Positions 1 to 64,000 of a DNA stretch of 64,000 nucleotides are shown here, one piece after another. The translations under genes and the position numbers were made by a program. How positions within the stretch are numbered: the stretch's first letter is position 1; the number at the start of each line of letters is the position of its first letter. The notes below the pieces were generated by a model, which saw nothing but the letters and a program-made list of their open reading frames with translations, had not been told where the DNA came from and searched no databases. Source of the DNA: Lentisphaeria bacterium (GTDB taxonomy: Bacteria; Verrucomicrobiota; Lentisphaeria; Victivallales; Victivallaceae); contig JAFVRD010000021.1 in the NCBI GenBank assembly GCA_017504435.1, forward strand, positions 1 to 64,000, read 5' to 3'.

Positions 1-964
1 CGATGCGGCCGGTGTTTTTTTCCAGCGGACGGCCGGCGAAACTTTCCGGGGCAATGTGGTAACGGGTCAGCAGAGCGTGCTGCAATTTGGCTGTTTCCGG
101 AGCGCATATCCCCATTTCAACTGCAGCGAATACCGCCATGTCCATCCCGATGGCGACTGCTTCGCCGTGGGTCAGTTGAAAACCGCTCAAGTGTTCCAGC
201 GCATGACCGAAAGTATGACCGTAATTGAGGAATATCCTGCCGGAATCACCTTTTTCCTGTTCATCATCTGCCACGACCGCCGCTTTGATTTCACAGGAAC
301 GTTTGATCGCAAAGGTCAGCAGTTCCGGATCGTTGAGGATTTCCGGTGTTCCGGAGAGCAGTCTGTCTGCGAATGCGGCATCTTTGATCATGGCGGTTTT
401 GATGATTTCTGCCATACCGCTGCCCCATTCCCGTTGGGGCAGAGTTTTCAGCAATTGCCAGTCAATGATGACCAGTTTCGGCTGATGGAATGCTCCGACC
501 AGATTTTTTCCCGCCGGAGTATCGACCGCAGTTTTGCCGCCTACTGAAGAATCGACCATTGCCAGCAGCGAGGTCGGTAATTGGATAAACGGCACGCCCC
601 GCATGAACATTGCCGCTGCAAATCCGGTCAGATCCCCGGTGACTCCGCCGCCGAGAGCCGCAAACATGCAGCTGCGCCCCATACCCAATTCACTGGCGCG
701 GGCGCACAACTGCATGGCAGTATCCATGTTTTTGGAACTTTCTCCGGCGGGAAAGATAAATGTGTCAACTTTTTTGCCGCTCCGGATCAACGCCGCTTCT
801 GCCAGCGGCAGATAGCGGGCGGTATTGGAATCTGCGGTCAGTAAAACGTGCTTGGCAGGCAATGCAGCATAAGCATTCACCGCGTGGATGCTGTCCAGTC
901 GGGTAAACAGAATATCATAACTGCGGCTGCCGAGTTCGACCCGGACTTTTTCACACTCATTCAC
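1..964 (-). CDS. aroB: 3-dehydroquinate synthase (partial, C-terminus cut by window edge)
   Basis: Cyclises DAHP to 3-dehydroquinate, the second shikimate-pathway step (cytoplasmic, NAD and divalent metal dependent). About 321 codons are visible; the family is about 360, so the last 40 or so residues lie outside the window. Visible family motifs: FPAGESSKN, ALGGGVTGDLTGFAAA, QLPTSLLAMVDSSVGGKTAVD, the GMAEIIK segment, and the metal-ligand stretch NYGHTFGHALEH followed by HGEAVAIGM. The frame has no ATG at the right place. GTG at 962-964 follows AAAGGA by about 9 bases and starts 2 bp after the aroA stop, so I chose it. Last gene seen of the aroF-aroA-aroB operon, translationally close to aroA. 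Very sure of the product; start moderately sure. Confidence 0.93.
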   Translation of the reverse strand, partial: MNECEKVRVELGSRSYDILFTRLDSIHAVNAYAALPAKHVLLTADSNTARYLPLAEAALIRSGKKVDTFIFPAGESSKNMDTAMQLCARASELGMGRSCMFAALGGGVTGDLTGFAAAMFMRGVPFIQLPTSLLAMVDSSVGGKTAVDTPAGKNLVGAFHQPKLVIIDWQLLKTLPQREWGSGMAEIIKTAMIKDAAFADRLLSGTPEILNDPELLTFAIKRSCEIKAAVVADDEQEKGDSGRIFLNYGHTFGHALEHLSGFQLTHGEAVAIGMDMAVFAAVEMGICAPETAKLQHALLTRYHIAPESFAGRPLEKNTGRI

Positions 965-966
965 GA

Positions 967-2241
967 TCAAAATTCCTTTATCCTGGCACCAAGTTTCCGG
1001 AAGTCATCGGCAAAATCCGGGTAAGTTACACTGCATGCTCCGGCATCAGAGATAACCGTCTCACCTTCCGCACCGAGAGCTGCCACGGTCAACGACATGG
1101 CGATCCGGTGGTCGGCATGGCTTGCCACTTCCGCGCCGTGCAGTTTTTTGCCGCCTCTGATGATCATCCCGTCGGCAAGTTCTTCGATATCCGCGCCCAT
1201 TTTCCGCAATTCTGCGGTCATACAGGTGATCCGGTCAGTTTCTTTCAGCCGGGCTTGCGGAACATTGAGCAGTTTGGTAACTCCGTCCGCGTAACAACCT
1301 AAAACTGCCATGATCGGCAGGGCATCCGGAGTGGCATTCAAATCGAATTCACCTCCGTGCAGACGGGAACGGGAAACCGTCACTGTCGATTGGGTGCTGA
1401 CGATATTTCCTCCCATTTGCCGGACAAATTCAAAGACCCGTTTATCCCCCTGCAAATCGTCGAAATCCAAATTGGCGATTTCAACTTTTTCACCGGCAAT
1501 GACTCCTGCTCCCAGCGGAAACGCCGCTGTTGAAAAGTCTGCCGGGATGATCCGGTCAAAAGGTTTATATTTCTGATTGCCGGGAATGTCAAACCGGAGC
1601 AGATCGTCCCGGTATTTTACTTCGATGCCGCATTTTTGCAGCCAATCCAGAGTAATGCGTACATAATCTGCTTCATTGAGAAAATCCAGTTCCAGTACCG
1701 AATCTCCCTGCGCCAGCGGCAGAGTCATCAGCAGTGCCGACAGATATTGGGATGTGGTGCCGTCAACTTTGGCATATCCTCCTGTCAAAGGACCGGAGAC
1801 GGTCAGCGGTGCAAAACCGCCGGTGCTTGCCGTGTGCGCGCCGAGGGCGGTCAATGCATCCAATTCACCTTGCATGATACGGGTACGCAGTGAGGCATCC
1901 CCGTCAAAAGTTACCGGTACACTGCCCAGACATGCCGCCGCAGTAATGATCCGCAGTGAAGTTCCGGAATTGCCCATATCGACGGTCAGCGGCGTATTAC
2001 CGTAATTGCCGGCACATCCGGCAAGTTCCCAATATTCCGGTGTTTGAGCAGAGAGTTTTGTACCGAGAGTTTCAGCGGCATGCAATGCCGAAACCGTATC
2101 TTCGGAGAGCAAAGGGGCGTTTATCCGGCATTTTCCGCTGCCGAGCAATGCTGCCGCCACCGCTCTGATCGTATGACTTTTGGACCCGGGAACGGCGATC
2201 CTTCCGATCAGTCCATTTGCTGATTTTACCGAATAATCCAT
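967..2241 (-). CDS. aroA: 3-phosphoshikimate 1-carboxyvinyltransferase (EPSP synthase)
   Basis: Transfers enolpyruvyl from PEP to shikimate-3-phosphate. 424 aa, normal family length. Motifs in order: PGSKSHTIRA near residue 18 (phosphate-binding lysine), MGNSGTSLR near 88, DGTTSQYLSALLMTLP near 160, LKETDR near 330, and ADHRIAMS near 382. These are the diagnostic two-domain EPSP-synthase signatures. The serine/threonine variation (SKSHT instead of SKSET/SKSITNR) resembles class II-like enzymes, but I do not classify it further. Lies 18 bp downstream of aroF and 2 bp upstream of aroB, so it is the central gene of a shikimate operon read from the promoter near 3303-3331. The ribosome-binding site is weak (GGGA about 11 bases upstream). 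Confidence 0.96.
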   Translation of the reverse strand: MDYSVKSANGLIGRIAVPGSKSHTIRAVAAALLGSGKCRINAPLLSEDTVSALHAAETLGTKLSAQTPEYWELAGCAGNYGNTPLTVDMGNSGTSLRIITAAACLGSVPVTFDGDASLRTRIMQGELDALTALGAHTASTGGFAPLTVSGPLTGGYAKVDGTTSQYLSALLMTLPLAQGDSVLELDFLNEADYVRITLDWLQKCGIEVKYRDDLLRFDIPGNQKYKPFDRIIPADFSTAAFPLGAGVIAGEKVEIANLDFDDLQGDKRVFEFVRQMGGNIVSTQSTVTVSRSRLHGGEFDLNATPDALPIMAVLGCYADGVTKLLNVPQARLKETDRITCMTAELRKMGADIEELADGMIIRGGKKLHGAEVASHADHRIAMSLTVAALGAEGETVISDAGACSVTYPDFADDFRKLGARIKEF

Positions 2242-2259
2242 GATATGTCGTCCCGGTTG

Positions 2260-3261
2260 TCAGATGATCGCGGCACTGAGTTTGGCGGCCCGTTTCATAA
2301 GTTGATCAAATTGCTCCGGAGTGAGCGATTGCAGTCCGTCACATTTGGCATTTGCCGGATTGTTATGCACTTCGATCATCAGCCCGTCGGCACCGGCTGC
2401 CAGAGAAGCGAGCGACAACTGCGGGATGAATTCGACCATGCCGACCGCATGACTTGGATCGACGATCACCGGCAGATGGGAAAGTTTTTTCAAAACCGGA
2501 ACGGCTGAAATATCCAGAGTATTACGGGTATAAGTTTCAAATGTCCGGATGCCCCTTTCGCAGAGAATGACATTCTCATTGCCGGATGCCATGATATATT
2601 CTGCGCTCATCAGCAGCTCCTGATAGGTGTTGGCAAGACCGCGTTTGAGCAGGATCGGCTTGTCCGTATGTCCGAGTTGCTTGAGCAATTCAAAATTCTG
2701 CATATTGCGCGCTCCGACCTGAATGACATCCACTTCATCAAACAGATCCAGCTGCGAGATGTCCATGATTTCGGTTACGATCGGCAGCTTGGTCACCTGT
2801 TTGGCTTTGAGCAGCAGTTTGATGCCCTCTTCGCGCATGCCCTGAAAAGCATAGGGACTGGTGCGGGGTTTGAATGCTCCGCCGCGCAGCAGTTTGGCTC
2901 CTGAGGCTTTGACATTTTCGGCGACGCCGATGATCTGTTCTTCGCTTTCAACCGAGCAAGGTCCGGCAATAACGGTCAGTGAACCGCCGCCGATAAAATG
3001 TTTGCCCACTGGAATCGAAGTGTCCAGCGGGTGGAATTTACGGTTGGCATTTTTGTACGGTTCCTGAATGCGTTTGACATCTTCCACACATTCAAATATC
3101 TTTAATTGGTCGATATCCAGTTTGCTGGTATCTCCGACCAGACCGAGAACGGTATGGACACTGCCCTGGGATATATGCACATCCACACCGAAATCCCGCA
3201 ATTTGCAGGTCAATGCTTCTACTGCAGCGGGAGGAGTGGATTTTTTGACGATGACTATCAT
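2260..3261 (-). CDS. aroF: 3-deoxy-7-phosphoheptulonate synthase (DAHP synthase, type I-beta with N-terminal regulatory domain)
   Basis: Commits PEP and erythrose-4-phosphate to aromatic biosynthesis. 333 aa. Residues 1-70 form the ferredoxin-like/ACT-type regulatory domain seen in Thermotoga-type enzymes (starts MIVIVKKS). From about residue 95 comes the KDO8P-synthase-like TIM barrel: VIAGPCSVES, LRGGAFKPRTSPYAFQG, EIMDISQLDLFDEVDVIQVGARNMQN, ILLKRG, ILCERGIRTFE and VIVDPSHAVG. The N-terminal domain suggests feedback control by an aromatic amino acid, as known for the family; the effector cannot be told from sequence. Start ATG is preceded by AAGGAG. First gene of the aro operon, with a textbook promoter upstream. 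Confidence 0.95.
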   Translation of the reverse strand: MIVIVKKSTPPAAVEALTCKLRDFGVDVHISQGSVHTVLGLVGDTSKLDIDQLKIFECVEDVKRIQEPYKNANRKFHPLDTSIPVGKHFIGGGSLTVIAGPCSVESEEQIIGVAENVKASGAKLLRGGAFKPRTSPYAFQGMREEGIKLLLKAKQVTKLPIVTEIMDISQLDLFDEVDVIQVGARNMQNFELLKQLGHTDKPILLKRGLANTYQELLMSAEYIMASGNENVILCERGIRTFETYTRNTLDISAVPVLKKLSHLPVIVDPSHAVGMVEFIPQLSLASLAAGADGLMIEVHNNPANAKCDGLQSLTPEQFDQLMKRAAKLSAAII

Positions 3262-3302
3262 GATGTTTCTCCTTGAAATTTATAACAAACAACATTGTCG
3301 AT

Positions 3303-3331
3303 AATATACTGCTCCGACAGATGTTTGTCAA
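3303..3331 (-). promoter_or_regulatory. aroF-aroA-aroB promoter
   Basis: On the minus strand TTGACA (3326-3331), a 17-bp spacer and TATATT (3303-3308). All six -35 bases match consensus. The leader to the aroF ATG is only about 35 nt, with no room for a riboswitch or attenuator. Confidence 0.8.
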
Positions 3332-3383
3332 TCGGAAAATCCGGTACTTTGAGCTGAACTTTTCAAGAATTTATTCATGGAAC

Positions 3384-3412
3384 TTGAAAAATCCTGCAGC
3401 AGGAGATACTTT
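3384..3412 (+). promoter_or_regulatory. possible promoter of the NSS transporter
   Basis: TTGAAA (3384-3389), 17-bp spacer, TACTTT (3407-3412). The -10 is poor. An inverted CTGCAG pair (around 3394-3399 and 3415-3420) brackets it and could bind a regulator. Weak support. Confidence 0.35.
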
Positions 3413-3442
3413 ATTCTGCAGACAAATTCGGAGACAGATTTT

Positions 3443-4810
3443 ATGAACAATAACCGTGAACTTTTTGCATCCCGTCTGGGATTTATTCTGATGACCGCTG
3501 GCTGTTCTATCGGTCTTGGCAATGTATGGCGTTTTCCCTATATTACCGGAGCATACGGCGGAGGGATATTTGTCTTGCTTTATCTGTTTTTTCTGGCTTT
3601 GCTCGGCTTTCCGGTGCTGATGATGGAGTTGGCTATGGGCAGAGCTGGGCGCAGCACCTATCCCGGCGCGTTTCGTAATCTTCGCCAGAGCAGATTCAAA
3701 TGGGAAATACCCGGTTACATCCTTTTTACCGGAAATATGATTTTGCTGATGTTCTACACCGTGGTAACGGGATGGCTGCTTGCATACACCTGGGAATATG
3801 TTGCCGGAAACGGTGCGAAATTGACTGCCGAAAAATTTGATATGTTTCTTGCCTCTCCCGGACAGCAGGTGTTGTATGCCATGATCGCATTGCTGCTTAC
3901 TGTGCCGGTGTGTTTGGGCGGCGTGCAGAAAAGTGTTGAAAAAATCGTTAAAGTGATGATGGGCGGTTTGTTTATCATCCTGCTGATACTGGTCATTAAT
4001 TCACTGCAGATGCAGGGCGCGAAAGCCGGATTGCACTTTTTTCTCTATCCTGATGCAGGCAATCTGGCTGAAAAAAGTTTTTTTGATGCTGTTCATGCGG
4101 CGATGGCGCAGGCATTTTTTACTCTCAGCATCGGGATCGGCAGCATTGCCGTCTGCGGCAGTTATTTCAGCAAGGAACGCTCTTTGCCGATGGAAGGCTT
4201 CTGGATCATATTGCTGGATACCACGGTTGCCGTATGTGCCGGATTGATAATTTTCCCCTGCTGTCATACATTCAATATTGCTCCGGATGCCGGACCGCCG
4301 TTGATTTTCATTACTCTGCCCAAAGTTTTTCAGAATATGGCAGGCGGACGATTCTGGGGAATGTTGTTCTTTATGTTCCTGTCAGTAGCGGCATTGTCGA
4401 CGCTGATCGCAGTTTTTGAAAATCTGGTTGCATTCGGCATGGATGAATTGAAATGGCAGCGGAAAAAATCCTGCGGCATATTCGGTGTGATCCTGGCAGT
4501 GCTGACACTGCCGTGTGTATTCGGGTTCAATATATGGCAGAATTTTCATCCATTGGGCGGACAGAGCAATGTTCTGGATCTGGAAGATTTTATTGTCAGT
4601 GACAATCTGCTGCCGCTGGGAGCGTTGATACTGACACTGTTTTGTATGAACCGCTACGGTTGGGGTAAAGATAATTTTTACACCGAATTGAATACCGGAA
4701 AAGGCTGGAAATTTCCCGGCGGTATCCTCTGTTTCTATATGCGCTGGATATTACCGCTGGTGATATTTTCCATCTGGCTGATCGGTATCCTCAAGCGTTT
4801 TGTGCTCTGA
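3443..4810 (+). CDS. sodium-dependent neurotransmitter-symporter (NSS/SNF) family transporter
   Basis: Inner-membrane Na+-coupled symporter, usually for amino acids in bacteria. 455 aa from the ATG at 3443, which has GGAGA 8 bases upstream; an ATG 66 bases further up lacks such a site. TM1 carries the family hallmark around GLGNVWRFPY, followed by a glycine-rich unwound segment and a conserved MELAMGRAGR loop. About 11 hydrophobic segments follow, ending LPLVIFSIWLIGIL. Residues GSIAVCGSYFSKE (about 230) correspond to TM6. The substrate is not readable; the divergent aromatic-biosynthesis operon only hints at an aromatic amino acid. Its last 20 bp overlap the 3' end of mfd on the other strand. 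Confidence 0.9.
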   Translation: MNNNRELFASRLGFILMTAGCSIGLGNVWRFPYITGAYGGGIFVLLYLFFLALLGFPVLMMELAMGRAGRSTYPGAFRNLRQSRFKWEIPGYILFTGNMILLMFYTVVTGWLLAYTWEYVAGNGAKLTAEKFDMFLASPGQQVLYAMIALLLTVPVCLGGVQKSVEKIVKVMMGGLFIILLILVINSLQMQGAKAGLHFFLYPDAGNLAEKSFFDAVHAAMAQAFFTLSIGIGSIAVCGSYFSKERSLPMEGFWIILLDTTVAVCAGLIIFPCCHTFNIAPDAGPPLIFITLPKVFQNMAGGRFWGMLFFMFLSVAALSTLIAVFENLVAFGMDELKWQRKKSCGIFGVILAVLTLPCVFGFNIWQNFHPLGGQSNVLDLEDFIVSDNLLPLGALILTLFCMNRYGWGKDNFYTELNTGKGWKFPGGILCFYMRWILPLVIFSIWLIGILKRFVL

Positions 4811-7800
4811 CTGCCGCCCGCCGCAGTATCGTTTGCAGATGATGCAGGCGCAATTTCAGTGAATCACGCGGGTCAAGGCGGGGCAACGCTCCGTTTTCCC
4901 GGTATATCCTGCCTCCGGGGGAGGTCAGTGAAATGATGTGATTGGCGACATTGAGTTTGCGGAATTTTCCGGCGGCGGTAAGGATGCGGCAGCGGGACAA
5001 TTCCAGCAGATTTTCCGCTTCTTCGGGCAATTTGCCGTAGCGGTCGAGCAACTCATCTTTGAATGCATTCAAGCGTTCTTCTCCGGATATTCCCGCTAAT
5101 TGCCGGTAAGCCGAGATTCGCAGATGTTCATTTTCAATATAACTTGCCGGCAATGCCGCCGCCATTATTCCCGACGGCGCGCTCAATGCGGTTTGGAGAA
5201 ATTCCACCTGGACTTCCACTTCGGCGGCGGAATTGTCTATTTCATCCTGAGGAGAATTCAAATTCTGCATCCGGGCGATCTCTTTTTTGAGCAGACGGCA
5301 ATAGAGGTCAAATCCGATCATGCAGAGATGACCGGATTGTTCCGAACCCAGCAGATTTCCCGCTCCGCGCAGTTCCAGATCGTGCAGAGCCAGCTGAAAT
5401 CCCGACCCCAGACTTGAACACCTCCGGATCGCCGCCAGGCGTTTCCGTGCCGCCGAACCGGTCAATTGATTACGGGGCAGAAGCATGTAAGCATAGGCTT
5501 GATTTTTCCATCTGCCCACTCTGCCGCGCAATTGATAAAGCTGTGCCAGACCGAACCGGTCTGCCCGTTCAATGATAATGGTGTTGGCATTGGGAACATC
5601 CAATCCTGATTCGATAATGGTACTGCATACCAGACAATCTATATTGCCATCGACAAATGCGGTCATAACGGTTTCCAGATCTGCTTCCGGCATCTGACCG
5701 TGGGCAAATGCGATGCGGGCATCGGGGAGCAATTCGCGCAGATGTCCGGTACACTCCTCGATGCTTTGTACCCGGTTGTGCAGATAGTAGACCTGACCTC
5801 CGCGGGCAAGTTCAGCACGGATGGCGGCTGTGATCAATTCATCTTCCTGCGGAGCGATCACGGTTTTGACCGGTAAACGCAATTTCGGCGGGGTGGTCAA
5901 AGTGCTGAGATCCCGTGCGCCTGCCATGGCAAGATAAAGAGTCCGCGGAATGGGAGTTGCGGACATGCTCAATACATCAGCTTCCACTCTGAAGCGGCGC
6001 AAACGTTCTTTCTGATCCACTCCGAACCGCTGTTCCTCATCGATTATCACCAATCCCAGATTGCGGAATTTGAAGTTGTTGCCGCACAGCCGGTGAGTGC
6101 CGATAAGTATGTCGATGCCTCCGGAGAGCAGTTTTTCGGCAATAAGCTGTTGTTCTCCGGCAGTACGGAACCGGCTGACGACATCTATGGTGTAGGGGAA
6201 TTCTTTGAATCTTTCCCGGAAACTGCGGTAATGCTGTTGGGCAAGAACTGTTGTCGGAGCGATCAATGCCACCTGATAACCGGCGGAAACCGCCCGGAAT
6301 GCCGCCCGCATCGCTACTTCAGTTTTGCCGTAGCCGACATCTCCGCACAGCAATCTGTCCATCGGTTTGGCTTTCAACATATCCCGGCGGATTTCTCCGG
6401 TGGCGCGGGTTTGACAGGTGGTGTCTTTGAATGGGAATGCCCGCAGAAATGCCGCCACCGCCTCCCGGTCAGCCCGGAATGCGATCCCCGGAACTGCCTC
6501 CCGTACTGCCTGAAACCGGAGCATTTCGGCGGCATAGGTGCGGACACCGGCATGGGCAGTCTCTTTGTCTTTGAGCCATTTGGCTGAATTGAGAGAGTGA
6601 AGTTTTACTTTGCCGGGGGCACCGAGATAACGGCTGATTTTTGCCGCCTGGACCGGTGAAACGTAGAGCAGTTGATTGTCCCGGAATTCCAGAACCATCA
6701 TTTCCCGGGTCATACCGTTGGTATCCTGCACTTTCAATCCCCGGTAAATGGCAATGCCGTAATCCACATGCACCACATAGTCACCTTCATCAAAATCAGT
6801 CAGTGAAAATTCTGCGGTATCTGCCGGTGTTTCCGGAATATCTGCACAAACAGTTTCATCTTCAGTTTCATGTTGGATGGTTTCTGAAATCAGCATGAAG
6901 CCGCATCGGGTAAGTTCAGTTTCCGTAAGCAGCAGGACTCCGGCTCCGTAAAATCCGCTTTTCAACGCCGAAACCGCAAATTCGATCTCATCCGGCAATT
7001 GGTTTTTCTGCGCCCAATGTTTCAAGCCGGGCAGATCATCAGCCGACGCAGCGGTGAAAAGCACGCATTCTCCGGCTTCAATGACCGAGGTGATACGCTG
7101 GGTGAGCAGCTGCATGAGCAAAACGCTTCTGGCACTTTGAACTGCCTCCGGCATCGTGCCGGCATCGGTTGCAAAAGGAGGTGATACCGGCAGGTCGGGG
7201 ACCCCCGGCATGGTTTCGCAAAATGCAAAATGACGGTGACTGGCGGCGATGCTTTCCCATCTTTCCGGTGCACCGGGGATACTGTATTTTTTTAATATAT
7301 CCATGCCGTTTTCCGGCAGAATATCCACCAGTACAAAATCTCCGGAGCGTTCCAGATAGGCAAAGGCATCAGATTGGGCTGCACCTCCGGCAGTTATTCC
7401 TGCCCGGTTGATTATCCGGTAACTTTCCGCTTTGCTGATGGAGCGTTGGGATTCCGGTGAAAAAAAGCGCATGGACTCTATTTCATCTCCGAAAAACTCA
7501 ATACGGCACGGTTCGTCATGGGCGGGACTGAATATATCCACGATCCCGCCGCGCCGGGAAAATTCTCCTGAAACAGTTACCAGAGCTTCATCATCGTAAT
7601 CAAGTTTTACCAGTTTGGCAAGCAGTTCTTCCGGAGCGATGGTCATGCCCGGATGCAGTTCCAGCTGGGAGTCGGCACTTTCCTCCGGTTCCGGTGCCGG
7701 ACCGAGAAAAGCGTGAACACTGCCGATGATAATATCGCATTTTTCATTCAATATCCGGTTCAAGGCGCGCGCTCTGCGTGCTTCGCCTCCGGGAAACAGC

Positions 7801-8054
7801 AGTTTTCCTCTGCCGCACTCCGGCAAAGTTACGATTTTCAGATCGGCAGCCAGCATCTCCTGCAGTGCATTCAAGGCATCTGCAGCACGGTCAACCGCCG
7901 GAGCATCCGGCAGGGTAACCGCCAGAGGCACCGCAGATCGATGGGCAAGCTGCAGCAGCGGCAGGGCAGCGGTTTCCGCCAATGCTCCGGAGCATACACC
8001 GGGCATTGCAGAGGCAGAATATATAAAATTTTTAAATTTTTTATGCCATTTCAT
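4791..8054 (-). CDS. mfd: transcription-repair coupling factor
   Basis: SF2 translocase that displaces RNA polymerase stalled at DNA damage and recruits UvrA. 1087 aa, slightly shorter than the usual 1130-1180. The N-terminal UvrB-like region is present but starts late. The RNA-polymerase-interacting domain begins near residue 425 (EGDYVVHVDYGIAIYRGL). Walker A GDVGYGKTE is near 571, DEEQ box near 670, SATPIPRTL near 695, and the helicase motifs VCSTIIESGLDVPNANTI and QLYQLRGRVGR follow. The C-terminal TRCF domain (ISGEERLNAFKDELLDRYGKLP) is near 1010. There is no clear Shine-Dalgarno before the 8054 ATG; the next in-frame ATG is 16 codons on. Converges with the NSS gene and diverges from rpoD. 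Confidence 0.95.
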   Translation of the reverse strand: MKWHKKFKNFIYSASAMPGVCSGALAETAALPLLQLAHRSAVPLAVTLPDAPAVDRAADALNALQEMLAADLKIVTLPECGRGKLLFPGGEARRARALNRILNEKCDIIIGSVHAFLGPAPEPEESADSQLELHPGMTIAPEELLAKLVKLDYDDEALVTVSGEFSRRGGIVDIFSPAHDEPCRIEFFGDEIESMRFFSPESQRSISKAESYRIINRAGITAGGAAQSDAFAYLERSGDFVLVDILPENGMDILKKYSIPGAPERWESIAASHRHFAFCETMPGVPDLPVSPPFATDAGTMPEAVQSARSVLLMQLLTQRITSVIEAGECVLFTAASADDLPGLKHWAQKNQLPDEIEFAVSALKSGFYGAGVLLLTETELTRCGFMLISETIQHETEDETVCADIPETPADTAEFSLTDFDEGDYVVHVDYGIAIYRGLKVQDTNGMTREMMVLEFRDNQLLYVSPVQAAKISRYLGAPGKVKLHSLNSAKWLKDKETAHAGVRTYAAEMLRFQAVREAVPGIAFRADREAVAAFLRAFPFKDTTCQTRATGEIRRDMLKAKPMDRLLCGDVGYGKTEVAMRAAFRAVSAGYQVALIAPTTVLAQQHYRSFRERFKEFPYTIDVVSRFRTAGEQQLIAEKLLSGGIDILIGTHRLCGNNFKFRNLGLVIIDEEQRFGVDQKERLRRFRVEADVLSMSATPIPRTLYLAMAGARDLSTLTTPPKLRLPVKTVIAPQEDELITAAIRAELARGGQVYYLHNRVQSIEECTGHLRELLPDARIAFAHGQMPEADLETVMTAFVDGNIDCLVCSTIIESGLDVPNANTIIIERADRFGLAQLYQLRGRVGRWKNQAYAYMLLPRNQLTGSAARKRLAAIRRCSSLGSGFQLALHDLELRGAGNLLGSEQSGHLCMIGFDLYCRLLKKEIARMQNLNSPQDEIDNSAAEVEVQVEFLQTALSAPSGIMAAALPASYIENEHLRISAYRQLAGISGEERLNAFKDELLDRYGKLPEEAENLLELSRCRILTAAGKFRKLNVANHIISLTSPGGRIYRENGALPRLDPRDSLKLRLHHLQTILRRAAVRAQNA

Positions 8055-8065
8055 AAAAACAGCTC

Positions 8066-8093
8066 TTGAAAAATATTGTCAATCGCTTATAAT
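8066..8093 (+). promoter_or_regulatory. rpoD promoter (candidate P1)
   Basis: TTGAAA (8066-8071), 16-bp spacer, perfect TATAAT (8088-8093). Leaves a leader of about 135 nt before rpoD. A second perfect TATAAT at 8150-8155 lacks a good -35 at normal spacing and may be a second start. On the opposite strand a TTGACA (8077-8082) overlaps this promoter and would point at mfd. Confidence 0.6.
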
Positions 8094-8235
8094 TGTTTAA
8101 GAAACAGAACACATCTCTGGCAGTGACAGAGAACGGTTCCGGCATTTATTATAATCGTGTTTGGTGATTTTTTACAGTCCGGAACCGGAAAAAAATGAAT
8201 TTTTTTATAAACAATTATAAATATGGAGTTGAAAC

Positions 8236-9459
8236 ATGGCAAAAAAAGAGAATTTGTCAGCTGCCGCAGAAGAAACGATCCGGAAAACCCGGAAAGCAGG
8301 AGTGAGAGTAATTCCGAAAAATGCTCCTGCGCCTGAAGCAGTCGACAGCAATCCGGATGACAGCAGTGCGGTTTCTGCTGCTCCGACCGTCCGGCACCGG
8401 AAACTGGTCATTAAAAAAGTTTCCGCTGCTCCGACCAAATTCGCCCCCCGCAAAACTGCTGCTCCGGAAGTTGCAGACGAACAGGTTGATGAAGTCCCTG
8501 AAATTCCGGCAGCAGTGAAAGTTTCTTCGGCTGCCAAACTGCGGACCAAAAAAGAGCTTGATGCCGCCCGGAAAACTGCTTTGGAAACCAAATTGGTCAG
8601 CGGTAATAAAAATGATACCATGAAAGTATACATGGGCGAGATCGCCCAGATCCCGCTGGTCAACAAAAAAGAGGAAGCGGAATTGGCAGAGGCCATTCAC
8701 AGTGCTGATCCAGACCGTCACGAGGATGCCCGGACCACGCTTATCAAAGCCAACTTGCGTCTGGTCGTTAAAATCGCTCATGACTTCAAAGGTTTGGGAT
8801 TGCCGCTGCTCGACCTGATCAGCGAAGGCAACATCGGTTTGATGCGTGCGGTGGAGAAATTTGATCCGGACAAAGGAGCTAAATTCTCCAGTTACGCCGC
8901 ATGGTGGATCAAGCAGTCCATGCGCCGTGCGCTGGCGAATCAAAGCCGGACGATCCGTATTCCCGTCCAGTCTGCCGGCAAAATCAACAAAATCAAAACT
9001 GTCCGGATGCGTTTGGCAGAGGAGTTGGGGCGTGACCCGTCTGATGCTGAGATCGCTGAACATCTGGAATTCAGTGAACGCACTGTTTCCGGTCTGCGTC
9101 TGGCTGATTTGCGTACCATAAGTCTGCATGACCCCATTCAGCAGGGCGAAGAAGGCGAATTTCAGGATATCATTCCCGACCGTCATGCAATGACTCCGGA
9201 TCAGATCATCGGCGATATTGAATCGGTATTCCGGCTGATGGATTTGCTGGATAAGCTCGATGAACGGGAACGGAAGATCCTGGAAATGCGTTTCGGTCTG
9301 CGCGGCGGCAGGACTTTGACTTTGGAAGAGGTCAGTCAGCAGATCGGCCGTACCCGTGAACGGGTGCGCCAGATCCAGAATCAGGCTCTTGCCAAGCTTA
9401 AACAATTGCTGATGGATGAAGCCGGTTATTCCAATAACGGTGTCCAGAATGATGATTGA
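8236..9459 (+). CDS. rpoD: RNA polymerase primary sigma factor (sigma-70 family, RpoD/SigA type)
   Basis: Directs core RNA polymerase to -35/-10 promoters. 407 aa. Residues 1-120 are an Ala/Pro/Lys-rich low-complexity tail with no recognisable region 1.1. Region 1.2 starts near 127 ([16 protein letters not shown]), region 2 near 171 ([12 protein letters not shown], then the -10-recognising segment [19 protein letters not shown] near 217). Region 3 begins at [14 protein letters not shown]. Region 4 is at 330-390 with the -35-binding helix [15 protein letters not shown]. Lacks the long non-conserved insert of E. coli RpoD. Ribosome-binding site GGAG sits before ATG. Region 2.4/4.2 similarity and many consensus-like promoters nearby support a housekeeping role, though an RpoS-like alternative factor cannot be excluded. 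Confidence 0.92.
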
Positions 9460-9478
9460 CCGGTTATAAAAAGGTATT

Positions 9479-9805
9479 GGGGCTGTTGCAAAACCTTAAA
9501 AAAGGTGAGCAACAGCCTTTTTCTGTTGTTTGAGCTGAAAATCAGTGGTATAATAAGTCATGACAGGAGAAAATCACGGCTTGTTTTACAAATTCTCAAC
9601 GTCGGTTGTCTTTTTCCTCAAACGGTCTGTTTGAGAAGAGGTTGATCGGATATATTTTGAGGAAACTCAAAAATCCGGAATTGCTTTTATCGGCAACGAT
9701 AAAAGCAATTCCTCTCAAAAGTTTTGGGAAGATGGGGTGCGGGAAAGATAACCTTAGAGCATTTCAAAAAGGTGTCTTTCCCGCAGAATCTTTTTACAAC
9801 GTGTA
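9479..9805. repeat. dispersed MITE-like element, copy A (long form)
   Basis: Almost identical to 58980-59205 over its first 110 bp and again over its last 120 bp, with about 96 extra bp in the middle (about 9588-9683). The left end GGGGCTGTTGCAAAAC is intact; the right end (TTTTTACAAC near 9791-9800) is a decayed version of the right end of copy B. It contains at least four hairpins: the terminator at 9481-9522, a 7-bp stem at 9617-9635, a 7-bp stem closed by GAAA at 9655-9672, and a perfect 16-bp stem closed by a GCAA tetraloop at 9677-9712. A 10-bp perfect stem pairs 9739-9748 with 9775-9784. No transposase. The element fills most of the 358-bp gap between rpoD and the lyxose-isomerase gene; I see no gene in this gap. 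Confidence 0.8.
9481..9522 (+). terminator. intrinsic terminator after rpoD (made by the left end of the repeat element)
   Basis: GGCTGTTGC (9481-9489) pairs with GCAACAGCC (9509-9517), extended inside by ACCTT/AAGGT, and is followed by five Ts. It lies 21 bp after the rpoD stop. Confidence 0.8.
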
Positions 9806-9817
9806 TTTGAGCATGGA

Positions 9818-10495
9818 TTATTTGCGGTAATCGCTTACCAGCAGCCGGTACGGTGCTTCGTCTTCTTCAATGACCGGGAAACGGAGCTGCGGTTCGTGAA
9901 AAACATTATCATTATGGTCATCATTGACCGCAGAAACTTCACCGATCATGACATCTCCGCCTTTTTCGGCATAGAATTTATGGAACACATCCGGTTTGAG
10001 AGTGATACTTTCTCCCGGAGAGATTATCAGTTTACTGCCGGGAGCGAGGGTAAGCAATTCACCGTCACGGGAAACTTCCACCGGTGTTTCCCGATCCAGT
10101 TCAGTGGTTTTTCCTTTGCGGTTGAATAATTCAAAGACCAGATTGCCGCCGCCGCGGTTGATGATATCTTCAGTTTTGGCCTCATGGCAGTGCATCAGTG
10201 TCACTTGTTCTGAGCGTGAGATCATGATTTTTTCCGCATACGGTTTAGGGTAGAGCGTTGAACCGCTGACTCCGTTGCGGATGGTGAAAAGCAAAAGACC
10301 TTCGCTGCGGAAATTTCCTCTGCCGAAGTCGGTCAGATCCCAGCCCAATTCGCAATCATAGATCTCTTTGATCTCATCACCGTGTTTTGACCAATCCTCC
10401 GGGGTATATGCCGCAAATTTGGGGAGCCGGAATGAAAATGAGGCAAAGAATTCTTCTGCCAGACGGATTTCGCGGTTGATTTCGGAACGTTTCAT
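9818..10495 (-). CDS. D-lyxose ketol-isomerase family protein (D-lyxose/D-mannose isomerase)
   Basis: Cupin-fold, metal-dependent sugar isomerase; characterised relatives interconvert D-lyxose/D-xylulose and D-mannose/D-fructose. 225 aa, the usual size. Starts with the typical MKRSEINREI amphipathic helix. Metal-ligand region MHCHEAKTEDIINRGGG is near residue 98, and a second histidine set is at LKPDVFHKFYAEKG near 165. A C-terminal EDEAPYRLLVSDY tail is also family-typical. Lies 18 bp downstream of the aldolase gene in a two-gene operon divergent from lacI. Given the beta-mannosidase-like enzyme across the divide, mannose to fructose is a sensible physiological role (inference). Confidence 0.85.
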   Translation of the reverse strand: MKRSEINREIRLAEEFFASFSFRLPKFAAYTPEDWSKHGDEIKEIYDCELGWDLTDFGRGNFRSEGLLLFTIRNGVSGSTLYPKPYAEKIMISRSEQVTLMHCHEAKTEDIINRGGGNLVFELFNRKGKTTELDRETPVEVSRDGELLTLAPGSKLIISPGESITLKPDVFHKFYAEKGGDVMIGEVSAVNDDHNDNVFHEPQLRFPVIEEDEAPYRLLVSDYRK

Positions 10496-10513
10496 ATTGT
10501 CACCTTGAATCTG

Positions 10514-11362
10514 TCAATCCTGAGGGATGCCGGTGGAAAATAACCGGATCATTTCCACGGTTTTTTCGGTCATCATCTGAGCCGCCGGACGGTAAAAGTT
10601 GCCGGGGACGCTCGGAGTGAGAGTTTTGCGCGCCTCTTCAATACCGGCGAGAAATGCTTTGTGGATATCGGTGCAGATGTTGATTTTGGTAATGCCCAGT
10701 TTGATTGCAGCATGGAGCTGGGCGATGGGAGTTCCGGAACCGCCGTGAAGCACCAGCGGTTCTTCCACCAGCGAGGCGATCTCTTTGAGCAGATCCAGCC
10801 GCAGCTCCGGTTTGCCTTTATAATCTCCGTGAACCGTACCGATGGATACTGCCAGGCAATCCACTTGGGTACGTTTGACAAATTCCACAACTTCAGAGGG
10901 AACGGTCAACGCGGATTCGGCACCGTCACCGCCGTCGCCGCCGATAACATGACCGAGTTCGGCTTCAAAAGAGAGATTTCCGGCGTGAGCGATCTTGGCG
11001 GCTTCAGCAGAAAGGCGGGCGTTTTCTTCAAATTCACATGCTGAAGCGTCCAGCATGACTGAAGAAAAACCGCTGCGTACACAATCTTCCACCTGTTCAA
11101 GGGTGCTGCCGTGATCCAGATGCAGTGCGGCATTGATATTGTATTTGTCAACGTAAAATTTTACCATGTGAACCAATGCGGCGGCACCGCCCATAGGTTC
11201 GTATTCGACCGGAGTCGCCTGAAAAATCACCGGAATTCCGGTTAGAGATGATGCTTTGGCGATGCCTTGAATATTGATGCTGTCCCAGCACTCAAATGCT
11301 CCGAGTGCGATCTTTTTTTCCCGTGCCTGCCGGAGCAGGGTGTCCATTCGCTGCAATTTCAT
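10514..11362 (-). CDS. class II ketose-1,6-bisphosphate aldolase (fructose/tagatose-bisphosphate type)
   Basis: Zn-dependent aldolase that splits a ketose bisphosphate into DHAP and glyceraldehyde-3-phosphate. 282 aa, GatY/KbaY/FbaA size. Visible: GAFECWDSINIQGIAKA near 22, the zinc site HLDHGSTLEQVEDCVRSGFSSVMLD near 80 with HLDHG, then EAELGHVIGGDGGD near 133, SIGTVHGDYKG near 173, LVLHGGSGTP near 206 (zinc His), and KINICTDIHKAF near 230. Whether the substrate is fructose- or tagatose-bisphosphate cannot be decided. First gene of the minus operon that faces lacI; preceded by GGAG. Likely LacI-family-controlled. Confidence 0.88.
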   Translation of the reverse strand: MKLQRMDTLLRQAREKKIALGAFECWDSINIQGIAKASSLTGIPVIFQATPVEYEPMGGAAALVHMVKFYVDKYNINAALHLDHGSTLEQVEDCVRSGFSSVMLDASACEFEENARLSAEAAKIAHAGNLSFEAELGHVIGGDGGDGAESALTVPSEVVEFVKRTQVDCLAVSIGTVHGDYKGKPELRLDLLKEIASLVEEPLVLHGGSGTPIAQLHAAIKLGITKINICTDIHKAFLAGIEEARKTLTPSVPGNFYRPAAQMMTEKTVEMIRLFSTGIPQD

Positions 11363-11432
11363 GATTTTTCTCCATCGGTTAATGGTTATACAGCATAATA
11401 TAGCACATTTTACACTAAAAACACATTGTAAA

Positions 11433-11448
11433 TTGCATAAAAATGCAA
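11433..11448. promoter_or_regulatory. inverted repeat in the aldolase/lacI divergent region
   Basis: TTGCAT, four As, ATGCAA: a perfect 6+6 palindrome about 75 bp upstream of the aldolase ATG and just upstream of the lacI promoter. Candidate binding site for a second regulator. Confidence 0.4.
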
Positions 11449-11466
11449 CTATTTTTTAATGAACTA

Positions 11467-11495
11467 TTGCCTTTTGTAAAATCATGTCATATATT
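11467..11495 (+). promoter_or_regulatory. lacI-GH2 operon promoter
   Basis: TTGCCT (11467-11472), 17-bp spacer, TATATT (11490-11495). Confidence 0.7.
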
Positions 11496-11510
11496 TTATT
11501 CTGTCAGGTA

Positions 11511-11524
11511 ATTAAACGTTTTAT
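11511..11524. promoter_or_regulatory. LacI-family operator candidate
   Basis: AAACGTTT (11514-11521), an 8-bp perfect palindrome with the central CG typical of LacI-family sites, flanked by AT-rich near-symmetry. It begins about 12 bp after the expected transcription start and ends 19 bp before the lacI ATG, a standard position for autorepression. Confidence 0.6.
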
Positions 11525-11539
11525 GCAGAGAGTATAAAA

Positions 11540-12517
11540 ATGGCTTCCTATCCGACTTTGAAAGATGTAAGTGCCGCCGCCGGAGTTTCCATGGCTCTGG
11601 TTTCCGTCGTATTGAACGGCAAAAAAAGCCGGATCATGGCATCGCCGGCGACCCGGGAACGGATTTTGAAAGCTGCGGCAGAGTTGGGTTATGAACCTGA
11701 TCGCAATGCCCGGGGGTTACGGATGTCGCGGAGTTTCCTTATCGGGGTGCTGGCGTATGAGATCAACAGTTCGTTTGTACCCGAGATCGTGACCGGGATC
11801 GAACAGAAATTGGTGCATTCCAATTACAATATTCTGCTGGGCTCATACCATAACGAAGCTGAATTAAGTGAGCGTCTGGAAATGTTCCGCAAGCGGAAAG
11901 TCGATGCTCTGATAATCATTTGCGGTGCCGCCGGCAGTGTGCCGGAACTGCTGGCAGGTTTTGAAGCCGTTCCGAAAGTGCTGGTGGGAACGCAATTGGA
12001 TATTCCGAATTGTGCATGTGTATTCAGTGACCGCCGGGTGATCGGACAGCTTGCGGCACAGAGTCTTTATGAGCGGGGGCATCGCCGTACCGGTTATTTG
12101 ATGAATTACAATTGTGACGGTTCCGGCTGGCTGGATGCGTGGCGCAATTTTCCGGATGCCGATGAACCGGTGACGGTGGAGTGCCGCAACTTTTTTTCAG
12201 AGGGCGAAGCCGCAGTACGCAAGCTGCTGACTGCTCATCCGGAGATCACGGCAGTTTTTGCCGACAGCGATATTCTGGCGGCGGCGGCGATCAAATGTGC
12301 AGTGGCAATGGGCAGACGTGTGCCGGAGGATCTGGCGGTGCTGGGTACTGATGACAGCAGTATATGTCAATTGACCACTCCGGCATTGAGCAGTATCCGG
12401 CAGTTGAAACGGGAACGGGGCAATATCGCGGTTGAAATGGTGCTGGATATGCTGGAAAATAAGAAATGTGAAAATGTTGCTCTGCCGGGCGAGTTGATTC
12501 TCCGGGAGAGTTTGTAA
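11540..12517 (+). CDS. LacI-family transcriptional regulator
   Basis: Sugar-responsive DNA-binding regulator. 325 aa. N-terminal helix-turn-helix and hinge: PTLKDVSAAAGVSMALVSVVLNG (residues 5-27), then RERILKAAAELGYEPDRNARGLR. A periplasmic-binding-protein-like sensor domain follows from about residue 65: IGVLAYEINSSFVPEIVTGIE, ERGHRRTGYL near 180, AVFADSDILAAAAIKCA near 240, VLGTDDSSICQLTTPALSSI near 275. Head gene of the operon with GH2, the secreted proteins and DUF4434, and divergent from the isomerase/aldolase pair, so it probably senses a mannoside or other sugar from this locus. A palindrome just upstream suggests autoregulation. Confidence 0.93.
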   Translation: MASYPTLKDVSAAAGVSMALVSVVLNGKKSRIMASPATRERILKAAAELGYEPDRNARGLRMSRSFLIGVLAYEINSSFVPEIVTGIEQKLVHSNYNILLGSYHNEAELSERLEMFRKRKVDALIIICGAAGSVPELLAGFEAVPKVLVGTQLDIPNCACVFSDRRVIGQLAAQSLYERGHRRTGYLMNYNCDGSGWLDAWRNFPDADEPVTVECRNFFSEGEAAVRKLLTAHPEITAVFADSDILAAAAIKCAVAMGRRVPEDLAVLGTDDSSICQLTTPALSSIRQLKRERGNIAVEMVLDMLENKKCENVALPGELILRESL

Positions 12518-12550
12518 AGTACAAGAATTTTTATTACGGAAGAGAACAAA

Positions 12551-14977
12551 ATGACAGAACCGAAAATTATCATATTGGACGGCAGTGACTGGGAAGCGGA
12601 TTATTTTCTTTCCGAGGCGCAGTGTAATGCATGGCGCAACCGTTCCCGCAATCTGCACAATATGCTCCGCAGTGATGCCGGCAGAGCCGGTTTTGTGCAG
12701 GGTGAACCTGCTCCGTGGGCATTGACCGGAACGGTGCCGGGATGTGACCGGACATTTCTGCTGGAAAACGGTCAGTGCGAAGATCCTTATTATGCCCGCA
12801 ATCTGGAGCATACGGCGTATTGTGAAAATTATTCGTGGGCATTCCGCAAACGTTTTACGGTTCCTGAGTCATGGCGCGGCAGCCGGGTCTGTATCGATTT
12901 CAAAGGCATGGACTATCAGGCGACACTTTTTCTCAACGGAGCATGGTTCGGCAAATGCAAAGGACAGTTCGTGCCGGTGCATTATGATATCACCGAACTG
13001 GTGAAATTCGGGGAGGAAAATCTGGTCGTTGCCGTTTTTGAGCCTGCTCCGCAAGGCACGCCGAATCATCAGGACCATGATCCGGCGGATTTTGCCAAAT
13101 ATCATCGTACTCAGATCGGTTTCGGCTGGGATTGGTCACGTGGCATTGTGCCGACCGGGATCTGGGACAGCGTGAGTGTTTCGGCGTACAGTGAAGTGCT
13201 GATCGAAGATTGGCATTTTGTTTACGACGGTGAAACTGCCCGGGTGGAATTGGATGTGGATTCCCGGTTCGGCGGAGCAGCTGAATTTGCTTTGGAATTG
13301 CTGCCGTTCAATTTCAGCGGTTCCGGTTCCAGTGCCGGACATCTGGTGCAGTGTGTACCCGGACACAACCATTTTGTTTTGGAAATACCTGTACCGCGCA
13401 ATGTGCAGAAGTGGTATCCGGTGGGAATGGGTTTTCCGGCACTGTATACGCTGAATATCAGCTGCGGCGACCAGCTGCGTTCGGCGCAGGTCGGTTTCCG
13501 GCAGATCAGCATGAGCCGCAATCCGGATTCTCCGGCGGGAGCGTACGATCTGACATTCAACATCAATGGAAAACCGCTGTTTGCCAGGGGCGCAAATTAT
13601 GTTCCGGCTGATCTGCTCAACAGCCGGGCATCCGATGCGGATTATGAACATCTGGTACGGGAAGCTGCCAATGCCGGAATGAATATTTTCCGGGTCTGGG
13701 GCGGCGGTGTGATCGAAAAGGATGGTTTTTTTGCTGCTTGTGACCGTTACGGAGTGATGGTGTGGCAGGAATTCATGCATGCCTGCAGCAATGCGCCCAA
13801 AGATGAGGAATTTCTGGCATTCAAAGAGGTCGAAGCCCGGGCGATCCTGCGTAAGATCCGCAATCATGTGTCGCTGGCTCTGATTTGCGGCGGCAATGAA
13901 ATGCAGTATTACGGGGAGATACCCAACAGCCCGATGCTGAAAAATTATCAGCGTATCGCTGCTGAATTGACTCCGGAATTGCTTTTCCACACCTCCTGTC
14001 CGGATCTTTCCCGCCCCGGAGAACGCAATCACGGTCCGTGGAATCACATGGAACACCGTTTCTGGAACACTCACTTCCGTTATCTTGCCAGTGAAGTCGG
14101 CTGCAATGCCATGCCTGAATACGATTCACTCTGCCGTTTTATTCCGGAACGGGAGATCGAAGTTCTCAACGGTCCGGCACTTGAATACCATTTTTACAAC
14201 CGGGTCAATGTTTACGATCTGGGCAAGCCGCTGACTGTTTTCAACGTGCAGGGAGCGCGCGAATTCTGTGCGGCATCCATGTTTGCCCAGAGTGACGCTC
14301 TGCAATATACAATGGAACATTACCGGAGACTTTATCCCAAAGCATCGGGATGCTTTTTCTGGCAGTACAATGAGCCGTGGCCCACTTGCACATTCAGTAT
14401 CATTGATTATTACGGAGTGCCGAAAATGGCATTGTACGGTATGAAACGTGCCAATGCTCCGGTGCTGCTTTCTCTGGAAGATGATTCATGGTGCTGCAAA
14501 GATCATCAGCTCAATGCCAAATGGTTCATCACCTGCGATCATGCTTTTGCCGGCACAGCCGCTTTGAAAGCGGTAGCTGCTGATGGAACCGGACTTTTTA
14601 CCAGAGAATGTGACGGCAGTTGGGAGACCGGGACTGTGCAGCTCGGCGAAATATCTGAAAAATTGCCGGAAGGGATCACCGCAGTATTTTTCTATCTCAA
14701 CGGCGAATATGCGGGGGTGCGGGTATTCGGCGCGCCGGATTTCAAAAAAGCATTCGGTATTCCGGCGGAAGTTTCCGGAGAGATTGCCGGTGACAAAATC
14801 ATTATCCGCAATACCGGCAAAACTCTGGCATTGCATGTCCGGATCGATTTCCCCGGAACCGATCCAAAAAGTTATACCTTGTCAGATAATTATCTTGTCC
14901 TTGCTCCTGGAGAAATCCGGGAAATCGGTTACACCGGTAAACTTGATGATAAAGATATGGTTATTTCCCAATGGTAA
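12551..14977 (+). CDS. glycoside hydrolase family 2, beta-mannosidase-like
   Basis: Exo-glycosidase; 808 aa, typical for GH2 beta-mannosidases. A sugar-binding beta-domain occupies residues 1-190 (YSWAFRKRFTVPESW, MDYQATLFLNG), an immunoglobulin-like domain follows, and the TIM barrel starts near 340 (GKPLFARGANYVPADLL). The acid/base is probably the Glu of CGGNEMQYYGE near 446, and the nucleophile probably the Glu of ASEVGCNAMPEYDS near 514, matching GGNE and SE(F/Y)G of the family. IFRVWGGGVIEKDGFFAACDRYGVMVWQEF-type strand motifs are present in between. No signal peptide, so it should act on imported oligosaccharides. 33 bp after lacI. Other GH2 specificities are less likely. Confidence 0.87.
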   Translation: MTEPKIIILDGSDWEADYFLSEAQCNAWRNRSRNLHNMLRSDAGRAGFVQGEPAPWALTGTVPGCDRTFLLENGQCEDPYYARNLEHTAYCENYSWAFRKRFTVPESWRGSRVCIDFKGMDYQATLFLNGAWFGKCKGQFVPVHYDITELVKFGEENLVVAVFEPAPQGTPNHQDHDPADFAKYHRTQIGFGWDWSRGIVPTGIWDSVSVSAYSEVLIEDWHFVYDGETARVELDVDSRFGGAAEFALELLPFNFSGSGSSAGHLVQCVPGHNHFVLEIPVPRNVQKWYPVGMGFPALYTLNISCGDQLRSAQVGFRQISMSRNPDSPAGAYDLTFNINGKPLFARGANYVPADLLNSRASDADYEHLVREAANAGMNIFRVWGGGVIEKDGFFAACDRYGVMVWQEFMHACSNAPKDEEFLAFKEVEARAILRKIRNHVSLALICGGNEMQYYGEIPNSPMLKNYQRIAAELTPELLFHTSCPDLSRPGERNHGPWNHMEHRFWNTHFRYLASEVGCNAMPEYDSLCRFIPEREIEVLNGPALEYHFYNRVNVYDLGKPLTVFNVQGAREFCAASMFAQSDALQYTMEHYRRLYPKASGCFFWQYNEPWPTCTFSIIDYYGVPKMALYGMKRANAPVLLSLEDDSWCCKDHQLNAKWFITCDHAFAGTAALKAVAADGTGLFTRECDGSWETGTVQLGEISEKLPEGITAVFFYLNGEYAGVRVFGAPDFKKAFGIPAEVSGEIAGDKIIIRNTGKTLALHVRIDFPGTDPKSYTLSDNYLVLAPGEIREIGYTGKLDDKDMVISQW

Positions 14978-14997
14978 AATAATTAAGGAGGCATCGC

Positions 14998-15858
14998 ATG
15001 AGACAGAACCCCGGTTTGCATCTTCAAAAAGTCAGAGTTGTACAGGGAAATGGAAAAAACTCTTTTCCCGTGAAAAGAAGTTTTTTCCCTCTCCCCGCGA
15101 GCCGTTTCACTTTGATAGAATTGCTGGTCGTCATTGCGATCATTGCCATTCTGGCGGCGATGCTGCTGCCGGCATTGCAGCGGGCGCGGGAACGTGCCAA
15201 GGCCGCCAGCTGTGTCAATAATCTCAAGCAGATCGCATTTGCTAACAATCAGTATATGGGCAGTTATAATGACTTTTATCCTGCCAATGGTTTGGTTTAT
15301 TGGGAGGATACAGCTGCAAATCATTACAACTGGGGAGTGAATCTGGCAAAATTGAAATTTTTACCGGATGATTACAAGCCGCTGCTGCGGTGTCCGGGGA
15401 TGCCGGAAAATCCCAAAGCAGACAATAATGTGGTCATTTACGGGGTGAATCTGGATTACCGCCGCCGTGATGCCAACGGTGCGGATTGGACTTTGGTGTG
15501 GTCATGGGACAAGGATAACGGTGCTGCAAAAAACAAAGGCTTTGTCAAACACAACGAAATAAAAGAACCGGCAAATTATCCGACTCACATGGACAGTATC
15601 GGAGGACCGAATGCAGAAGCCAATTATCGCGGATATGCCTATTATAACCTGCGTCACGGCACATCACTGGCGGGTTTGCCGTTCCGGGGGCATGGACAAA
15701 CCGGGAATGCGGTCTGGGCGGACGGGCATGTCGGACAGTTTGAGCAGAATGAGTTGTGGCTGAAGTCATGTATGAGCCATGATGTGGATCAAAAATTGAA
15801 TGTCTGGTTTTACCGAAATACCCCCAATCCTTATGTGTCACATACGATCCAGCGTTGA
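14998..15858 (+). CDS. pseudopilin-like protein with H-X9-DG C-terminal signature
   Basis: 286 aa. A 36-residue basic leader precedes the type IV prepilin helix ([16 protein letters not shown]) and [13 protein letters not shown]. The C-terminal part has [13 protein letters not shown], a precise H-X9-DG match (prepilin-type processing-associated motif). The leader is unusually long and residue -1 to the helix is Arg, not Gly, so normal peptidase cleavage is uncertain. Strong AAGGAGG site precedes the ATG at 14998; a start further in would give a shorter leader but lacks a better site. Sits between GH2 and a secreted phosphoesterase in a sugar operon. Function of these proteins in Lentisphaerae is unknown; a link to export or surface display of the operon's enzymes is only inference. 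Confidence 0.85.
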
Positions 15859-15876
15859 TATCTGAAAGGAGTGCAA

Positions 15877-16836
15877 ATGAAAAAAAATATTTTATTTGCT
15901 GCGTTGCTGATGATGTCAGTCGCCGCCGCAGATGTTTTTACTCACGATGTGAAAACGGAAAAAAAGCCCTGGACTCACGAGAAATTCCAGAATCAGAATG
16001 ATGAATTTTCCTTTATTATCGTGCCTGACCGTACCGGCGGCGAACGCAAAAAAGGGATTTGGGCAGGCGCGTTGGCAAAGGCGAATATGTTTCATCCTGA
16101 TTTCATTATTTCCGTCGGTGATATGATCGAGGGGATCAATAAACCGCATTTGCTTACTGAAGAACGCATGAAAGCCCAATTCTCTGAATTGCGGAGCATT
16201 ACGGAAAAATCTGCCGCCCCGTTTTTCTATGTGGTGGGCAATCATGACATCTCCCGTACCCGCCCCGGTTTCCCCATGGTCAACGAGATGGGAGCGAAAG
16301 TCTGGAAAGATAATCTGGGCGTATCATATTACAGTTTTGTCTACAAAAATGTTTTGTTTCTCTGTCTTGACCAGCAGGAGGGACGGGATTCGCGGCCGAA
16401 ACCGTGCGGTTTGACTCCGGAGCAGACCCAATGGGCGCTGGATACACTGAAAAAACACTCCGATGTGCACTGGACAATGATTTTTGTCCATTCACCGTGG
16501 ACATGGAACGAAGCCCCGTTCAAGAAACTTGAACAGGCGATGGGAGAACGCGATTATACGGTGTTTTCCGGCGATTTTCATTGTTACAGCAAATTTCAGC
16601 GGCGGGGCAGAAATTATTATCTGCTTGCCACTGCCGGAGGCACTTCCAAAATGCGCGGCATCAAAGATTACGGTGAATTTGATCACATAACCTATGTCAC
16701 CATGACTGCCAACGGCCCGAAAGTGGTCAATATCCTGCTGGACGGCATACTGCCGGATGATGTGGTGACCGCTGAAAACAGCAAGCAGCCCAAAGTGCAG
16801 CATGTTCAGAAAGTTTTTGAAGGCAAAACCAAATAA
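15877..16836 (+). CDS. secreted calcineurin-like metallophosphoesterase
   Basis: 319 aa from ATG 15877 (AAAGGAG just upstream; an in-frame GTG 6 bp earlier overlaps that site). Signal peptide MKKNILFAALLMMSVAAA. Dimetal phosphoesterase motifs: IIVPDRTGG (D-x-R variant of D-x-H), VGDMIEG, VVGNHDISRTR, FVHSPW and FSGDFHCY. These cover the usual D, GD, GNHD, H and G-H blocks. Substrate unknown. The protein at 44221-45651 is a paralogue with the same leader region (KPWTHE-F-N--DEFSFII-PDR) but an added C-terminal binding domain. The next gene here begins with two such domains. Confidence 0.87.
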   Translation: MKKNILFAALLMMSVAAADVFTHDVKTEKKPWTHEKFQNQNDEFSFIIVPDRTGGERKKGIWAGALAKANMFHPDFIISVGDMIEGINKPHLLTEERMKAQFSELRSITEKSAAPFFYVVGNHDISRTRPGFPMVNEMGAKVWKDNLGVSYYSFVYKNVLFLCLDQQEGRDSRPKPCGLTPEQTQWALDTLKKHSDVHWTMIFVHSPWTWNEAPFKKLEQAMGERDYTVFSGDFHCYSKFQRRGRNYYLLATAGGTSKMRGIKDYGEFDHITYVTMTANGPKVVNILLDGILPDDVVTAENSKQPKVQHVQKVFEGKTK

Positions 16837-16870
16837 TATAACCCTTAATCAACAAAAGAAAGGACTAATC

Positions 16871-19800
16871 ATGAAAAAATGGTTTACTACCGCCGGAGCT
16901 GCACTGCTGTGCTGTACCGGTATGGCAGCCGGCAATCTGCTGCAGAACGGTGATTTCGCCTCCGGAAAACTTGCCCCGTGGAAATCCCCGCAAAGACAGG
17001 GCAAGCCAGTTCATGTCGTCGTTGAAGGCAAACTCAATGCTCTCGGCGATACCAAAAGCAAGTACAATAAAGCAATTTCCTGCATTCAGGATCTGCCGGT
17101 TCTTGAATACGGTAAGAATTACGTTCTCAGTGCCAAAGTTGGTGCCGGATTGAAAAATACAGCCGGTAAATGGGCAAAAATCACTGTCCGGCAGGCGACT
17201 GCCAAAGACAAAAGTCTGGCTTATGACGGAGTGAATATCGATCTTGCCGATGGCAGTATGCGTAATTACAGTGTGGCATTCACGCCGCGTAAAGGAGCGG
17301 AGAAATTTCAGCTTTACATCCAGCACGGTAATTTTGATGATTCCGATGTGATGCTGGTCGATGATATCAGCTTTTCTGAAATGGAAGAGTTGAAACCGGT
17401 TTCCGGCAGCATGGTCATCAACGGCGATTTTGAATATCCGCTGCTCACCCCCTGGAAATCCGCGGTGCAGGGCAGCAAAGACCGCTTTTTCACTCTCAGC
17501 AGTGATACCATGTCCGGCAAACAGTGTCTGGCGGTTTCCGGTGATCTCAAGCACCGTTACAATAACTTCCTCACGCTGATCCAGGAACTTCCGGTTCTGA
17601 AACACGATCAGGAATATGTGCTTTCCGCCCGTGCCATTTCCCGTCTCAGCGACGGTGAGAAGATCCGCGAAGGCAACTCTTCTGTCGGCAACCGGCAAGT
17701 CAAGGTCACGATCCGTGAAGTCAACGGCAGTAACCGGACACTCCGTTATACCGGTTTTGAGGTAAATCTCAGCGATGACAGCTGGCAGTATTATGAAAAG
17801 ATGTTCAAAATCCACAAAGAAGCGGTCAAGTTCCAACTCTACATCTCCTCAGCCAATCTGGATAAAAAAGATCTGGTCATGATCGATGATGTCAAACTCG
17901 GCATCCGGGGAGATGCCGGCAGCCCTTTTGACGCTGCGGCGGTGGAGAATGTTCCGGTCGTTAAATTGGAAAAAGATGGTGTTTTCGCCGCCGTCAATAA
18001 AAAGAATAATCTGCTTCACAGTCTGACCATTGACGGTCAGGTCATTCAGCCCGGTGCTAAACTCGGTACTGTAGTCGCGGTGGAAAAAGATGGCAGGGAA
18101 ATCCTGCTGGATGGCAAAAAAACTCCCGCCGGCGGATTTGCCGCTGAAGCAAAATATGATTTTGCGGACGGAATGTTCCGTGAGGTCGTCACCATTGAGG
18201 CACTTCAGGATTTTGCTGAACCGGTCAAACTTTCGGTTCGGCACGGTCTGGATTTAACTGCGTACAAAAAACAGATCGGCGGATTGCGTCCGCTGCGGGT
18301 GCTGGATGCTGAAAAAGCGACTATTTTCAGTTTCCTTGAGGAACCCAATGACCTCAACCCCGGTGTGCTGGATACCTATCAGCATACCGCTTATCCGCTG
18401 ATGATCATGGAAGGCGACAAATATTATCTGCTTGCCGGTTCCCGCAATATGGATGATTTTGTCACCATTTCCCCCAACCGTCCTGCCGGATATATCCCGT
18501 CACTGCAACGCAATCCGAAAACGGTCAAAAAAGGTGATAAATTCCGTTTTGAAAACAACTGGAAACTCTTTTCCAGGGATAAATACATGCTCCGGGATGT
18601 ATGGAGATTCTATCAGGACAATCTGCAGACTGAACACCCGGTGCTGAAACCGTTTTTCCCGCCGAAATATCCGGAAAAACGTCACTTCTATCCCGGTGTA
18701 TTCGGCAGTCACACTTATTTTATGAAATCCCGTGAGGACCGTCTGCCCGCCGGAGCAAATATCTGGTTCTATTCCTGGCACGATAATATCCGTGAACGTT
18801 ATCCGATCAGCGGTGAATGGTGGAGTGACGGTAACGCTTTCCGGGAAAAACTTTCTGCTGAAAAAGTCAAAAAATATGTGGATTATATGCAGAATGAACG
18901 CGGCTTCAAGTGCATTATGTATCTGCGTCAGCTCGCCAATCTGCGGGAACGTGAACGCGGTGCATTCCCGGAAGCGTGGTATAAACGCGAAGCCGGCGGT
19001 GCACTGCATTTGTACGGTGGCGGTTATGAGGTGAAACTGCCGAAAAATGTCGCTGATGATGTCGGTTATGCTACGATCCCGTGGGGACATCACAACTTCG
19101 GCAATCCCGATTACCGGGCATTTTATCTCAAAGAGATCTTTGAAGCGATCAACTTCTATGCTCCCCGTGCCATTGGCTGGGATATGGGCAGTAATCTGGA
19201 TGAATTCATGGTCATGGCGGAAACTTACGACCGGCTCCGTAAAGACGGCGGCAAAGTAAAAGTCGTTGCCAATGAAAGTGCCGGACCATCTCAGGCATAT
19301 ACCGATATGGTTATGCTGGAAAACGGTCTGCTCGGCGGAAAAAGTGCCTACGATTTTGAGATCAAACGCGCTTATACTACCGCGGTGGTCTGTCTGGAAC
19401 GGTGGAATATTTTCCGTCTGGCATTTGATTCAAATATGACCGGCAAAAAATGCTGGCTCAACGACAAGGGATTGGAAGAAAACAAACGTTATCTTTTTGA
19501 TCTGCTTGCCCGCCGTCCGGAATTGAAAAATCAGCGCATTGAAGCTGCCCGGCTCTGTCAGCTCCGTGCCAGTTTGTTCGACCTTGCTCTCGGTGCCAGT
19601 CCGGGATACATGGAGGAAGCCGCTCCGGTACCGCCGACGCTGACCAAGGTCGCCGGTGATGTCAACGGTCTGTTCGCGGTGAACAAAAGCTTCACGGTGA
19701 TGTTCCCCAACCGCAGCAATGTGGACGGACACAAGATCGTCGGCGCGTGGAACAATGACAAATCTTTCCGTCTGGTCGCATTCAATGATGACAGCAAAGC

Positions 19801-20005
19801 GGATGATTTCACCGTACTGCTGGACAAAAAATATTTCGCCGGGGAGAATTGGAGCGAAGCAGATTTGAAAAAGGCGGTCTGCAAAGCGGTTGCTCCGGAA
19901 GGTGAAAATGATATGAATGTCAGTATCACTGTTGACGGCGATCATATCAAATTGACATTCAAACTCAATGGTTTTACTGCGCTTATATTAAGTGCAGACA
20001 AATAA
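16871..20005 (+). CDS. large secreted protein: two N-terminal CBM-like domains plus a putative TIM-barrel glycosidase region
   Basis: 1044 aa from ATG 16871 (AAAGGA upstream; the longer frame start is unlikely because this one opens a clear signal peptide MKKWFTTAGAALLCCTGMAA). Two homologous beta-sandwich domains, about 22-165 and 178-350, each begin NGDF-type (LLQNGDFASGKLAPWK; INGDFEYPLLTPWK) and end in V-DDI/VKL strands, like CBM4/9-type modules. Residues 380-560 look like a beta-sandwich. From about 620 a barrel-like region carries WFYSWHDN, KCIMYLRQLANLRER, GWDMGSNLDEF and VVANESAG, with acidic residues in positions expected of a glycosidase. I cannot assign a GH family. Outer-membrane or extracellular glycan degradation is inferred from context. 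Confidence 0.7.
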   Translation: MKKWFTTAGAALLCCTGMAAGNLLQNGDFASGKLAPWKSPQRQGKPVHVVVEGKLNALGDTKSKYNKAISCIQDLPVLEYGKNYVLSAKVGAGLKNTAGKWAKITVRQATAKDKSLAYDGVNIDLADGSMRNYSVAFTPRKGAEKFQLYIQHGNFDDSDVMLVDDISFSEMEELKPVSGSMVINGDFEYPLLTPWKSAVQGSKDRFFTLSSDTMSGKQCLAVSGDLKHRYNNFLTLIQELPVLKHDQEYVLSARAISRLSDGEKIREGNSSVGNRQVKVTIREVNGSNRTLRYTGFEVNLSDDSWQYYEKMFKIHKEAVKFQLYISSANLDKKDLVMIDDVKLGIRGDAGSPFDAAAVENVPVVKLEKDGVFAAVNKKNNLLHSLTIDGQVIQPGAKLGTVVAVEKDGREILLDGKKTPAGGFAAEAKYDFADGMFREVVTIEALQDFAEPVKLSVRHGLDLTAYKKQIGGLRPLRVLDAEKATIFSFLEEPNDLNPGVLDTYQHTAYPLMIMEGDKYYLLAGSRNMDDFVTISPNRPAGYIPSLQRNPKTVKKGDKFRFENNWKLFSRDKYMLRDVWRFYQDNLQTEHPVLKPFFPPKYPEKRHFYPGVFGSHTYFMKSREDRLPAGANIWFYSWHDNIRERYPISGEWWSDGNAFREKLSAEKVKKYVDYMQNERGFKCIMYLRQLANLRERERGAFPEAWYKREAGGALHLYGGGYEVKLPKNVADDVGYATIPWGHHNFGNPDYRAFYLKEIFEAINFYAPRAIGWDMGSNLDEFMVMAETYDRLRKDGGKVKVVANESAGPSQAYTDMVMLENGLLGGKSAYDFEIKRAYTTAVVCLERWNIFRLAFDSNMTGKKCWLNDKGLEENKRYLFDLLARRPELKNQRIEAARLCQLRASLFDLALGASPGYMEEAAPVPPTLTKVAGDVNGLFAVNKSFTVMFPNRSNVDGHKIVGAWNNDKSFRLVAFNDDSKADDFTVLLDKKYFAGENWSEADLKKAVCKAVAPEGENDMNVSITVDGDHIKLTFKLNGFTALILSADK

Positions 20006-20024
20006 ATAATAAAAGGTAGGAAAA

Positions 20025-20969
20025 ATGAAAATTACTGCAACATTTCTTGACGAAATCAGTCATGATATCCCCCATCAGAACTGGGGACCGAAAGAGTGGG
20101 ATGCCGACTTTCAGGCGATGAAAGCCGTCGGTATCGATACGGTGGTGCTTATCCGCTGCGGCTGGAAACGGTGGATGACCTTTTCCAGTGAGATTCTCCG
20201 TAAAGAGAAACAGTGCTTTGAGCCGACCATTGATCTGGTACAGCTTTTCCTGGATCTGGCGGAAAAGTACGGCATGAAATTCTTTTTCGGCACTTATGAT
20301 TCCGGAAATCCGTGGTGGCATGATGATTATCCGGTGGAAGCTGAAACCGCTTTGATGACCAAAGTCAATGATGAATTTTACGCCAAATACGGTAAACATC
20401 CGGCATTCGGCGGCTGGTATCTTTCCCAGGAGATCTGCGGCAAAGACAATATGGCATCCCAGTGCTATCGCAAAATGGCATTGCACCTCAAAGAGATCTC
20501 CGGCAATCTGCCGATCCTGATTTCTCCAGCCATTCAGGGGGCCAAAGCCTATAATGAAAACATGGTCAAACTGGGCAAAACAGTTGATCCGGCTGAACAT
20601 GAAGCCGATTGGGATCGGGTGTTGTCCCGTTTGCAGGGCTATGTGGATATCGTAGCGTTTCAGGATGGTCACGTGGAGATCGAATTGCTCCCGACTTTTC
20701 TCAAGATCAATAAAAAGCTCTGCGATAAATACGGTATCCAGTGCTGGACCAATACCGAAACATTTGACCGGGATATGCCGATCGACTTCCTGCCGATCAA
20801 ATGGGATAAATTGTATCTCAAACTTAAAGCAGCCGAAGAAGCCGGTTTTGACCGGGCAATGACCTTTGAGTTCTCCCACTTCCTCAGCCCTAATTCCAGT
20901 TACCGGTCAGCGAACCATCTCTACAACCGCTATCGGGAATATCTGGAGGAGCGCGGCTTGCTCAAATAA
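20025..20969 (+). CDS. DUF4434-type TIM-barrel protein (putative glycosidase)
   Basis: 314 aa, no signal peptide. Pattern ATFLDEISHDIPHQNWGPKEW near the start, then MKAVGIDTVVLIRCGWKRW, FFFGTYDSGNPWW, GGWYLSQEI near 145 and CWTNTETFD near 245; the Trp/Tyr/acid-rich (beta/alpha)8 look fits DUF4434 relatives of GH proteins. No experimentally known activity in the family to my knowledge. Last gene of the LacI operon, 19 bp after the CBM protein, with a strong terminator 45 bp downstream. Cytoplasmic location suggests action on imported oligosaccharide, but a non-catalytic role is possible. Confidence 0.72.
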   Translation: MKITATFLDEISHDIPHQNWGPKEWDADFQAMKAVGIDTVVLIRCGWKRWMTFSSEILRKEKQCFEPTIDLVQLFLDLAEKYGMKFFFGTYDSGNPWWHDDYPVEAETALMTKVNDEFYAKYGKHPAFGGWYLSQEICGKDNMASQCYRKMALHLKEISGNLPILISPAIQGAKAYNENMVKLGKTVDPAEHEADWDRVLSRLQGYVDIVAFQDGHVEIELLPTFLKINKKLCDKYGIQCWTNTETFDRDMPIDFLPIKWDKLYLKLKAAEEAGFDRAMTFEFSHFLSPNSSYRSANHLYNRYREYLEERGLLK

Positions 20970-21013
20970 TATTCCGGCACTGCCGGTATGACCGCTTAAG
21001 GCGGATATTCTGC

Positions 21014-21049
21014 ATCCCGTCCGGGCTTTCCCCGGAACGGGATTTTTTT
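21014..21049 (+). terminator. intrinsic terminator of the LacI/GH2 operon
   Basis: ATCCCGTCCGGG pairs with CCGGAACGGGAT around a short loop, then seven Ts. Confidence 0.85.
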
Positions 21050-21084
21050 CTTCCGGTTTTTGTCGCTGTCAGGGGGTAAAATGC

Positions 21085-21112
21085 TTGACAAAATTTTCTC
21101 AAGTGATATATT
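21085..21112 (+). promoter_or_regulatory. promoter of the SDR-to-LUD operon
   Basis: TTGACA (21085-21090), 16-bp spacer, TATATT (21107-21112). The perfect palindrome at 21111-21120 overlaps its -10. Confidence 0.75.
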
Positions 21113-21120
21113 AACGTTAA
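21111..21120. promoter_or_regulatory. operator candidate TTAACGTTAA
   Basis: A 10-bp perfect palindrome immediately downstream of and overlapping the -10. Shares the AACGTT core with the lacI operator candidate at 11514-11521. A protein bound here would block initiation; either the local XRE-cupin regulator or the LacI protein could be the ligand-responsive repressor. Confidence 0.55.
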
Positions 21121-21169
21121 GAAAATGTTTTTCAAGAAATATTCTGCGGCTATACAAGGAGAACCGATC

Positions 21170-21937
21170 ATGCCAGCAAGCAATATTTTAGTTACCGGCG
21201 GCGCCAGAGGCATTGGCGCAGGTATAGTCCGGGCACTGGCGGCTGCCGGACATAATGTGGGATTCTGCGGCAGAGCAGATATCGAAAGTGCTGGAGGATT
21301 TCTGGCGGAATTGCGTCGGGAATATCCGGGAAAGTTTGCCTATTTCACATGTGATGTTGCTTCGGCGGACGACCGGGCGCGGCTGTTGACAGATTTTGAA
21401 AGTGCCATCGGCGAGATCGACGTACTGATCAATAATGCCGGAGTTGCACCCGAAGTCAGGGCGGATTTGCTGGATATGCCGGAATCAAGTTTTGACCGGG
21501 TGCTGGGAATCAACCTGAAAGGACCGTTTTTTCTGGCTCAGCAGGCGGCTAAAAGAATGCTTGCCAATTCACGGGAGAACTTCAAGTGCATTATCAATAC
21601 CGGCAGCGTTTCGGCGGATTATGCCAGTATCAACCGGGGCGAATACTGTATTTCCAAAGCGGCAGTGGCGATGGCGACCAAACTGTTTGCAGTACGTCTG
21701 GCAGATGAGGGGATCTGCGTTTATGAATTGCGCCCCGGGATCATAAAAAGTGATATGACCAGCGTGGTAACTGCCAAATATGACAAAATGATCTCTGAGG
21801 GTCTCACTTTGCAGAAACGCTGGGGCATGCCGGATGATGTCGGCAAAGTTGCCGCGGCACTGGTTTCCGGTGCGCTGGCTTATTCAACCGGTCAGGTCAT
21901 CAATGTGGATGGCGGGCTTACTATTGAACGGTTCTGA
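21170..21937 (+). CDS. short-chain dehydrogenase/reductase (3-oxoacyl-ACP-reductase-like)
   Basis: NAD(P)-dependent oxidoreductase, 255 aa, classical SDR. Start chosen at 21170 (AAGGAG 7 bases upstream), 15 codons inside the longest frame. Cofactor motif VTGGARGIGAG near residue 8, NNAGVAP near 90, catalytic Ser in INTGSVS near 144, YCISKAA (Tyr and Lys) near 161, and C-terminal GQVINVDGGL. The acidic/basic residue after beta-2 (GRADIES) suggests NADP may be accepted, but this is not decisive. First gene of the putative sugar-acid operon, so it probably oxidises or reduces a sugar-derived hydroxy group rather than a fatty-acid intermediate. Confidence 0.9.
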   Translation: MPASNILVTGGARGIGAGIVRALAAAGHNVGFCGRADIESAGGFLAELRREYPGKFAYFTCDVASADDRARLLTDFESAIGEIDVLINNAGVAPEVRADLLDMPESSFDRVLGINLKGPFFLAQQAAKRMLANSRENFKCIINTGSVSADYASINRGEYCISKAAVAMATKLFAVRLADEGICVYELRPGIIKSDMTSVVTAKYDKMISEGLTLQKRWGMPDDVGKVAAALVSGALAYSTGQVINVDGGLTIERF

Positions 21938-21940
21938 GTG

Positions 21941-23848
21941 ATGCAGAAATATCATACCATTATTATCGGCAGTGGCGCGGCAGGACTTGCCGCGGCAGTA
22001 CGTTTGCATGCGCTCGGAGTGGAAAATATTGCCATATTTACTGAAGGTCTGGAAATGGGCACTTCCATTAATACCGGCAGTGACAAGCAGACCTATTATA
22101 AACTTGGTATGTACGGCAGTGAACCTGATTCACCGGTGCTTATGGCACGGGATCTGTGCGCCGGAGGGTCGGTACACGGAGATACGGCATTGGTTGAAGC
22201 GGCATTGTCACCGCTGGCATTTCATCATCTGGCTGCATTGGGGGTGGCTTTTCCGCATGATGAATTCGGGCAGCACATCGGTTACAAAACAGATCACGAC
22301 CCCAAACGGCGGGCGACCAGTTGCGGACCGTACACTTCACGGGATATGTGCCGGGCATTGATATCAGAGGTGCGGCGGAGAAATATTTTGGTAGTGGAAA
22401 AACGCATGGCGGTCAAATTGCTTGCCGCCGGCGGCAGAGTGTACGGAGCTGTATTTGTGAATACCACTAATGGTGAATTTGAGGCCGTTCAAGCCGTGAA
22501 TACCGTATTTGCCGTTGGCGGTCCGGGAGGGTTGTATGCAGCAAGTGTTTATCCGCAAGTTCATACCGGAGCGATCGGAGTGGCGCTGGATGCCGGTGCA
22601 TTGGCTTATAATCTGGCGGAGTCTCAATTCGGACTGGCATCGATCAAATTCCGCTGGAATGTTTCCGGCAGTTATATGCAGGTTTTGCCCCGGTTTATAT
22701 CCACCGATGCTTCCGGCAAAGATGAAAGAGAGTTTTTGCGGGAGTATTTTGATACCCTCAATGAATTGAATGATGCTGTTTTTCTCAAAGGTTATCAATG
22801 GCCGTTTGCTGCCGGACATGTGCCGGGTTCATCATTGATCGATATTTTTACCTACATTGAAACCGTGGAACGCGGCCGTCGGGTATTTCTGGATTACCGG
22901 AGCGATCCGGATGATTTTGATTGGTCGGCTCTTGCTCCTGAAACCGGTGAATATCTGAAACGTTCCGGAGCGACCGGTACGACACCGTTGGAGAGGTTGG
23001 CGAAACTCAATGCTCCGGCGATAGAACTTTACCGCCGCAATGGTATTGATTTGAGTTGTGAAATGTTGGAAATCGCGGTTTGTGCCCAGCATAACAACGG
23101 TGGTCTGGCAGGGAATATCTGGTGGGAATCGGTCAATTTGAAGCACTTTTTCCCGGTGGGGGAGGTCAATGGTTCCCATGGAGTGACCCGTCCGGGCGGC
23201 TCAGCACTCAATGCCGGGCAGACCGGGGCATTCCGGGCGGCGGAATTTATTGCCGCTTGTTACCGTGATGAAATTCCGGATGATGCAGTATTTGCCGGTA
23301 TCGCTCAAAAAGAGTTACAGCTTTTGGAAGCGATGAAACAATTGCCCGCGAAGTGCAAATGGCAGGAGGAACGGCAGGAATTTCAACAGCGTATGAGTGC
23401 CGCAGGCGCGTTTATCCGCAGTACGGAAAAGGTCACTGAGGCTCTGGACGGAGCTTACAGACAATATGGCGTACTTGCTGCAGACGGATTGGGCGGTTTA
23501 TCTCCGGAGGATTTGACCGGGGCGTTATGCAACCGTCAATTGTGTCTGGCGCATATCTATTATCTGGAAGCGGTACTTATGCAGATCGATTATATCGGTT
23601 CCCGGGGCGGCTCTCTGGTACTGGATGATTCCGGAGAAAGAATTTCGGATAAATTGCCGGAAAAATGGCGGATAAAACCTGAAAATCCAGCCTACCGGGA
23701 ATATATTATGAGTTGTAAATGCGGTGCCGCCGGTTATCCGGAACTTTCCTGGGAAAAGTGCCGTCCGGTGCCGGAATGTGACGGTTGGTTTGAAACCGTA
23801 TGGCATGATTGCCGTACCGGAAAAATATATAAGGCTGACGGAATATGA
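21941..23848 (+). CDS. FAD-dependent oxidoreductase, fumarate-reductase/succinate-dehydrogenase flavoprotein-like
   Basis: 635 aa. N-terminal dinucleotide-binding fold IIIGSGAAGLAAAVRL (residues 6-21) and a GTSINTGSDKQTYYKLG segment that parallels the fumarate-reductase flavin loop. VFAVGGPGGLYAASVYPQVHTGAIGVALDAGA near 188 is the second FAD motif, and HNNGGLAGNIWWESVNLKHFFPVGEVNGSHG near 385 the third, closely like FrdA/SdhA and aspartate oxidase. ATG 21941 is used; a GTG just before is equally possible. Starts 3 bp after the SDR stop and overlaps the regulator by 4 bp. Substrate unknown. With the Fe-S OYE two genes on, it suggests an anaerobic reductive step. Confidence 0.83.
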   Translation: MQKYHTIIIGSGAAGLAAAVRLHALGVENIAIFTEGLEMGTSINTGSDKQTYYKLGMYGSEPDSPVLMARDLCAGGSVHGDTALVEAALSPLAFHHLAALGVAFPHDEFGQHIGYKTDHDPKRRATSCGPYTSRDMCRALISEVRRRNILVVEKRMAVKLLAAGGRVYGAVFVNTTNGEFEAVQAVNTVFAVGGPGGLYAASVYPQVHTGAIGVALDAGALAYNLAESQFGLASIKFRWNVSGSYMQVLPRFISTDASGKDEREFLREYFDTLNELNDAVFLKGYQWPFAAGHVPGSSLIDIFTYIETVERGRRVFLDYRSDPDDFDWSALAPETGEYLKRSGATGTTPLERLAKLNAPAIELYRRNGIDLSCEMLEIAVCAQHNNGGLAGNIWWESVNLKHFFPVGEVNGSHGVTRPGGSALNAGQTGAFRAAEFIAACYRDEIPDDAVFAGIAQKELQLLEAMKQLPAKCKWQEERQEFQQRMSAAGAFIRSTEKVTEALDGAYRQYGVLAADGLGGLSPEDLTGALCNRQLCLAHIYYLEAVLMQIDYIGSRGGSLVLDDSGERISDKLPEKWRIKPENPAYREYIMSCKCGAAGYPELSWEKCRPVPECDGWFETVWHDCRTGKIYKADGI

Positions 23849-24366
23849 TCTGTGATTTTTCGATTTTGCGGGAGTTGCGCCGCCAGCATGAGATGAGTAT
23901 TGCTGAATTATCCGGTAAAAGCGGGGTCTCCACCAGTGTTATATCCAAACTGGAACGCAATCAGAGTACCGCAGAGATGGAAACACTTTTCCGTTTGGCG
24001 CGGGTATTCGGTCTGACACTGAGCGATCTGATCTCTCTGGCTGAAAACCGGACTTCGCATCTGGTGCATGCTGAAAAGTACGTTTCCGGAGATTTTGTAT
24101 TCCGCCGGGTCGATTACGGCAATATGCGAGCCATGCATGCAGTGGCACCGGCGGGAGCGAAATTATCCACGCCGTCTCTGCACCGGGATGATTATGAATT
24201 GTTCTGGGTGCTTAAAGGAGTGGTCAGATTCTCTCTGCCCCGGGAGGAATATCAACTTAAAACCGGCGAATCCATCCAGTTTGATGCTCTGCTGCCTCAT
24301 ACTTACGAGGCTGTGGAAGACTGCGAGATCATTATTGCCCATTTGAAAAAAGGAAAGCGGTTCTGA
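23845..24366 (+). CDS. XRE-family regulator with C-terminal cupin domain
   Basis: 173 aa. Helix-turn-helix at residues 6-60 (LRELRRQHEMSIAELSGKSG, VSTSVISKLERNQSTAEMETL), then a small cupin from about 105 with HRDDYELFWVLKGVVRFS and TGESIQFDALLPHTYEA. Members of this class bind small metabolites in the cupin and usually regulate adjacent catabolic operons. Overlaps the FAD gene by ATGA and precedes the OYE gene by 3 bp, so it sits inside the operon it probably controls, perhaps through the palindrome at 21111. Confidence 0.88.
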   Translation: MICDFSILRELRRQHEMSIAELSGKSGVSTSVISKLERNQSTAEMETLFRLARVFGLTLSDLISLAENRTSHLVHAEKYVSGDFVFRRVDYGNMRAMHAVAPAGAKLSTPSLHRDDYELFWVLKGVVRFSLPREEYQLKTGESIQFDALLPHTYEAVEDCEIIIAHLKKGKRF

Positions 24367-24369
24367 ATC

Positions 24370-25809
24370 ATGGCTGAAAATTTTACCAAAGTAGCTTCAT
24401 TCAAGACATTGGCAGATTTTCGTCAGTATCTGCATGAAAAAAATATCAACATCGGTCTGGCAGAATTGCCTCCGGCCGGAAAATCAGCTCTGGCGGCAAA
24501 GCTCGCTCATGGCAGTCGGTGCATCGGCAACCGCTGGGCAATACTGCCAATGGAAGGTTGGGATTGCGGCAGCGACGGTTCGCCCGGTGAATTCACCCGC
24601 CGCCGCTGGTTGAATTTCGCCGGCAGCGGAGCAAAACTGATTTACGGCACGGAAGCTGCGGCAGTCATGCATTCCGGCAGAAGCAATCCGCAGCAATTGC
24701 TGGTTGCGGAACATACTGCCGGAACATTGCAGAAACTTTGCACCGAAATGCGGCAACTTCACCGGGATAAATTCGGCAATGCGGATGATCTGCTCATCGG
24801 CTTGCAGCTGACCCATTCCGGCAGATACAGCCATCCCAATCAGGCGGCTGTTCTGGAGTCCGTTACCGCGTACAGTCATCCGCTGTTGGATAAAAAATTC
24901 GGCAACAGTGCCGCCAATGTGGTCAGTGATGCCGAAGTAAAGGAGATCATCCGTCACTTTGTTAAAGCCGCAGTGATCGCACAAAAAGCAGGATTTGATT
25001 TTGTGGATATCAAACTTGCCCACGGCTATCTGGGGCATGAATTTCTTACTGCTTACGACCGGCCCGGAGCCTATGGCGGCAGTTTTGAAAACCGTACCCG
25101 TTTTTTCCGGGAAATCGCAGAAGGTATTCAAAAAGCGGCTCCGGGGTTGGAGATATCTTCCCGGATCAGTATTTTTGATATCATGCCGTTTGTCAAAGGT
25201 GCAGACGGAGTCGGCTGTCCCATGGAGTGGCAGGGGCGGTATCCTTATGCATTCGGCGGTGACGGCAGCGGATTGAATATGGATGAAAATCTGACCGAAA
25301 CTGTACAACTGGTAAAAATGATGCAGCAGTATGGTGTTTCGCTGATCTGTGCCACCATCGGCAGTCCTTATTACAGCGTGCACATGCAGCGGCCGGCATA
25401 TTTCCCGGTGGCGGACGGTTATGAGATGCCGGAAAATCCTCTTTACAATGTTTACCGTCACATTCATGCGGCTGCTGAATTGAAAAAGCGGTGTCCGGAT
25501 GTCAAAATCGTCGGTTCAGGTTATACATGTTTGCAGGAATATCTGCCTTATGCCGCCGAATATGCGATTGCCAACGGGATGGTTGATTTTGTCGGCATCG
25601 GACGCATGGTGCTGTCTTATCCGGACATGCCGGCTGATTTGCTGGCAGGGAAACCGCTGGACAGATGCCGGATCTGCCGGACATTCGGGGATTGCACCAA
25701 TGCGCCCCGGAATGGTATGATTTCGGGGTGTTATCCTCTGGATCACTTTTACAAACAACTTCCGGAAGCGGAAAAACTTAAAAAAATAAAAGCGGGGTAT
25801 AATAAATGA
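24370..25809 (+). CDS. NADH:flavin oxidoreductase (old yellow enzyme family) with 4Fe-4S motif
   Basis: 479 aa. FMN-dependent TIM barrel: AILPMEGWD near 56, LQLTHSGRYSHP near 145, the strand DFVDIKLAHGYLGHEFLT near 208 followed by YGGSFENRTRFFREI, and IVGSGYTCLQE near 378. The C-terminus has CRIC-x5-C-x11-C near 438-457, a cysteine set like the Fe-S cluster of 2,4-dienoyl-CoA-reductase-type OYEs. The second, FAD-containing half of those enzymes is absent, so electrons must come from another protein, possibly the FAD gene two positions upstream. Overlaps the KDPG aldolase gene by 4 bp. Likely reduces an unsaturated sugar acid or related enone; unproven. Confidence 0.85.
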   Translation: MAENFTKVASFKTLADFRQYLHEKNINIGLAELPPAGKSALAAKLAHGSRCIGNRWAILPMEGWDCGSDGSPGEFTRRRWLNFAGSGAKLIYGTEAAAVMHSGRSNPQQLLVAEHTAGTLQKLCTEMRQLHRDKFGNADDLLIGLQLTHSGRYSHPNQAAVLESVTAYSHPLLDKKFGNSAANVVSDAEVKEIIRHFVKAAVIAQKAGFDFVDIKLAHGYLGHEFLTAYDRPGAYGGSFENRTRFFREIAEGIQKAAPGLEISSRISIFDIMPFVKGADGVGCPMEWQGRYPYAFGGDGSGLNMDENLTETVQLVKMMQQYGVSLICATIGSPYYSVHMQRPAYFPVADGYEMPENPLYNVYRHIHAAAELKKRCPDVKIVGSGYTCLQEYLPYAAEYAIANGMVDFVGIGRMVLSYPDMPADLLAGKPLDRCRICRTFGDCTNAPRNGMISGCYPLDHFYKQLPEAEKLKKIKAGYNK

Positions 25810-26465
25810 ATTTTTCTGAAAATGTCCGAAATGTGGTGTCAGCTTTGCGGCAGATCCGGATCGTGCCGGTATTGGTATTGAATGATGTCGCATCCGGCGT
25901 GAAAATGTGTGAGATTTTAGTGGAGTGCGGTTTGCCTGCTGCGGAGATAACTTTCCGTACTGCGGCTGCTGAGGAGGTGATCCGGGAGGCGGCACGCTGT
26001 TTCCCGGAACTTTATCTGGGGGCGGGAACGATTCTGAATGTCAGAGATCTGGAACGGGCTTTCGCTGCCGGAGCAAAATTTGCAGTTGCTCCCGGATTCA
26101 ATCCTGCGGTGGTGAAATCTGCGATCGCCAATGAATGGGCATTTGCCCCCGGGGTATGTACGCCGAGCGAGGTGGAACAGGCTATGGAATCAGGATGCCG
26201 TTTCCTTAAATTTTTCCCTGCAGAGGCCGCCGGAGGAGTAAAAATGATCAAATCGCTGATTGCTCCTTACAAACACATGGGAGTGGAATTCATGCCTACC
26301 GGAGGGATCACCACCGGCAATGTGGCTGAATATCTGGCGGTAAAAGAGATCGTTGCCGTCGGAGGCACCTGGCTGGGCAAAGCTGCCGATTTGGAAAGCG
26401 GCAATTTTGATGCGATCCGTGAAACAGTGAAAGCCGCTGTGACACTTAAAAATTCCCTGAATTAA
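25806..26465 (+). CDS. eda: 2-dehydro-3-deoxyphosphogluconate/4-hydroxy-2-oxoglutarate aldolase (KDPG/KHG aldolase)
   Basis: Class I aldolase splitting KDPG into pyruvate and glyceraldehyde-3-phosphate. 219 aa. Signatures: IVPVLVLNDV near 18, GLPAAEITFRT near 40, LGAGTILNV near 69, FAVAPGFNPAVV near 90, CRFLKFFPAEAAGG with the Schiff-base Lys near 134, and EFMPTGGITTGNV near 160. This places sugar-acid degradation through KDG/KDPG in this operon, consistent with tagaturonate epimerase elsewhere in the window. Whether a KDG kinase exists nearby is not seen here. Confidence 0.93.
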   Translation: MNFSENVRNVVSALRQIRIVPVLVLNDVASGVKMCEILVECGLPAAEITFRTAAAEEVIREAARCFPELYLGAGTILNVRDLERAFAAGAKFAVAPGFNPAVVKSAIANEWAFAPGVCTPSEVEQAMESGCRFLKFFPAEAAGGVKMIKSLIAPYKHMGVEFMPTGGITTGNVAEYLAVKEIVAVGGTWLGKAADLESGNFDAIRETVKAAVTLKNSLN

Positions 26466-26491
26466 AATATCAAGCAGAAAGGAACTTGAAA

Positions 26492-27106
26492 ATGAAAAAG
26501 TTGTTTTTGATCGCCGCCGTTGTTACATTTGCAGCCGGTTTTGCCGGAGAAGTTTTGCCTTCCCGGGTGAAAATTGATATCAATGGCCGTAACAATAATA
26601 CATCTTTCAGTGAGGTTTCCGTATTCGGAGGATTGAAAAATCTTCCGGCGAAGTGGGTTCCGGAAGCTGAACGCAACCGTTATCTGATTTTTGAAAGCGG
26701 CGTGTTGAATGATTCATGGCAGGAATTTGAATTTTCCTTTGTCCCGGACACCACCGGGCCGGTGCGGATGCTGGTGCGGGGCAACTGGACTCCGAAAAAC
26801 GGGATGATCCGGCTGGTCGCTTATGATAAATTCAGCTTCGCCGGATGTGCCGCTAATAATGGTGATTTTGAAACGGTCAAAAACAATACGATTTCCGGAT
26901 GGCAGCTGCGCGATATGAATATGTGCATGGATAAAGCTGATGCCGGTGACGGTAAAAATTATGTCAAGTGCTCCCATAACTATTTTATCACCCAGACTTT
27001 GCATGTCAAAGCCGGACAAAAAGTCACCATTCGTTTTGCCGCCCGTGCTGCGGAAACCATAGCTCAGCCGGAATTAACCAAAATGCGTTATGAACGCATG
27101 AAATAA
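26492..27106 (+). CDS. secreted protein homologous to the N-terminal domain of the next gene product
   Basis: 204 aa from ATG 26492 (AAAGGA upstream). Signal peptide MKKLFLIAAVVTFAAGFAG. The body is one beta-rich module that aligns throughout with residues 20-205 of the 1264-aa lyase downstream: VKIDINGR versus VRVEINGQ, LIFESGV versus LIFETAK, EFSFVPDTTGPVRMLVRGNW versus YFTFTPGKTGTVRLMLRSGW, WQLRDMNMCM versus WMLRDTNMCI, and TKMRYERMK versus TAMRYSRP. It ends just where the lyase continues into catalytic domains. No catalytic motif seen, so it is probably a carbohydrate- or surface-binding module. Arose by partial duplication. Confidence 0.75.
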   Translation: MKKLFLIAAVVTFAAGFAGEVLPSRVKIDINGRNNNTSFSEVSVFGGLKNLPAKWVPEAERNRYLIFESGVLNDSWQEFEFSFVPDTTGPVRMLVRGNWTPKNGMIRLVAYDKFSFAGCAANNGDFETVKNNTISGWQLRDMNMCMDKADAGDGKNYVKCSHNYFITQTLHVKAGQKVTIRFAARAAETIAQPELTKMRYERMK

Positions 27107-27125
27107 GTTGAAAAACGGAGTTCCC

Positions 27126-30100
27126 ATGAGAAAAATATTCAGTTTATTTATGGCATCAGCGGTATTGACTGCTTTTGCCGGACGAGTCAGGGTGGAGATC
27201 AACGGGCAGGATATTCAAATGAATTGCCGGGAGGTATCCTGTTCAAAAAATCTGCAGCGTTCAGTGGTCAGTTGGCTGCCTGAAAACAAGCAGGCTATGC
27301 ATCTGATTTTTGAAACTGCCAAAAATGCTCCCGACAAATGGGAGGAGTATTATTTTACATTCACCCCCGGAAAAACTGGAACGGTGAGATTGATGCTGAG
27401 AAGCGGTTGGACCAAAAAGCATATGGTCAGCTGGGTGCAGTATGATGATCTGAAAGTTTCCGGGACAAAGATATTCAATCCATCATTTGAAACTGTGTTC
27501 AACGGGGTCATCTCGGAATGGATGTTGCGTGATACCAATATGTGTATCGCAGGTAAAAACGCACTCAACGGTAAAAATTATATCCGTGCCGCGCATGATT
27601 TTGTCATCCTGCAGGATATTGATGTTACTGCCGGAGTTCCGGTCACGGTGAAATTTTTTGCCCGGAACGGCGGCAATGAAAAACGTCCGGAGCAGACGGC
27701 AATGCGTTATTCCCGCCCCGTCGCCGCTGAATTCGTCAAGATAAAACATCCGGCATCCTATTACCGGCTTTATAATGACCGGATGAAATATCTGCCGTTG
27801 AAAGATAAAGGGATTCTGCCGGAAATGATCGAGCATCAGCCCGCTCCTGTTCCCGGAGAAATCCCGGAATCCTGCTTCAGTGTACCGGAATCCGGATCGC
27901 TTCCGGCTGTCGATCTGGTGAAAATCCCGCTGGAATTACTGGAAGAAAACGGTGTTGCCCGTACCGCTGCTGTGCGCTACGGCATCCCGATTGCTCAAGG
28001 ACATCTTTTTGAATTGGGACATATCCGGGTCGTTGATCCTGCCGGAAAAAACGTTCCGGCTCAGTTCGCAGCAACCGGATTCTGGGCAGATAAATCAATC
28101 AAATGGCTTCTGGTACAATTTTCCGCTCCGCTGCGTGCCAATGAAAAAGTTTCTTATGCGGTGGAATACGGCAAAAAGATCGGCAAAATTTCTGCAGCCG
28201 CCGGTTCTATGCTCAAGGAAACTGCGGATAAACTTTTCATTGATACCGGCGTCCTGCAGGCTGAAATCAATAAAAAACAGTTCGCCATGCTGGAAAATAT
28301 CCGGATCAACGGCAAATATACCGGAACATTTGCCCCCGGCGGTTTGACTTTGGTCACAGAGCAGGGCAAAACATTGTCCAGCACCATGAGTGTACCGGAA
28401 AAAATCACGGTACTGCAGAACGGCAGCCGTAATCTTTCAATCAAGATCCGGGGCAAATACAGTGATGATTCACCGGGGAGTTATACGGTGGTGTTGGGAT
28501 TTACCTCCGGCAGTGGCGTGGTCGATATGGCAGTGAATCACACCAATACCTGTTTGAAAAGTGAATTTACTGACATTACCAGTTTGGGCATGAGATTGAA
28601 TACCGCCGGTAAAGTTTCCGGACTGACCATGGATGATATAAGTGTTCCGACCGGCAAACAGCTCTTCCAGAAAGAGGAATTCTGCCTCAGCATTGACGGC
28701 AAAGATCAGCAGAAATCTCTCTCCGGCGCCGGCAGTGCCGCGATCGGGCAGGGCAGGATCACGTTTGCATTGGAGAATGCCGCGTACCGTTATCCCAAAG
28801 CATTCAGCACCACAGCCGGAAGTGTCGGTTTTGAATTACTGCCGGAGATGCCGGATGCCAAATTCGGAACTCATTTGCCGGATTATCTGCAATTTCCGTT
28901 CTGTGAAGGCAAATACCGCTTGAAATGGGGCATGGGCTTTACAGAACATTTGAAAATTGACTTCAGCGGCAAAGCGAGTGCCGTACAGCTCGGGGCAATG
29001 GACATTGTACCGGTTATAGGCAGGGATTATCTGCGTTCCACCAAAGTCATTCCCGGTATCGCTCCGCAGTCAGACCGCCGTTTTGACCGTTGGGATGAGA
29101 ATGCGGTCATGGCATTTTACCGGCATATGGAAATAAAAAAACGCATCCGTGAATACGGATTCCTCAATTACGGTGACTGGTTCGGTGAACGCGGGCGCAA
29201 CTGGACCAACAATGAGTATGACCTTGCTCACGGTCTTTACATGCTCTATGCCCGCACCGGCAACCGGGATGTTTTCCGTTGGGCGGTGACCGCCGCCCGG
29301 CATCAGGCTGATGTGGATATCATCCACGCTTATCCGGATCCGTATTTCATCGGTGCCAATGCCCAGCACGGGATCGGTCACACCGGGGTGAATCATCAAC
29401 GTCATATTCAGCCGGCAAGCTGGAGTTATCCGGTGGATTATTCATTCCGCGGTGCGGCGGGACACACCTGGAGTCAGGGCATGTTGGAAACGTGGTGTTT
29501 TACCGGAGATGTACAGGTCATGGATGCGGCATTGAAGCTCGGAGAACATCTGGTGCGTTATACTGCACCGCGGCTGAAGAAACTTTCCACTCATGAACGC
29601 AGTGCCGGATGGAGCGGCAAAGCATTGCTGGCGTACTACCATGTCACGGGAGATAAAAAATATCTTGATGCGACCAAACTGCTGATCAATGTCGCATTGC
29701 GGGAGCAGAAGTTTGACAAAGGCGGAGCATGGCCCCATAAAATGCCCAAAGATCACTCCGGAGGTTTCAAAAATGCTTATGGCAATACTCCGTTTCTGAT
29801 CGGCACCCTGCTCGCCATGATGCGGGACTACCACATGATCACCGGTGATCCGGCGGTGGCACGTTCCATTATTTCCGGCGCAGGCTGGCAGCAGCGCAGC
29901 TGGGATGATAAAGCCATGGCTTTCCCCTATGCGTTGAGCTGGGACAACAAACCTTATTTTCCCCCCGGTTTTTCCGGTACCAGCAGTATTGCCACGCCGG
30001 GAGTCAGTTACCGGGCGATATTGACCGGCGACAAATACGGATTTCATATTGCCAAATCAATACTTTCCATGAATACGGTTGTCGGTATCAGTCCGATCGG

Positions 30101-30920
30101 CAAAGTTCTGTCAATGGAGCTTTGTTACACCGGCGATATCATGGAGGATATTCTCCGCTTTCAGGAGAAATATCCGGATGCAGAACCTTATGTTTTCAAC
30201 GCATCTGCGATGTTGAAAAAATTGAATAAGCATGAGCAATCTTTCAATTTGCGCGGGCCTGACCGCAAAGAATTCCGGATATTCCTTAATGCTGAGCGTG
30301 CGGATTTGACTCTGGAACGTCATCGTACCGGAGCGCGTCCGGAATGTAAACCGGCATGGAAAATGCAGATCATTGCACCTGACGGCAAAACAGTTACCGA
30401 TGTTTCCGGAGATGTCAAAGAGCAACATTACTCCGGCAAGTTCACCGTGACCGGTAAAAAAGGTGATTTTTATACTGTCATCATCAACGATGATATGACC
30501 GGGCATTGGAATGTGGTTCCGGGCAAAGACCATACCGCATTTACCAGGGTAGTTGCCGATGCTCATTTTGCAAAAGCGTCTCCGGCATGTTTATATTTTA
30601 CCGTACCGGCTGGAACCCGGGAATTCAATTTTGATATTTCCGGAGTCCACCTCGGAACATTCCGGGCATGGATCATCAAGGATGAATCAACTGAAGTCGC
30701 GCAGATTTCGGGACTTAATGACGGCAAACCGCTGCTGCCGTGGTTGAAACGTTCATCCGATCCGACCCGGCGCATTGCCGTGAAATTGCCGGAACCGCTG
30801 CCGGAAACCGCCGTATGGAAACTGCTGGTTCTTGCCGTCGGCGATATCAGGATAAATATGCAGGGCATTCCGCAATGGCTGTCGGTGGTACCGGCTGCTT
30901 ATCCGGGGAGTGGGAAGTAA
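27126..30920 (+). CDS. secreted YetA/PcRGLX-like exo-rhamnogalacturonan lyase family protein with N-terminal binding module
   Basis: 1264 aa from ATG 27126 (GGAG 6 bp upstream). Signal peptide MRKIFSLFMASAVLTAFA. Residues 20-205 are the module shared with the previous gene. From about 245 a RIFT-barrel-like region reads VDLVKIPLELLEENG, RYGIPIAQGHLFELG, ADKSIKWLLVQFSAPL, as in PcRGLX/YetA proteins (PL26-type). Residues about 640-980 form an alpha/alpha-toroid-like part with NYGDWFGERGRNWTNNEYD, GHTGVNHQRHIQPAS and GHTWSQGMLETWCFTGD, rich in His/Tyr/Arg typical of lyase sites. The C-terminal 250 residues look beta-rich. Expected to release unsaturated disaccharides from rhamnogalacturonan; specificity unproven. 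Confidence 0.72.
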   Translation: MRKIFSLFMASAVLTAFAGRVRVEINGQDIQMNCREVSCSKNLQRSVVSWLPENKQAMHLIFETAKNAPDKWEEYYFTFTPGKTGTVRLMLRSGWTKKHMVSWVQYDDLKVSGTKIFNPSFETVFNGVISEWMLRDTNMCIAGKNALNGKNYIRAAHDFVILQDIDVTAGVPVTVKFFARNGGNEKRPEQTAMRYSRPVAAEFVKIKHPASYYRLYNDRMKYLPLKDKGILPEMIEHQPAPVPGEIPESCFSVPESGSLPAVDLVKIPLELLEENGVARTAAVRYGIPIAQGHLFELGHIRVVDPAGKNVPAQFAATGFWADKSIKWLLVQFSAPLRANEKVSYAVEYGKKIGKISAAAGSMLKETADKLFIDTGVLQAEINKKQFAMLENIRINGKYTGTFAPGGLTLVTEQGKTLSSTMSVPEKITVLQNGSRNLSIKIRGKYSDDSPGSYTVVLGFTSGSGVVDMAVNHTNTCLKSEFTDITSLGMRLNTAGKVSGLTMDDISVPTGKQLFQKEEFCLSIDGKDQQKSLSGAGSAAIGQGRITFALENAAYRYPKAFSTTAGSVGFELLPEMPDAKFGTHLPDYLQFPFCEGKYRLKWGMGFTEHLKIDFSGKASAVQLGAMDIVPVIGRDYLRSTKVIPGIAPQSDRRFDRWDENAVMAFYRHMEIKKRIREYGFLNYGDWFGERGRNWTNNEYDLAHGLYMLYARTGNRDVFRWAVTAARHQADVDIIHAYPDPYFIGANAQHGIGHTGVNHQRHIQPASWSYPVDYSFRGAAGHTWSQGMLETWCFTGDVQVMDAALKLGEHLVRYTAPRLKKLSTHERSAGWSGKALLAYYHVTGDKKYLDATKLLINVALREQKFDKGGAWPHKMPKDHSGGFKNAYGNTPFLIGTLLAMMRDYHMITGDPAVARSIISGAGWQQRSWDDKAMAFPYALSWDNKPYFPPGFSGTSSIATPGVSYRAILTGDKYGFHIAKSILSMNTVVGISPIGKVLSMELCYTGDIMEDILRFQEKYPDAEPYVFNASAMLKKLNKHEQSFNLRGPDRKEFRIFLNAERADLTLERHRTGARPECKPAWKMQIIAPDGKTVTDVSGDVKEQHYSGKFTVTGKKGDFYTVIINDDMTGHWNVVPGKDHTAFTRVVADAHFAKASPACLYFTVPAGTREFNFDISGVHLGTFRAWIIKDESTEVAQISGLNDGKPLLPWLKRSSDPTRRIAVKLPEPLPETAVWKLLVLAVGDIRINMQGIPQWLSVVPAAYPGSGK

Positions 30921-30924
30921 ACGT

Positions 30925-31926
30925 ATGAAAATCGTACTTGTCGGCTGTTTCGGACATATCGGGTATGTGTTCCGGGGATTGGAGAGAGTTCCGTCTGTGG
31001 AGATCGCTGCGGTTGCTTCCGGCAGTGAAGCTCCGGCAGATGTATTGACCTCTCTTTGCCTGGAACATGGACAACATCCGGTGGTTTACCGTGATTGGCA
31101 GCAAATGTTTGATGAAGTGCAGCCGGATGTCGCGTGTATTGACGGGCCGTTTGACAAACATGCGGAAATGGCGGCATATGCACTGGCACATGGGATACAT
31201 GTTTTTTGTGAAAAACCCATTGCATTGGATTTTGCACAATTGGCGATGGTCAGATCGGCATGGCTTGAATCCGGAAAACATATCCGTTCCATGGTGGGAT
31301 TGCGGTATGCGGACGCGTTTCTGCACGCTTATAAACTGGTGGATTCCGGGGCAGTGGGCAAAATCAAATTTATCCGCACCCAGAAATCCTATAAATTGGG
31401 CCGGCGGCCGGATTTTTATAAAGTAAGAAAATCTTACGGCGGCACGATACCGTGGGTGGGCAGTCATGCGGTGGATTGGATAATGTTTTACTCCCAAGCG
31501 GCATTTTCTGCAGTTACCGCTTATCATGATGCTGATGACAACTGCGGTCACGGGGATTTGGAAATGGTCGGGCATGCTCTGTTCAAAATGGATAACGGTG
31601 TTATTGCCGATGCCGGGATAGATTATTTGCGTCCGGCAGCAGCTTCAACTCACGGTGATGACCGGGTACGTATCGCCGGTACATCCGGAGTTCTGGAAGT
31701 GCGCGGAGGCAAAATATATCTGATCAACGGCGATGGAGAGCAGGAGATCGTACCGCCTCCTGCCGACCGGGATGTGTTTTCAGATTTTATTTTGGAATTG
31801 ACCACCGGAAGACCCGCACTGGTCACTGATGCACAGACTTTTGCGCTAACTTACGCAGTATTGCTGGCACGGGAAAGTGCCGACCGTGGAAAAACTTTGG
31901 AATTCACAGGATTTGAGAGATCATGA
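30925..31926 (+). CDS. Gfo/Idh/MocA-family oxidoreductase 1
   Basis: NAD(P)-dependent sugar or cyclitol dehydrogenase family, 333 aa. ATG 30925 is chosen over an in-frame GTG 15 bp upstream that would overlap the lyase gene. Rossmann start MKIVLVGCFGHIGYVFRGL, catalytic-domain FCEKPIALD near 98 (the EKP lysine) and VGSHAVDW near 178 (catalytic-His region). The atypical GCFGHIG in place of GxGxxG is still compatible with binding. Overlaps the second family member by ATGA. Likely acts on the deoxy or unsaturated sugar released by the upstream lyase. Confidence 0.88.
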   Translation: MKIVLVGCFGHIGYVFRGLERVPSVEIAAVASGSEAPADVLTSLCLEHGQHPVVYRDWQQMFDEVQPDVACIDGPFDKHAEMAAYALAHGIHVFCEKPIALDFAQLAMVRSAWLESGKHIRSMVGLRYADAFLHAYKLVDSGAVGKIKFIRTQKSYKLGRRPDFYKVRKSYGGTIPWVGSHAVDWIMFYSQAAFSAVTAYHDADDNCGHGDLEMVGHALFKMDNGVIADAGIDYLRPAAASTHGDDRVRIAGTSGVLEVRGGKIYLINGDGEQEIVPPPADRDVFSDFILELTTGRPALVTDAQTFALTYAVLLARESADRGKTLEFTGFERS

Positions 31927-33026
31927 AAAAACAAATTGCCCTTATCGGAGTGACCGGTTTCGGTGCCAGTCACTTGTTCCATTTGCATAATCTGGCTGAA
32001 GCAGGATTGGTTGATATCGCAGCCGCAGTGGTTATAAATCCGGAGCAGGCGGCAGAGTCACTGGCAATACTTAAAACGCATAATACCCGTATCTATCCTG
32101 ATGCGAATGCGTTTTTTGCGGCAGAAGCCGGCCGAATCGATTTGGTTTGTCTGCCGGTCGGCATTGCCGCGCATGAACCTTTGACATTGACGGCATTGGA
32201 ACACGGGATGAATGTACTGGTGGAGAAACCGGCATCCGGTTCGGCAGAATCGGTCAAGCGGATGATCGCCGCCGAGAAAAAATCCGGAAAATTTGTTGCG
32301 GTCGGATATCAGAACGGTTATGCTCCGGAAATACATTTTATCAAACGTCTGCTGCTTTCCGGACGGCTGGGCGGGATTTGTTATTCGACCGGGATAGTCT
32401 GCTGGCCGCGGGATGATGCCTATTATCAGCGCAATGCGTGGGCGGCAAAGCGTTCGGTGAATGGTATCAAGGTGTTGGATTCTCCGTTGAACAACGCCTG
32501 CGCTCATTATATAAATCTGCTGTTGTTTCTCAACGGTTCCGGATTTGACCGCTGCGCTGCCGCAGTCAATGTTTCCGGCGAGGTGCTGCGTGCCAGACCT
32601 GAAATCGAGATGTTCGATGCCTGCGATGCAAATTATACACTTGATAATGGCAAAAACTGTCGCATCATGTTGGCGCATTGCTGTACGGAGAGAGTCAATC
32701 CCATTATCAAAATCGTTTGTGAACGCGGTACCGTCATCTGGCACGGCAATGCCGCGTGGAGCGTAACGGACAACGATAATACGGTCATTGCTTCCGGCAC
32801 GGCGGTGCATCCGGGGGAAACGATGTTCCGAACGGTGCTGTCCCGGCTTGATGATCCGGCACAAACCGTATATACGCTGGAAAATTCCCTCGCTCAGACG
32901 CAGGCAGTCGAATTGCTGGATAAAACTTTGCCTATCACTCCGGCAGAAGCCCGCTATGAAAATGGTATCTATGTGGTAGATGGACTGGTTCAAAAATATA
33001 AAACCGCCTTCGGAGGTGAAATATGA
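31923..33026 (+). CDS. Gfo/Idh/MocA-family oxidoreductase 2
   Basis: 367 aa. Starts MKKQIALIGVTGFGASHLFHLHNL (again a changed glycine loop), has VEKPASGS near 99 and a C-terminal alpha/beta sheet with DSPLNNACAHYINLLLFL near 190 where the catalytic His sits. Only weakly like the preceding gene apart from the family frame, so it is an old paralogue or independent recruit rather than a recent duplicate. Overlaps both neighbours by 4 bp (ATGA), indicating strict translational coupling. Substrate unknown. Confidence 0.87.
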   Translation: MKKQIALIGVTGFGASHLFHLHNLAEAGLVDIAAAVVINPEQAAESLAILKTHNTRIYPDANAFFAAEAGRIDLVCLPVGIAAHEPLTLTALEHGMNVLVEKPASGSAESVKRMIAAEKKSGKFVAVGYQNGYAPEIHFIKRLLLSGRLGGICYSTGIVCWPRDDAYYQRNAWAAKRSVNGIKVLDSPLNNACAHYINLLLFLNGSGFDRCAAAVNVSGEVLRARPEIEMFDACDANYTLDNGKNCRIMLAHCCTERVNPIIKIVCERGTVIWHGNAAWSVTDNDNTVIASGTAVHPGETMFRTVLSRLDDPAQTVYTLENSLAQTQAVELLDKTLPITPAEARYENGIYVVDGLVQKYKTAFGGEI

Positions 33027-33670
33027 GCGATCAACACTCTTTGCTCCGGCAGCGTTATGCTCTGATGGCTTCCGGCGTGATCAAAGCTCTGGCAAGCCGC
33101 GGTTTTGAAAGTTTTTTCTGTGCCACTGCCGCAGAAGCGGCAGCCAAAGCTGTGGAATTGATCCCTGCCACTCATACTGTTTCCTGGGGCGGGTCGGTGA
33201 CACTTGACCAGACCGGGATAAAAGAGCTTTTGCGTGAGCAGGGGTTTGAACTCATTGACCGGGATACAGCTTCGACCCCGGAGGCGCGGCAGCAATCAAT
33301 GCGGCAGGCATTGCTGTGCGGCACTTATTTATCCAGTGTCAATGCCATGACTGAAGATGGTATCATGGTCAATATCGACGGCAATTGCAACCGGATAGCA
33401 GCGATAGCTTACGGTCCGGAACAGGTCATTCTGATCGTCGGGATGAATAAAATCTGCCGGGATCTTCATGCGGCACGTCAGCGGGCGCAGACATTCGCAG
33501 CTCCAGCCAATGGTCTCCGGTTCGATCTGGAATTGCCCTGTCTGAAAACCGGCATTTGTCATGATTGCCGTTCCCCCCAGCGGATGTGCGCTCAAATCGT
33601 GGAAATGCACTCCTGCCGGATCGCCGGACGGATCAAAGTCATTTTAGTCGGAGAAGATCTCGGTTTGTGA
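33023..33670 (+). CDS. LUD-domain protein (LutC/YkgG-like)
   Basis: 215 aa. LUD fold signatures: RQRYALMASGVIKALASRGF, TVSWGGSVTLDQTGI near 57, LCGTYLSSVNAMTEDGIMVNIDGNGNR-like stretch near 96-125 (here with DGNCNR), VILIVGMNKI near 134. The C-terminal part has a cysteine group: C of LPCLKTG, then GICHDCRSPQRMCA and EMHSCRIAG, reminiscent of a metal or Fe-S site. LutA and LutB partners are absent, so this is the stand-alone type common in anaerobes, whose function is not established. Last gene of the operon; stops 3 bp from the convergent radical SAM gene. Confidence 0.85.
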   Translation: MSDQHSLLRQRYALMASGVIKALASRGFESFFCATAAEAAAKAVELIPATHTVSWGGSVTLDQTGIKELLREQGFELIDRDTASTPEARQQSMRQALLCGTYLSSVNAMTEDGIMVNIDGNCNRIAAIAYGPEQVILIVGMNKICRDLHAARQRAQTFAAPANGLRFDLELPCLKTGICHDCRSPQRMCAQIVEMHSCRIAGRIKVILVGEDLGL

Positions 33671-33673
33671 TGG

Positions 33674-34603
33674 TCATCCGGCGGTGCTGTATGTCCCGTC
33701 CTCTGCCATAGTGATCAGACGGCGTTGGGTCAGCCGGCTCAACAACGGAGCCAATTCAGTTTCCGGTATCCCGGAGACCATGGCAAGCTGGTGCATGTCA
33801 AGTTTCCGGTGCCGGAGTATTTCCAAAAGTTCTTCTTCCAACTTAGTGGATGTGGAGTGCTGCCGTTTTTCAGTCAGCGGCCGGACAGTTTCGACTTCGC
33901 AGATATGCTGTAATGCGGCGGCAAATTCGGCCAGTTTTTCCGGCGGTGTGGCAGTCAGTCCGGGAATTGCTCCGGGGCGGTCAAGGGTGTTGAGTTGAAC
34001 TGCCGCCGGAGCAATGTATTTTACCAGATCGGCAAAACGTTCAATACTTGCCGGTGAGTCATTCACTCCCGGAACAATAAAAATTTCCAATGCCATCCGG
34101 TGTGTGAATATCCGGGCAAATCCGGCAATATCTTCCACCAGCTGCTTCAAAGTTGAACCCGGTACCGGACGGTTGATGTAATGATATTCGGCTTCATTTG
34201 AGGCATCCAGCGAGGGGATCACCAAATCGACCGGCAGCAGTTCGCGGCACAGATTTTTATCTCCCAGCAGCAAGCCGTTGGTCAGTAAACAGAGCTTGAT
34301 TTCCGGGAAATCGGTTTTTATAAAAGTTATGACTTCTCCGATGCCGGAATTCAAAGTCGGCTCTCCGGCTCCGGAAAAAGTAATATAATCCGGTGGATCG
34401 ATCTGCTGTAAAACCTCCTGCAATTCAACAATAACCTCTTTTACCGGGACGTATTCTTTGCGTTTACAAGTCAGATTGGTAGTCGCTCTGGCTTCGCAAT
34501 AAATACAATCCAGCGGGCAGGTTTTGGCAGTGACCAGATCTACCCCCAGTGAAACTCCCAAACGGCGGGAGAGAATGGGGCCAAAAACATATTTACGGGT
34601 CAT
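33674..34603 (-). CDS. radical SAM protein (COG0731, TYW1-like) with C-terminal winged-helix
   Basis: 309 aa. N-terminus KYVFGPILSRRLGVSLGVDLV leads into the 4Fe-4S motif CPLDCIYC (CX3CX2C) near residue 29. TFSGAGEPTL near 94 is the SAM-binding GGE-type motif, LLTNGLLLG and LEIFIVPGVNDSP follow. Residues 240-309 look like a small winged-helix (HRKLDMHQLAMVSGIPETELAPLLSRLTQRRLI). Family relatives resemble archaeal/eukaryal wyosine enzymes, but the bacterial function is not established. Overlaps the O-antigen-ligase-like gene by 4 bp as last gene of the minus operon. Confidence 0.85.
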   Translation of the reverse strand: MTRKYVFGPILSRRLGVSLGVDLVTAKTCPLDCIYCEARATTNLTCKRKEYVPVKEVIVELQEVLQQIDPPDYITFSGAGEPTLNSGIGEVITFIKTDFPEIKLCLLTNGLLLGDKNLCRELLPVDLVIPSLDASNEAEYHYINRPVPGSTLKQLVEDIAGFARIFTHRMALEIFIVPGVNDSPASIERFADLVKYIAPAAVQLNTLDRPGAIPGLTATPPEKLAEFAAALQHICEVETVRPLTEKRQHSTSTKLEEELLEILRHRKLDMHQLAMVSGIPETELAPLLSRLTQRRLITMAEDGTYSTAG

Positions 34604-36372
34604 GGTAATTCTCCGGAAGTGAATTTTTTGACATCATAGCGTGGATTTTTCGGGAATAATTCATGCGCTTTCTGCATCAGTTTGACTGCTTCATCCTGCT
34701 TGCCGGAGTGCATTTGCAGCCGGGCAAGTTTTGCCCATATCCCCGGTCGGCGGGGATCAAGTTCTGCGGCTTTGCGGTAACATTTTTCCGCCGCATCGGG
34801 CGCGCCGCACCGCAAGAGCCAATCGCCCTCAAGCTGCCAGCTGGTTTGAGAATCCGGACGCAAAGCCCGCAGTTGTTTTATCAGCAGCGGAACGGACAGA
34901 TGTGCTGCGGCAGTACGCTGCATGGCAGAACCCGGATAAAGTTTTTCCTGTAAACGTGCCAAGGCAAAATCTCCTTGCAAATAACGGTAATTTCCGGCAA
35001 ATGCGGCAACTGTCAGACATGCCAGAGAAATTCGTATAGCTGTTAATTGCCGCAAATTGAATGTGGAAACATTGTCATCGCCGGTCTCATTTATTGCCGC
35101 CGCATATAAAATCCCCATTGCGATCGGCAGTGCCGGTACATGCCAGTCGCAATCGAGCAGAGAATGCAGCGAAAACAGCACTCCGCTCCAGAATACCGCC
35201 ATTGGAAATCCCGGCGAAAACCGTTCTTTCCAAAGCCATATCAGCGGCAGCAGCAAAACCGCCAGCATTATTATTCCCGGAATGACTCCGGCTTGAGAGG
35301 CAAATGCCGCCACCACGTTATGGGGATCCCGGGCCGATTCATCCGTTCCGGATAATTTAACGGTCATGTGAGTCCGGAAAAATCCTCCCCAGCCGCTTCC
35401 GGTCAGGGGGTATTTGACGGTCAGCAGTGCTGAACTTCGCAGATAATCTGCCCGTTCCAACATGGAAGTTGTGCCGCGTCCGAAGTGAATTGCAAAAAAT
35501 ATTCCACCGGAAATGATCACTGCCGCAAGTCCCAGCAGTATCATCCGGATCCGCAAAGAGAATTTATCGTTGGAGAGCAACGCCGGAATAATTGCCGCCA
35601 CCGGACAGAACAGGGTGCTGCGGGAAGAGGTCATGACCATGGCGGTTACAGTTATGCCGGTGAAAACAAGTACAAAAAGCAGCCGGGAGATTTTGACCGG
35701 TTCAAAAAAACTTCCCCACTTGAATGCAAAAAACAGTGTCAGCGGAGTCAGCATCAGCAGCAGTGATGCCAACGCATTACTGGATGCCATTGTGGAAAAA
35801 ATCCGGGGATCGGTCAATTTCAGTTTCATCGCATCTGACAGGATTATACCGCTGCGAGCTTGTTCGGCGGCAAACTCCCGCAATTCATCCAGTCCGGAAA
35901 AGTATTGATGGATCCCGGTGACGGCACACCATAATCCCCCGCAGCAAAATGCCGCGGCAAAGCGTTTCCCCCAACACTTGTCCTCTGCGATCAGCAGAGT
36001 GCCGGAGGCAATACATACTCCGATCCCGGCGAGGTTGGTCAATTCACCCAATGTATCATCCGGCATGCCGTAAATCATTCCGGGCAGAGCTGCCAACAAT
36101 GGAAGTATTCCCCAGCTGATGCAGAAAATTTGCAATTTCCGGGGAATCGTTTTGACTGTCAACAGCAAAAGCACCATGATCACCGAACCGATCACGCCGG
36201 TCAGATGCGGCGGATATGAAATAAACAGCCAGTCAAAAAGTGCTTCCGGATAAAAACCGCCGACCTCCGGCATGACTGCCAGACCGCCGAATTTCAGCGG
36301 CAAAAGCAGCATCAGTGCCGTCATTATTGATCCGGCGGCAGTGATAATTATCCGGCGGCATGAAAACGGCAT
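34600..36372 (-). CDS. O-antigen-ligase/polymerase-like membrane protein with C-terminal TPR
   Basis: 590 aa from ATG 36372 (GAGGG 5 bases upstream; a TTG 12 bp earlier overlaps the purU stop). About ten to twelve hydrophobic segments between residues 10 and 420, with the large periplasmic loop around 300-350 (SGWGGFFRTHMTVKLSGTDESARDPHNVVAAFASQAG) carrying the GxG and D-PHN signature of Wzy_C/WaaL proteins. Residues about 495-575 form two to three TPR repeats (AAEKCYRKAAELDPRRPGIWAKLA). Probably works on a surface or lipid-linked glycan. The TPR tail suggests a partner protein on the cytoplasmic or periplasmic side. Confidence 0.78.
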   Translation of the reverse strand: MPFSCRRIIITAAGSIMTALMLLLPLKFGGLAVMPEVGGFYPEALFDWLFISYPPHLTGVIGSVIMVLLLLTVKTIPRKLQIFCISWGILPLLAALPGMIYGMPDDTLGELTNLAGIGVCIASGTLLIAEDKCWGKRFAAAFCCGGLWCAVTGIHQYFSGLDELREFAAEQARSGIILSDAMKLKLTDPRIFSTMASSNALASLLLMLTPLTLFFAFKWGSFFEPVKISRLLFVLVFTGITVTAMVMTSSRSTLFCPVAAIIPALLSNDKFSLRIRMILLGLAAVIISGGIFFAIHFGRGTTSMLERADYLRSSALLTVKYPLTGSGWGGFFRTHMTVKLSGTDESARDPHNVVAAFASQAGVIPGIIMLAVLLLPLIWLWKERFSPGFPMAVFWSGVLFSLHSLLDCDWHVPALPIAMGILYAAAINETGDDNVSTFNLRQLTAIRISLACLTVAAFAGNYRYLQGDFALARLQEKLYPGSAMQRTAAAHLSVPLLIKQLRALRPDSQTSWQLEGDWLLRCGAPDAAEKCYRKAAELDPRRPGIWAKLARLQMHSGKQDEAVKLMQKAHELFPKNPRYDVKKFTSGELP

Positions 36373-36380
36373 GATATCCC

Positions 36381-37238
36381 TCAATGAGAAAATACGATCG
36401 TACGCTGACCGGAGATGATGACCCGGTGTTCCAGATGGGCGCGAACGGCGCGGGTCAGTACCCGGCGTTCAATATCTCTGCCGCGCTGACGGAGTTCTTC
36501 GGGGAGGCTTTCATGGGTAATGCGTTCCACATCCTGTTCAATAATGGGACCTTCATCCAGATCTGCAGTTGCGTAATGGGCAGTGGCACCGATCATTTTT
36601 ACTCCCCGTTCCCAGGCGCGCTGGTAAGGGTTGCCGCCCATGAATGCCGGGAGGAACGCATGGTGGATATTGATGATCCGAGCCGGATAGCGGCGGATGA
36701 AATCATCCGACAAAATCCGCATATAGCGAGCCAATACCACCAGATCGATCCGGTGACGGTCGATCAATTCCATCACTTTGGCTTCCTGTTCTTTGTCACC
36801 GCTTTCGGTCAGCGGGCAGCAATAGTAGGGGACTCTGAATTTTTCGGCGACCTCTTCCAGATCCGGATGGTTGCCGATGACCAGAGTGACTCTGCCGCCT
36901 CCGAGCAGATTTTCCTCTGAATTGGTCAGCAGATCGTACAGACAGTGGCTGGTTTTGGAGACCATGACGGCAACGTTTTGAACTTCTCCGGAGTAATGAA
37001 CGGAATAAATCAGAGTAAGTTCCTTTGCCAATTCGGAGAATTCAGCTTCCAACTCGGCGCGGGTCAATTCCGGCGGCAGCTCCACTGCGATCCGCATGAA
37101 ATAGGTTTTTTCCAGAATATCCGTATATTGACGGCATTCCAGAATATTGAGGTCACGGGAGGCAAAAAATCCGGTGATCCGGGCGACCAGACCTTTACGG
37201 TCAGCGGTACGGATGAGAAAAACAGCATTGCGGGACAT
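36381..37238 (-). CDS. purU: formyltetrahydrofolate deformylase
   Basis: Hydrolyses 10-formyl-THF to THF and formate. 285 aa. N-terminal ACT domain (residues 5-80, IRTADRKGLVARITGFFASRDLNILE) and a C-terminal formyltransferase domain with VIGNHPD near 122, VVLARYMRILSDDFI near 180, and the catalytic block INIHHAFLPAFMGGNPYQRAWERGVKMIGATAHY (Asn, His) near 202, ending EGPIIEQDVERI. All family key residues are seen. In an operon with nrdR and rlmI; it may generate formate for purine synthesis by PurT. Confidence 0.95.
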   Translation of the reverse strand: MSRNAVFLIRTADRKGLVARITGFFASRDLNILECRQYTDILEKTYFMRIAVELPPELTRAELEAEFSELAKELTLIYSVHYSGEVQNVAVMVSKTSHCLYDLLTNSEENLLGGGRVTLVIGNHPDLEEVAEKFRVPYYCCPLTESGDKEQEAKVMELIDRHRIDLVVLARYMRILSDDFIRRYPARIINIHHAFLPAFMGGNPYQRAWERGVKMIGATAHYATADLDEGPIIEQDVERITHESLPEELRQRGRDIERRVLTRAVRAHLEHRVIISGQRTIVFSH

Positions 37239-37260
37239 AAAATATTTCCTTATGTAAAAA

Positions 37261-38451
37261 TCAATCAGCTACAGATATCAGACCTTTGAGATAAAATGTT
37301 TCCGGCACTCCCAGAGCCGTGGGATGATCCGGAGCTTGCTCCAACCGGCAGATTATTCCGGCACTGCGTCCGGCATCCAAAGCGGCATCGGCAGTTATTT
37401 TCTGAAAAAGCGGCATTTCCATTAGTCCGGAACAGGAGAAATTGCATAAAATACCATTTTTATTGAGCATTTTGAATCCCAGTCTTGCCAAATCCTGATA
37501 GCCGCGGCAGCCGCGGAGCATGGCACTTTTGCCGGGAATAAGTTTGGGCGGATCGAGAATGATCAGGTCAAATTTTTCTCCTGATTCATCCAATTTCCGC
37601 AATAATTTGAACGCATCTCCGCAGAGGTTTTCCCAATTGCCGGTAAAACCGTTGACAAGCAGATTTTTCCGGCATTGTTCAAGTGCCGGAGCTGAAGCGT
37701 CGATATTCAACACACTTGCGGCTCCTCCGGCAAATGCCGCACACGCAAAACCGCCGGTGTAAGCAAACACATTCAAAACTTTTTTTCCGGATGCCAGAGT
37801 TTTTATTTTTTCCCGGGCACTGCGCAAATCAAAATAAAATCCGGTTTTCTGTCCATGCCGCAGATCAGTTTCAAAAGTGATACCGTTCTCTTTGAAAACG
37901 ATTTTTTCCGGTATCGGTTTGCCTCCCAGCTCTCCGCACCGCACCGGCAGCCCTTCTTTGCTGCGTACCGGAGCATCGGAACGCTCATAAACGCCGTTGA
38001 TGAACGGCAGTTCCAACAGCAGTTTGACAATGATATCCCGGAAACGGTCAGCTCCGGCACTGGTGAATTGGACCGCCGCAAATTCTCCGTAACGGTCAAC
38101 GATGATCCCCGGCAGCTGATCCCCTTCGGAATATATCAGGCGGCAGCCGCCTGCCGGATCCAATAACCCCAGTTCCCGGCGCAGAGCTACGGCATTATTG
38201 ATCTGTTCCCGGAAAAAAACGGCATCAATTATTTTTTCTGGATCAAAACTCCATACCCGGGCGCGCAGCTGGGAATCCGGCGACCATGCTGCGACCGCCA
38301 GCGGAGAACCTTTGGCATCGCAAACGGTAATACATTCACCTGGTTCAAAATCCATATCCGGATTTTCCAATGCTCCGGAGAATATCCACTGGTGACGGCG
38401 CAGCAGTGATTTTTCTCTGCCGGGACGTAAACGGCAACTGCGGTAATTCAC
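37261..38451 (-). CDS. rlmI: class I SAM-dependent rRNA cytosine-5 methyltransferase (RlmI-like)
   Basis: 396 aa. N-terminal PUA-type domain (residues 1-75: LLRRHQWIFSGALENP, VCDAKGSPLAVA), the central EEHGL-like region, then a Rossmann MTase: GQKTGFYFDLRSAREKI near 205, VLNVFAYTGGFACAAFAGGA near 228 (motif I), LIILDPPKLIPGK near 300 (motif IV DPP), and NFSCSG near 345, where the catalytic Cys sits. By family precedent methylates a cytosine in 23S rRNA (C1962 in E. coli). Overlaps nrdR by 4 bp; purU lies 22 bp downstream. Confidence 0.88.
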   Translation of the reverse strand: MNYRSCRLRPGREKSLLRRHQWIFSGALENPDMDFEPGECITVCDAKGSPLAVAAWSPDSQLRARVWSFDPEKIIDAVFFREQINNAVALRRELGLLDPAGGCRLIYSEGDQLPGIIVDRYGEFAAVQFTSAGADRFRDIIVKLLLELPFINGVYERSDAPVRSKEGLPVRCGELGGKPIPEKIVFKENGITFETDLRHGQKTGFYFDLRSAREKIKTLASGKKVLNVFAYTGGFACAAFAGGAASVLNIDASAPALEQCRKNLLVNGFTGNWENLCGDAFKLLRKLDESGEKFDLIILDPPKLIPGKSAMLRGCRGYQDLARLGFKMLNKNGILCNFSCSGLMEMPLFQKITADAALDAGRSAGIICRLEQAPDHPTALGVPETFYLKGLISVAD

Positions 38452-38897
38452 TTTTTCAGTTCCTTGATCTCTTCAATAAAGTCTGCTGCATCGGTGAATT
38501 TACGGTAGACCGAGGCGAAACGGACATAGGCTACCTCATCAACTTTCCGCAACTCTTCCATGACCCGGCATCCGATTTCAGCACTGGGTACTTCTTTGTT
38601 GAAATCGCGCTGTAATGAAGAAGAAATTTCCCCGACTATCCGGTCGATCTCCCCGAAAGAAACGTTCCGTTTATAACATGCCCGGTCAATGCCGCGGCGC
38701 AATTTTTCCGGATCGAATTCCACCCGGGAGCCATCTCTTTTGACAACTTTCAACTCTTCGGGGCTGACACTTTCCAGTGTGGTAAAGCGGTAATTGCATT
38801 GGATGCACTCCCGCCGTCTCCTGATCCCGAAACCATCTTTGACACTGCGGGAATCAATGACTTTGTCATCACTGCATCCGCATTTTGGACAACGCAT
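38448..38897 (-). CDS. nrdR: ribonucleotide reductase transcriptional repressor NrdR
   Basis: 149 aa, standard size. N-terminal zinc ribbon MRCPKCGCSDDKVIDSR and RRECIQCNYRFTT (four Cys), then an ATP-cone domain (VVKRDGSRVEFDPEKLRRGI). It binds NrdR boxes before nrd genes in response to (d)ATP. No nrd gene or NrdR box is seen in this window. Three bp downstream of a lipoprotein gene and overlaps rlmI by 4 bp. Confidence 0.97.
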   Translation of the reverse strand: MRCPKCGCSDDKVIDSRSVKDGFGIRRRRECIQCNYRFTTLESVSPEELKVVKRDGSRVEFDPEKLRRGIDRACYKRNVSFGEIDRIVGEISSSLQRDFNKEVPSAEIGCRVMEELRKVDEVAYVRFASVYRKFTDAADFIEEIKELKK

Positions 38898-38900
38898 ATA

Positions 38901-39944
38901 TTATTTCTCCAAACGCATATATTCAATTACCGAAAACGGAGAGACGACAACTCCGTTGAATTCGGGATATTCCCGGACTTTTTCAATACATGCGCTCAAT
39001 GCCCGGATAAAATCGTTCCAGTTTCTTCTCCGCAGCCGGTCGGCATCCATGGAGGTGTGAGTCGCCAGCGGCAAAATAATCAAAATCCGGCTGCCTTTGG
39101 GGGCATTTTTTAACTCCGAAGAGATTTTCTCCGGCAGTTGTGAAGGCAAATTCGCACTGTTTATGACCGCCACATCCGGAGTGATTTTGCAAAAATCCGC
39201 AATTGTTCCGGTACTCAATTCACCTTCTGAAGCCCGGTCATGGATAAAATCCGGTATCGCAACGGTCACCGGCGGCAGATTTCGGATGGTTTTTATCCGG
39301 GTCAATTCCGCGATCGCACTTCGCAGCAGCATATCATTATCGCCGCCTTTGCCGTAACTGCGGTCACTCCAGTTGTAAATGCAGCGATACACCCGGTGGG
39401 AATTTTTACTGTTGAAAAGGTGCGGAGTCAAATGCACCGTGATCCCGGTAAGTTTGACATTCTCCGGCAATTCCGCATTGAATTCGGCAATCTGTTCCGC
39501 AACATCATACAGCGACGGATACTGGCACACTACCAAACGAAGCAGCCGGTTGACCTGATAACGGCGGAAAAAATCCTGTTGAGAGATCACGATCTCCGCC
39601 TGCATGCCGGAGTTGACGATTTCAGTAATCAGGACAATGAGTTTTTCATTCAGTTCCTGTTCTGAAGTGATATGCAGATACACCCGGTTGAAACCGCATT
39701 TTTTCAATTCAGTACAAACGTTTTGCGGTGAAAAACGTTCGTCTATCGCCGCCGGAAACAATGCCACTCCGCGAATTCTCAGCGGAGCAAGAACTGCACT
39801 GATTTGTTTGGATCTGTTCAAAGTGACGGTATTTTCTGCCGGATGCGGGGGAAGGGCTGCCGGATGATACTCCCGCAGCGGAGTTCTGCCGCAACCTGCC
39901 AACAGCAAAAGCAGAGATGCCGCCGCAGGAATATATTTTATCAT
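38901..39944 (-). CDS. hypothetical lipoprotein
   Basis: 347 aa. Lipoprotein signal MIKYIPAAASLLLLLAGC with lipobox LAGC (Cys 18). The mature part has regularly spaced hydrophobic strands (IRGVALFPAAID, RVYLHI, QAEIVIS, VKLTGITVHL, PDVAVINSA, SRILIILPLATH, FNGVVVSP), an alternating pattern that suggests a TIM-barrel-like fold. I do not recognise a family and see no catalytic signature. First gene of the run with nrdR; transcribed from the promoter at 39992-40020. No close paralogue in the window. Confidence 0.75.
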   Translation of the reverse strand: MIKYIPAAASLLLLLAGCGRTPLREYHPAALPPHPAENTVTLNRSKQISAVLAPLRIRGVALFPAAIDERFSPQNVCTELKKCGFNRVYLHITSEQELNEKLIVLITEIVNSGMQAEIVISQQDFFRRYQVNRLLRLVVCQYPSLYDVAEQIAEFNAELPENVKLTGITVHLTPHLFNSKNSHRVYRCIYNWSDRSYGKGGDNDMLLRSAIAELTRIKTIRNLPPVTVAIPDFIHDRASEGELSTGTIADFCKITPDVAVINSANLPSQLPEKISSELKNAPKGSRILIILPLATHTSMDADRLRRRNWNDFIRALSACIEKVREYPEFNGVVVSPFSVIEYMRLEK

Positions 39945-39991
39945 AACTTCTTGTCCTCAAGTTGAAATATTCTTTATATATCCAAATATAT

Positions 39992-40020
39992 AATATACTC
40001 CGTCAAGCGGTTTTTTACAA
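39992..40020 (-). promoter_or_regulatory. promoter of the lipoprotein-nrdR-rlmI-purU run
   Basis: Minus strand TTGTAA (40015-40020), 17-bp spacer, TATATT (39992-39997), placed in the 80-bp gap after tonB. Confidence 0.65.
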
Positions 40021-40024
40021 ACTT

Positions 40025-40876
40025 TTATTGCGAAACCAGCTTGAGTTTGAAAGATGTTCCGCCGTTGGGCGGTCTGGGAATATAACTCAAGTTTTGCAAC
40101 ATCAGTTCTACCGAGGCATTGACCGCCTGATTCGGACTTCGTTTGATGATCTGTTTCCGGGTCACCTGTCCGCCGGATGCGACGGTCAGTTCCACGATGA
40201 CTGCGGTTTCTTCCGAGACCAGAACACCGGGGGGGCGTTCCCATTTTTCAAAGATGAATTTCTGCACATCCATCCAGAATTTTTCTTCATCGGCGGTCGC
40301 ACCTCCTGCCGGAGTACGGTTGTCGGCAGGGCCGAGTTTCTGTCCCCGGTCACGGCTGCCGATGGGAACGTTGCGGTTGAAATTCTGTCCTCCGGCATTG
40401 CGCGGCGCGGCATTGGGATCGAAATTATCCCAGCTGCTGTCGTGAAATACCTCGGCCGGTTTATTTTTCAGCTTTTGCCGGGGGGCGGCTTGGGCTTTCG
40501 GCTTGACTTTGGTCTTTGGTCTGGGCTTGGTTTTGGGTTTAACCTTTTGCTTGGGCTTGACTTTCGGTTTGGGCTTGGCTTTCGGTTTTGGCTTGGCTTT
40601 CGGTTTTGGCTTGGCTTTCGGTTTTGGCTTGGGTGCTGCCGGCGGGGTCGATGCCGCCGGAGGAGCAGGGGTGGGACGGGTATGTTCCGGCATGCCGACT
40701 TCCGGCGCGTGAGATGGCTTGATGCCGCCGAGTTTGACCCGGAACGGGATATCCTTTTTAGCCGCCTGCTTATGCAGCAGATAATCAAATCCCAGAGGTC
40801 CGAGGATCAAAGCACAATGCAGGGCAAAGATCACGCTCAGCAAAATAAATCTGGCACTGTTCCGGGAAGGATTCAT
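40025..40876 (-). CDS. tonB: TonB-like energy-transducing protein
   Basis: 283 aa. N-terminal TM segment (FILLSVIFALHCALILGPLGF, residues 10-30), then a Pro/Lys-rich spacer from about 65 to 145 built of PKPKA/KPKPK units, a linker, and a C-terminal TonB-type domain (residues 190-283: KFIFEKWERPPGVL, VIVELTVASGGQVTRKQIIKRSPNQAVNASVELMLQNL). Links ExbB/ExbD proton-motive energy to outer-membrane receptors. Overlaps exbD by 4 bp. The C-terminal domain is divergent and could equally be TolA-like; the exbB-exbD neighbours favour a TonB/TolA role either way. Confidence 0.82.
   Translation of the reverse strand: MNPSRNSARFILLSVIFALHCALILGPLGFDYLLHKQAAKKDIPFRVKLGGIKPSHAPEVGMPEHTRPTPAPPAASTPPAAPKPKPKAKPKPKAKPKPKAKPKPKVKPKQKVKPKTKPRPKTKVKPKAQAAPRQKLKNKPAEVFHDSSWDNFDPNAAPRNAGGQNFNRNVPIGSRDRGQKLGPADNRTPAGGATADEEKFWMDVQKFIFEKWERPPGVLVSEETAVIVELTVASGGQVTRKQIIKRSPNQAVNASVELMLQNLSYIPRPPNGGTSFKLKLVSQ
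40501..40632. repeat. tandem repeat encoding the Pro-Lys spacer of TonB
   Basis: Degenerate units of GGCTTGGCTTTCGGTTTT (18 bp), nearly perfect three times in 40571-40632 and decayed further left. Such repeats change copy number easily and would alter the periplasmic reach of the spacer. Confidence 0.75.
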
Positions 40877-41289
40877 TTCGGCTCAGACTCCGCCTGAGTT
40901 ACCAAAGTGGCGTCATTGAATCCGCAGTTGCGGACCAATGCAAATAATTCGATGACCTGTTCATAGGCGCACTTGCCGTCTCCGCGTACCAGCAGCTGCG
41001 GTTTGGGAGTTCGTCCGGCGAGGGCGCGTAATTTTTCACTCAAAGCGGTTTTGCTGACGGCTTCTTTGTCCAAAAAATATGTGCCGTCTTTGCTCAAAGT
41101 GACACTGATGAAATTTTCAGTTGGCAATTCATTGGCATTCATTTCCGGAGTGTTGACTCCGGTGCCGTATTCCATCAGCGGCATGGTGATCATGAATGCG
41201 ATCAGCAATAAAAACGTCAGATCCAGCAGCGGGGTGACATTGATCTGGTCTATGGCTGCCATCGGAGTGCGGTTGCGGCGTCGTGACAT
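40873..41289 (-). CDS. exbD: biopolymer transport protein ExbD/TolR
   Basis: 138 aa from ATG 41289 (a G-rich Shine-Dalgarno just upstream); the longer frame overlaps exbB without a site. Cytoplasmic arginine-rich start MSRRRNRTPMAA, then the ExbD/TolR TM with its essential Asp (INVTPLLDLTFLLLIAFMITMP), and a periplasmic domain with LRALAGRTPKPQLLVRGDGKCAYEQVIELFALVRNCG. Forms the proton channel with ExbB. Lies 13 bp after exbB and overlaps tonB by 4 bp. Confidence 0.92.
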   Translation of the reverse strand: MSRRRNRTPMAAIDQINVTPLLDLTFLLLIAFMITMPLMEYGTGVNTPEMNANELPTENFISVTLSKDGTYFLDKEAVSKTALSEKLRALAGRTPKPQLLVRGDGKCAYEQVIELFALVRNCGFNDATLVTQAESEPK

Positions 41290-41302
41290 ATCGCACCCCC
41301 TT

Positions 41303-42070
41303 TTATAAATTACCGTTGTCCGGTTGTTTTTTCTCCAATTCCAACTGGGAGAGTTTGACACATACCATGAATTGTTCAGTGAAGTTATCCATCATCACGG
41401 TCAATTGCCGGATCGTACCGGTCAGCAGGTTGTAACCCACCAGTGAAGGTATTGCCACGATCAAACCTGCGACTGTGGTCAGCAATGCTCCCGCCACCCC
41501 CGGAGCGAGAGCAGTGAAGTCAGATTTACCTGCGGCGGCGATTCCGCAGAATGCCATCATTACTCCCCAGACCGTACCAAAAAGACCGCAGAACGGACTT
41601 AAACTTACCAATGTTGCCAGTACCCCGATGCGGGTCTCCAATTCTTTGAGCTGGGATGACACTTCCCGTTCCAGTACGGCTTCAACAGCATTATATTGTG
41701 CTTCCGAAAGTTTACACGGCTGAGGAATGCTGCTTCTGATCCCGGCTGCGGCACCGGCTTCATAAAAATCCAGCAGTTTTTCAATTCCCGCCCGGTAGAT
41801 CGCAGCGGTCGGACCATTGTTTTCTTCGGCTTCCCGGAGCAGCGGCCGGGCAAGCATATTGATTTCGCCGTTATTCTGAAAAATGTTTATGAACCGTGCC
41901 GCCAGTCGTTTGGCGCGGTAAAGCGACCACGCTTTATCCAACATTACTGTCCAGGTCAGAATACTGCCGATAAGCAGCAGCAGCACGATACTTTTGCCGA
42001 CTGAATCACTGTGCTGATAAGCGTAATAAACTCCGGGAGTTTGGACTGTGGCAAGAATTGATCCCAACAT
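41303..42070 (-). CDS. exbB: MotA/TolQ/ExbB proton channel protein
   Basis: 255 aa from ATG 42070, with GGAG 8 bases upstream; upstream in-frame sequence antisense to the ROK gene is discarded. First TM near 25-45 (SIVLLLLIGSILTWTVMLDKAWSLYRAKR), then a cytoplasmic part, and the family core LSPFCGLFGTVWGVMMAFCGIAAAG near 165 plus GVAGALLTTVAGLIVAIPSLVGYNLL near 195. First gene of exbB-exbD-tonB. Promoter overlaps that of the divergent ROK gene. Confidence 0.93.
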   Translation of the reverse strand: MLGSILATVQTPGVYYAYQHSDSVGKSIVLLLLIGSILTWTVMLDKAWSLYRAKRLAARFINIFQNNGEINMLARPLLREAEENNGPTAAIYRAGIEKLLDFYEAGAAAGIRSSIPQPCKLSEAQYNAVEAVLEREVSSQLKELETRIGVLATLVSLSPFCGLFGTVWGVMMAFCGIAAAGKSDFTALAPGVAGALLTTVAGLIVAIPSLVGYNLLTGTIRQLTVMMDNFTEQFMVCVKLSQLELEKKQPDNGNL

Positions 42071-42116
42071 AAAATATTTCTCCGTAAAAAACTTGTTAAA
42101 AAACCTGAAACAGTAC

Positions 42117-42145
42117 TTTATAAAAGATAATTCCCATGTTATATT
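42117..42145 (+). promoter_or_regulatory. ROK-gene promoter candidate
   Basis: TTTATA (42117-42122), 17-bp spacer, TATATT (42140-42145). It lies within the minus-strand exbB promoter, so polymerase binding in the two directions would be mutually exclusive. Confidence 0.5.
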
Positions 42146-42152
42146 ATTACAA
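42124..42152 (-). promoter_or_regulatory. exbB-exbD-tonB promoter candidate
   Basis: Minus strand TTGTAA (42147-42152), 17-bp spacer, TATCTT (42124-42129). Overlaps the ROK promoter almost completely. Confidence 0.5.
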
Positions 42153-42200
42153 GGAACTGTGGAGATTTTTACCGATAAATTTGTAAAAAAAGGTTTTGAT

Positions 42201-43181
42201 ATGACAATTCTTCTCGGATTTGACATTGGCGGCACCAAGCTGGGTATCGGTTTGGGAACTGAAAAAGGGGAATTGCTGGGGTGTTCCCGGCGCGACAACC
42301 GCAATACCGACCCGGCAGAAGTGCTGCCGTGGATGGTGTCTGAATCGCGCCGTCTGGTCGGTGAAGCCGGTTTGAATATGACCGATGTGGCGGCATTCGG
42401 AATATCTGCTCCGTTTCCGGCAGATGCGGCGCGCGGGATCATGACCAAACCGACCAACAATCCGCTGTGGCGCGATGTGGCGATATTGGATTATCTGAAA
42501 AAAGAACTTGCTATTCCCGGATGTTTTGAAAATGATGCCAACTGCGGGGCCCTTGCCGAATGGTTTTTCGGAGCCGGACGGAACTGCAGTGATTTTATTT
42601 ACCTGACTTTGAGTACCGGTATCGGCGGCGGTATCATTTCATCGGGCAGGCTGATTCGCGGCGGCAAAGCCCTCAGTGCCGGTGAATTGGGGCATATTTG
42701 TATCGAATTGGGCGGCAGACAGTGTTCCTGCGGGATGCGCGGCTGCTATGAGGCTTACTGCGGCGGAGTTGCCATGGCGCACCGGATGCAGGAGGAGATC
42801 GCCGGACACCCGGATTCTCTGCTCAATGAGATATGCGGCGGAGATCCGGCGAAACTTGATATGATCGCTCTGGAAAAAGCCCGCCGTGCCAATGATCCTT
42901 ATGCAGTCGCTCTCTGGGAGGAGATGAGTTTGCGTCATGCTCAGGCATTTGGAATATTTATTCAGGCATTCAATCCGCAAAAACTGGTGCTCGGCACTCT
43001 GGCGTGGGCGATCGGAGATCTTTACACCGATCCGATCAAAGCGAAGTTAGCTGAATTCTGCTGGAAAGAACCGATGGACGCGTGCGAGATCGTTTCCAGC
43101 GAATTGCGCCGGGATATCGCCAGTTATGCCGGAATTGCCGCTGCATTGAATTTCCTCAGAGAAAGTGGTGCAAAAATATGA
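42201..43181 (+). CDS. ROK-family sugar kinase (glucokinase-like)
   Basis: 326 aa from ATG 42201. Phosphate-binding LGFDIGGTKLGIGLGTEKG at the start, ENDANCGALAEWFFGAGRN near 118, the catalytic region LSTGIGGGIISSG, GELGHICIELGG, and the ROK zinc motif CSCGMRGCYEAYCGG near 180. No helix-turn-helix, so it is a kinase rather than a repressor. Glucose is the commonest substrate, but mannose or fructose kinases belong here too, which would suit the mannose-isomerase locus. Overlaps the next gene by ATGA. Confidence 0.9.
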   Translation: MTILLGFDIGGTKLGIGLGTEKGELLGCSRRDNRNTDPAEVLPWMVSESRRLVGEAGLNMTDVAAFGISAPFPADAARGIMTKPTNNPLWRDVAILDYLKKELAIPGCFENDANCGALAEWFFGAGRNCSDFIYLTLSTGIGGGIISSGRLIRGGKALSAGELGHICIELGGRQCSCGMRGCYEAYCGGVAMAHRMQEEIAGHPDSLLNEICGGDPAKLDMIALEKARRANDPYAVALWEEMSLRHAQAFGIFIQAFNPQKLVLGTLAWAIGDLYTDPIKAKLAEFCWKEPMDACEIVSSELRRDIASYAGIAAALNFLRESGAKI

Positions 43182-44149
43182 AAATCATCATTGCCGGCGG
43201 CGGAGTCGCCGCCCATGAAGCTGCTGTTGCCGCCCGTAATACAGCTCCGGATGCGGAAATAATCATTTGTTCCGGAGAGAATATCCGTCCTTACCGCCGT
43301 CCGGCTCTGTCGGGATTGCTCAAAAACGGCAATCCGCCGGATGAAAAAACTTTTTTTATCAAGCCGGAGAGTTTTTATGCTGACAACCGCATTACTTTGC
43401 GTTTGAATTCACCGGTCGAGGCGATCGGGGAAAAGTTTGTGGTGTTGTCCGACGGCAGCCGGGAATCTTTTGACCGGCTGATCATCGCTACCGGCGGCAA
43501 AGCGTGTGTGCCTCAACTGCCGGCGGCACCGGGGGTGTTGATTTTTACACTTCGGGAATATATGGATTTGCTCAAACTTCAGGCTTTTCTGCCGGATTGC
43601 CGTCAGGTCGCTGTTATCGGCGGCGGAGTACTTGCTCTGGAAATCGCAGACAGTTTGCTGGCCCGGAATATTCAGGTCACGGTATTGGAACGGGCAAATT
43701 CGCTCTTTCCCGGCCGGCTTGCTCCTGAGGATGCCGCTGAATTGTTGAACCGGCTCAATAGACATGAAAATCTTTCGGTACGCTGCGGTGAAAATGCCGC
43801 CGGTATCGGTAGGGCCGGAGTGATCACCGCATCCGGAGAGGTCGTTCCTGCAGATGCGGTGATTTTTGCCGCCGGATCGGCACCGCGCAATATTCTTGCC
43901 GTTGAAGCGGGGATCGCGGTCAACCGCGGAATTCTGGTCGATGAAAAAATGCGGAGTTCTGCGGCAGATATTTTTGCCGCCGGAGATGTCGCTGAATATG
44001 CTGGAAATACCTTCGGACTTTACCTTGATGCTATGAATACCGGTAAGATCGCCGGAACAAATGCTGCCGGCGGAAATGCTCAATTTACCCCGGCGGCGCG
44101 TACCCCGGTGCGATTGATGGCACTGGGAGAAAAACTGGTCATGCCATAA
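43178..44149 (+). CDS. NAD(P)/FAD-dependent pyridine nucleotide-disulfide oxidoreductase-like protein
   Basis: 323 aa from ATG 43178. FAD-binding IIAGGGVAAHEAAVAA at the start, LIIATGGKA near 103, NAD-binding VAVIGGGVLALEIADSLLARNIQVTVLE near 142, and a second FAD motif DIFAAGDVAEY near 262. No redox CxxxxC pair, like NADH-rubredoxin and ferredoxin reductases. The C-terminal dimerisation region is short. Probably an electron-transfer reductase for rubredoxin or another carrier; no rubredoxin gene is adjacent. Coupled to the ROK gene by a 4-bp overlap. Confidence 0.83.
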   Translation: MKIIIAGGGVAAHEAAVAARNTAPDAEIIICSGENIRPYRRPALSGLLKNGNPPDEKTFFIKPESFYADNRITLRLNSPVEAIGEKFVVLSDGSRESFDRLIIATGGKACVPQLPAAPGVLIFTLREYMDLLKLQAFLPDCRQVAVIGGGVLALEIADSLLARNIQVTVLERANSLFPGRLAPEDAAELLNRLNRHENLSVRCGENAAGIGRAGVITASGEVVPADAVIFAAGSAPRNILAVEAGIAVNRGILVDEKMRSSAADIFAAGDVAEYAGNTFGLYLDAMNTGKIAGTNAAGGNAQFTPAARTPVRLMALGEKLVMP

Positions 44150-44163
44150 TGTGTTCTGAATGA

Positions 44164-44210
44164 AAAAGATATTATGAAGGATCTTTTGTGTCTTTCATAA
44201 TATCTTTTTT
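44164..44210. terminator. bidirectional intrinsic terminator
   Basis: AAAGATATTATGAA and TTCATAATATCTTT form a long A/T-rich stem with A and T tracts at either side, between the convergent FAD reductase and phosphoesterase genes. Confidence 0.8.
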
Positions 44211-44220
44211 GCGCAAAAAT

Positions 44221-45651
44221 TCAGCGGACTTCCTCAAAGACCACGTTGCGGATCTCCACAAACGACTGGTCGTCCATATTCAGACAGAGCAAATAGCACT
44301 GCAGTTTGTCAGTATTACCGTCCAGCGGAATCACGCCGCTGACATTTGTCCAATCCTGTGAAGCCGTGACAAAAGGTCCATCATAAGCAAGAGTTTGGTC
44401 TTCACCTTTGATCCGGCGTATCGCCAACTGGAATTTCCCGCTGGAAATTTGAGCTTTGACATCAGCAGAGACCCGGATCTTTTTGCCGGCGGGATTAGAC
44501 AGATCAAGATCGAAACGCGCCCAGTTGCGTCTCTGATTATTGCCGTTTATACGCACGATTCCGTTTGTCACGGTACCGACATTCGATTTGACACCTTTTT
44601 TCAAAATGGCTTCGGTCAATTCCATTTTCCATCTGCTGCCGGCAGTTTTCATTGCCGGAACAGCTTTTTGGGTAACACGCGGTAAATTCATATCTCCGCC
44701 GTGTCTGTTTTTGCTTTTTTCATAAGTTACCACATCATCCGGCAGAATACCATCCAGCAGAATATTGGCGACCACCGGTCCATTTTTGGTGACCGTCACA
44801 TACGCAATATGATCAAATTCGCCGTACTCCATCCCGCGAAGCATCGGACGTCCGTCTTTGCCGCGCGGACCGGAACCGCAGCCGCCGGCAGTGGCAAGAA
44901 CATAATAGTTACGGTTATGACGCTTGAATTTAACGTAGTGATGCCAGTCTCCGGCAAAGACCGTATAGTTGCGTTTCACCAGATCTTTTTCCAACTCCTG
45001 AAATGCATTCTGCCCCCAGGCACCGGGATGATGCATAAACAACATCGTCCAGCGGACATCCGGATTATTTTTCAGCACATTTTTCGCCCATGCCAACTGT
45101 TCAGGAGTGATCGCGACCTGCGGTTTGCGGCTGTCTCCGCCGGACATGGTGTTGAAACAGATAAACAACACATTTTTGTAGACAAAGCTGTAATAAGTAT
45201 GAGTTCCGCAGTTTTCCTCCCAAACCTCACGGGTAGTCTCATTGGCACGGGGAAATCCCGGACGGGTACGGCAAATGTCATGATTGCCGACAACATGGAA
45301 AAAGGGAGCCTGAGAAACAGCTGTAAAACTGTTCAATTCCTTCCACTGTCCCCGCATAAAATCATGATCCTGACGCTCTTTCCACATCTGTCCTTCGATC
45401 AAATCGCCGACGGTCATAATGAATTCCGGACGGAGCATATTCGCTTTTTTGATTGCCTGCGGAAAAATCCCGCGGCGTTCACTGCCGGCACGGTCGGGGA
45501 TAATGATAAAAGAAAATTCATCCGGATCGTTGAGAAAATTCTCATGCGTCCACGGCTTTTTTTCTGAAGTCACATCGTGTTTGAACGTTGTGTCCCCTGC
45601 CAAAAGCGCAAAACAAACCCCCAGACAGGTGATGATTGCAAATTTTTTCAT
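44221..45651 (-). CDS. secreted metallophosphoesterase with C-terminal CBM-like domain
   Basis: 476 aa from ATG 45651 (AAAGGA upstream; in-frame extension discarded). Signal peptide MKKFAIITCLGVCFALLAG. Phosphoesterase core residues 20-310: IIPDRAGSERRG, TVGDLIEGQ, VVGNHDICRTR, LFMHHPGAW, FAGDWHHYVKF. Paralogous to the protein at 15877-16836, sharing KPWTHE, IGF-like strand order and NILLDGILPDDVVT before the end of the core. Residues about 335-476 are a beta-sandwich (ISSGKFQLAIRRIKGEDQTLAYDGP) like the repeated domains at the start of the 1044-aa protein. Probable carbohydrate-targeted phosphoesterase; substrate unknown. Confidence 0.85.
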   Translation of the reverse strand: MKKFAIITCLGVCFALLAGDTTFKHDVTSEKKPWTHENFLNDPDEFSFIIIPDRAGSERRGIFPQAIKKANMLRPEFIMTVGDLIEGQMWKERQDHDFMRGQWKELNSFTAVSQAPFFHVVGNHDICRTRPGFPRANETTREVWEENCGTHTYYSFVYKNVLFICFNTMSGGDSRKPQVAITPEQLAWAKNVLKNNPDVRWTMLFMHHPGAWGQNAFQELEKDLVKRNYTVFAGDWHHYVKFKRHNRNYYVLATAGGCGSGPRGKDGRPMLRGMEYGEFDHIAYVTVTKNGPVVANILLDGILPDDVVTYEKSKNRHGGDMNLPRVTQKAVPAMKTAGSRWKMELTEAILKKGVKSNVGTVTNGIVRINGNNQRRNWARFDLDLSNPAGKKIRVSADVKAQISSGKFQLAIRRIKGEDQTLAYDGPFVTASQDWTNVSGVIPLDGNTDKLQCYLLCLNMDDQSFVEIRNVVFEEVR

Positions 45652-45671
45652 TTGTTTTTCCTTTCGATTGC

Positions 45672-45700
45672 ATTTGAAACAGACCACTTTATCAGGTCAA
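45672..45700 (-). promoter_or_regulatory. phosphoesterase promoter candidate
   Basis: Minus strand TTGACC (45695-45700), 17-bp spacer, TCAAAT (45672-45677); leader of about 15-20 nt. Confidence 0.5.
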
Positions 45701-45772
45701 CTCTTTACTTTACATCCGGGATCGTATTTTTGAAATGGACATGTTTGCCAATGCCATCCCGATTCTGTCAAC

Positions 45773-45815
45773 AAAAAAGGAACTGCCACGCCAATAATTT
45801 ATGAGTGACAGTTCC
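45773..45815 (-). terminator. glnS terminator
   Basis: On the minus strand GGAACTGTCAC pairs with GTGGCAGTTCC, then six Ts (45773-45778). Ends 23 bp after the glnS stop. Confidence 0.8.
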
Positions 45816-45837
45816 GGTTTTTACACATGGCAAATGA

Positions 45838-47514
45838 TTATTTTTTCTGCTGTTTGCTCCAGGAATCTTTGAGCGTGACGGTACGGTTGAATACCGGCAG
45901 ATCAGCGGTGGAATCCGGGTCACAGGCAAAATATCCGACCCGTTCAAACTGAGCCACATCTCCGGGATTCAGCCGAGCTGCTGCCGGTTCAAGATAACCG
46001 GTGACCACCTTTTTGGAATCCGGATTGAGCTGGGTGAGGAAATCCACGCCGTCAGTTCCCGGCTGTTCAACCGAGAAAAGCCGGTCATAGAGACGCACCT
46101 CTGCTGCTTTGGCATGTTCAGCGGAAACCCAGTGGATCGTACCTTTGACTTTTCTGCCGTCGGGCGCATTGCCGCCGCGGGTCTCCGGATCAAAGGTGCA
46201 TTTGAGTTCGGTCACATTGCCGTCAGCATCCTGCACGACCTCATTGCAGCGGATAAAGTAACCGTAACGGAGTCGGACCTCCGCCCCGGGAGCCAGCCGG
46301 AAATAACCTTTGGGCGGTTCCAGCATGAAATCGGCGCGGTCGATATAAAGTGTCCCGCTGAACGGCAGTTTGCGGCTGCCTGCTGCAGGATCTTCAGGAT
46401 TGTTGACCGCATCAAGTTCCGGTACACCTTCTGCGGGAAAGTTGGTGATGGTGACTTTCAGCGGATCCAGCACCGCCATGAAACGGGGAGCGACCGCGTT
46501 GAGTTCTTCTCTTATGCAATGTTCCAGCACCGCCGCGTCGGTTATACCGTCAAATTTGGTGATCCCGACGATTTTACACATTTTGCGGATCGCCGCAGCA
46601 GGCACACCCCGGCGGCGCATACCGCAGATAGTGGGCATGCGGGGATCATCCCAGTTGGAAACATGATTTTCTTTGACCAGCTGCAGCAGTTTGCGCTTGC
46701 TCATAACAGTATTGGTCAGATTGAGCCGTGAAAATTCGATCTGCTGCGGACGGTGGGGATAATCCAACGCTTCCAGCACCCAGTCGTACAGCGGCCGGTG
46801 GATTTCAAATTCCAGCGTGCAGAGCGAATGGGTAACTCCTTCAAAAGCATCTTCCAGCGGATGAGCGAAGTCATACATCGGATAGATGCAGTATTTGTCA
46901 CCGTGACGGAAGTGGGTAATACGCCGGATACGGTAAATGACCGGGTCGCGCATATTGATATTCGGAGATGCCATGTCGATTTTGGCACGCAGAACCATTG
47001 CTCCGTCGGCAAATTCACCGGCTTTCATCCGGGTGAAAAGATCAAGATTCTCCTCGATGCTGCGGCTGCGGCCGGGAGATTCCCTGCCGGGAACATTGAG
47101 ATTGCCTTTGTATTCCTCCCATTCCTCGTTGGAAAGAGTGCAGACATAGGCTTTGCCGCGTTTGATCAATTCCACCGCACACTCGTACATCCGGTCAAAA
47201 TAGTCACTGGCATAATACACCGCCGCCGGTTCAAAACCCAGCCAGCGGACATCATTGATAATAGAATCAACGTATTCGGTGTCCTCTTTGGTCGGATTGG
47301 TGTCATCCATGCGCAAATTGCATTTGCCATTGAATTCCTGAGCAATGCCGAAATCCAGACAGATAGCTTTGGCGTGACCGATATGCAGATAACCGTTGGG
47401 TTCGGGAGGGAACCGGGTCACGACCTGACCGCCGTGTTTGCCGTTTTTAACATCATTGATGACGATCTCCCGGATAAAATCCACCGGTTCATTTTTTTCG
47501 ATTGCTTCCGCCAT
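45838..47514 (-). CDS. glnS: glutamine--tRNA ligase
   Basis: 558 aa from ATG 47514 (AAAGGA 7 bp upstream). Class I signature [18 protein letters not shown] near 40 (HIGH), [18 protein letters not shown] near 72, [28 protein letters not shown] near 205 (tRNA acceptor specificity region), the KMSKS counterpart [12 protein letters not shown] near 265, and C-terminal beta-barrel anticodon domains. GlnS in place of GatCAB amidation is a gammaproteobacterial/PVC-type acquisition. Own promoter (47555-47583) and terminator, so it is monocistronic. Confidence 0.97.
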
Positions 47515-47554
47515 GAGAATTCCTTTCCTGTATGAAATCAATATTATTTGATTT

Positions 47555-47583
47555 AATATAACTCTTGACAGAGAATTTTTCAA
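47555..47583 (-). promoter_or_regulatory. glnS promoter
   Basis: Minus strand TTGAAA (47578-47583), 17-bp spacer, TATATT (47555-47560). Confidence 0.7.
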
Positions 47584-47592
47584 CGCAAAGAC

Positions 47593-47621
47593 TTGACTAT
47601 TGACAAAAGATGAGTTATTTT
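47593..47621 (+). promoter_or_regulatory. promoter of the MotA-like/coiled-coil/kinase operon
   Basis: TTGACT (47593-47598), 17-bp spacer, TATTTT (47616-47621). A TTGACA six bases inside the spacer gives an alternative register. Confidence 0.6.
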
Positions 47622-47685
47622 ACCTTCACGTACAGAAAATATCATCTGAAAACAACAACTGTCAACCCATAAGGAACCGCTATCT

Positions 47686-48240
47686 ATGAAACCCAACCGC
47701 TCCAAACAGATAATCATTTTTACAATTCTGCTTATCGCAGGTGCCGCATTGACAGCCTGGATGCTTTATGCATTCAATAATATACCGGGATTCAAAGCTC
47801 TTTTCTCTGCGGCGGATACCCCGGTTCTCGGCAATGTCGGTCCGGAATCAGAGGTGACTCTGGCACAGAAAGCCGATTTCACTGCCAAAGTTTCCATGTG
47901 GATTTTTATTTTCATCACGTTGCTGCAGCTGGCGGCTCTCGGAGTCGGTTATGCAGTGGTCAACTCCATTGCCTCCAGTGATGACAATGTCAAATTGAAA
48001 CTCCGCAGTCTGGATAACGCCGAAGTGTTTTTTGATGTGCCGCTGTATTTCGGACTTTTCGGTACGGTTTCCGCGTTTCTGGTCATGACCTTCTCGCCCC
48101 AGAGCAGCCGTCTGATCGCTTACAGTTCAACATTGATCGGAATTATTTTCAGTCTGTTCCTGCGACTGATCCTGCAGTACCCTCTGCGCAAGAAACTTGT
48201 CCGTCAGGACGCTTTGGAAAATGAGGGGAACAGCAAGTGA
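47686..48240 (+). CDS. four-TM membrane protein with MotA/TolQ/ExbB-like core
   Basis: 184 aa. Hydrophobic segments at about 8-27, 68-92, 118-138 and 142-162. The third and fourth contain FDVPLYFGLFGTVSAFLVMTF and LIAYSSTLIGIIFSLFLRLIL, whose GLFGTV is identical to the ExbB core motif in this window (42070 gene). The protein is much shorter and lacks the usual large cytoplasmic insert, so it is a distant or minimal relative at best. Basic C-terminus RKKLVRQDALENEGNSK. Overlaps the coiled-coil gene by 4 bp. It has no assigned family as far as I can tell; a channel-like role is inference. Confidence 0.65.
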   Translation: MKPNRSKQIIIFTILLIAGAALTAWMLYAFNNIPGFKALFSAADTPVLGNVGPESEVTLAQKADFTAKVSMWIFIFITLLQLAALGVGYAVVNSIASSDDNVKLKLRSLDNAEVFFDVPLYFGLFGTVSAFLVMTFSPQSSRLIAYSSTLIGIIFSLFLRLILQYPLRKKLVRQDALENEGNSK

Positions 48241-50015
48241 ATAGAGCCATTCTCATCGTCATCTGTGACTTTCTGGTGTCGGCGATGCTGACCATGATGA
48301 CCGGCATGGTCCCCGGACATTCCGGCGGTACCGGCGTAGGTCTCGATGAAAATACCACCAAAGTCCTGCTCAGCGAACTTGACCGTCAGAACGCGGAATT
48401 GGAAAAATTGCGCGCCAAACTGCGGGAAACCGTTGCCAAAATGGGCAGTCTCACCCCGGAACAGCAATCTGAATTACAGCGTTTGACCGCCAGACTTGCC
48501 GAAAATAAAATGCAGCAGAGCAAACTGCGCGCCTCTCTTGCCGCCACTCCGGAAAATACCGGTGAATTGGATGCCAAAGAATTGCAGCGCCGTTTGGAAG
48601 CTGAGCAGAAAGCCAAGCTGGAACTGGAAATCAAATTGAAAGACAGCCAAAGCGATGTGCGGCAGGGACAGCGGGAGCTTGAACACAGCCGGAACCGTCT
48701 TGCCGATACCACCGGACAGCTGCGGGAAGCCAAACGGGATCTTGCCGTCCAGCGCAGAGAGTTGTCACGTACCCGGGAAACGCTTGCCAAAACCAGCGAA
48801 ACCCTGGTCGATGTGACCCGCGAAAACGCTAACGTCCGTGCTGATCTGGCGCGTACCGAAGAAAAATTGGAATCCGAACAGCGGGAAACACGCCGGCAGA
48901 CCCGGGAATTAAGCGGTGCCAAAGAGGAATTGCGCCGTCTGAATACGACTTTAGTCCGCAGCCGCGGAGAAAATACCGCCCTGCAGAATAAAAATGCCAA
49001 CCTGACCGGACAACTGGCTGTCCGGGAAAAAAATTACGCCGCGTTGCAAGATCAGCTTGCCAAAGCTGAACGGGCTCTTGCCGTTTTGCAGCTGGAAAAA
49101 ACCGAAGCGGTCGTCCAACGTGATGAAATGCAGAAAACAGTCAAAAATGTCGTCACCGAACTGGCAGAAAAAGAACGCGCTCTGGAACAGACCACCAAAA
49201 GCAATTTCCAGATATCTGCCAAATTGGAAGCCGCCCGGGAAATGCTTGAACAATCCCGGAAAAACGTCAATAACGTTATCAAATGTTACGGTTCTGCCGT
49301 GGTGCAGGTCGATTGTGCCGTTACTGAAGAATCCATTTTCGGCGGACGTACCGGCAAAAGCACCAGTTATTATCCGCTGGTGGATTTCAACGGCAAGATC
49401 ATGCTGGTCGGTCTGACCAACCGTTTCGCCGGAGACGAAAAAACTGCTTTGAGTTTCAAAAATATCACCGGAATCGACTTTTCGGTACTTCTGCCGCAAG
49501 GCAATGTCCGGACCAAACTGCCGGCGGCAATGATCGTATCTGCGTTGGAAATGCGGATCGCCGGATTCAATTACAAAGACAAAAACAGTACGCCTTTGAA
49601 ACTGCTCACCGCCGAAGAGTTGCTGAAACGCGGTCTGGATGGTCTCTACCTTTTCAAACCGACCAGTTTCGGCGGTTCCAGTGCCAAACTTGACGGCAGA
49701 GTATCTCTGGCTTTGACCAATGGCAGCCGTTCTCTGTTTATCCGCAATGCCGGACGTGCCAACAATGAATTGAAATCTGCCCCGGGAGACTTCATTCTTT
49801 CATCCGATGGTGAATTTGTCGGCATCGTCATCGCCAATGATACAGTTGACAATGTACGCGGATCCAGAGTGTTTCTGTTTGAATCAGCCGCTTTCTGGAA
49901 CAATCCGGTCATCGTGCCGCTGAACAAACTCCCCGGAGAGAAATATTTCTCCCGCTATGCCGGAGCGATGCAGATGATCCGCAGGAAAGTCCGTCCCGGA
50001 TATGATAACCGCTGA
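48237..50015 (+). CDS. membrane-anchored coiled-coil protein with trypsin-like-fold-like C-terminus
   Basis: 592 aa. N-terminal TM (AILIVICDFLVSAMLTMMTGM) contains an Asp within the helix, as in ExbD/MotB. Residues about 38-345 are an almost unbroken heptad coiled coil rich in E/L/R/K (for example ELEKLRAKLRETVAKMG, RQTRELSGAKEELRRL). Residues 350-592 form a beta-rich domain: CYGSAVVQVDCAVTEESIFGG, LFIRNAG, and PGDFILSSDGEFVGIVIAND, which lines up with the GDSGGP..G.VVGI end of trypsin-like domains but without the catalytic Ser. Overlaps both neighbours (4 and 14 bp). Function unknown; could be the stator/transducer partner of the preceding protein. Confidence 0.7.
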   Translation: MNRAILIVICDFLVSAMLTMMTGMVPGHSGGTGVGLDENTTKVLLSELDRQNAELEKLRAKLRETVAKMGSLTPEQQSELQRLTARLAENKMQQSKLRASLAATPENTGELDAKELQRRLEAEQKAKLELEIKLKDSQSDVRQGQRELEHSRNRLADTTGQLREAKRDLAVQRRELSRTRETLAKTSETLVDVTRENANVRADLARTEEKLESEQRETRRQTRELSGAKEELRRLNTTLVRSRGENTALQNKNANLTGQLAVREKNYAALQDQLAKAERALAVLQLEKTEAVVQRDEMQKTVKNVVTELAEKERALEQTTKSNFQISAKLEAAREMLEQSRKNVNNVIKCYGSAVVQVDCAVTEESIFGGRTGKSTSYYPLVDFNGKIMLVGLTNRFAGDEKTALSFKNITGIDFSVLLPQGNVRTKLPAAMIVSALEMRIAGFNYKDKNSTPLKLLTAEELLKRGLDGLYLFKPTSFGGSSAKLDGRVSLALTNGSRSLFIRNAGRANNELKSAPGDFILSSDGEFVGIVIANDTVDNVRGSRVFLFESAAFWNNPVIVPLNKLPGEKYFSRYAGAMQMIRRKVRPGYDNR

Positions 50016-52173
50016 AAATCCTGATTTCACGGTCCCTGTTGCATCAACCGGTGACGGGGACATACGGGAAATAACCAATGTCCCGGCAGATGATGCCGCA
50101 TTCAAAGATCTGAAACTGCTCGGCATGGGCGGTATGGGTATCGTCTATGAGGCAGAAGATCCGGCATTGGAGCGCAAAGTTGCGTTGAAAATGCTCCGTT
50201 CTCCGTACCGGAATGACGGCGATCTGGTCAAAAAATTCATCAATGAAGCCCGGATCACCGCCAAAATCGACCATCCGAATATCATCGCCGTCCATCATCT
50301 CGGCATGAATAAAGATTGCGGAGCGTATTTCAGCATGCGCCGGATCAAAGGCGAAACTTTGCAGAGCATCATCCGCAAACTGCGCAGTAGAGACCCGGAA
50401 TATATACGCAAATATCCCCTCCGGAGATTGCTGGATATTTTTATTGCCGGGTGCAACGGTGTTGATGCTGCCCATTTGCAGAATATTCTGCACTGTGACC
50501 TCAAACCGTCCAACATCATGGTCGGTGACCGCGGTGAAGTCTGGGTGCTGGATTGGGGCGTTGCCCGCACTGCAGATTCTCCGGCTCCAGATAACCCGAA
50601 CATGATAGAAGGTACAGTGGCATTCATGGCTCCGGAATTGCTCCGGGGCACGCTTGCCGCCCCCGATAAAAAAACCGACATCTACTCACTCGGCGTACTG
50701 CTTTACTGCATTTTGACCTGGCAGGATGCGCCTTATGACCTGAATCTGGAACATCAGGAACTGGTCAACCGGGTCGCTTCCGGAAAATACCGTCCCTTGA
50801 ATAACCCTGATAAATCCCGCAAACTGCCGGTGGAACTTGTTGCAATATGCAAAAAAGCAATGACCGCCGACCGTGAACGTCGTTATGATACCATCCCGGC
50901 TCTGCGTGCCGATATTTATCATTATCTGGACAACAAACCGGTCGGTGCTTACTCACCCAATCCGCTTTACCGTTTTTTTAAACTCTGCTGCCGCAGACCA
51001 TTGATACCGGTAACGGCGACCGTGGCACTGTTGACTATGGCGGCATATCATGCCGGAACCGATTTTATACAGTATGCAGAAAACCGTTCGCTGACCGGTC
51101 AGGCATTCGCACACACCCAAATCGCCAATGATCACATCCGTACCGGTATGCACCGCTGGCAGCAGCTCACCTCTCCGGACAGCAGCAGCTCCCCGCTTGA
51201 TACAGCTCTTACCGAACATGAGATGAAATTGAGTACCAACTATGCTGTGCTGGAAACATTTTTTGCCTTTGATGCGATCTCCGGAACCTCTGAAAATATC
51301 AGTTATTCGTTTGCAGCTTCTTACGGAAAAAATATCCTCAAACGGCTGCTCCGGCTGCAATGTATCACCTCTGCCCCGGACATTCTGGAACAGATCGAAA
51401 AACGCTGGCCGCAGTTTTTTCAAATCTGCATGAAAAATGATCCCGAATTGCAGAAACTTGTTGACCGGATCAAAAAAAATTGCGGAACAGTGACTTTTTC
51501 CGGAATAAATACTGACACCCCGCATAATTGCACTGTCATCCGTCCGGACGGGAGTTCAAAATCCATTTCGTTCAAAAACAATTTCACTCTTGAACTTCCG
51601 GCAGGAAACAATCGCTTCTTCATCGCCGCGCCGGGGCAAAAAACATTTTCTGCGCTGCTGCAGATCACTCCCGGGATGAATCTGCGTTTTTCCGCAGCGG
51701 ATTTCCCGCCGCCGCCCGGATTCATATTGATTCCGGATGATCACTGGTTCATTACGGTTCCCGGCTTGGGGCAACGGCTGAAACGCCTCTCCAAATACAT
51801 GATCAGTGCCGCGGAACTTACCGGTGGAGAAGTAATGAATACGGCTCCGGAATGTCAGGGGCATGCCGTTATCTCACTTCGCGGCAAAGCACTGCTGCCG
51901 CTTGCCGATGCAGAACTTTTCTGTCGTGCCGCCTCCAAAAAATACGGTTCGACAGTCCGCTTCCCTAATGAATTGGAACTGCAGAAATCCCTGTCCGCAG
52001 GCGAATTGCCCGGTAAAAGTTTCTATGGGGCGGAACTGCCGTCGGCAGATATTCCGCTTTTTGTAAAAACTCTCAACGGAAAAACGGCATTATTCAATGC
52101 CCAAACGATGAAAATTGAACCATTCACCCCCGGGCGTGCTGCCGCTTTGCGCCCGGTAATAGAATTAAAATAA
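50002..52173 (+). CDS. membrane-anchored Ser/Thr protein kinase with PEGA- and sulfatase-modifying-factor-like tail
   Basis: 723 aa. Kinase domain about 33-310: LLGMGGMGIVYEAEDP (Gly-rich loop), VALKML (catalytic Lys), HCDLKPSNIM (HRD variant), VLDWGVAR (DWG in place of DFG), GTVAFMAPEL (APE), KTDIYSLGVLLYCIL. Active residues are kept. One TM near 333-352. A helical stretch follows, then a PEGA-like beta module near 494-560 (GTVTFSG, LELPAGNNRFFI), and a tail near 565-723 with ADAELFCRAASKKYGSTVRFPNELELQ, like the W-DA-AFC--L----G---RLPTE-EWE motif of formylglycine-generating-type domains, though degenerate. Starts inside the end of the coiled-coil gene. The 4-TM and coiled-coil proteins are plausible substrates or sensors. 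Confidence 0.8.
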   Translation: MITAENPDFTVPVASTGDGDIREITNVPADDAAFKDLKLLGMGGMGIVYEAEDPALERKVALKMLRSPYRNDGDLVKKFINEARITAKIDHPNIIAVHHLGMNKDCGAYFSMRRIKGETLQSIIRKLRSRDPEYIRKYPLRRLLDIFIAGCNGVDAAHLQNILHCDLKPSNIMVGDRGEVWVLDWGVARTADSPAPDNPNMIEGTVAFMAPELLRGTLAAPDKKTDIYSLGVLLYCILTWQDAPYDLNLEHQELVNRVASGKYRPLNNPDKSRKLPVELVAICKKAMTADRERRYDTIPALRADIYHYLDNKPVGAYSPNPLYRFFKLCCRRPLIPVTATVALLTMAAYHAGTDFIQYAENRSLTGQAFAHTQIANDHIRTGMHRWQQLTSPDSSSSPLDTALTEHEMKLSTNYAVLETFFAFDAISGTSENISYSFAASYGKNILKRLLRLQCITSAPDILEQIEKRWPQFFQICMKNDPELQKLVDRIKKNCGTVTFSGINTDTPHNCTVIRPDGSSKSISFKNNFTLELPAGNNRFFIAAPGQKTFSALLQITPGMNLRFSAADFPPPPGFILIPDDHWFITVPGLGQRLKRLSKYMISAAELTGGEVMNTAPECQGHAVISLRGKALLPLADAELFCRAASKKYGSTVRFPNELELQKSLSAGELPGKSFYGAELPSADIPLFVKTLNGKTALFNAQTMKIEPFTPGRAAALRPVIELK

Positions 52174-52186
52174 CCAAACTATTGCC

Positions 52187-54145
52187 ATGATCGATTTCAA
52201 AAATCTTTCCAAAAGTTATTCCGGCGAGTATATCCTCAAAGATGTGAACTGCCGGATAAATACCGGCGAAAAAGTCGGTGTCGTCGGCCCCAACGGAGCC
52301 GGTAAAAGTACCCTGTTCGGCATGATAACCGGCGAAGTGATGCCGGATGCCGGAGCGATCGTAATCCCCAAAGAATCCCGGTTGGGGATCATGAGACAGC
52401 ACATTCCGGATACGGAACTTGACCGGGAACTGCTGGAATTTGTCGCGGATGCCATACCGGAGTTACGGAAATATTCTGCAGAACTGGAAATCCTTGAAGA
52501 AAAGATGAGTTCGTGCGACAATGATGATGAACTGGAAATAATGCTTAAACGGCACGGTTTTCTGCAAAACACCATTGAGCATCTGGGCGCATATCATCTG
52601 GATGTGGAGGCCAAACAGGCATTGACCAGTCTGGGTTTTCCGGTGGAGCGTCTCAATGACAAGCTCAACAGTTTTTCCGGCGGCTGGCAGATGCGTGCGG
52701 CATTGGCAAGGGTGCTGATCTCCCGTCCGGACATATTACTGCTGGACGAACCGTCCAACTATCTGGATATTCCGGCGGTGGAATGGCTGTGCCGTTTTCT
52801 TGCCAACTATCCGGGCACACTGCTGCTGATCTCCCATGACCGCTTTCTGTTGCGGAAACTGACAGCGGTAACTCTGGAAGTCAACCGGGGAACCGTGACC
52901 CGTTACGCCGGAAATTATGACTTCTACCGGGTGGAAAGAGAACAGCGGCGGATCGCACTGGAGGCCGCCAAACGCAACGCCGATCACAAAAAAGAACAGC
53001 TGGAACGGATGATCGACCGTTTCCGTGCCAAAAGCACCAAAGCCGCCGCCGCCAAAAGTGCCCAGAAAAAACTCGACCGTATCGAAGATGTCAAACTTGC
53101 CGATTCATTGGATTATCATGGGGTCATCCGGTTTCCCGCACCGCCGCCGGCAGGGGCGGAAGCGGCAAGATTTGAACATGTGGATTTCGGTTACACAAAA
53201 GAAAAACTGCTGTTCAAAGATGTCGATATGAGTATTGATACCGGAGACAAATTGGCGATCATCGGTTACAACGGCATGGGCAAAACTACTTTGCTCAAAC
53301 TTCTGGCAGGAATATTGAAGCCGCTTTCCGGGCGGGTGGTGCCGGGGCATCACATCGTGATCGGTTATCAGGCGCAGGAATTTTCAGAATTGCTCAATGA
53401 TCAATTGTCGGTATATGATGCGGTGAGACAGGCATTGCCTCCGGATGCCTCAACTGCGAATATCGCCAATGTGCTGGGTTCATTCGGATTTTCCGGAGAT
53501 GCGATGAAAAAACCTTGCGGAGTGCTTTCCGGCGGTGAAAAGATCCGGCTGCAAATGGCACGGATATTTGTCAATCCTCCCAATTTGCTCATTCTTGACG
53601 AACCGACCACTCACTTGGATGTATCGGCGCGGGAACTGCTGCAGGAAGCGTTGAAAAATTATGCCGGAACTGTGGCAATGGTCAGTCATGATATTGATTT
53701 TGTCCGCAATGTGGCAGAAACGATTTGGGAAGTGTCTCCCGCCGGAGTTACCAAATATTTCGGCAATTACGATTACTATCTGGAAAAATCCGTCGCCAGC
53801 GGTGACCCGGAAATTTCCGCCGCCGATCCGCTGAAAAGTTCTGCCGGAACCGCCAGAGAGCGCCGGCGGCAGCGGGCGCAGGCACGCAACGCGATCGCCG
53901 GAAATCTGCGCCAGGCTAAAAAAGATGTGGAATCTTTGGAAAAACTGCTTGATGAACAATCTTCCCGCAAAGCGGTACTGGTCGCCAAACTTGCCAGCGG
54001 CGAAAGGGTGGATTTTGCCAAACTCAACACGGAACTGGCAGCACTGGATAAAGAGATCGCCGCCACCGAGGAAAAATGGGAGATCCGGGCGATGGAATTG
54101 GAAGCATTACGGCAGGAAAACGACCGTATCAACAGTGATAATTAA
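52187..54145 (+). CDS. ABC-F family ATPase (Uup/YheS-like)
   Basis: 652 aa, soluble, no TM. Two ABC domains: first Walker A GPNGAGKSTL near 36, LSGG-type SFSGGWQMRAALARVL near 165, LLDEPSNYLD; the second has GYNGMGKTTLLKLLAG near 360, LSGGEKIRLQMARIF near 445, LILDEPTTHLD and catalytic-His switch MVSHD. The linker between them is helical and the C-terminal 110 residues are coiled coil, as in Uup. Family members act on the ribosome E-site. Starts 13 bp after the kinase gene; co-transcription possible. Confidence 0.92.
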   Translation: MIDFKNLSKSYSGEYILKDVNCRINTGEKVGVVGPNGAGKSTLFGMITGEVMPDAGAIVIPKESRLGIMRQHIPDTELDRELLEFVADAIPELRKYSAELEILEEKMSSCDNDDELEIMLKRHGFLQNTIEHLGAYHLDVEAKQALTSLGFPVERLNDKLNSFSGGWQMRAALARVLISRPDILLLDEPSNYLDIPAVEWLCRFLANYPGTLLLISHDRFLLRKLTAVTLEVNRGTVTRYAGNYDFYRVEREQRRIALEAAKRNADHKKEQLERMIDRFRAKSTKAAAAKSAQKKLDRIEDVKLADSLDYHGVIRFPAPPPAGAEAARFEHVDFGYTKEKLLFKDVDMSIDTGDKLAIIGYNGMGKTTLLKLLAGILKPLSGRVVPGHHIVIGYQAQEFSELLNDQLSVYDAVRQALPPDASTANIANVLGSFGFSGDAMKKPCGVLSGGEKIRLQMARIFVNPPNLLILDEPTTHLDVSARELLQEALKNYAGTVAMVSHDIDFVRNVAETIWEVSPAGVTKYFGNYDYYLEKSVASGDPEISAADPLKSSAGTARERRRQRAQARNAIAGNLRQAKKDVESLEKLLDEQSSRKAVLVAKLASGERVDFAKLNTELAALDKEIAATEEKWEIRAMELEALRQENDRINSDN

Positions 54146-54180
54146 CCCTCAATATCATATAAAATAAAGGAAGTTCTGAC

Positions 54181-54771
54181 ATGAAAAAATTATTGGCTTT
54201 ACTCTCAGTGTGCCTGATCTGCGCCGGTGCATCCGCCTCTGAAGCGGAGATCCGGCAGGTCTTTGACAACATCAAAAAACACACGTTGGATTTCCGGATG
54301 CTCCCGGTGGTGCAGTATTACACTCCGGATGCGGTCTGTCATTCCGCGGACGGCAGAAAATTTGATTACCAGACTCTCAAAAAGTTTGCCCGTGCCTCAG
54401 ATATGGTGGCTCATTCGGACGCATCTTTTTCCGAAATCATGGCTGCCGCGTATGAATTACGGGGCAAAAGTGTGACGCCGGAACAGCTTGCTCAATTCAA
54501 AGAGCTGGAGAAATCCGAAGTCGGACAGACCCTGCTCACCCAGTTCCGCAGTGTCGCGAAAAAAAATCTTGCCAAAATGAAACCCAAAGTACAGGCGGTG
54601 GTCGATTCTTTTACATTCAAATCCATCCAAATAACCGGTGACAAAGCAACGGTGATCTATTGTGAAAAAGACCTTATGTCCGGAAAACTCAAAGAAATCA
54701 TCTGCAGTATGGTCAAGCGCAACGGCAAATGGATGATCTCCGGAGAAACCGGCAGATTCATCGGTAAATAA
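54181..54771 (+). CDS. small secreted protein of unknown function
   Basis: 196 aa. Signal peptide MKKLLALLSVCLICAGASAS. The mature part starts with amphipathic helices (EAEIRQVFDNIKKHTLDF), has a YYTPDAVCHSADGRKFDY segment and ends in antiparallel-strand-like FTFKSIQITGDKATVIYCE, MVKRNGKWMISGETGRFIG, an outline reminiscent of NTF2-like folds. No catalytic motif. 35 bp after the ABC-F gene with its own AAGGA site; an independent promoter is not obvious. Confidence 0.75.
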   Translation: MKKLLALLSVCLICAGASASEAEIRQVFDNIKKHTLDFRMLPVVQYYTPDAVCHSADGRKFDYQTLKKFARASDMVAHSDASFSEIMAAAYELRGKSVTPEQLAQFKELEKSEVGQTLLTQFRSVAKKNLAKMKPKVQAVVDSFTFKSIQITGDKATVIYCEKDLMSGKLKEIICSMVKRNGKWMISGETGRFIGK

Positions 54772-54849
54772 AAATAAAACCGTACAGCAGGATAAGTGCG
54801 ATCAAAATATATCAATTTACATAAAAAACGATTTTTTAGCAGAAATCAA

Positions 54850-54878
54850 TTGCGTTACGGTAAAAATCCGGCTATATT
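54850..54878 (+). promoter_or_regulatory. promoter of the glutamine-amidotransferase gene
   Basis: TTGCGT (54850-54855), 17-bp spacer, TATATT (54873-54878). Confidence 0.65.
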
Positions 54879-54931
54879 TATTTCTGAAATATTCACTTTG
54901 TAACCGGAAAATAAAAATAAGGAATCAGATC

Positions 54932-55942
54932 ATGTGTACTTGGTGTGCTTATACCGGCAAAAATCCCGCGGCTCCGCTCTTACGGGAACGGGGCAAAATG
55001 ATCGAAGGTTTGTGGAGCGGAGTATTTACCGGCATGGCGACATTGGATAACGGCAAAATCTATTCCGGTAAAATGCGCGGAACCAGCGTGGATTGGGATA
55101 AGCGTTTTGACATCAATGATTTTCCCGGCACGACCGGCCTCTGGCACAGCCGTACCGGCGGATTCGGCGATGATGACCGCGCACATCCGTTTGTAACTTC
55201 CGATGGCGAAGTGGCGTTGATCTCGCAGGGCTTTCCCGGAGTATTTGCCGGAGAACCGCAGAAAGCTTATATCCGCTACGGCGAAATGCTTATGGAGCAG
55301 AATTGGAAGTTCCCCAGTGCCAAAACCGAAGACCCCTCCGGCAAATACCCGCGGCTGTTCGGCAAATGGAATGTTCATATGTCGGAAATCACCGCAACGA
55401 CAGTAGCATATTTTTACTCTCAGGGAATGGATCCGTTGTCTGCGGTGCAAAAAACATTCAGCGAATTGCCGGAAGAGGCCGCCAGTGTGATTATTTTCCG
55501 TCAGCATCCGGGCAAACTTTTTTACGCCAACACCAATCAGTCTGTTGTTGCCGCCCGAGATGCCGACGGCATAATGATGTCTGTAACTTCACTGGCGTTT
55601 CCGGGTCGCCGGATGCAGCAGCTGCCGGTAAATTCCTGCGGTATGCTTTCACCGGATGAAATCATTATCCGCAAACTTTCCGACCGTTATGTGGTGGATG
55701 AAACGATCCCGGATGGTCTGGAAGAAACTTTTTTGAATACACTGGCTGAAATCCAGCCCGCCGGACTTGCCAATATCTGTGACAAGGGATTGAAAGCCAA
55801 ATTTGCCAAAGGCGTAATGCAATGCTGTGCGATTTCGACTTACCGCACCATGGAAAATCTCCTCAAAGAGAAAAAAATCATTGCCGAAACCGGGATCAAT
55901 ACTGAATTCAACTGGCGCAATACCAAATTCACCAAAGCATAA
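54932..55942 (+). CDS. stand-alone class II glutamine amidotransferase-like protein (Ntn hydrolase)
   Basis: 336 aa. Starts MCTWCAYTGK, placing Cys2 as N-terminal nucleophile after Met removal. GLWHSRTGG near 68 corresponds to the GH-R-T motif of GlmS/PurF/AsnB glutaminase domains, and AHPFVTSDGEVALISQG near 83-99 to the AHPHxxxxGxxAxxHNG block, with Q in place of N in the last motif. No synthase or isomerase domain follows; the C-terminal half is unrecognised. Probable glutamine hydrolase whose ammonia acceptor or partner is unknown. AAGGA is present upstream of the ATG. Monocistronic, between its promoter and the terminator at 55971. Confidence 0.72.
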   Translation: MCTWCAYTGKNPAAPLLRERGKMIEGLWSGVFTGMATLDNGKIYSGKMRGTSVDWDKRFDINDFPGTTGLWHSRTGGFGDDDRAHPFVTSDGEVALISQGFPGVFAGEPQKAYIRYGEMLMEQNWKFPSAKTEDPSGKYPRLFGKWNVHMSEITATTVAYFYSQGMDPLSAVQKTFSELPEEAASVIIFRQHPGKLFYANTNQSVVAARDADGIMMSVTSLAFPGRRMQQLPVNSCGMLSPDEIIIRKLSDRYVVDETIPDGLEETFLNTLAEIQPAGLANICDKGLKAKFAKGVMQCCAISTYRTMENLLKEKKIIAETGINTEFNWRNTKFTKA

Positions 55943-55970
55943 AATCATCAGCTTTTTGCCAAGCCGCCGC

Positions 55971-56017
55971 AAGATATTGCAAGAGAAAACATCACGCTCT
56001 TACAATATCTTTTTTTC
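55971..56017 (+). terminator. terminator of the amidotransferase gene
   Basis: AGATATTGCAAGAG pairs with CTCTTACAATATCT (one mismatch), followed by seven Ts. Confidence 0.8.
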
Positions 56018-56020
56018 TGC

Positions 56021-56049
56021 TTGTAAAACCGCTTTTGCCGGGTTATATT
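56021..56049 (+). promoter_or_regulatory. aconitase promoter
   Basis: TTGTAA (56021-56026), 17-bp spacer, TATATT (56044-56049). Confidence 0.65.
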
Positions 56050-56078
56050 ATGGAGTAAACCAACAGGAGTATATTATT

Positions 56079-58016
56079 ATGGCTAAAGGAACACTCGTTC
56101 AGAAGATCATTGCCGCCCATCTGGTCAGCGGCGATCCGGCAAAAGATTCTCAATTGCTCATCAAAATCGACCAGACCCTGACTCAGGATGCCACCGGAAC
56201 GATGGCGTATCTGGAACTTGAAGCGATGAAAACGCCCAAAGTCGCCACTGAATTGTCAGTATCTTATGTCGATCACAATATGATGCAGAATGGTCCGGAA
56301 AACCGCAATGACCATCTCTATTTGCAAACCGTCGCCGCTGAAAAAGGAGTCGTATTCTCACCTCCCGGAAACGGTATTTGCCACCAGCTGCATCTGGAAC
56401 GTTTCGGTAAACCCGGCAAAACCCTGATCGGTTCAGACAGTCACACCCCCACCGGCGGCGGTATCGGTATGATCGCCATCGGTGCCGGCGGTCTGGATGT
56501 CGCTCTTGCCATGGCAGGCCAGCCTTTCACCATTCCGACGCCGAAGATCGTCGGAGTCAAACTCACCGGCAAACTCCGTCCGTGGGTCGCGGCAAAAGAT
56601 GTTATTCTCAAACTGCTCTCCATTCTGACGACCAAAGGCAATGTCGGTTCCATCGTGGAATATTTCGGTGACGGGGTCAAAGATCTCAGCGTCCCCCAGC
56701 GTGCCACTATTACCAATATGGGTGCGGAACTGGGCGTGACCACCAGTGTATTCCCCTCCGATGAACGTACCCGGGAATTCCTCCGCCGTCAGAACCGTGA
56801 AGCGGATTTCACCGAACTTTGTGCTGATGCCGATGCTGAATATGACCGGGTGGTGGAAATCGACCTCTCCACACTGGATGCTCTCGCCGCCTGTCCCTCC
56901 AGCCCCGACAATATCAAAACCGTCCGGGAACTTGCCGGTATCAAAGTCGGTCAGGTATTGGTCGGCAGCTGTACCAATGGCGGCTACCGCGATCTTGCCA
57001 TGCTTGCCATGGCTCTGAAAGGACGCAAGATCCATCCGGATGTGACCTTCGGCATCGCTCCGGGCAGCCGTCCGGTACTGGAAATGCTCTGCGCCAACGG
57101 CATGCTCGGTGATCTGGTCGCCGCCGGAGCGCGGATACTGGAAGTCGGCTGCGGTCCGTGCATCGGTCAGGGACAGAGTCCCGCCGACGGAACGGTCACT
57201 GTCCGGACATTCAACCGCAACTTTGCCGGACGCAGCGGTACGAAAGGCGATCAATCCTATCTGGTCAGTCCGGAAGTCGCTCTCGCCGCCGCATTGACCG
57301 GAGAATTCACCGATCCCCGCGATCTGGGGATCGCATATCCCGATGTCAGAGAACCGGAATTGTATACCTCTGATGATGCCCATTTCCAGATGCCGGTCCC
57401 CGGCAAAGGCATCATCCGCAAACCGACCATCGGCGAACCGCCGGTGAATGATGCCCTCCCGCAGAATGTCAACGGTGTGGTGGTCATCAAAGTCGGTGAC
57501 AAAATCACCACCGACCACATTATGCCCGCCGGAGTGCATTTGAAACTGCGCAGCAATATCCCGGCTTACAGCAAAGTGGTCTTTGAGTGTTTCACTGAAG
57601 CCGGAAAACCGAGCTTTGCGGAACGGGCAGCCGCAGTCCGCGATGCCGGCAAACACGGGGTTATCATCGGCAGAGACAGCTACGGTCAGGGTTCCAGCCG
57701 GGAACATGCGGCGATCTGTCCGATGTATCTGGGGATAAAAGTCGTGGCGGCTCTGGCGATCGAACGTATCCACCGTGCCAATCTGATCAACTTCGGCATC
57801 GTGCCGCTGATTTTCAAAGATCCGGCAGATTACGAAGCGATCACCGAAGGAGATGCGCTCACGTTTGAAAATCTCCCGGCGCAGTTGACTCCGGGCAGTG
57901 AAGTCACCGGTACGCTGACCGCTGCCGACGGCAGTGTGAAAAAGATCGTTTTCACCCATCCCATGTCTGAAAATGACCTGAAACTGGTGAAAGCCGGCGG
58001 CAGGTTGAATTGCTGA
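56079..58016 (+). CDS. aconitate hydratase
   Basis: 4Fe-4S enzyme isomerising citrate and isocitrate. 645 aa from ATG 56079 (CAGGAG upstream); the longer frame runs back over the terminator. Motifs: SVSYVDHNMMQNG near 65, GNGICHQLHLERFGKPGKTLIGSDSHTPTGGGIGM near 95-130, VGSCTNGG near 298 (Fe-S Cys), VGCGPCIGQGQSPADGTV near 358 (two Fe-S Cys), a short linker, then the swivel domain GRDSYGQGSSREHAAICPMYLGIK near 545. The order and length match mitochondrial-type/short bacterial aconitases rather than AcnA of 890 aa. Homoaconitase or another dehydratase is less likely. Alone between promoter and pilin promoter. Confidence 0.9.
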   Translation: MAKGTLVQKIIAAHLVSGDPAKDSQLLIKIDQTLTQDATGTMAYLELEAMKTPKVATELSVSYVDHNMMQNGPENRNDHLYLQTVAAEKGVVFSPPGNGICHQLHLERFGKPGKTLIGSDSHTPTGGGIGMIAIGAGGLDVALAMAGQPFTIPTPKIVGVKLTGKLRPWVAAKDVILKLLSILTTKGNVGSIVEYFGDGVKDLSVPQRATITNMGAELGVTTSVFPSDERTREFLRRQNREADFTELCADADAEYDRVVEIDLSTLDALAACPSSPDNIKTVRELAGIKVGQVLVGSCTNGGYRDLAMLAMALKGRKIHPDVTFGIAPGSRPVLEMLCANGMLGDLVAAGARILEVGCGPCIGQGQSPADGTVTVRTFNRNFAGRSGTKGDQSYLVSPEVALAAALTGEFTDPRDLGIAYPDVREPELYTSDDAHFQMPVPGKGIIRKPTIGEPPVNDALPQNVNGVVVIKVGDKITTDHIMPAGVHLKLRSNIPAYSKVVFECFTEAGKPSFAERAAAVRDAGKHGVIIGRDSYGQGSSREHAAICPMYLGIKVVAALAIERIHRANLINFGIVPLIFKDPADYEAITEGDALTFENLPAQLTPGSEVTGTLTAADGSVKKIVFTHPMSENDLKLVKAGGRLNC

Positions 58017-58081
58017 ACGAGTATTGAAATTTCACATTGTGATATTTCTAAAAAAAAACATTCCGTTTTAAGCGGATAGAT

Positions 58082-58110
58082 TTGGAAAAATATCATAGTT
58101 TGGATAAAAT
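58082..58110 (+). promoter_or_regulatory. promoter of the second pseudopilin gene
   Basis: TTGGAA (58082-58087), 17-bp spacer, TAAAAT (58105-58110). An inverted repeat upstream (58026-58048) has no T tract and may not be the aconitase terminator. Confidence 0.6.
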
Positions 58111-58188
58111 TATAAGCGACAGACGGAAGTTTGTACCCAACAAAAAATATGCGGAGAACCGCACAAAACCAAAGAAAGGTAAAAAGAA

Positions 58189-58950
58189 ATGAAAAAAAGT
58201 CGTGGATTTACACTCATCGAGCTGTTGGTCGTGATCGCGATCATCGCCATTCTCGCCGCTATGCTGCTTCCTGCACTGCAGCGCGCCCGTGAAAGTGCCC
58301 GTCGTTCCAGCTGCTCCAACAACCTGAAACAGATCGGTCTCGCTCTTATTCAGTATCAGAACGACAACAAAGAAAAGTTGCCGGTCGGTAAAGTTCAATT
58401 CAGAAGACCGAAAGATGCTGCGACTGCCGAATTCAATGTTTATAATATTGAGAACACTGTCGCAAAACGTAAAGATCCCGGTGCCACTCTGAACGCCAAA
58501 AACGGCGACACCGATTTGGATCTCACCACCGATGGTACATACGCTGAAATGGCATACAACCTGATCCGTTATACCGGTCACCTGTCTGCCACCGACTCTT
58601 TCGTCTGCCCCTCCAGCAGTGCGACCGGCGAAGATGGCACCAGCAGCGATATGTTCACCAACAGCTCCGAAGGTACCTTGAGCTATGGCTACGGCTATGT
58701 CAATCCGACCGACCTTGCCGCTTCCGCCATTGCTTCCGACCTGACCCACATCGGTGCTGACCTCACCAAAAACGCCAATCACATCGAATACGGCAACATC
58801 CTGTTCGGTGATGGTCACGTTGAAGGCTTCAACGGTATTGGCTGGTTCAGCCGTCAGAACACCGGCTATGTCGCTCCCAAAACCAATACGGCTGCTGAAT
58901 GGGCTATCCCGCCGTCAGTTCTCCGCGATGTCAAAGGCGCGAAAGATTGA
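58189..58950 (+). CDS. pseudopilin-like protein with H-X9-DG signature
   Basis: 253 aa. Short basic leader MKKSRG with Gly at the cleavage position, then the classic prepilin segment [16 protein letters not shown] and [15 protein letters not shown]. The C-terminal [17 protein letters not shown] is an exact H-X9-DG motif. The head domain is otherwise unassigned, with few cysteines and many Thr/Ser. Unlike the copy at 14998, this protein should be a normal prepilin-peptidase substrate. It is monocistronic, with its own promoter and a terminator made by the repeat element 30 bp downstream; its high Ala/Thr/Ser content suggests an abundant surface or secretion protein. Confidence 0.88.
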
Positions 58951-58979
58951 TAATCTCAGTTGCTGAGAAAAAATCTCAA

Positions 58980-59205
58980 GGGGCTGTTGCAAAACCTCAA
59001 AAAAGGTGAGCAACAGCCTTTTTCTATTGTTTGAGCTGAAAATCAGTGGTATAACAAGTCGTGACAGGAGAAAATCACGGCTTGTTTTTATCGGCAACGA
59101 TAAAAGCAATTCCTCTCGAAGTTTTTGGAAGATGGGGTGCGGGGGAGATGACATTTTTGAAAAAAAGGTGTCTTTCCCCGCAAAAAACATTTTTGCAACA
59201 GTTCC
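58980..59205. repeat. dispersed MITE-like element, copy B (short form)
   Basis: 226 bp. Left end GGGGCTGTTGCAAAAC (58980-58995) and right end TTTTTGCAACAGTTCC (59190-59205) are inverted repeats (13 of 16 bases). Relative to copy A it lacks about 96 bp. The hairpin GCAA core survives with a shortened stem (59086-59106). A GCGGGG/CCCCGC stem joins 59139-59148 to 59171-59181, the same position as the stem in copy A but with an extra G:C pair and a G-U. No target-site duplication is evident and no transposase frame is present. The 378-bp gap 58951-59328 holds this element and the uxaE promoter; I see no gene in it. Confidence 0.8.
58982..59023 (+). terminator. intrinsic terminator after the pseudopilin gene (left end of the repeat element)
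   Basis: GGCTGTTGC (58982-58990) pairs with GCAACAGCC (59010-59018), then five Ts, 31 bp after the stop codon. Confidence 0.8.
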
Positions 59206-59235
59206 TTTTCTTTTTTACAAAGCTGAGTCGGCGGC

Positions 59236-59264
59236 TTGCAAATTGCGGTTTTGCGGGTTATATT
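59236..59264 (+). promoter_or_regulatory. uxaE-yajC-secDF promoter
   Basis: TTGCAA (59236-59241), 17-bp spacer, TATATT (59259-59264), starting 31 bp after the repeat element. Confidence 0.7.
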
Positions 59265-59328
59265 AAAGGTTAATAATAGTTTTTTGTGTCAAAAAATTCT
59301 AACACATAATAATATAAAGGAAAAAAAC

Positions 59329-60858
59329 ATGAAAAAAATCGCAGAAAGTGCCGCAGCTCTCCTCGGCAAAAGTGAAGATCTTCTGAAATCCGGTATCCTG
59401 AAAAATTCCGGCAATGTCACCGTCTATCCCGATTCAGTTCACAAACTCGGCAATGCCGTGGTGCTGATGGTGCGCGATGATGAGAAAAAATCATTGATCG
59501 TGACCGCCTGCTGCGACAAAGAAATCCCTGCCGGTTTTGAAGGCGAAAAAGTGGTGCTGGCAGACAAATCTGTCGCCCTTTTCTGCGTTCTTTCTGAACA
59601 GAATGCCGCCGCACTGCGTAAACACTTCCCCTGGTGCGCCCCCCGCAGTCTCCGCAATGTCCGTACCACCGTCGGATGCGGCGACCGTCTCGGTCTTGCC
59701 ACCGTCGGTCATGTCCTGGCTGCCAAAAAAGTTCAGGTCTCCCCGGTGCTTGCCCAGCAGTCCATGCGCGAATTGACCATGACCAACCGTACTTTCCGCG
59801 GCGTGGTTGATGATGCCTGTTTCCTGGTTTTTGCCTCCGATTACCGTGAAGGTTACGGTGCTGACGGCGACCACCTGAAAACCATCAAAGATATCGATAC
59901 TGCTCTCGCCGCCGGCATGCCGATGATCACGCTCGACCTCTCCGATGTGATGAATGCCGCTGCCGGAGATTGGGATGCTGCCAAAATCGATGCCGCATTC
60001 GCTGAACTGCCGGCTGATCTGCAGAAACTGGTCATCGCTGAATATGCGGACAAAGATTTTGTCCTCGGCGATGATGTGGCAGTGAAAATCGACGCCCTCA
60101 CCGCCAAACGCTGTGCCGTGATGTATACCTCCGCTCTGGATTTCGCACTGGAAGTCTACAATCACCTCAAAGCCGCCCGCGGAGATGAATTCGATCTGGA
60201 GATCTCCATTGATGAGACCAGCAGTCCGACTCTGCCCAGCCACCACCTTTTTATCGTCCGTGAATTGCGCCGCCGCAACGTGGAATTCAGCTCTCTGGCT
60301 CCCCGTTTCATCGGTGAATTCCAGAAAGCTATCGACTACATCGGCGATTTGGATGAATTTGACCGTCAGTTCAAAGTCCACGCTCTGATCGCCCAGAATT
60401 ATGGCAATTACAAAATTTCCGTTCACAGCGGCAGCGATAAATTTGCGGTTTATCCCACCGTCGGACGTGAAACCCGGCACTATCTCCACCTCAAAACCGC
60501 CGGCACCAGCTGGCTGGTCGCTGTTACAGTCATCGCCAAACGCGATCCCCAGCTCTACCGCGACATGCACCAGTGCGCGCTGGACAACGTGGCTGATATG
60601 CTCAAATTGTACCACATCACCGCTGATTTCAACAAAATCCCGGCAGTCAGCACTCTGAAAGATGAAGAACTGCCCGCATTGATGGATATGCCCGAAGCAC
60701 GTCAGCTGCTCCACATCAATTACGGTCCGATCCTCACCGGCAATCTGCGGGAACGCTTCTTCAAAGCGATGCACAAATTTGAAGCCGATTATGATGCCGC
60801 GATCGAAGCTCACTTCGACAAACATCTGACTTTGCTCGGTGTCCCCGCTAAAAACTGA
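59329..60858 (+). CDS. uxaE: tagaturonate epimerase (UxaE/TM0440 family)
   Basis: 509 aa from ATG 59329 (AAAGG upstream); earlier in-frame start codons overlap the promoter. By Thermotoga precedent, epimerises D-tagaturonate to D-fructuronate, joining galacturonate to the glucuronate route without UxaA. Family-like features: VGCGDRLGLATVGH near 116, QQSMRELTMTNRTF near 142, ISIDETSSPTLPSHHLF near 286 (acid plus double His, probable metal site), KISVHSGSDKFAVYP near 363. Fits the KDPG aldolase and lyase in the window, though it lies 30 kb away next to secretion genes. Confidence 0.8.
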   Translation: MKKIAESAAALLGKSEDLLKSGILKNSGNVTVYPDSVHKLGNAVVLMVRDDEKKSLIVTACCDKEIPAGFEGEKVVLADKSVALFCVLSEQNAAALRKHFPWCAPRSLRNVRTTVGCGDRLGLATVGHVLAAKKVQVSPVLAQQSMRELTMTNRTFRGVVDDACFLVFASDYREGYGADGDHLKTIKDIDTALAAGMPMITLDLSDVMNAAAGDWDAAKIDAAFAELPADLQKLVIAEYADKDFVLGDDVAVKIDALTAKRCAVMYTSALDFALEVYNHLKAARGDEFDLEISIDETSSPTLPSHHLFIVRELRRRNVEFSSLAPRFIGEFQKAIDYIGDLDEFDRQFKVHALIAQNYGNYKISVHSGSDKFAVYPTVGRETRHYLHLKTAGTSWLVAVTVIAKRDPQLYRDMHQCALDNVADMLKLYHITADFNKIPAVSTLKDEELPALMDMPEARQLLHINYGPILTGNLRERFFKAMHKFEADYDAAIEAHFDKHLTLLGVPAKN

Positions 60859-60882
60859 ACCAAACCGAAAGGATATTCCAAA

Positions 60883-61332
60883 ATGAAATTCAAAGCTCTT
60901 ATCCTCGCATTCATGCTCGGTACCTCGGTGATCTGCGCCGCCGCAGACCAAGCCGCCGCCCCTGCCAAAGTAACCGTTTCAACCGCTCCGGCTCAGAGTG
61001 ATGCCGCCGCCGTCGAAACCGCCGCAGCAGAAAATCCGGAAAATGCCGGTTTTGATTGGGCGCGCATGGTGCCGATGATCCTGATTTTTGTGGTGATGAT
61101 TTTCATTTTCTCCCGTTCCAACAAAAAACAGCAGCAGAAACGCCAGGAAATGCTTGACCGTATCGTCAAAGGTACCCGCGTCATGCTCAACAGCGGCGTT
61201 TACGGCAAAGTTTCCGAAGTCCGCGAAAAAGAATTCCTCGTGGAAATCGCCGAGAATGTCAAAGTCCTTGTCGTCAAAAACGGCATTGCTTCTGTGGAAG
61301 ATGAAGAAAACAAAAACGGGAATGCCAAATAA
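60883..61332 (+). CDS. yajC: preprotein translocase subunit YajC
   Basis: 149 aa. An N-terminal segment (MKFKALILAFMLGTSVICAA) looks like a signal or extra TM, followed by an Ala-rich linker of about 40 residues, then the YajC TM (MVPMILIFVVMIFIFSRSNKKQQQKRQEML, 60-90) and the small cytoplasmic domain (VMLNSGVYGKVSEVREKEFLVEIAENVKVLVVKNGIASVEDEE). Longer than the 110-aa norm because of the N-terminal extension. 24 bp after uxaE; overlaps secDF by one base. Confidence 0.92.
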   Translation: MKFKALILAFMLGTSVICAAADQAAAPAKVTVSTAPAQSDAAAVETAAAENPENAGFDWARMVPMILIFVVMIFIFSRSNKKQQQKRQEMLDRIVKGTRVMLNSGVYGKVSEVREKEFLVEIAENVKVLVVKNGIASVEDEENKNGNAK

Positions 61333-63842
61333 TGGACAAAAGACCCTTGAAACTCCGTACATTCATCACCTTGCTGGTGGTATTCGCCTTTGCTTGGGCG
61401 ATCTACCCGCTGGCTCCGCGTGATTATTATGAAACATTCACCGGATTGCTCAAAAAATCTGACGACCCTGCCGCCGCAGAATTGATCAAATCCGCAACTG
61501 CCAAACAGGAAGCCGCCAAACTCAAAGGCGTGGAACTCTACGCTCCGCAGGCGTTGCTTGAAGCCGCCCGCGAAAAAGAGGCCGATCTGACTCAGATGGT
61601 CAAAGTCAACGGCATGGAAAACAACGGCGATGTCATCAGCATGATCCGCAAAAAAGCCTCCAGCAGCATCCGTCTCGGTCTCGACCTCAACGGCGGTATG
61701 GAGCTTTACATCGACATGATCCCGGATGAAGCTCAGATGACCGATCAGAAAAGCGATAATTTTGACCATTACCGCGATGTCGCGATCGAAAATCTCCGGA
61801 AACGTCTGGAAAGCAGAAATATTTTTGAAACGGAACTCGCTCCTTTCGGTGCCACCGGCATCGTTCTGCGTGCGCCGCTGGTCTCCAAAGAGGAAAAAGC
61901 ATCGCTTGCCAATATCGGTTTGGACGCTGATTTGCAATTCCGGCTGGTCGAACCGCTTTCAGAAGAGCAATTTTCCCAGTACCGGAGCAATCCCGCGCTG
62001 GTTCCGCCCACACTGGAATACATGGTTTCCGAAGATTTCGTGAAAGGCAAAAAGATCACCCGCGGATACTTTGTACATAAAACCCCGGAAATGGACGGCA
62101 AGACCATTGACATCGCCAGAGTGTATCAGGATGAAATGGGACAGCGCAAAATCATCCTCCGTTTCAACAGCGAAGGTGCGGAACTTTTCAAAAATGTCAC
62201 CGCCAAAAACAAAGGTAAACAGTTGGCGATCGTACTCAACGGCAGACTCTATTGTGCGCCGAAGATCAACGATGTCATTGCCGGCGGTTCCGCTGATATT
62301 TCCGGCAGCTTCTCTGAAGAGGAAGCCAAAGGCATCGCTGAAGCCCTCACCGCCGGAAGTTTCCCCTACAAACTTAAAGTCAATGCCGTATTTGACACTG
62401 ACCCGACCATCGGTGAGGAAAGTGTGAAAAACGGTATCGTTGTCGGTATCATCTCTCTGGTAACAGTGGCAATATTCATGCTGATCTATTACCACTTCAG
62501 CGGTTTGATCGCCGACGTGGCACTGGCATTGAATATGCTGCTCATCCTCGGAGCGATGGCGGCATTCGGCTGTACGCTGACGCTGCCCGGTATCGCCGGT
62601 ATCGTGCTGACGATCGGTATGGCAGTTGATGCCAACGTGCTTATCCATGAACGCATCCGTGAAGAACTCAAAGCCGGAAAATCCATTCTCAACGCAGTGG
62701 ATGCCGGTTATGACCGCGCCTTGAGCGCGGTGGTCGACTCCAACGTGACCACCTTGATCGTCTCCTTGATCCTGATGTATTTCGGAACCGGTGCGATCAA
62801 AGGTTTCGCCATCACGCTGTGCATCGGTATTCTGTGCAGTATGTTTTCGGCGGTTTTCGTGACCCGGCTGCTCTATGACTATCTTTTCAAATATGTCAAC
62901 GTGAAAAGACTCTCCATGCTGCAGCTGTTTGCCATTCCGAAATTCAATTTCGTAAAACACTGGAACAAAGCATTGGCCTTTTCCGGCTTGCTGATCATGC
63001 TGCTGATCGCGATGTTTGTGATCCGCGGCAAAAGCATTCTGGGTATCGACTTTGTCGGCGGTTCATCCATCTCCTATGAGTATGCCGAAAAAGGCAATAC
63101 CTCTGAAATGAGCAAAACCCTTGCCAAAGCCGGATTCCCCCATGCCATGCTCACTTATAAAAATACCGGCGATCTGAAAATTCTGGAAGTCCGCCTGCGC
63201 GGTGATGATCCCAACGCGGAAGCCACTGCGAAAAAGATCGGTGAGATCCTCGCCAAATCCTATCCGGCTCAGGGTATCAAAGCAAATTCCGCTCACACCC
63301 AGCATCTGGATGGTCTGATCGGTAAGGAATTTACCAAAACCGCCCTCATTGCGGTGGCGTTGGCTCTGGTCGGCATCGGCATTTACATCGTGCTCCGCTA
63401 TGAATTGTCATACGCTGTCGCCAGCGTGCTTGCTTTGCTCCATGACGTGCTGGTCGTGGCGGCAATCTATCTCGCCTGCGGCCGCACACTCGGTCTGACC
63501 ACTGTCGCGGCATTCCTGACTGTTATCGGTTATTCCATCAACGATACCGTCGTTATTTTCGACCGGTTGCGGGAGAACCTGCAGGAGAAACCGAATGCCG
63601 ATATCGCCGAAATGGTCGATCTTTCCATCAATCAGACTTTCATCCGTACCTTGCTGACCAGTTTCACCACCTTTGTCGTGGTGTTCATCATGTGGATCGG
63701 CGGCAGTCCGGAAATCGCAGATTTCGTCATGGTCATGATGCTCGGTATCATTCTCGGAACCTACTCATCGGTCATGTTGTCCGGTTCTTTCGTGGTGTGG
63801 AGAGCCAAACGCCGGATCGCCAAAGCCCACGGAGGTAAATAA
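61332..63842 (+). CDS. secDF: fused protein-export membrane protein SecDF
   Basis: 836 aa. Pmf-driven SecYEG accessory motor. SecD half: TM near 10-28, RLGLDLNGGMELYIDM near 115, a periplasmic P1 domain, LNMLLILGAMAAFGCTLTLPGIAGIVLTIGMAVDANVLIHERIREEL near 400-445. SecF half from about 535: ILGIDFVGGSSISYEY near 565, VIGYSINDTVVIFDRLREN near 730, SFTTFVVVFIMW. Twelve TM segments expected. The fusion is common in several phyla. YajC and this protein form the export complex. TAATG overlap with ybaB. Confidence 0.96.
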   Translation: MDKRPLKLRTFITLLVVFAFAWAIYPLAPRDYYETFTGLLKKSDDPAAAELIKSATAKQEAAKLKGVELYAPQALLEAAREKEADLTQMVKVNGMENNGDVISMIRKKASSSIRLGLDLNGGMELYIDMIPDEAQMTDQKSDNFDHYRDVAIENLRKRLESRNIFETELAPFGATGIVLRAPLVSKEEKASLANIGLDADLQFRLVEPLSEEQFSQYRSNPALVPPTLEYMVSEDFVKGKKITRGYFVHKTPEMDGKTIDIARVYQDEMGQRKIILRFNSEGAELFKNVTAKNKGKQLAIVLNGRLYCAPKINDVIAGGSADISGSFSEEEAKGIAEALTAGSFPYKLKVNAVFDTDPTIGEESVKNGIVVGIISLVTVAIFMLIYYHFSGLIADVALALNMLLILGAMAAFGCTLTLPGIAGIVLTIGMAVDANVLIHERIREELKAGKSILNAVDAGYDRALSAVVDSNVTTLIVSLILMYFGTGAIKGFAITLCIGILCSMFSAVFVTRLLYDYLFKYVNVKRLSMLQLFAIPKFNFVKHWNKALAFSGLLIMLLIAMFVIRGKSILGIDFVGGSSISYEYAEKGNTSEMSKTLAKAGFPHAMLTYKNTGDLKILEVRLRGDDPNAEATAKKIGEILAKSYPAQGIKANSAHTQHLDGLIGKEFTKTALIAVALALVGIGIYIVLRYELSYAVASVLALLHDVLVVAAIYLACGRTLGLTTVAAFLTVIGYSINDTVVIFDRLRENLQEKPNADIAEMVDLSINQTFIRTLLTSFTTFVVVFIMWIGGSPEIADFVMVMMLGIILGTYSSVMLSGSFVVWRAKRRIAKAHGGK

Positions 63843-64000
63843 TGGCAGGATTCGGAGATCTGATGAAAATCATGGCGCATGCCAAAGAACTTCAGGCACA
63901 GGCAGCCCAATTCAAGGAAGAACTCCCCAAAATGGAGTTCTCCTCTGCCACTGCCAACGGCGGAATATCCGTCACGGTCGGCGGAGATTTCACGGTTCGT
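63842..64000 (+). CDS. ybaB: YbaB/EbfC nucleoid-associated protein (partial)
   Basis: Begins at ATG 63842 overlapping the secDF TAA by one base; runs off the window after 53 codons (family about 100-110). Start MAGFGDLMKIMAHAKELQ and LPKMEFSSATANGGISVTVGGD match the YbaB/EbfC alpha-beta-beta-alpha fold. Often next to recR or dnaX, which would lie beyond the window. Confidence 0.85.
   Translation, partial: MAGFGDLMKIMAHAKELQAQAAQFKEELPKMEFSSATANGGISVTVGGDFTVR

Follow-up and report, generated by a model that had tools for sequence, protein, structure and literature searches.

A conserved gene pair of the Verrucomicrobiota that may encode an ion-driven envelope motor, with a neighbouring Ser/Thr kinase in Victivallales

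The window analysed here is a stretch of 64,000 nucleotides (contig JAFVRD010000021.1, positions 1 to 64,000 of the forward strand) of a Lentisphaeria bacterium whose genome is available as a 2.26-Mb draft (GCA_017504435.1). Three consecutive + strand ORFs of 184, 592 and 723 aa, designated A, B and K, overlap by 4 bp (A/B) and 14 bp (B/K), as had been reported in a preliminary description made from the sequence alone. The 4-bp overlap in the window coordinates suggests that A and B are translationally coupled. The features of the locus are:

47686..48240, + strand: gene A, a four-TM MotA/TolQ/ExbB-like protein of 184 aa with no family model (ORF, AF2, invariant columns)
48052..48177, + strand: residues 123-164 of A, the TM3-turn-TM4 core GLFGTVSAFLV...AYSSTLIGIIFS, proposed as a pore-lining hairpin (conservation)
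48064..48066, + strand: codon of A Thr127, counterpart of ExbB T148 and TolQ T145 (alignment; PMC8928145)
48130..48132, + strand: codon of A Thr149, counterpart of ExbB T181 and TolQ T178 (alignment; PMC8928145)
48237..50015, + strand: gene B, 592 aa, an N-terminal TM with an Asp, a putative periplasmic coiled coil and an HtrA-like end domain (ORF, alignment A2)
48267..48269, + strand: codon of B Asp11, mid-TM, consensus MN[RK]xILIVICDFLV (identical in every sequence compared)
48348..49256, + strand: coiled coil of B, residues ~38-340 (heptad pattern, 37% charged residues)
49242..50012, + strand: C-terminal domain of B, residues 336-592, predicted HtrA/DegP-like fold (AF2, Foldseek, VIA, alignment A3)
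50002..52173, + strand: gene K, a transmembrane Ser/Thr protein kinase, optional partner (PF00069, alignment A5)
52187..54145, + strand: ABC-F ATPase gene, the next after the cluster in the genus (conserved neighbour)

The ABC-F ATPase gene probably lies outside the A-B mechanism; it follows the cluster in most members of the genus, and in genomes G023 and G030 it is found directly 3' of B, with no K between them. On the other side, a short intergenic region (47583-47686) with promoter-like matches on both strands is shared with a divergent glutaminyl-tRNA synthetase gene. A few kb further upstream, canonical ExbB (PF01618) and ExbD (PF02472) genes are present on the - strand (40873-42070), separate from A-B.

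The AF2 prediction for A consisted of four helices (residues 5-32, 53-97, 118-133 and 138-182) with a mean pLDDT of 88.5, in a membrane layout of TM1 (~9-31), TM2 (~70-92), a short cytoplasmic loop (93-117), TM3 (118-135) and TM4 (142-164). As the N- and C-termini are both basic, both ends of the protein were placed in the cytoplasm. No large cytoplasmic domain is present, and the short loop contains Ser97 and Ser98. Conservation was highest in TM3 and TM4, with mean top-residue frequencies of 0.77 and 0.73, respectively, compared to 0.36-0.54 for TM1, TM2 and their flanking loops. Tyr121, Gly123, Ala145, Tyr146, Ser148 and Gly152 were invariant, Thr127 of the GLFGTV motif was Thr in 55/59 sequences and Ser in 4/59, and Thr149 of AYSSTLIG was Thr in 53/59 and Asn in 6/59. 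In many families (L123, L125, L130-L140) the A core forms the end of a ~560-600-aa protein with ~400 extra N-terminal residues, which matched no Pfam name and probably constitute a periplasmic helical domain with additional TM helices.

The likeness of A to ExbB proposed in the preliminary description, a four-TM layout and a common GLFGTV, was confirmed by the AF2 helices and by the presence of the same string in the canonical ExbB of the window. Thr127 and Thr149 of A align with T148 and T181 of ExbB and with T145 and T178 of TolQ, which in the latter form a conserved ring proposed to stabilise the protonated D23 of TolR (review, PMC8928145). No PF01618 match was obtained for A, for six divergent members or among the matches listed for 37 members of the A1 alignment. 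The canonical ExbB of the window scored E=6e-30 with this model, and a PF01618 search of the whole genome returned two canonical copies, this one and another on contig C43, A not being among them. Pfam, NCBIfam, PADLOC and PHROG offered no family model for A, and the weak Pfam names that it attracted (DUF443, Wzy_C_2 and others) were below the cut-off, scattered and discarded. Sequence searches of the PDB chains with alignments A1, A3 and A4 returned no relatives.

When A was compared by hhalign with MotA/ExbB profiles, the probability was only 3-18%, yet the Thr/Thr register was reached unprompted with a score of 27.3, above the highest score from 200 segment-wise shuffles (25.5) and from 150 column shuffles (23.0); decoys, drawn from a small number of unrelated membrane families, scored at most 16.6. 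The profile relationship expected earlier was recovered as a score above shuffles, not as a significant match. The four best PDB matches of the predicted structure in Foldseek were TolQ, PomA, TolQ and TolQ, with E about 1, and about 20 of the 50 matches listed by VIA were subunits of 5:2 motors, ZorA included, several of them with Z values of 7.0-7.7 that were tied with those of generic helical bundles. A therefore looks like a protein that works as a MotA/ExbB subunit does, yet it is not classed as a member of that family, because the statistical link is weak.

The best conserved part of B is its N-terminal 25 residues, and Asp11, within the N-terminal TM, was never replaced among the sequences compared. 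A three-residue cytoplasmic end precedes this TM and an uncharged-to-acidic segment follows it, so the rest of the protein would be located in the periplasm. This rest begins with a heptad-patterned coiled coil of ~300 residues, which must bend or fold back, since 300 straight residues would measure ~45 nm and exceed the usual periplasm. Full-length relatives of B range from 466 to 756 aa, and its closest named relatives belong to Lentisphaerae/Lentisphaeria metagenome genomes, several of them from sheep, deer and yak gut.

The last 257 residues of B were predicted by AF2 (pLDDT 92.2) to adopt the trypsin-type double-barrel fold of HtrA/DegP, with a best Foldseek E of 5.8e-7 and a VIA Z of 14.2 to DegP (rmsd 3.1 over 183 residues). 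In alignment A3, with the register against GNSGGP read by eye, the position of the catalytic Ser is occupied by Pro, Val, Arg or others, followed by an invariant Gly-Asp. The lack of this Ser means that the domain is most likely catalytically dead. The intramembrane Asp, the long coiled coil and the trypsin-like end with no active Ser had all been recognised in the preliminary description, and all three held. At the family level, B matched nothing at E<=1, the names drawn from Pfam, NCBIfam and PADLOC were coiled-coil models and were set aside, and no ExbD/MotB match appeared among the matches listed for 36 B members. When the B TM was compared with ExbD by hhalign, the coiled coil was aligned instead, leaving the TM with no profile alignment. 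Neither an ExbD/TolR fold nor an OmpA-like peptidoglycan-binding domain is present in B, whose end domain is HtrA-like.

In a protein search of 60 relatives, 39 had A and 40 had B, with nearly the same set of genomes in both cases, and profile A1, derived from A, detected relatives in further families within the phylum. A broader profile of A (A4) and an independent profile of the B end domain (A3) were then applied to a sample of 388 Verrucomicrobiota genomes: A4 found A in 126/388 and A3 found the B end domain in 126/388, with 124 genomes in common. The genomes with A only were G119 and G137 (weak, E 0.008), and those with B only were G022 and G171, the latter with a weak A fragment by profile A1. 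Distance matrices of A and B were correlated with r=0.88, compared to a maximum of 0.24 in 1000 permutations. In the loci examined, A and B were adjacent except at contig ends and in locus L134 of genome G364, where they are 70 kb apart; in G358 they lie on different contigs. As both genes are retained even where unlinked, the association is more than adjacency, and their conservation across a phylum implies that the arrangement is not due to chance. In L134, A is located upstream of an LpxA-type acyltransferase-like gene (assigned by eye) and of pdxA (Pfam PdxA).

The pair was single-copy in nearly all carriers, and A was present in 55/58 genomes sampled from the window's family and in 53/61 from a second family. 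Its flanks vary from one family to another, with many housekeeping genes among them; in the window the neighbours are the genes for GlnRS, the kinase and ABC-F. No plasmid match for A was found. Pfam, NCBIfam, PHROG and PADLOC models do not cover the A-B pair beyond the coiled coil of B, and no description of it was found in the literature searched.

The kinase domain of K spans residues 35-295 (PF00069, E=1.6e-35), with the catalytic residues K63, E82, D166, K168, N171 and D184 invariant in alignment A5, and is followed by one weak TM (~333-352). The full kinase and the TM of the preliminary description were therefore present. The PEGA-like part had no Pfam match, and the formylglycine-generating-type (FGE-sulfatase-like) tail was detectable in 11/18 relatives, being degenerate and undetected in the window copy. 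In four loci of the genus (L051, L054, L056 and L060), K is cut to ~540 aa and the FGE-like tail is apparently lost. K adjoins A-B in 26/32 assessable loci of the genus and in 5/8 other loci of the order; it is not beside A-B in G006, G007, G018, G023, G026, G030, G036, G052 and G057, and in no locus examined from outside the order was it found there. Genomes that have no A-B were also seen to carry K-like kinases, whose tails are longer. K is an optional local addition, limited to one order, and what is conserved as a unit is A with B, and not the three genes together as had been suggested.

On balance, A and B probably form a proton- or sodium-driven motor of the 5:2 type, in which a B dimer would combine a TolR-like axle, a TolA-like rod and a binding head. 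The Thr and Asp positions, the conservation pattern, the Foldseek ranking and the tight co-occurrence support this assignment, as does the topology, with basic ends in A and a cytoplasmic end of three residues in B. The hhalign score above shuffles and the earlier prediction of single-chain transducers of a similar kind (PMC12204202), for which a combined axle, rod and head had likewise been proposed, also speak for it. The same evidence upholds the earlier idea of a MotA/ExbB plus MotB/ExbD system, although a significant profile match is missing from it. The assignment is weakened by the lack of a family for A, the low hhalign probability, the Foldseek E of ~1 and the tie with generic bundles in VIA. 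Further points against it are the B TM unaligned to ExbD, the Asn at Thr149 in six sequences and the Ser at Thr127 in four, the lack of a large cytoplasmic domain in A and a coil in B longer than the usual periplasm.

The main rival is a static envelope sensor or scaffold, in which A would anchor B, the head of B would sense misfolded protein or peptide, and the Asp and Thr residues would serve for helix packing or signalling with no ion flow. HtrA/DegS-like folds are known peptide sensors, so the fold of the B head is in its favour, as are the ~400 extra residues before the A core in many members, much of which is probably periplasmic, the kinase neighbour in one order and the weak profile link of A to MotA/ExbB. 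Such a device is nevertheless considered rather unlikely, given the absolute conservation of Asp11 in the middle of the membrane, the polar residues of A in the TolQ/ExbB register and the motor proteins ranked first by Foldseek. An obligate three-part signalling module, with A gated through phosphorylation by K, would account for the overlapping genes, for the frequent position of K next to A-B within the genus and the order and for Ser97/Ser98 in the cytoplasmic loop of A. It was rejected because of the loci without K, in nine named genomes and outside the order, and is judged improbable; the K-like kinases in genomes lacking A-B and the tiny cytoplasmic surface of A and B also count against it.

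The phage role considered in the preliminary description, as a Zorya-like defence motor with a kinase effector, is disfavoured and regarded as very improbable. Kinases are present in some defence systems, a pair of MotA/MotB type that bears a long coiled coil is reminiscent of such a motor, and ZorA was one of many proteins in the VIA list. It was rejected mainly because of the distribution and the neighbours: the pair is single-copy and near-universal in the window's family and frequent in the second, is surrounded by housekeeping genes with no ZorC/D/E, and A gave no plasmid match. A also gave no PADLOC match, B matching coiled-coil models only and K general kinase models only. The architecture argues against it as well, since the Zorya tail is cytoplasmic and part of ZorA, and ZorB binds peptidoglycan (PMC11890865), whereas the coil here is assigned to the periplasm and to B.

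If A and B do work as an ion-driven motor, a B dimer would have its N-terminal helices enclosed by several A subunits, five if the analogy holds. Protons or sodium ions would bind Asp11 of B opposite the rings of Thr127 and Thr149 of A, and their passage would turn or shift the dimer. Beyond the membrane, B would continue into the periplasm as a long coiled-coil rod capped by its presumably inactive HtrA-like head, so that axle, rod and binding head, the TolR- and TolA-like parts, would be joined in one chain. The ligand gripped by the head would probably be a peptide or a protein close to the peptidoglycan or outer membrane, and the pair would thereby supply an envelope process of the Verrucomicrobiota with energy from the inner membrane. 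The transmembrane kinase of Victivallales, which would often be co-transcribed, may tune or read the motor. The chances are about even that A-B represents a phylum-wide, previously undescribed ion-driven envelope motor with a minimal MotA-like ring and with axle, rod and pseudo-protease head in a single chain, serving a housekeeping role in many Verrucomicrobiota lineages and linked to a Ser/Thr kinase in Victivallales.

Ion-driven 5:2 motors are the power source of flagella, of import through the outer membrane and of its stability, of gliding and secretion, and of one defence against phages. A-B, if it is one of them, would be a further housekeeping motor invisible to the usual PF01618/PF02472 searches and would widen that family, would indicate the minimum size of a motor ring, and would provide a transducer made of one chain, with a head derived from a protease. 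With this reading, two conserved hypothetical genes of Verrucomicrobiota acquire a function that can be tested.

Among known systems, TolQ-TolR-TolA and ExbB-ExbD-TonB resemble A-B in pairing a polytopic subunit, in which two polar positions are conserved, with a single-TM partner that has an Asp of the essential type, and in having a rod that spans the periplasm. Unlike TolQ/ExbB, A is shorter, has almost no cytoplasmic domain and does not match PF01618, and in contrast to TolR/TolA, the TolR-like helix, the rod and the HtrA-like end domain are in one chain. MotA/MotB and PomA/PomB share the four-TM topology of the A subunit and the conserved membrane Asp of B, but A has no torque-generating cytoplasmic domain and B no OmpA-like domain. 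With the proteases HtrA, DegP and DegS the resemblance is in the fold of the B end domain, which lacks the catalytic Ser and is carried on a membrane motor-like anchor, not in a protease cage. Zorya ZorA/ZorB (PMC11890865) shares the idea of a 5:2 motor with a long coiled extension, which there is the cytoplasmic tail of ZorA and here would be periplasmic and part of B; ZorB carries a peptidoglycan-binding domain and Zorya has nuclease effectors, whereas the distribution of A-B is housekeeping-like, and ZorA/ZorB models found no match in A-B. Earlier predictions (PMC12204202) include single-chain transducers that carry a transpore Asp and are partnered by TolQ-like proteins. In these TPH-vWA force transducers, as in A-B, one gene beside a TolQ-like gene provides both the Asp transpore helix and the effector domain, with no separate ExbD/TolR, and they were reported in Verrucomicrobia among others. 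A-B differs from them in its single B gene, instead of a heterologous pair, in its long coiled coil and in a head that is most likely a dead HtrA-like domain and not a vWA.
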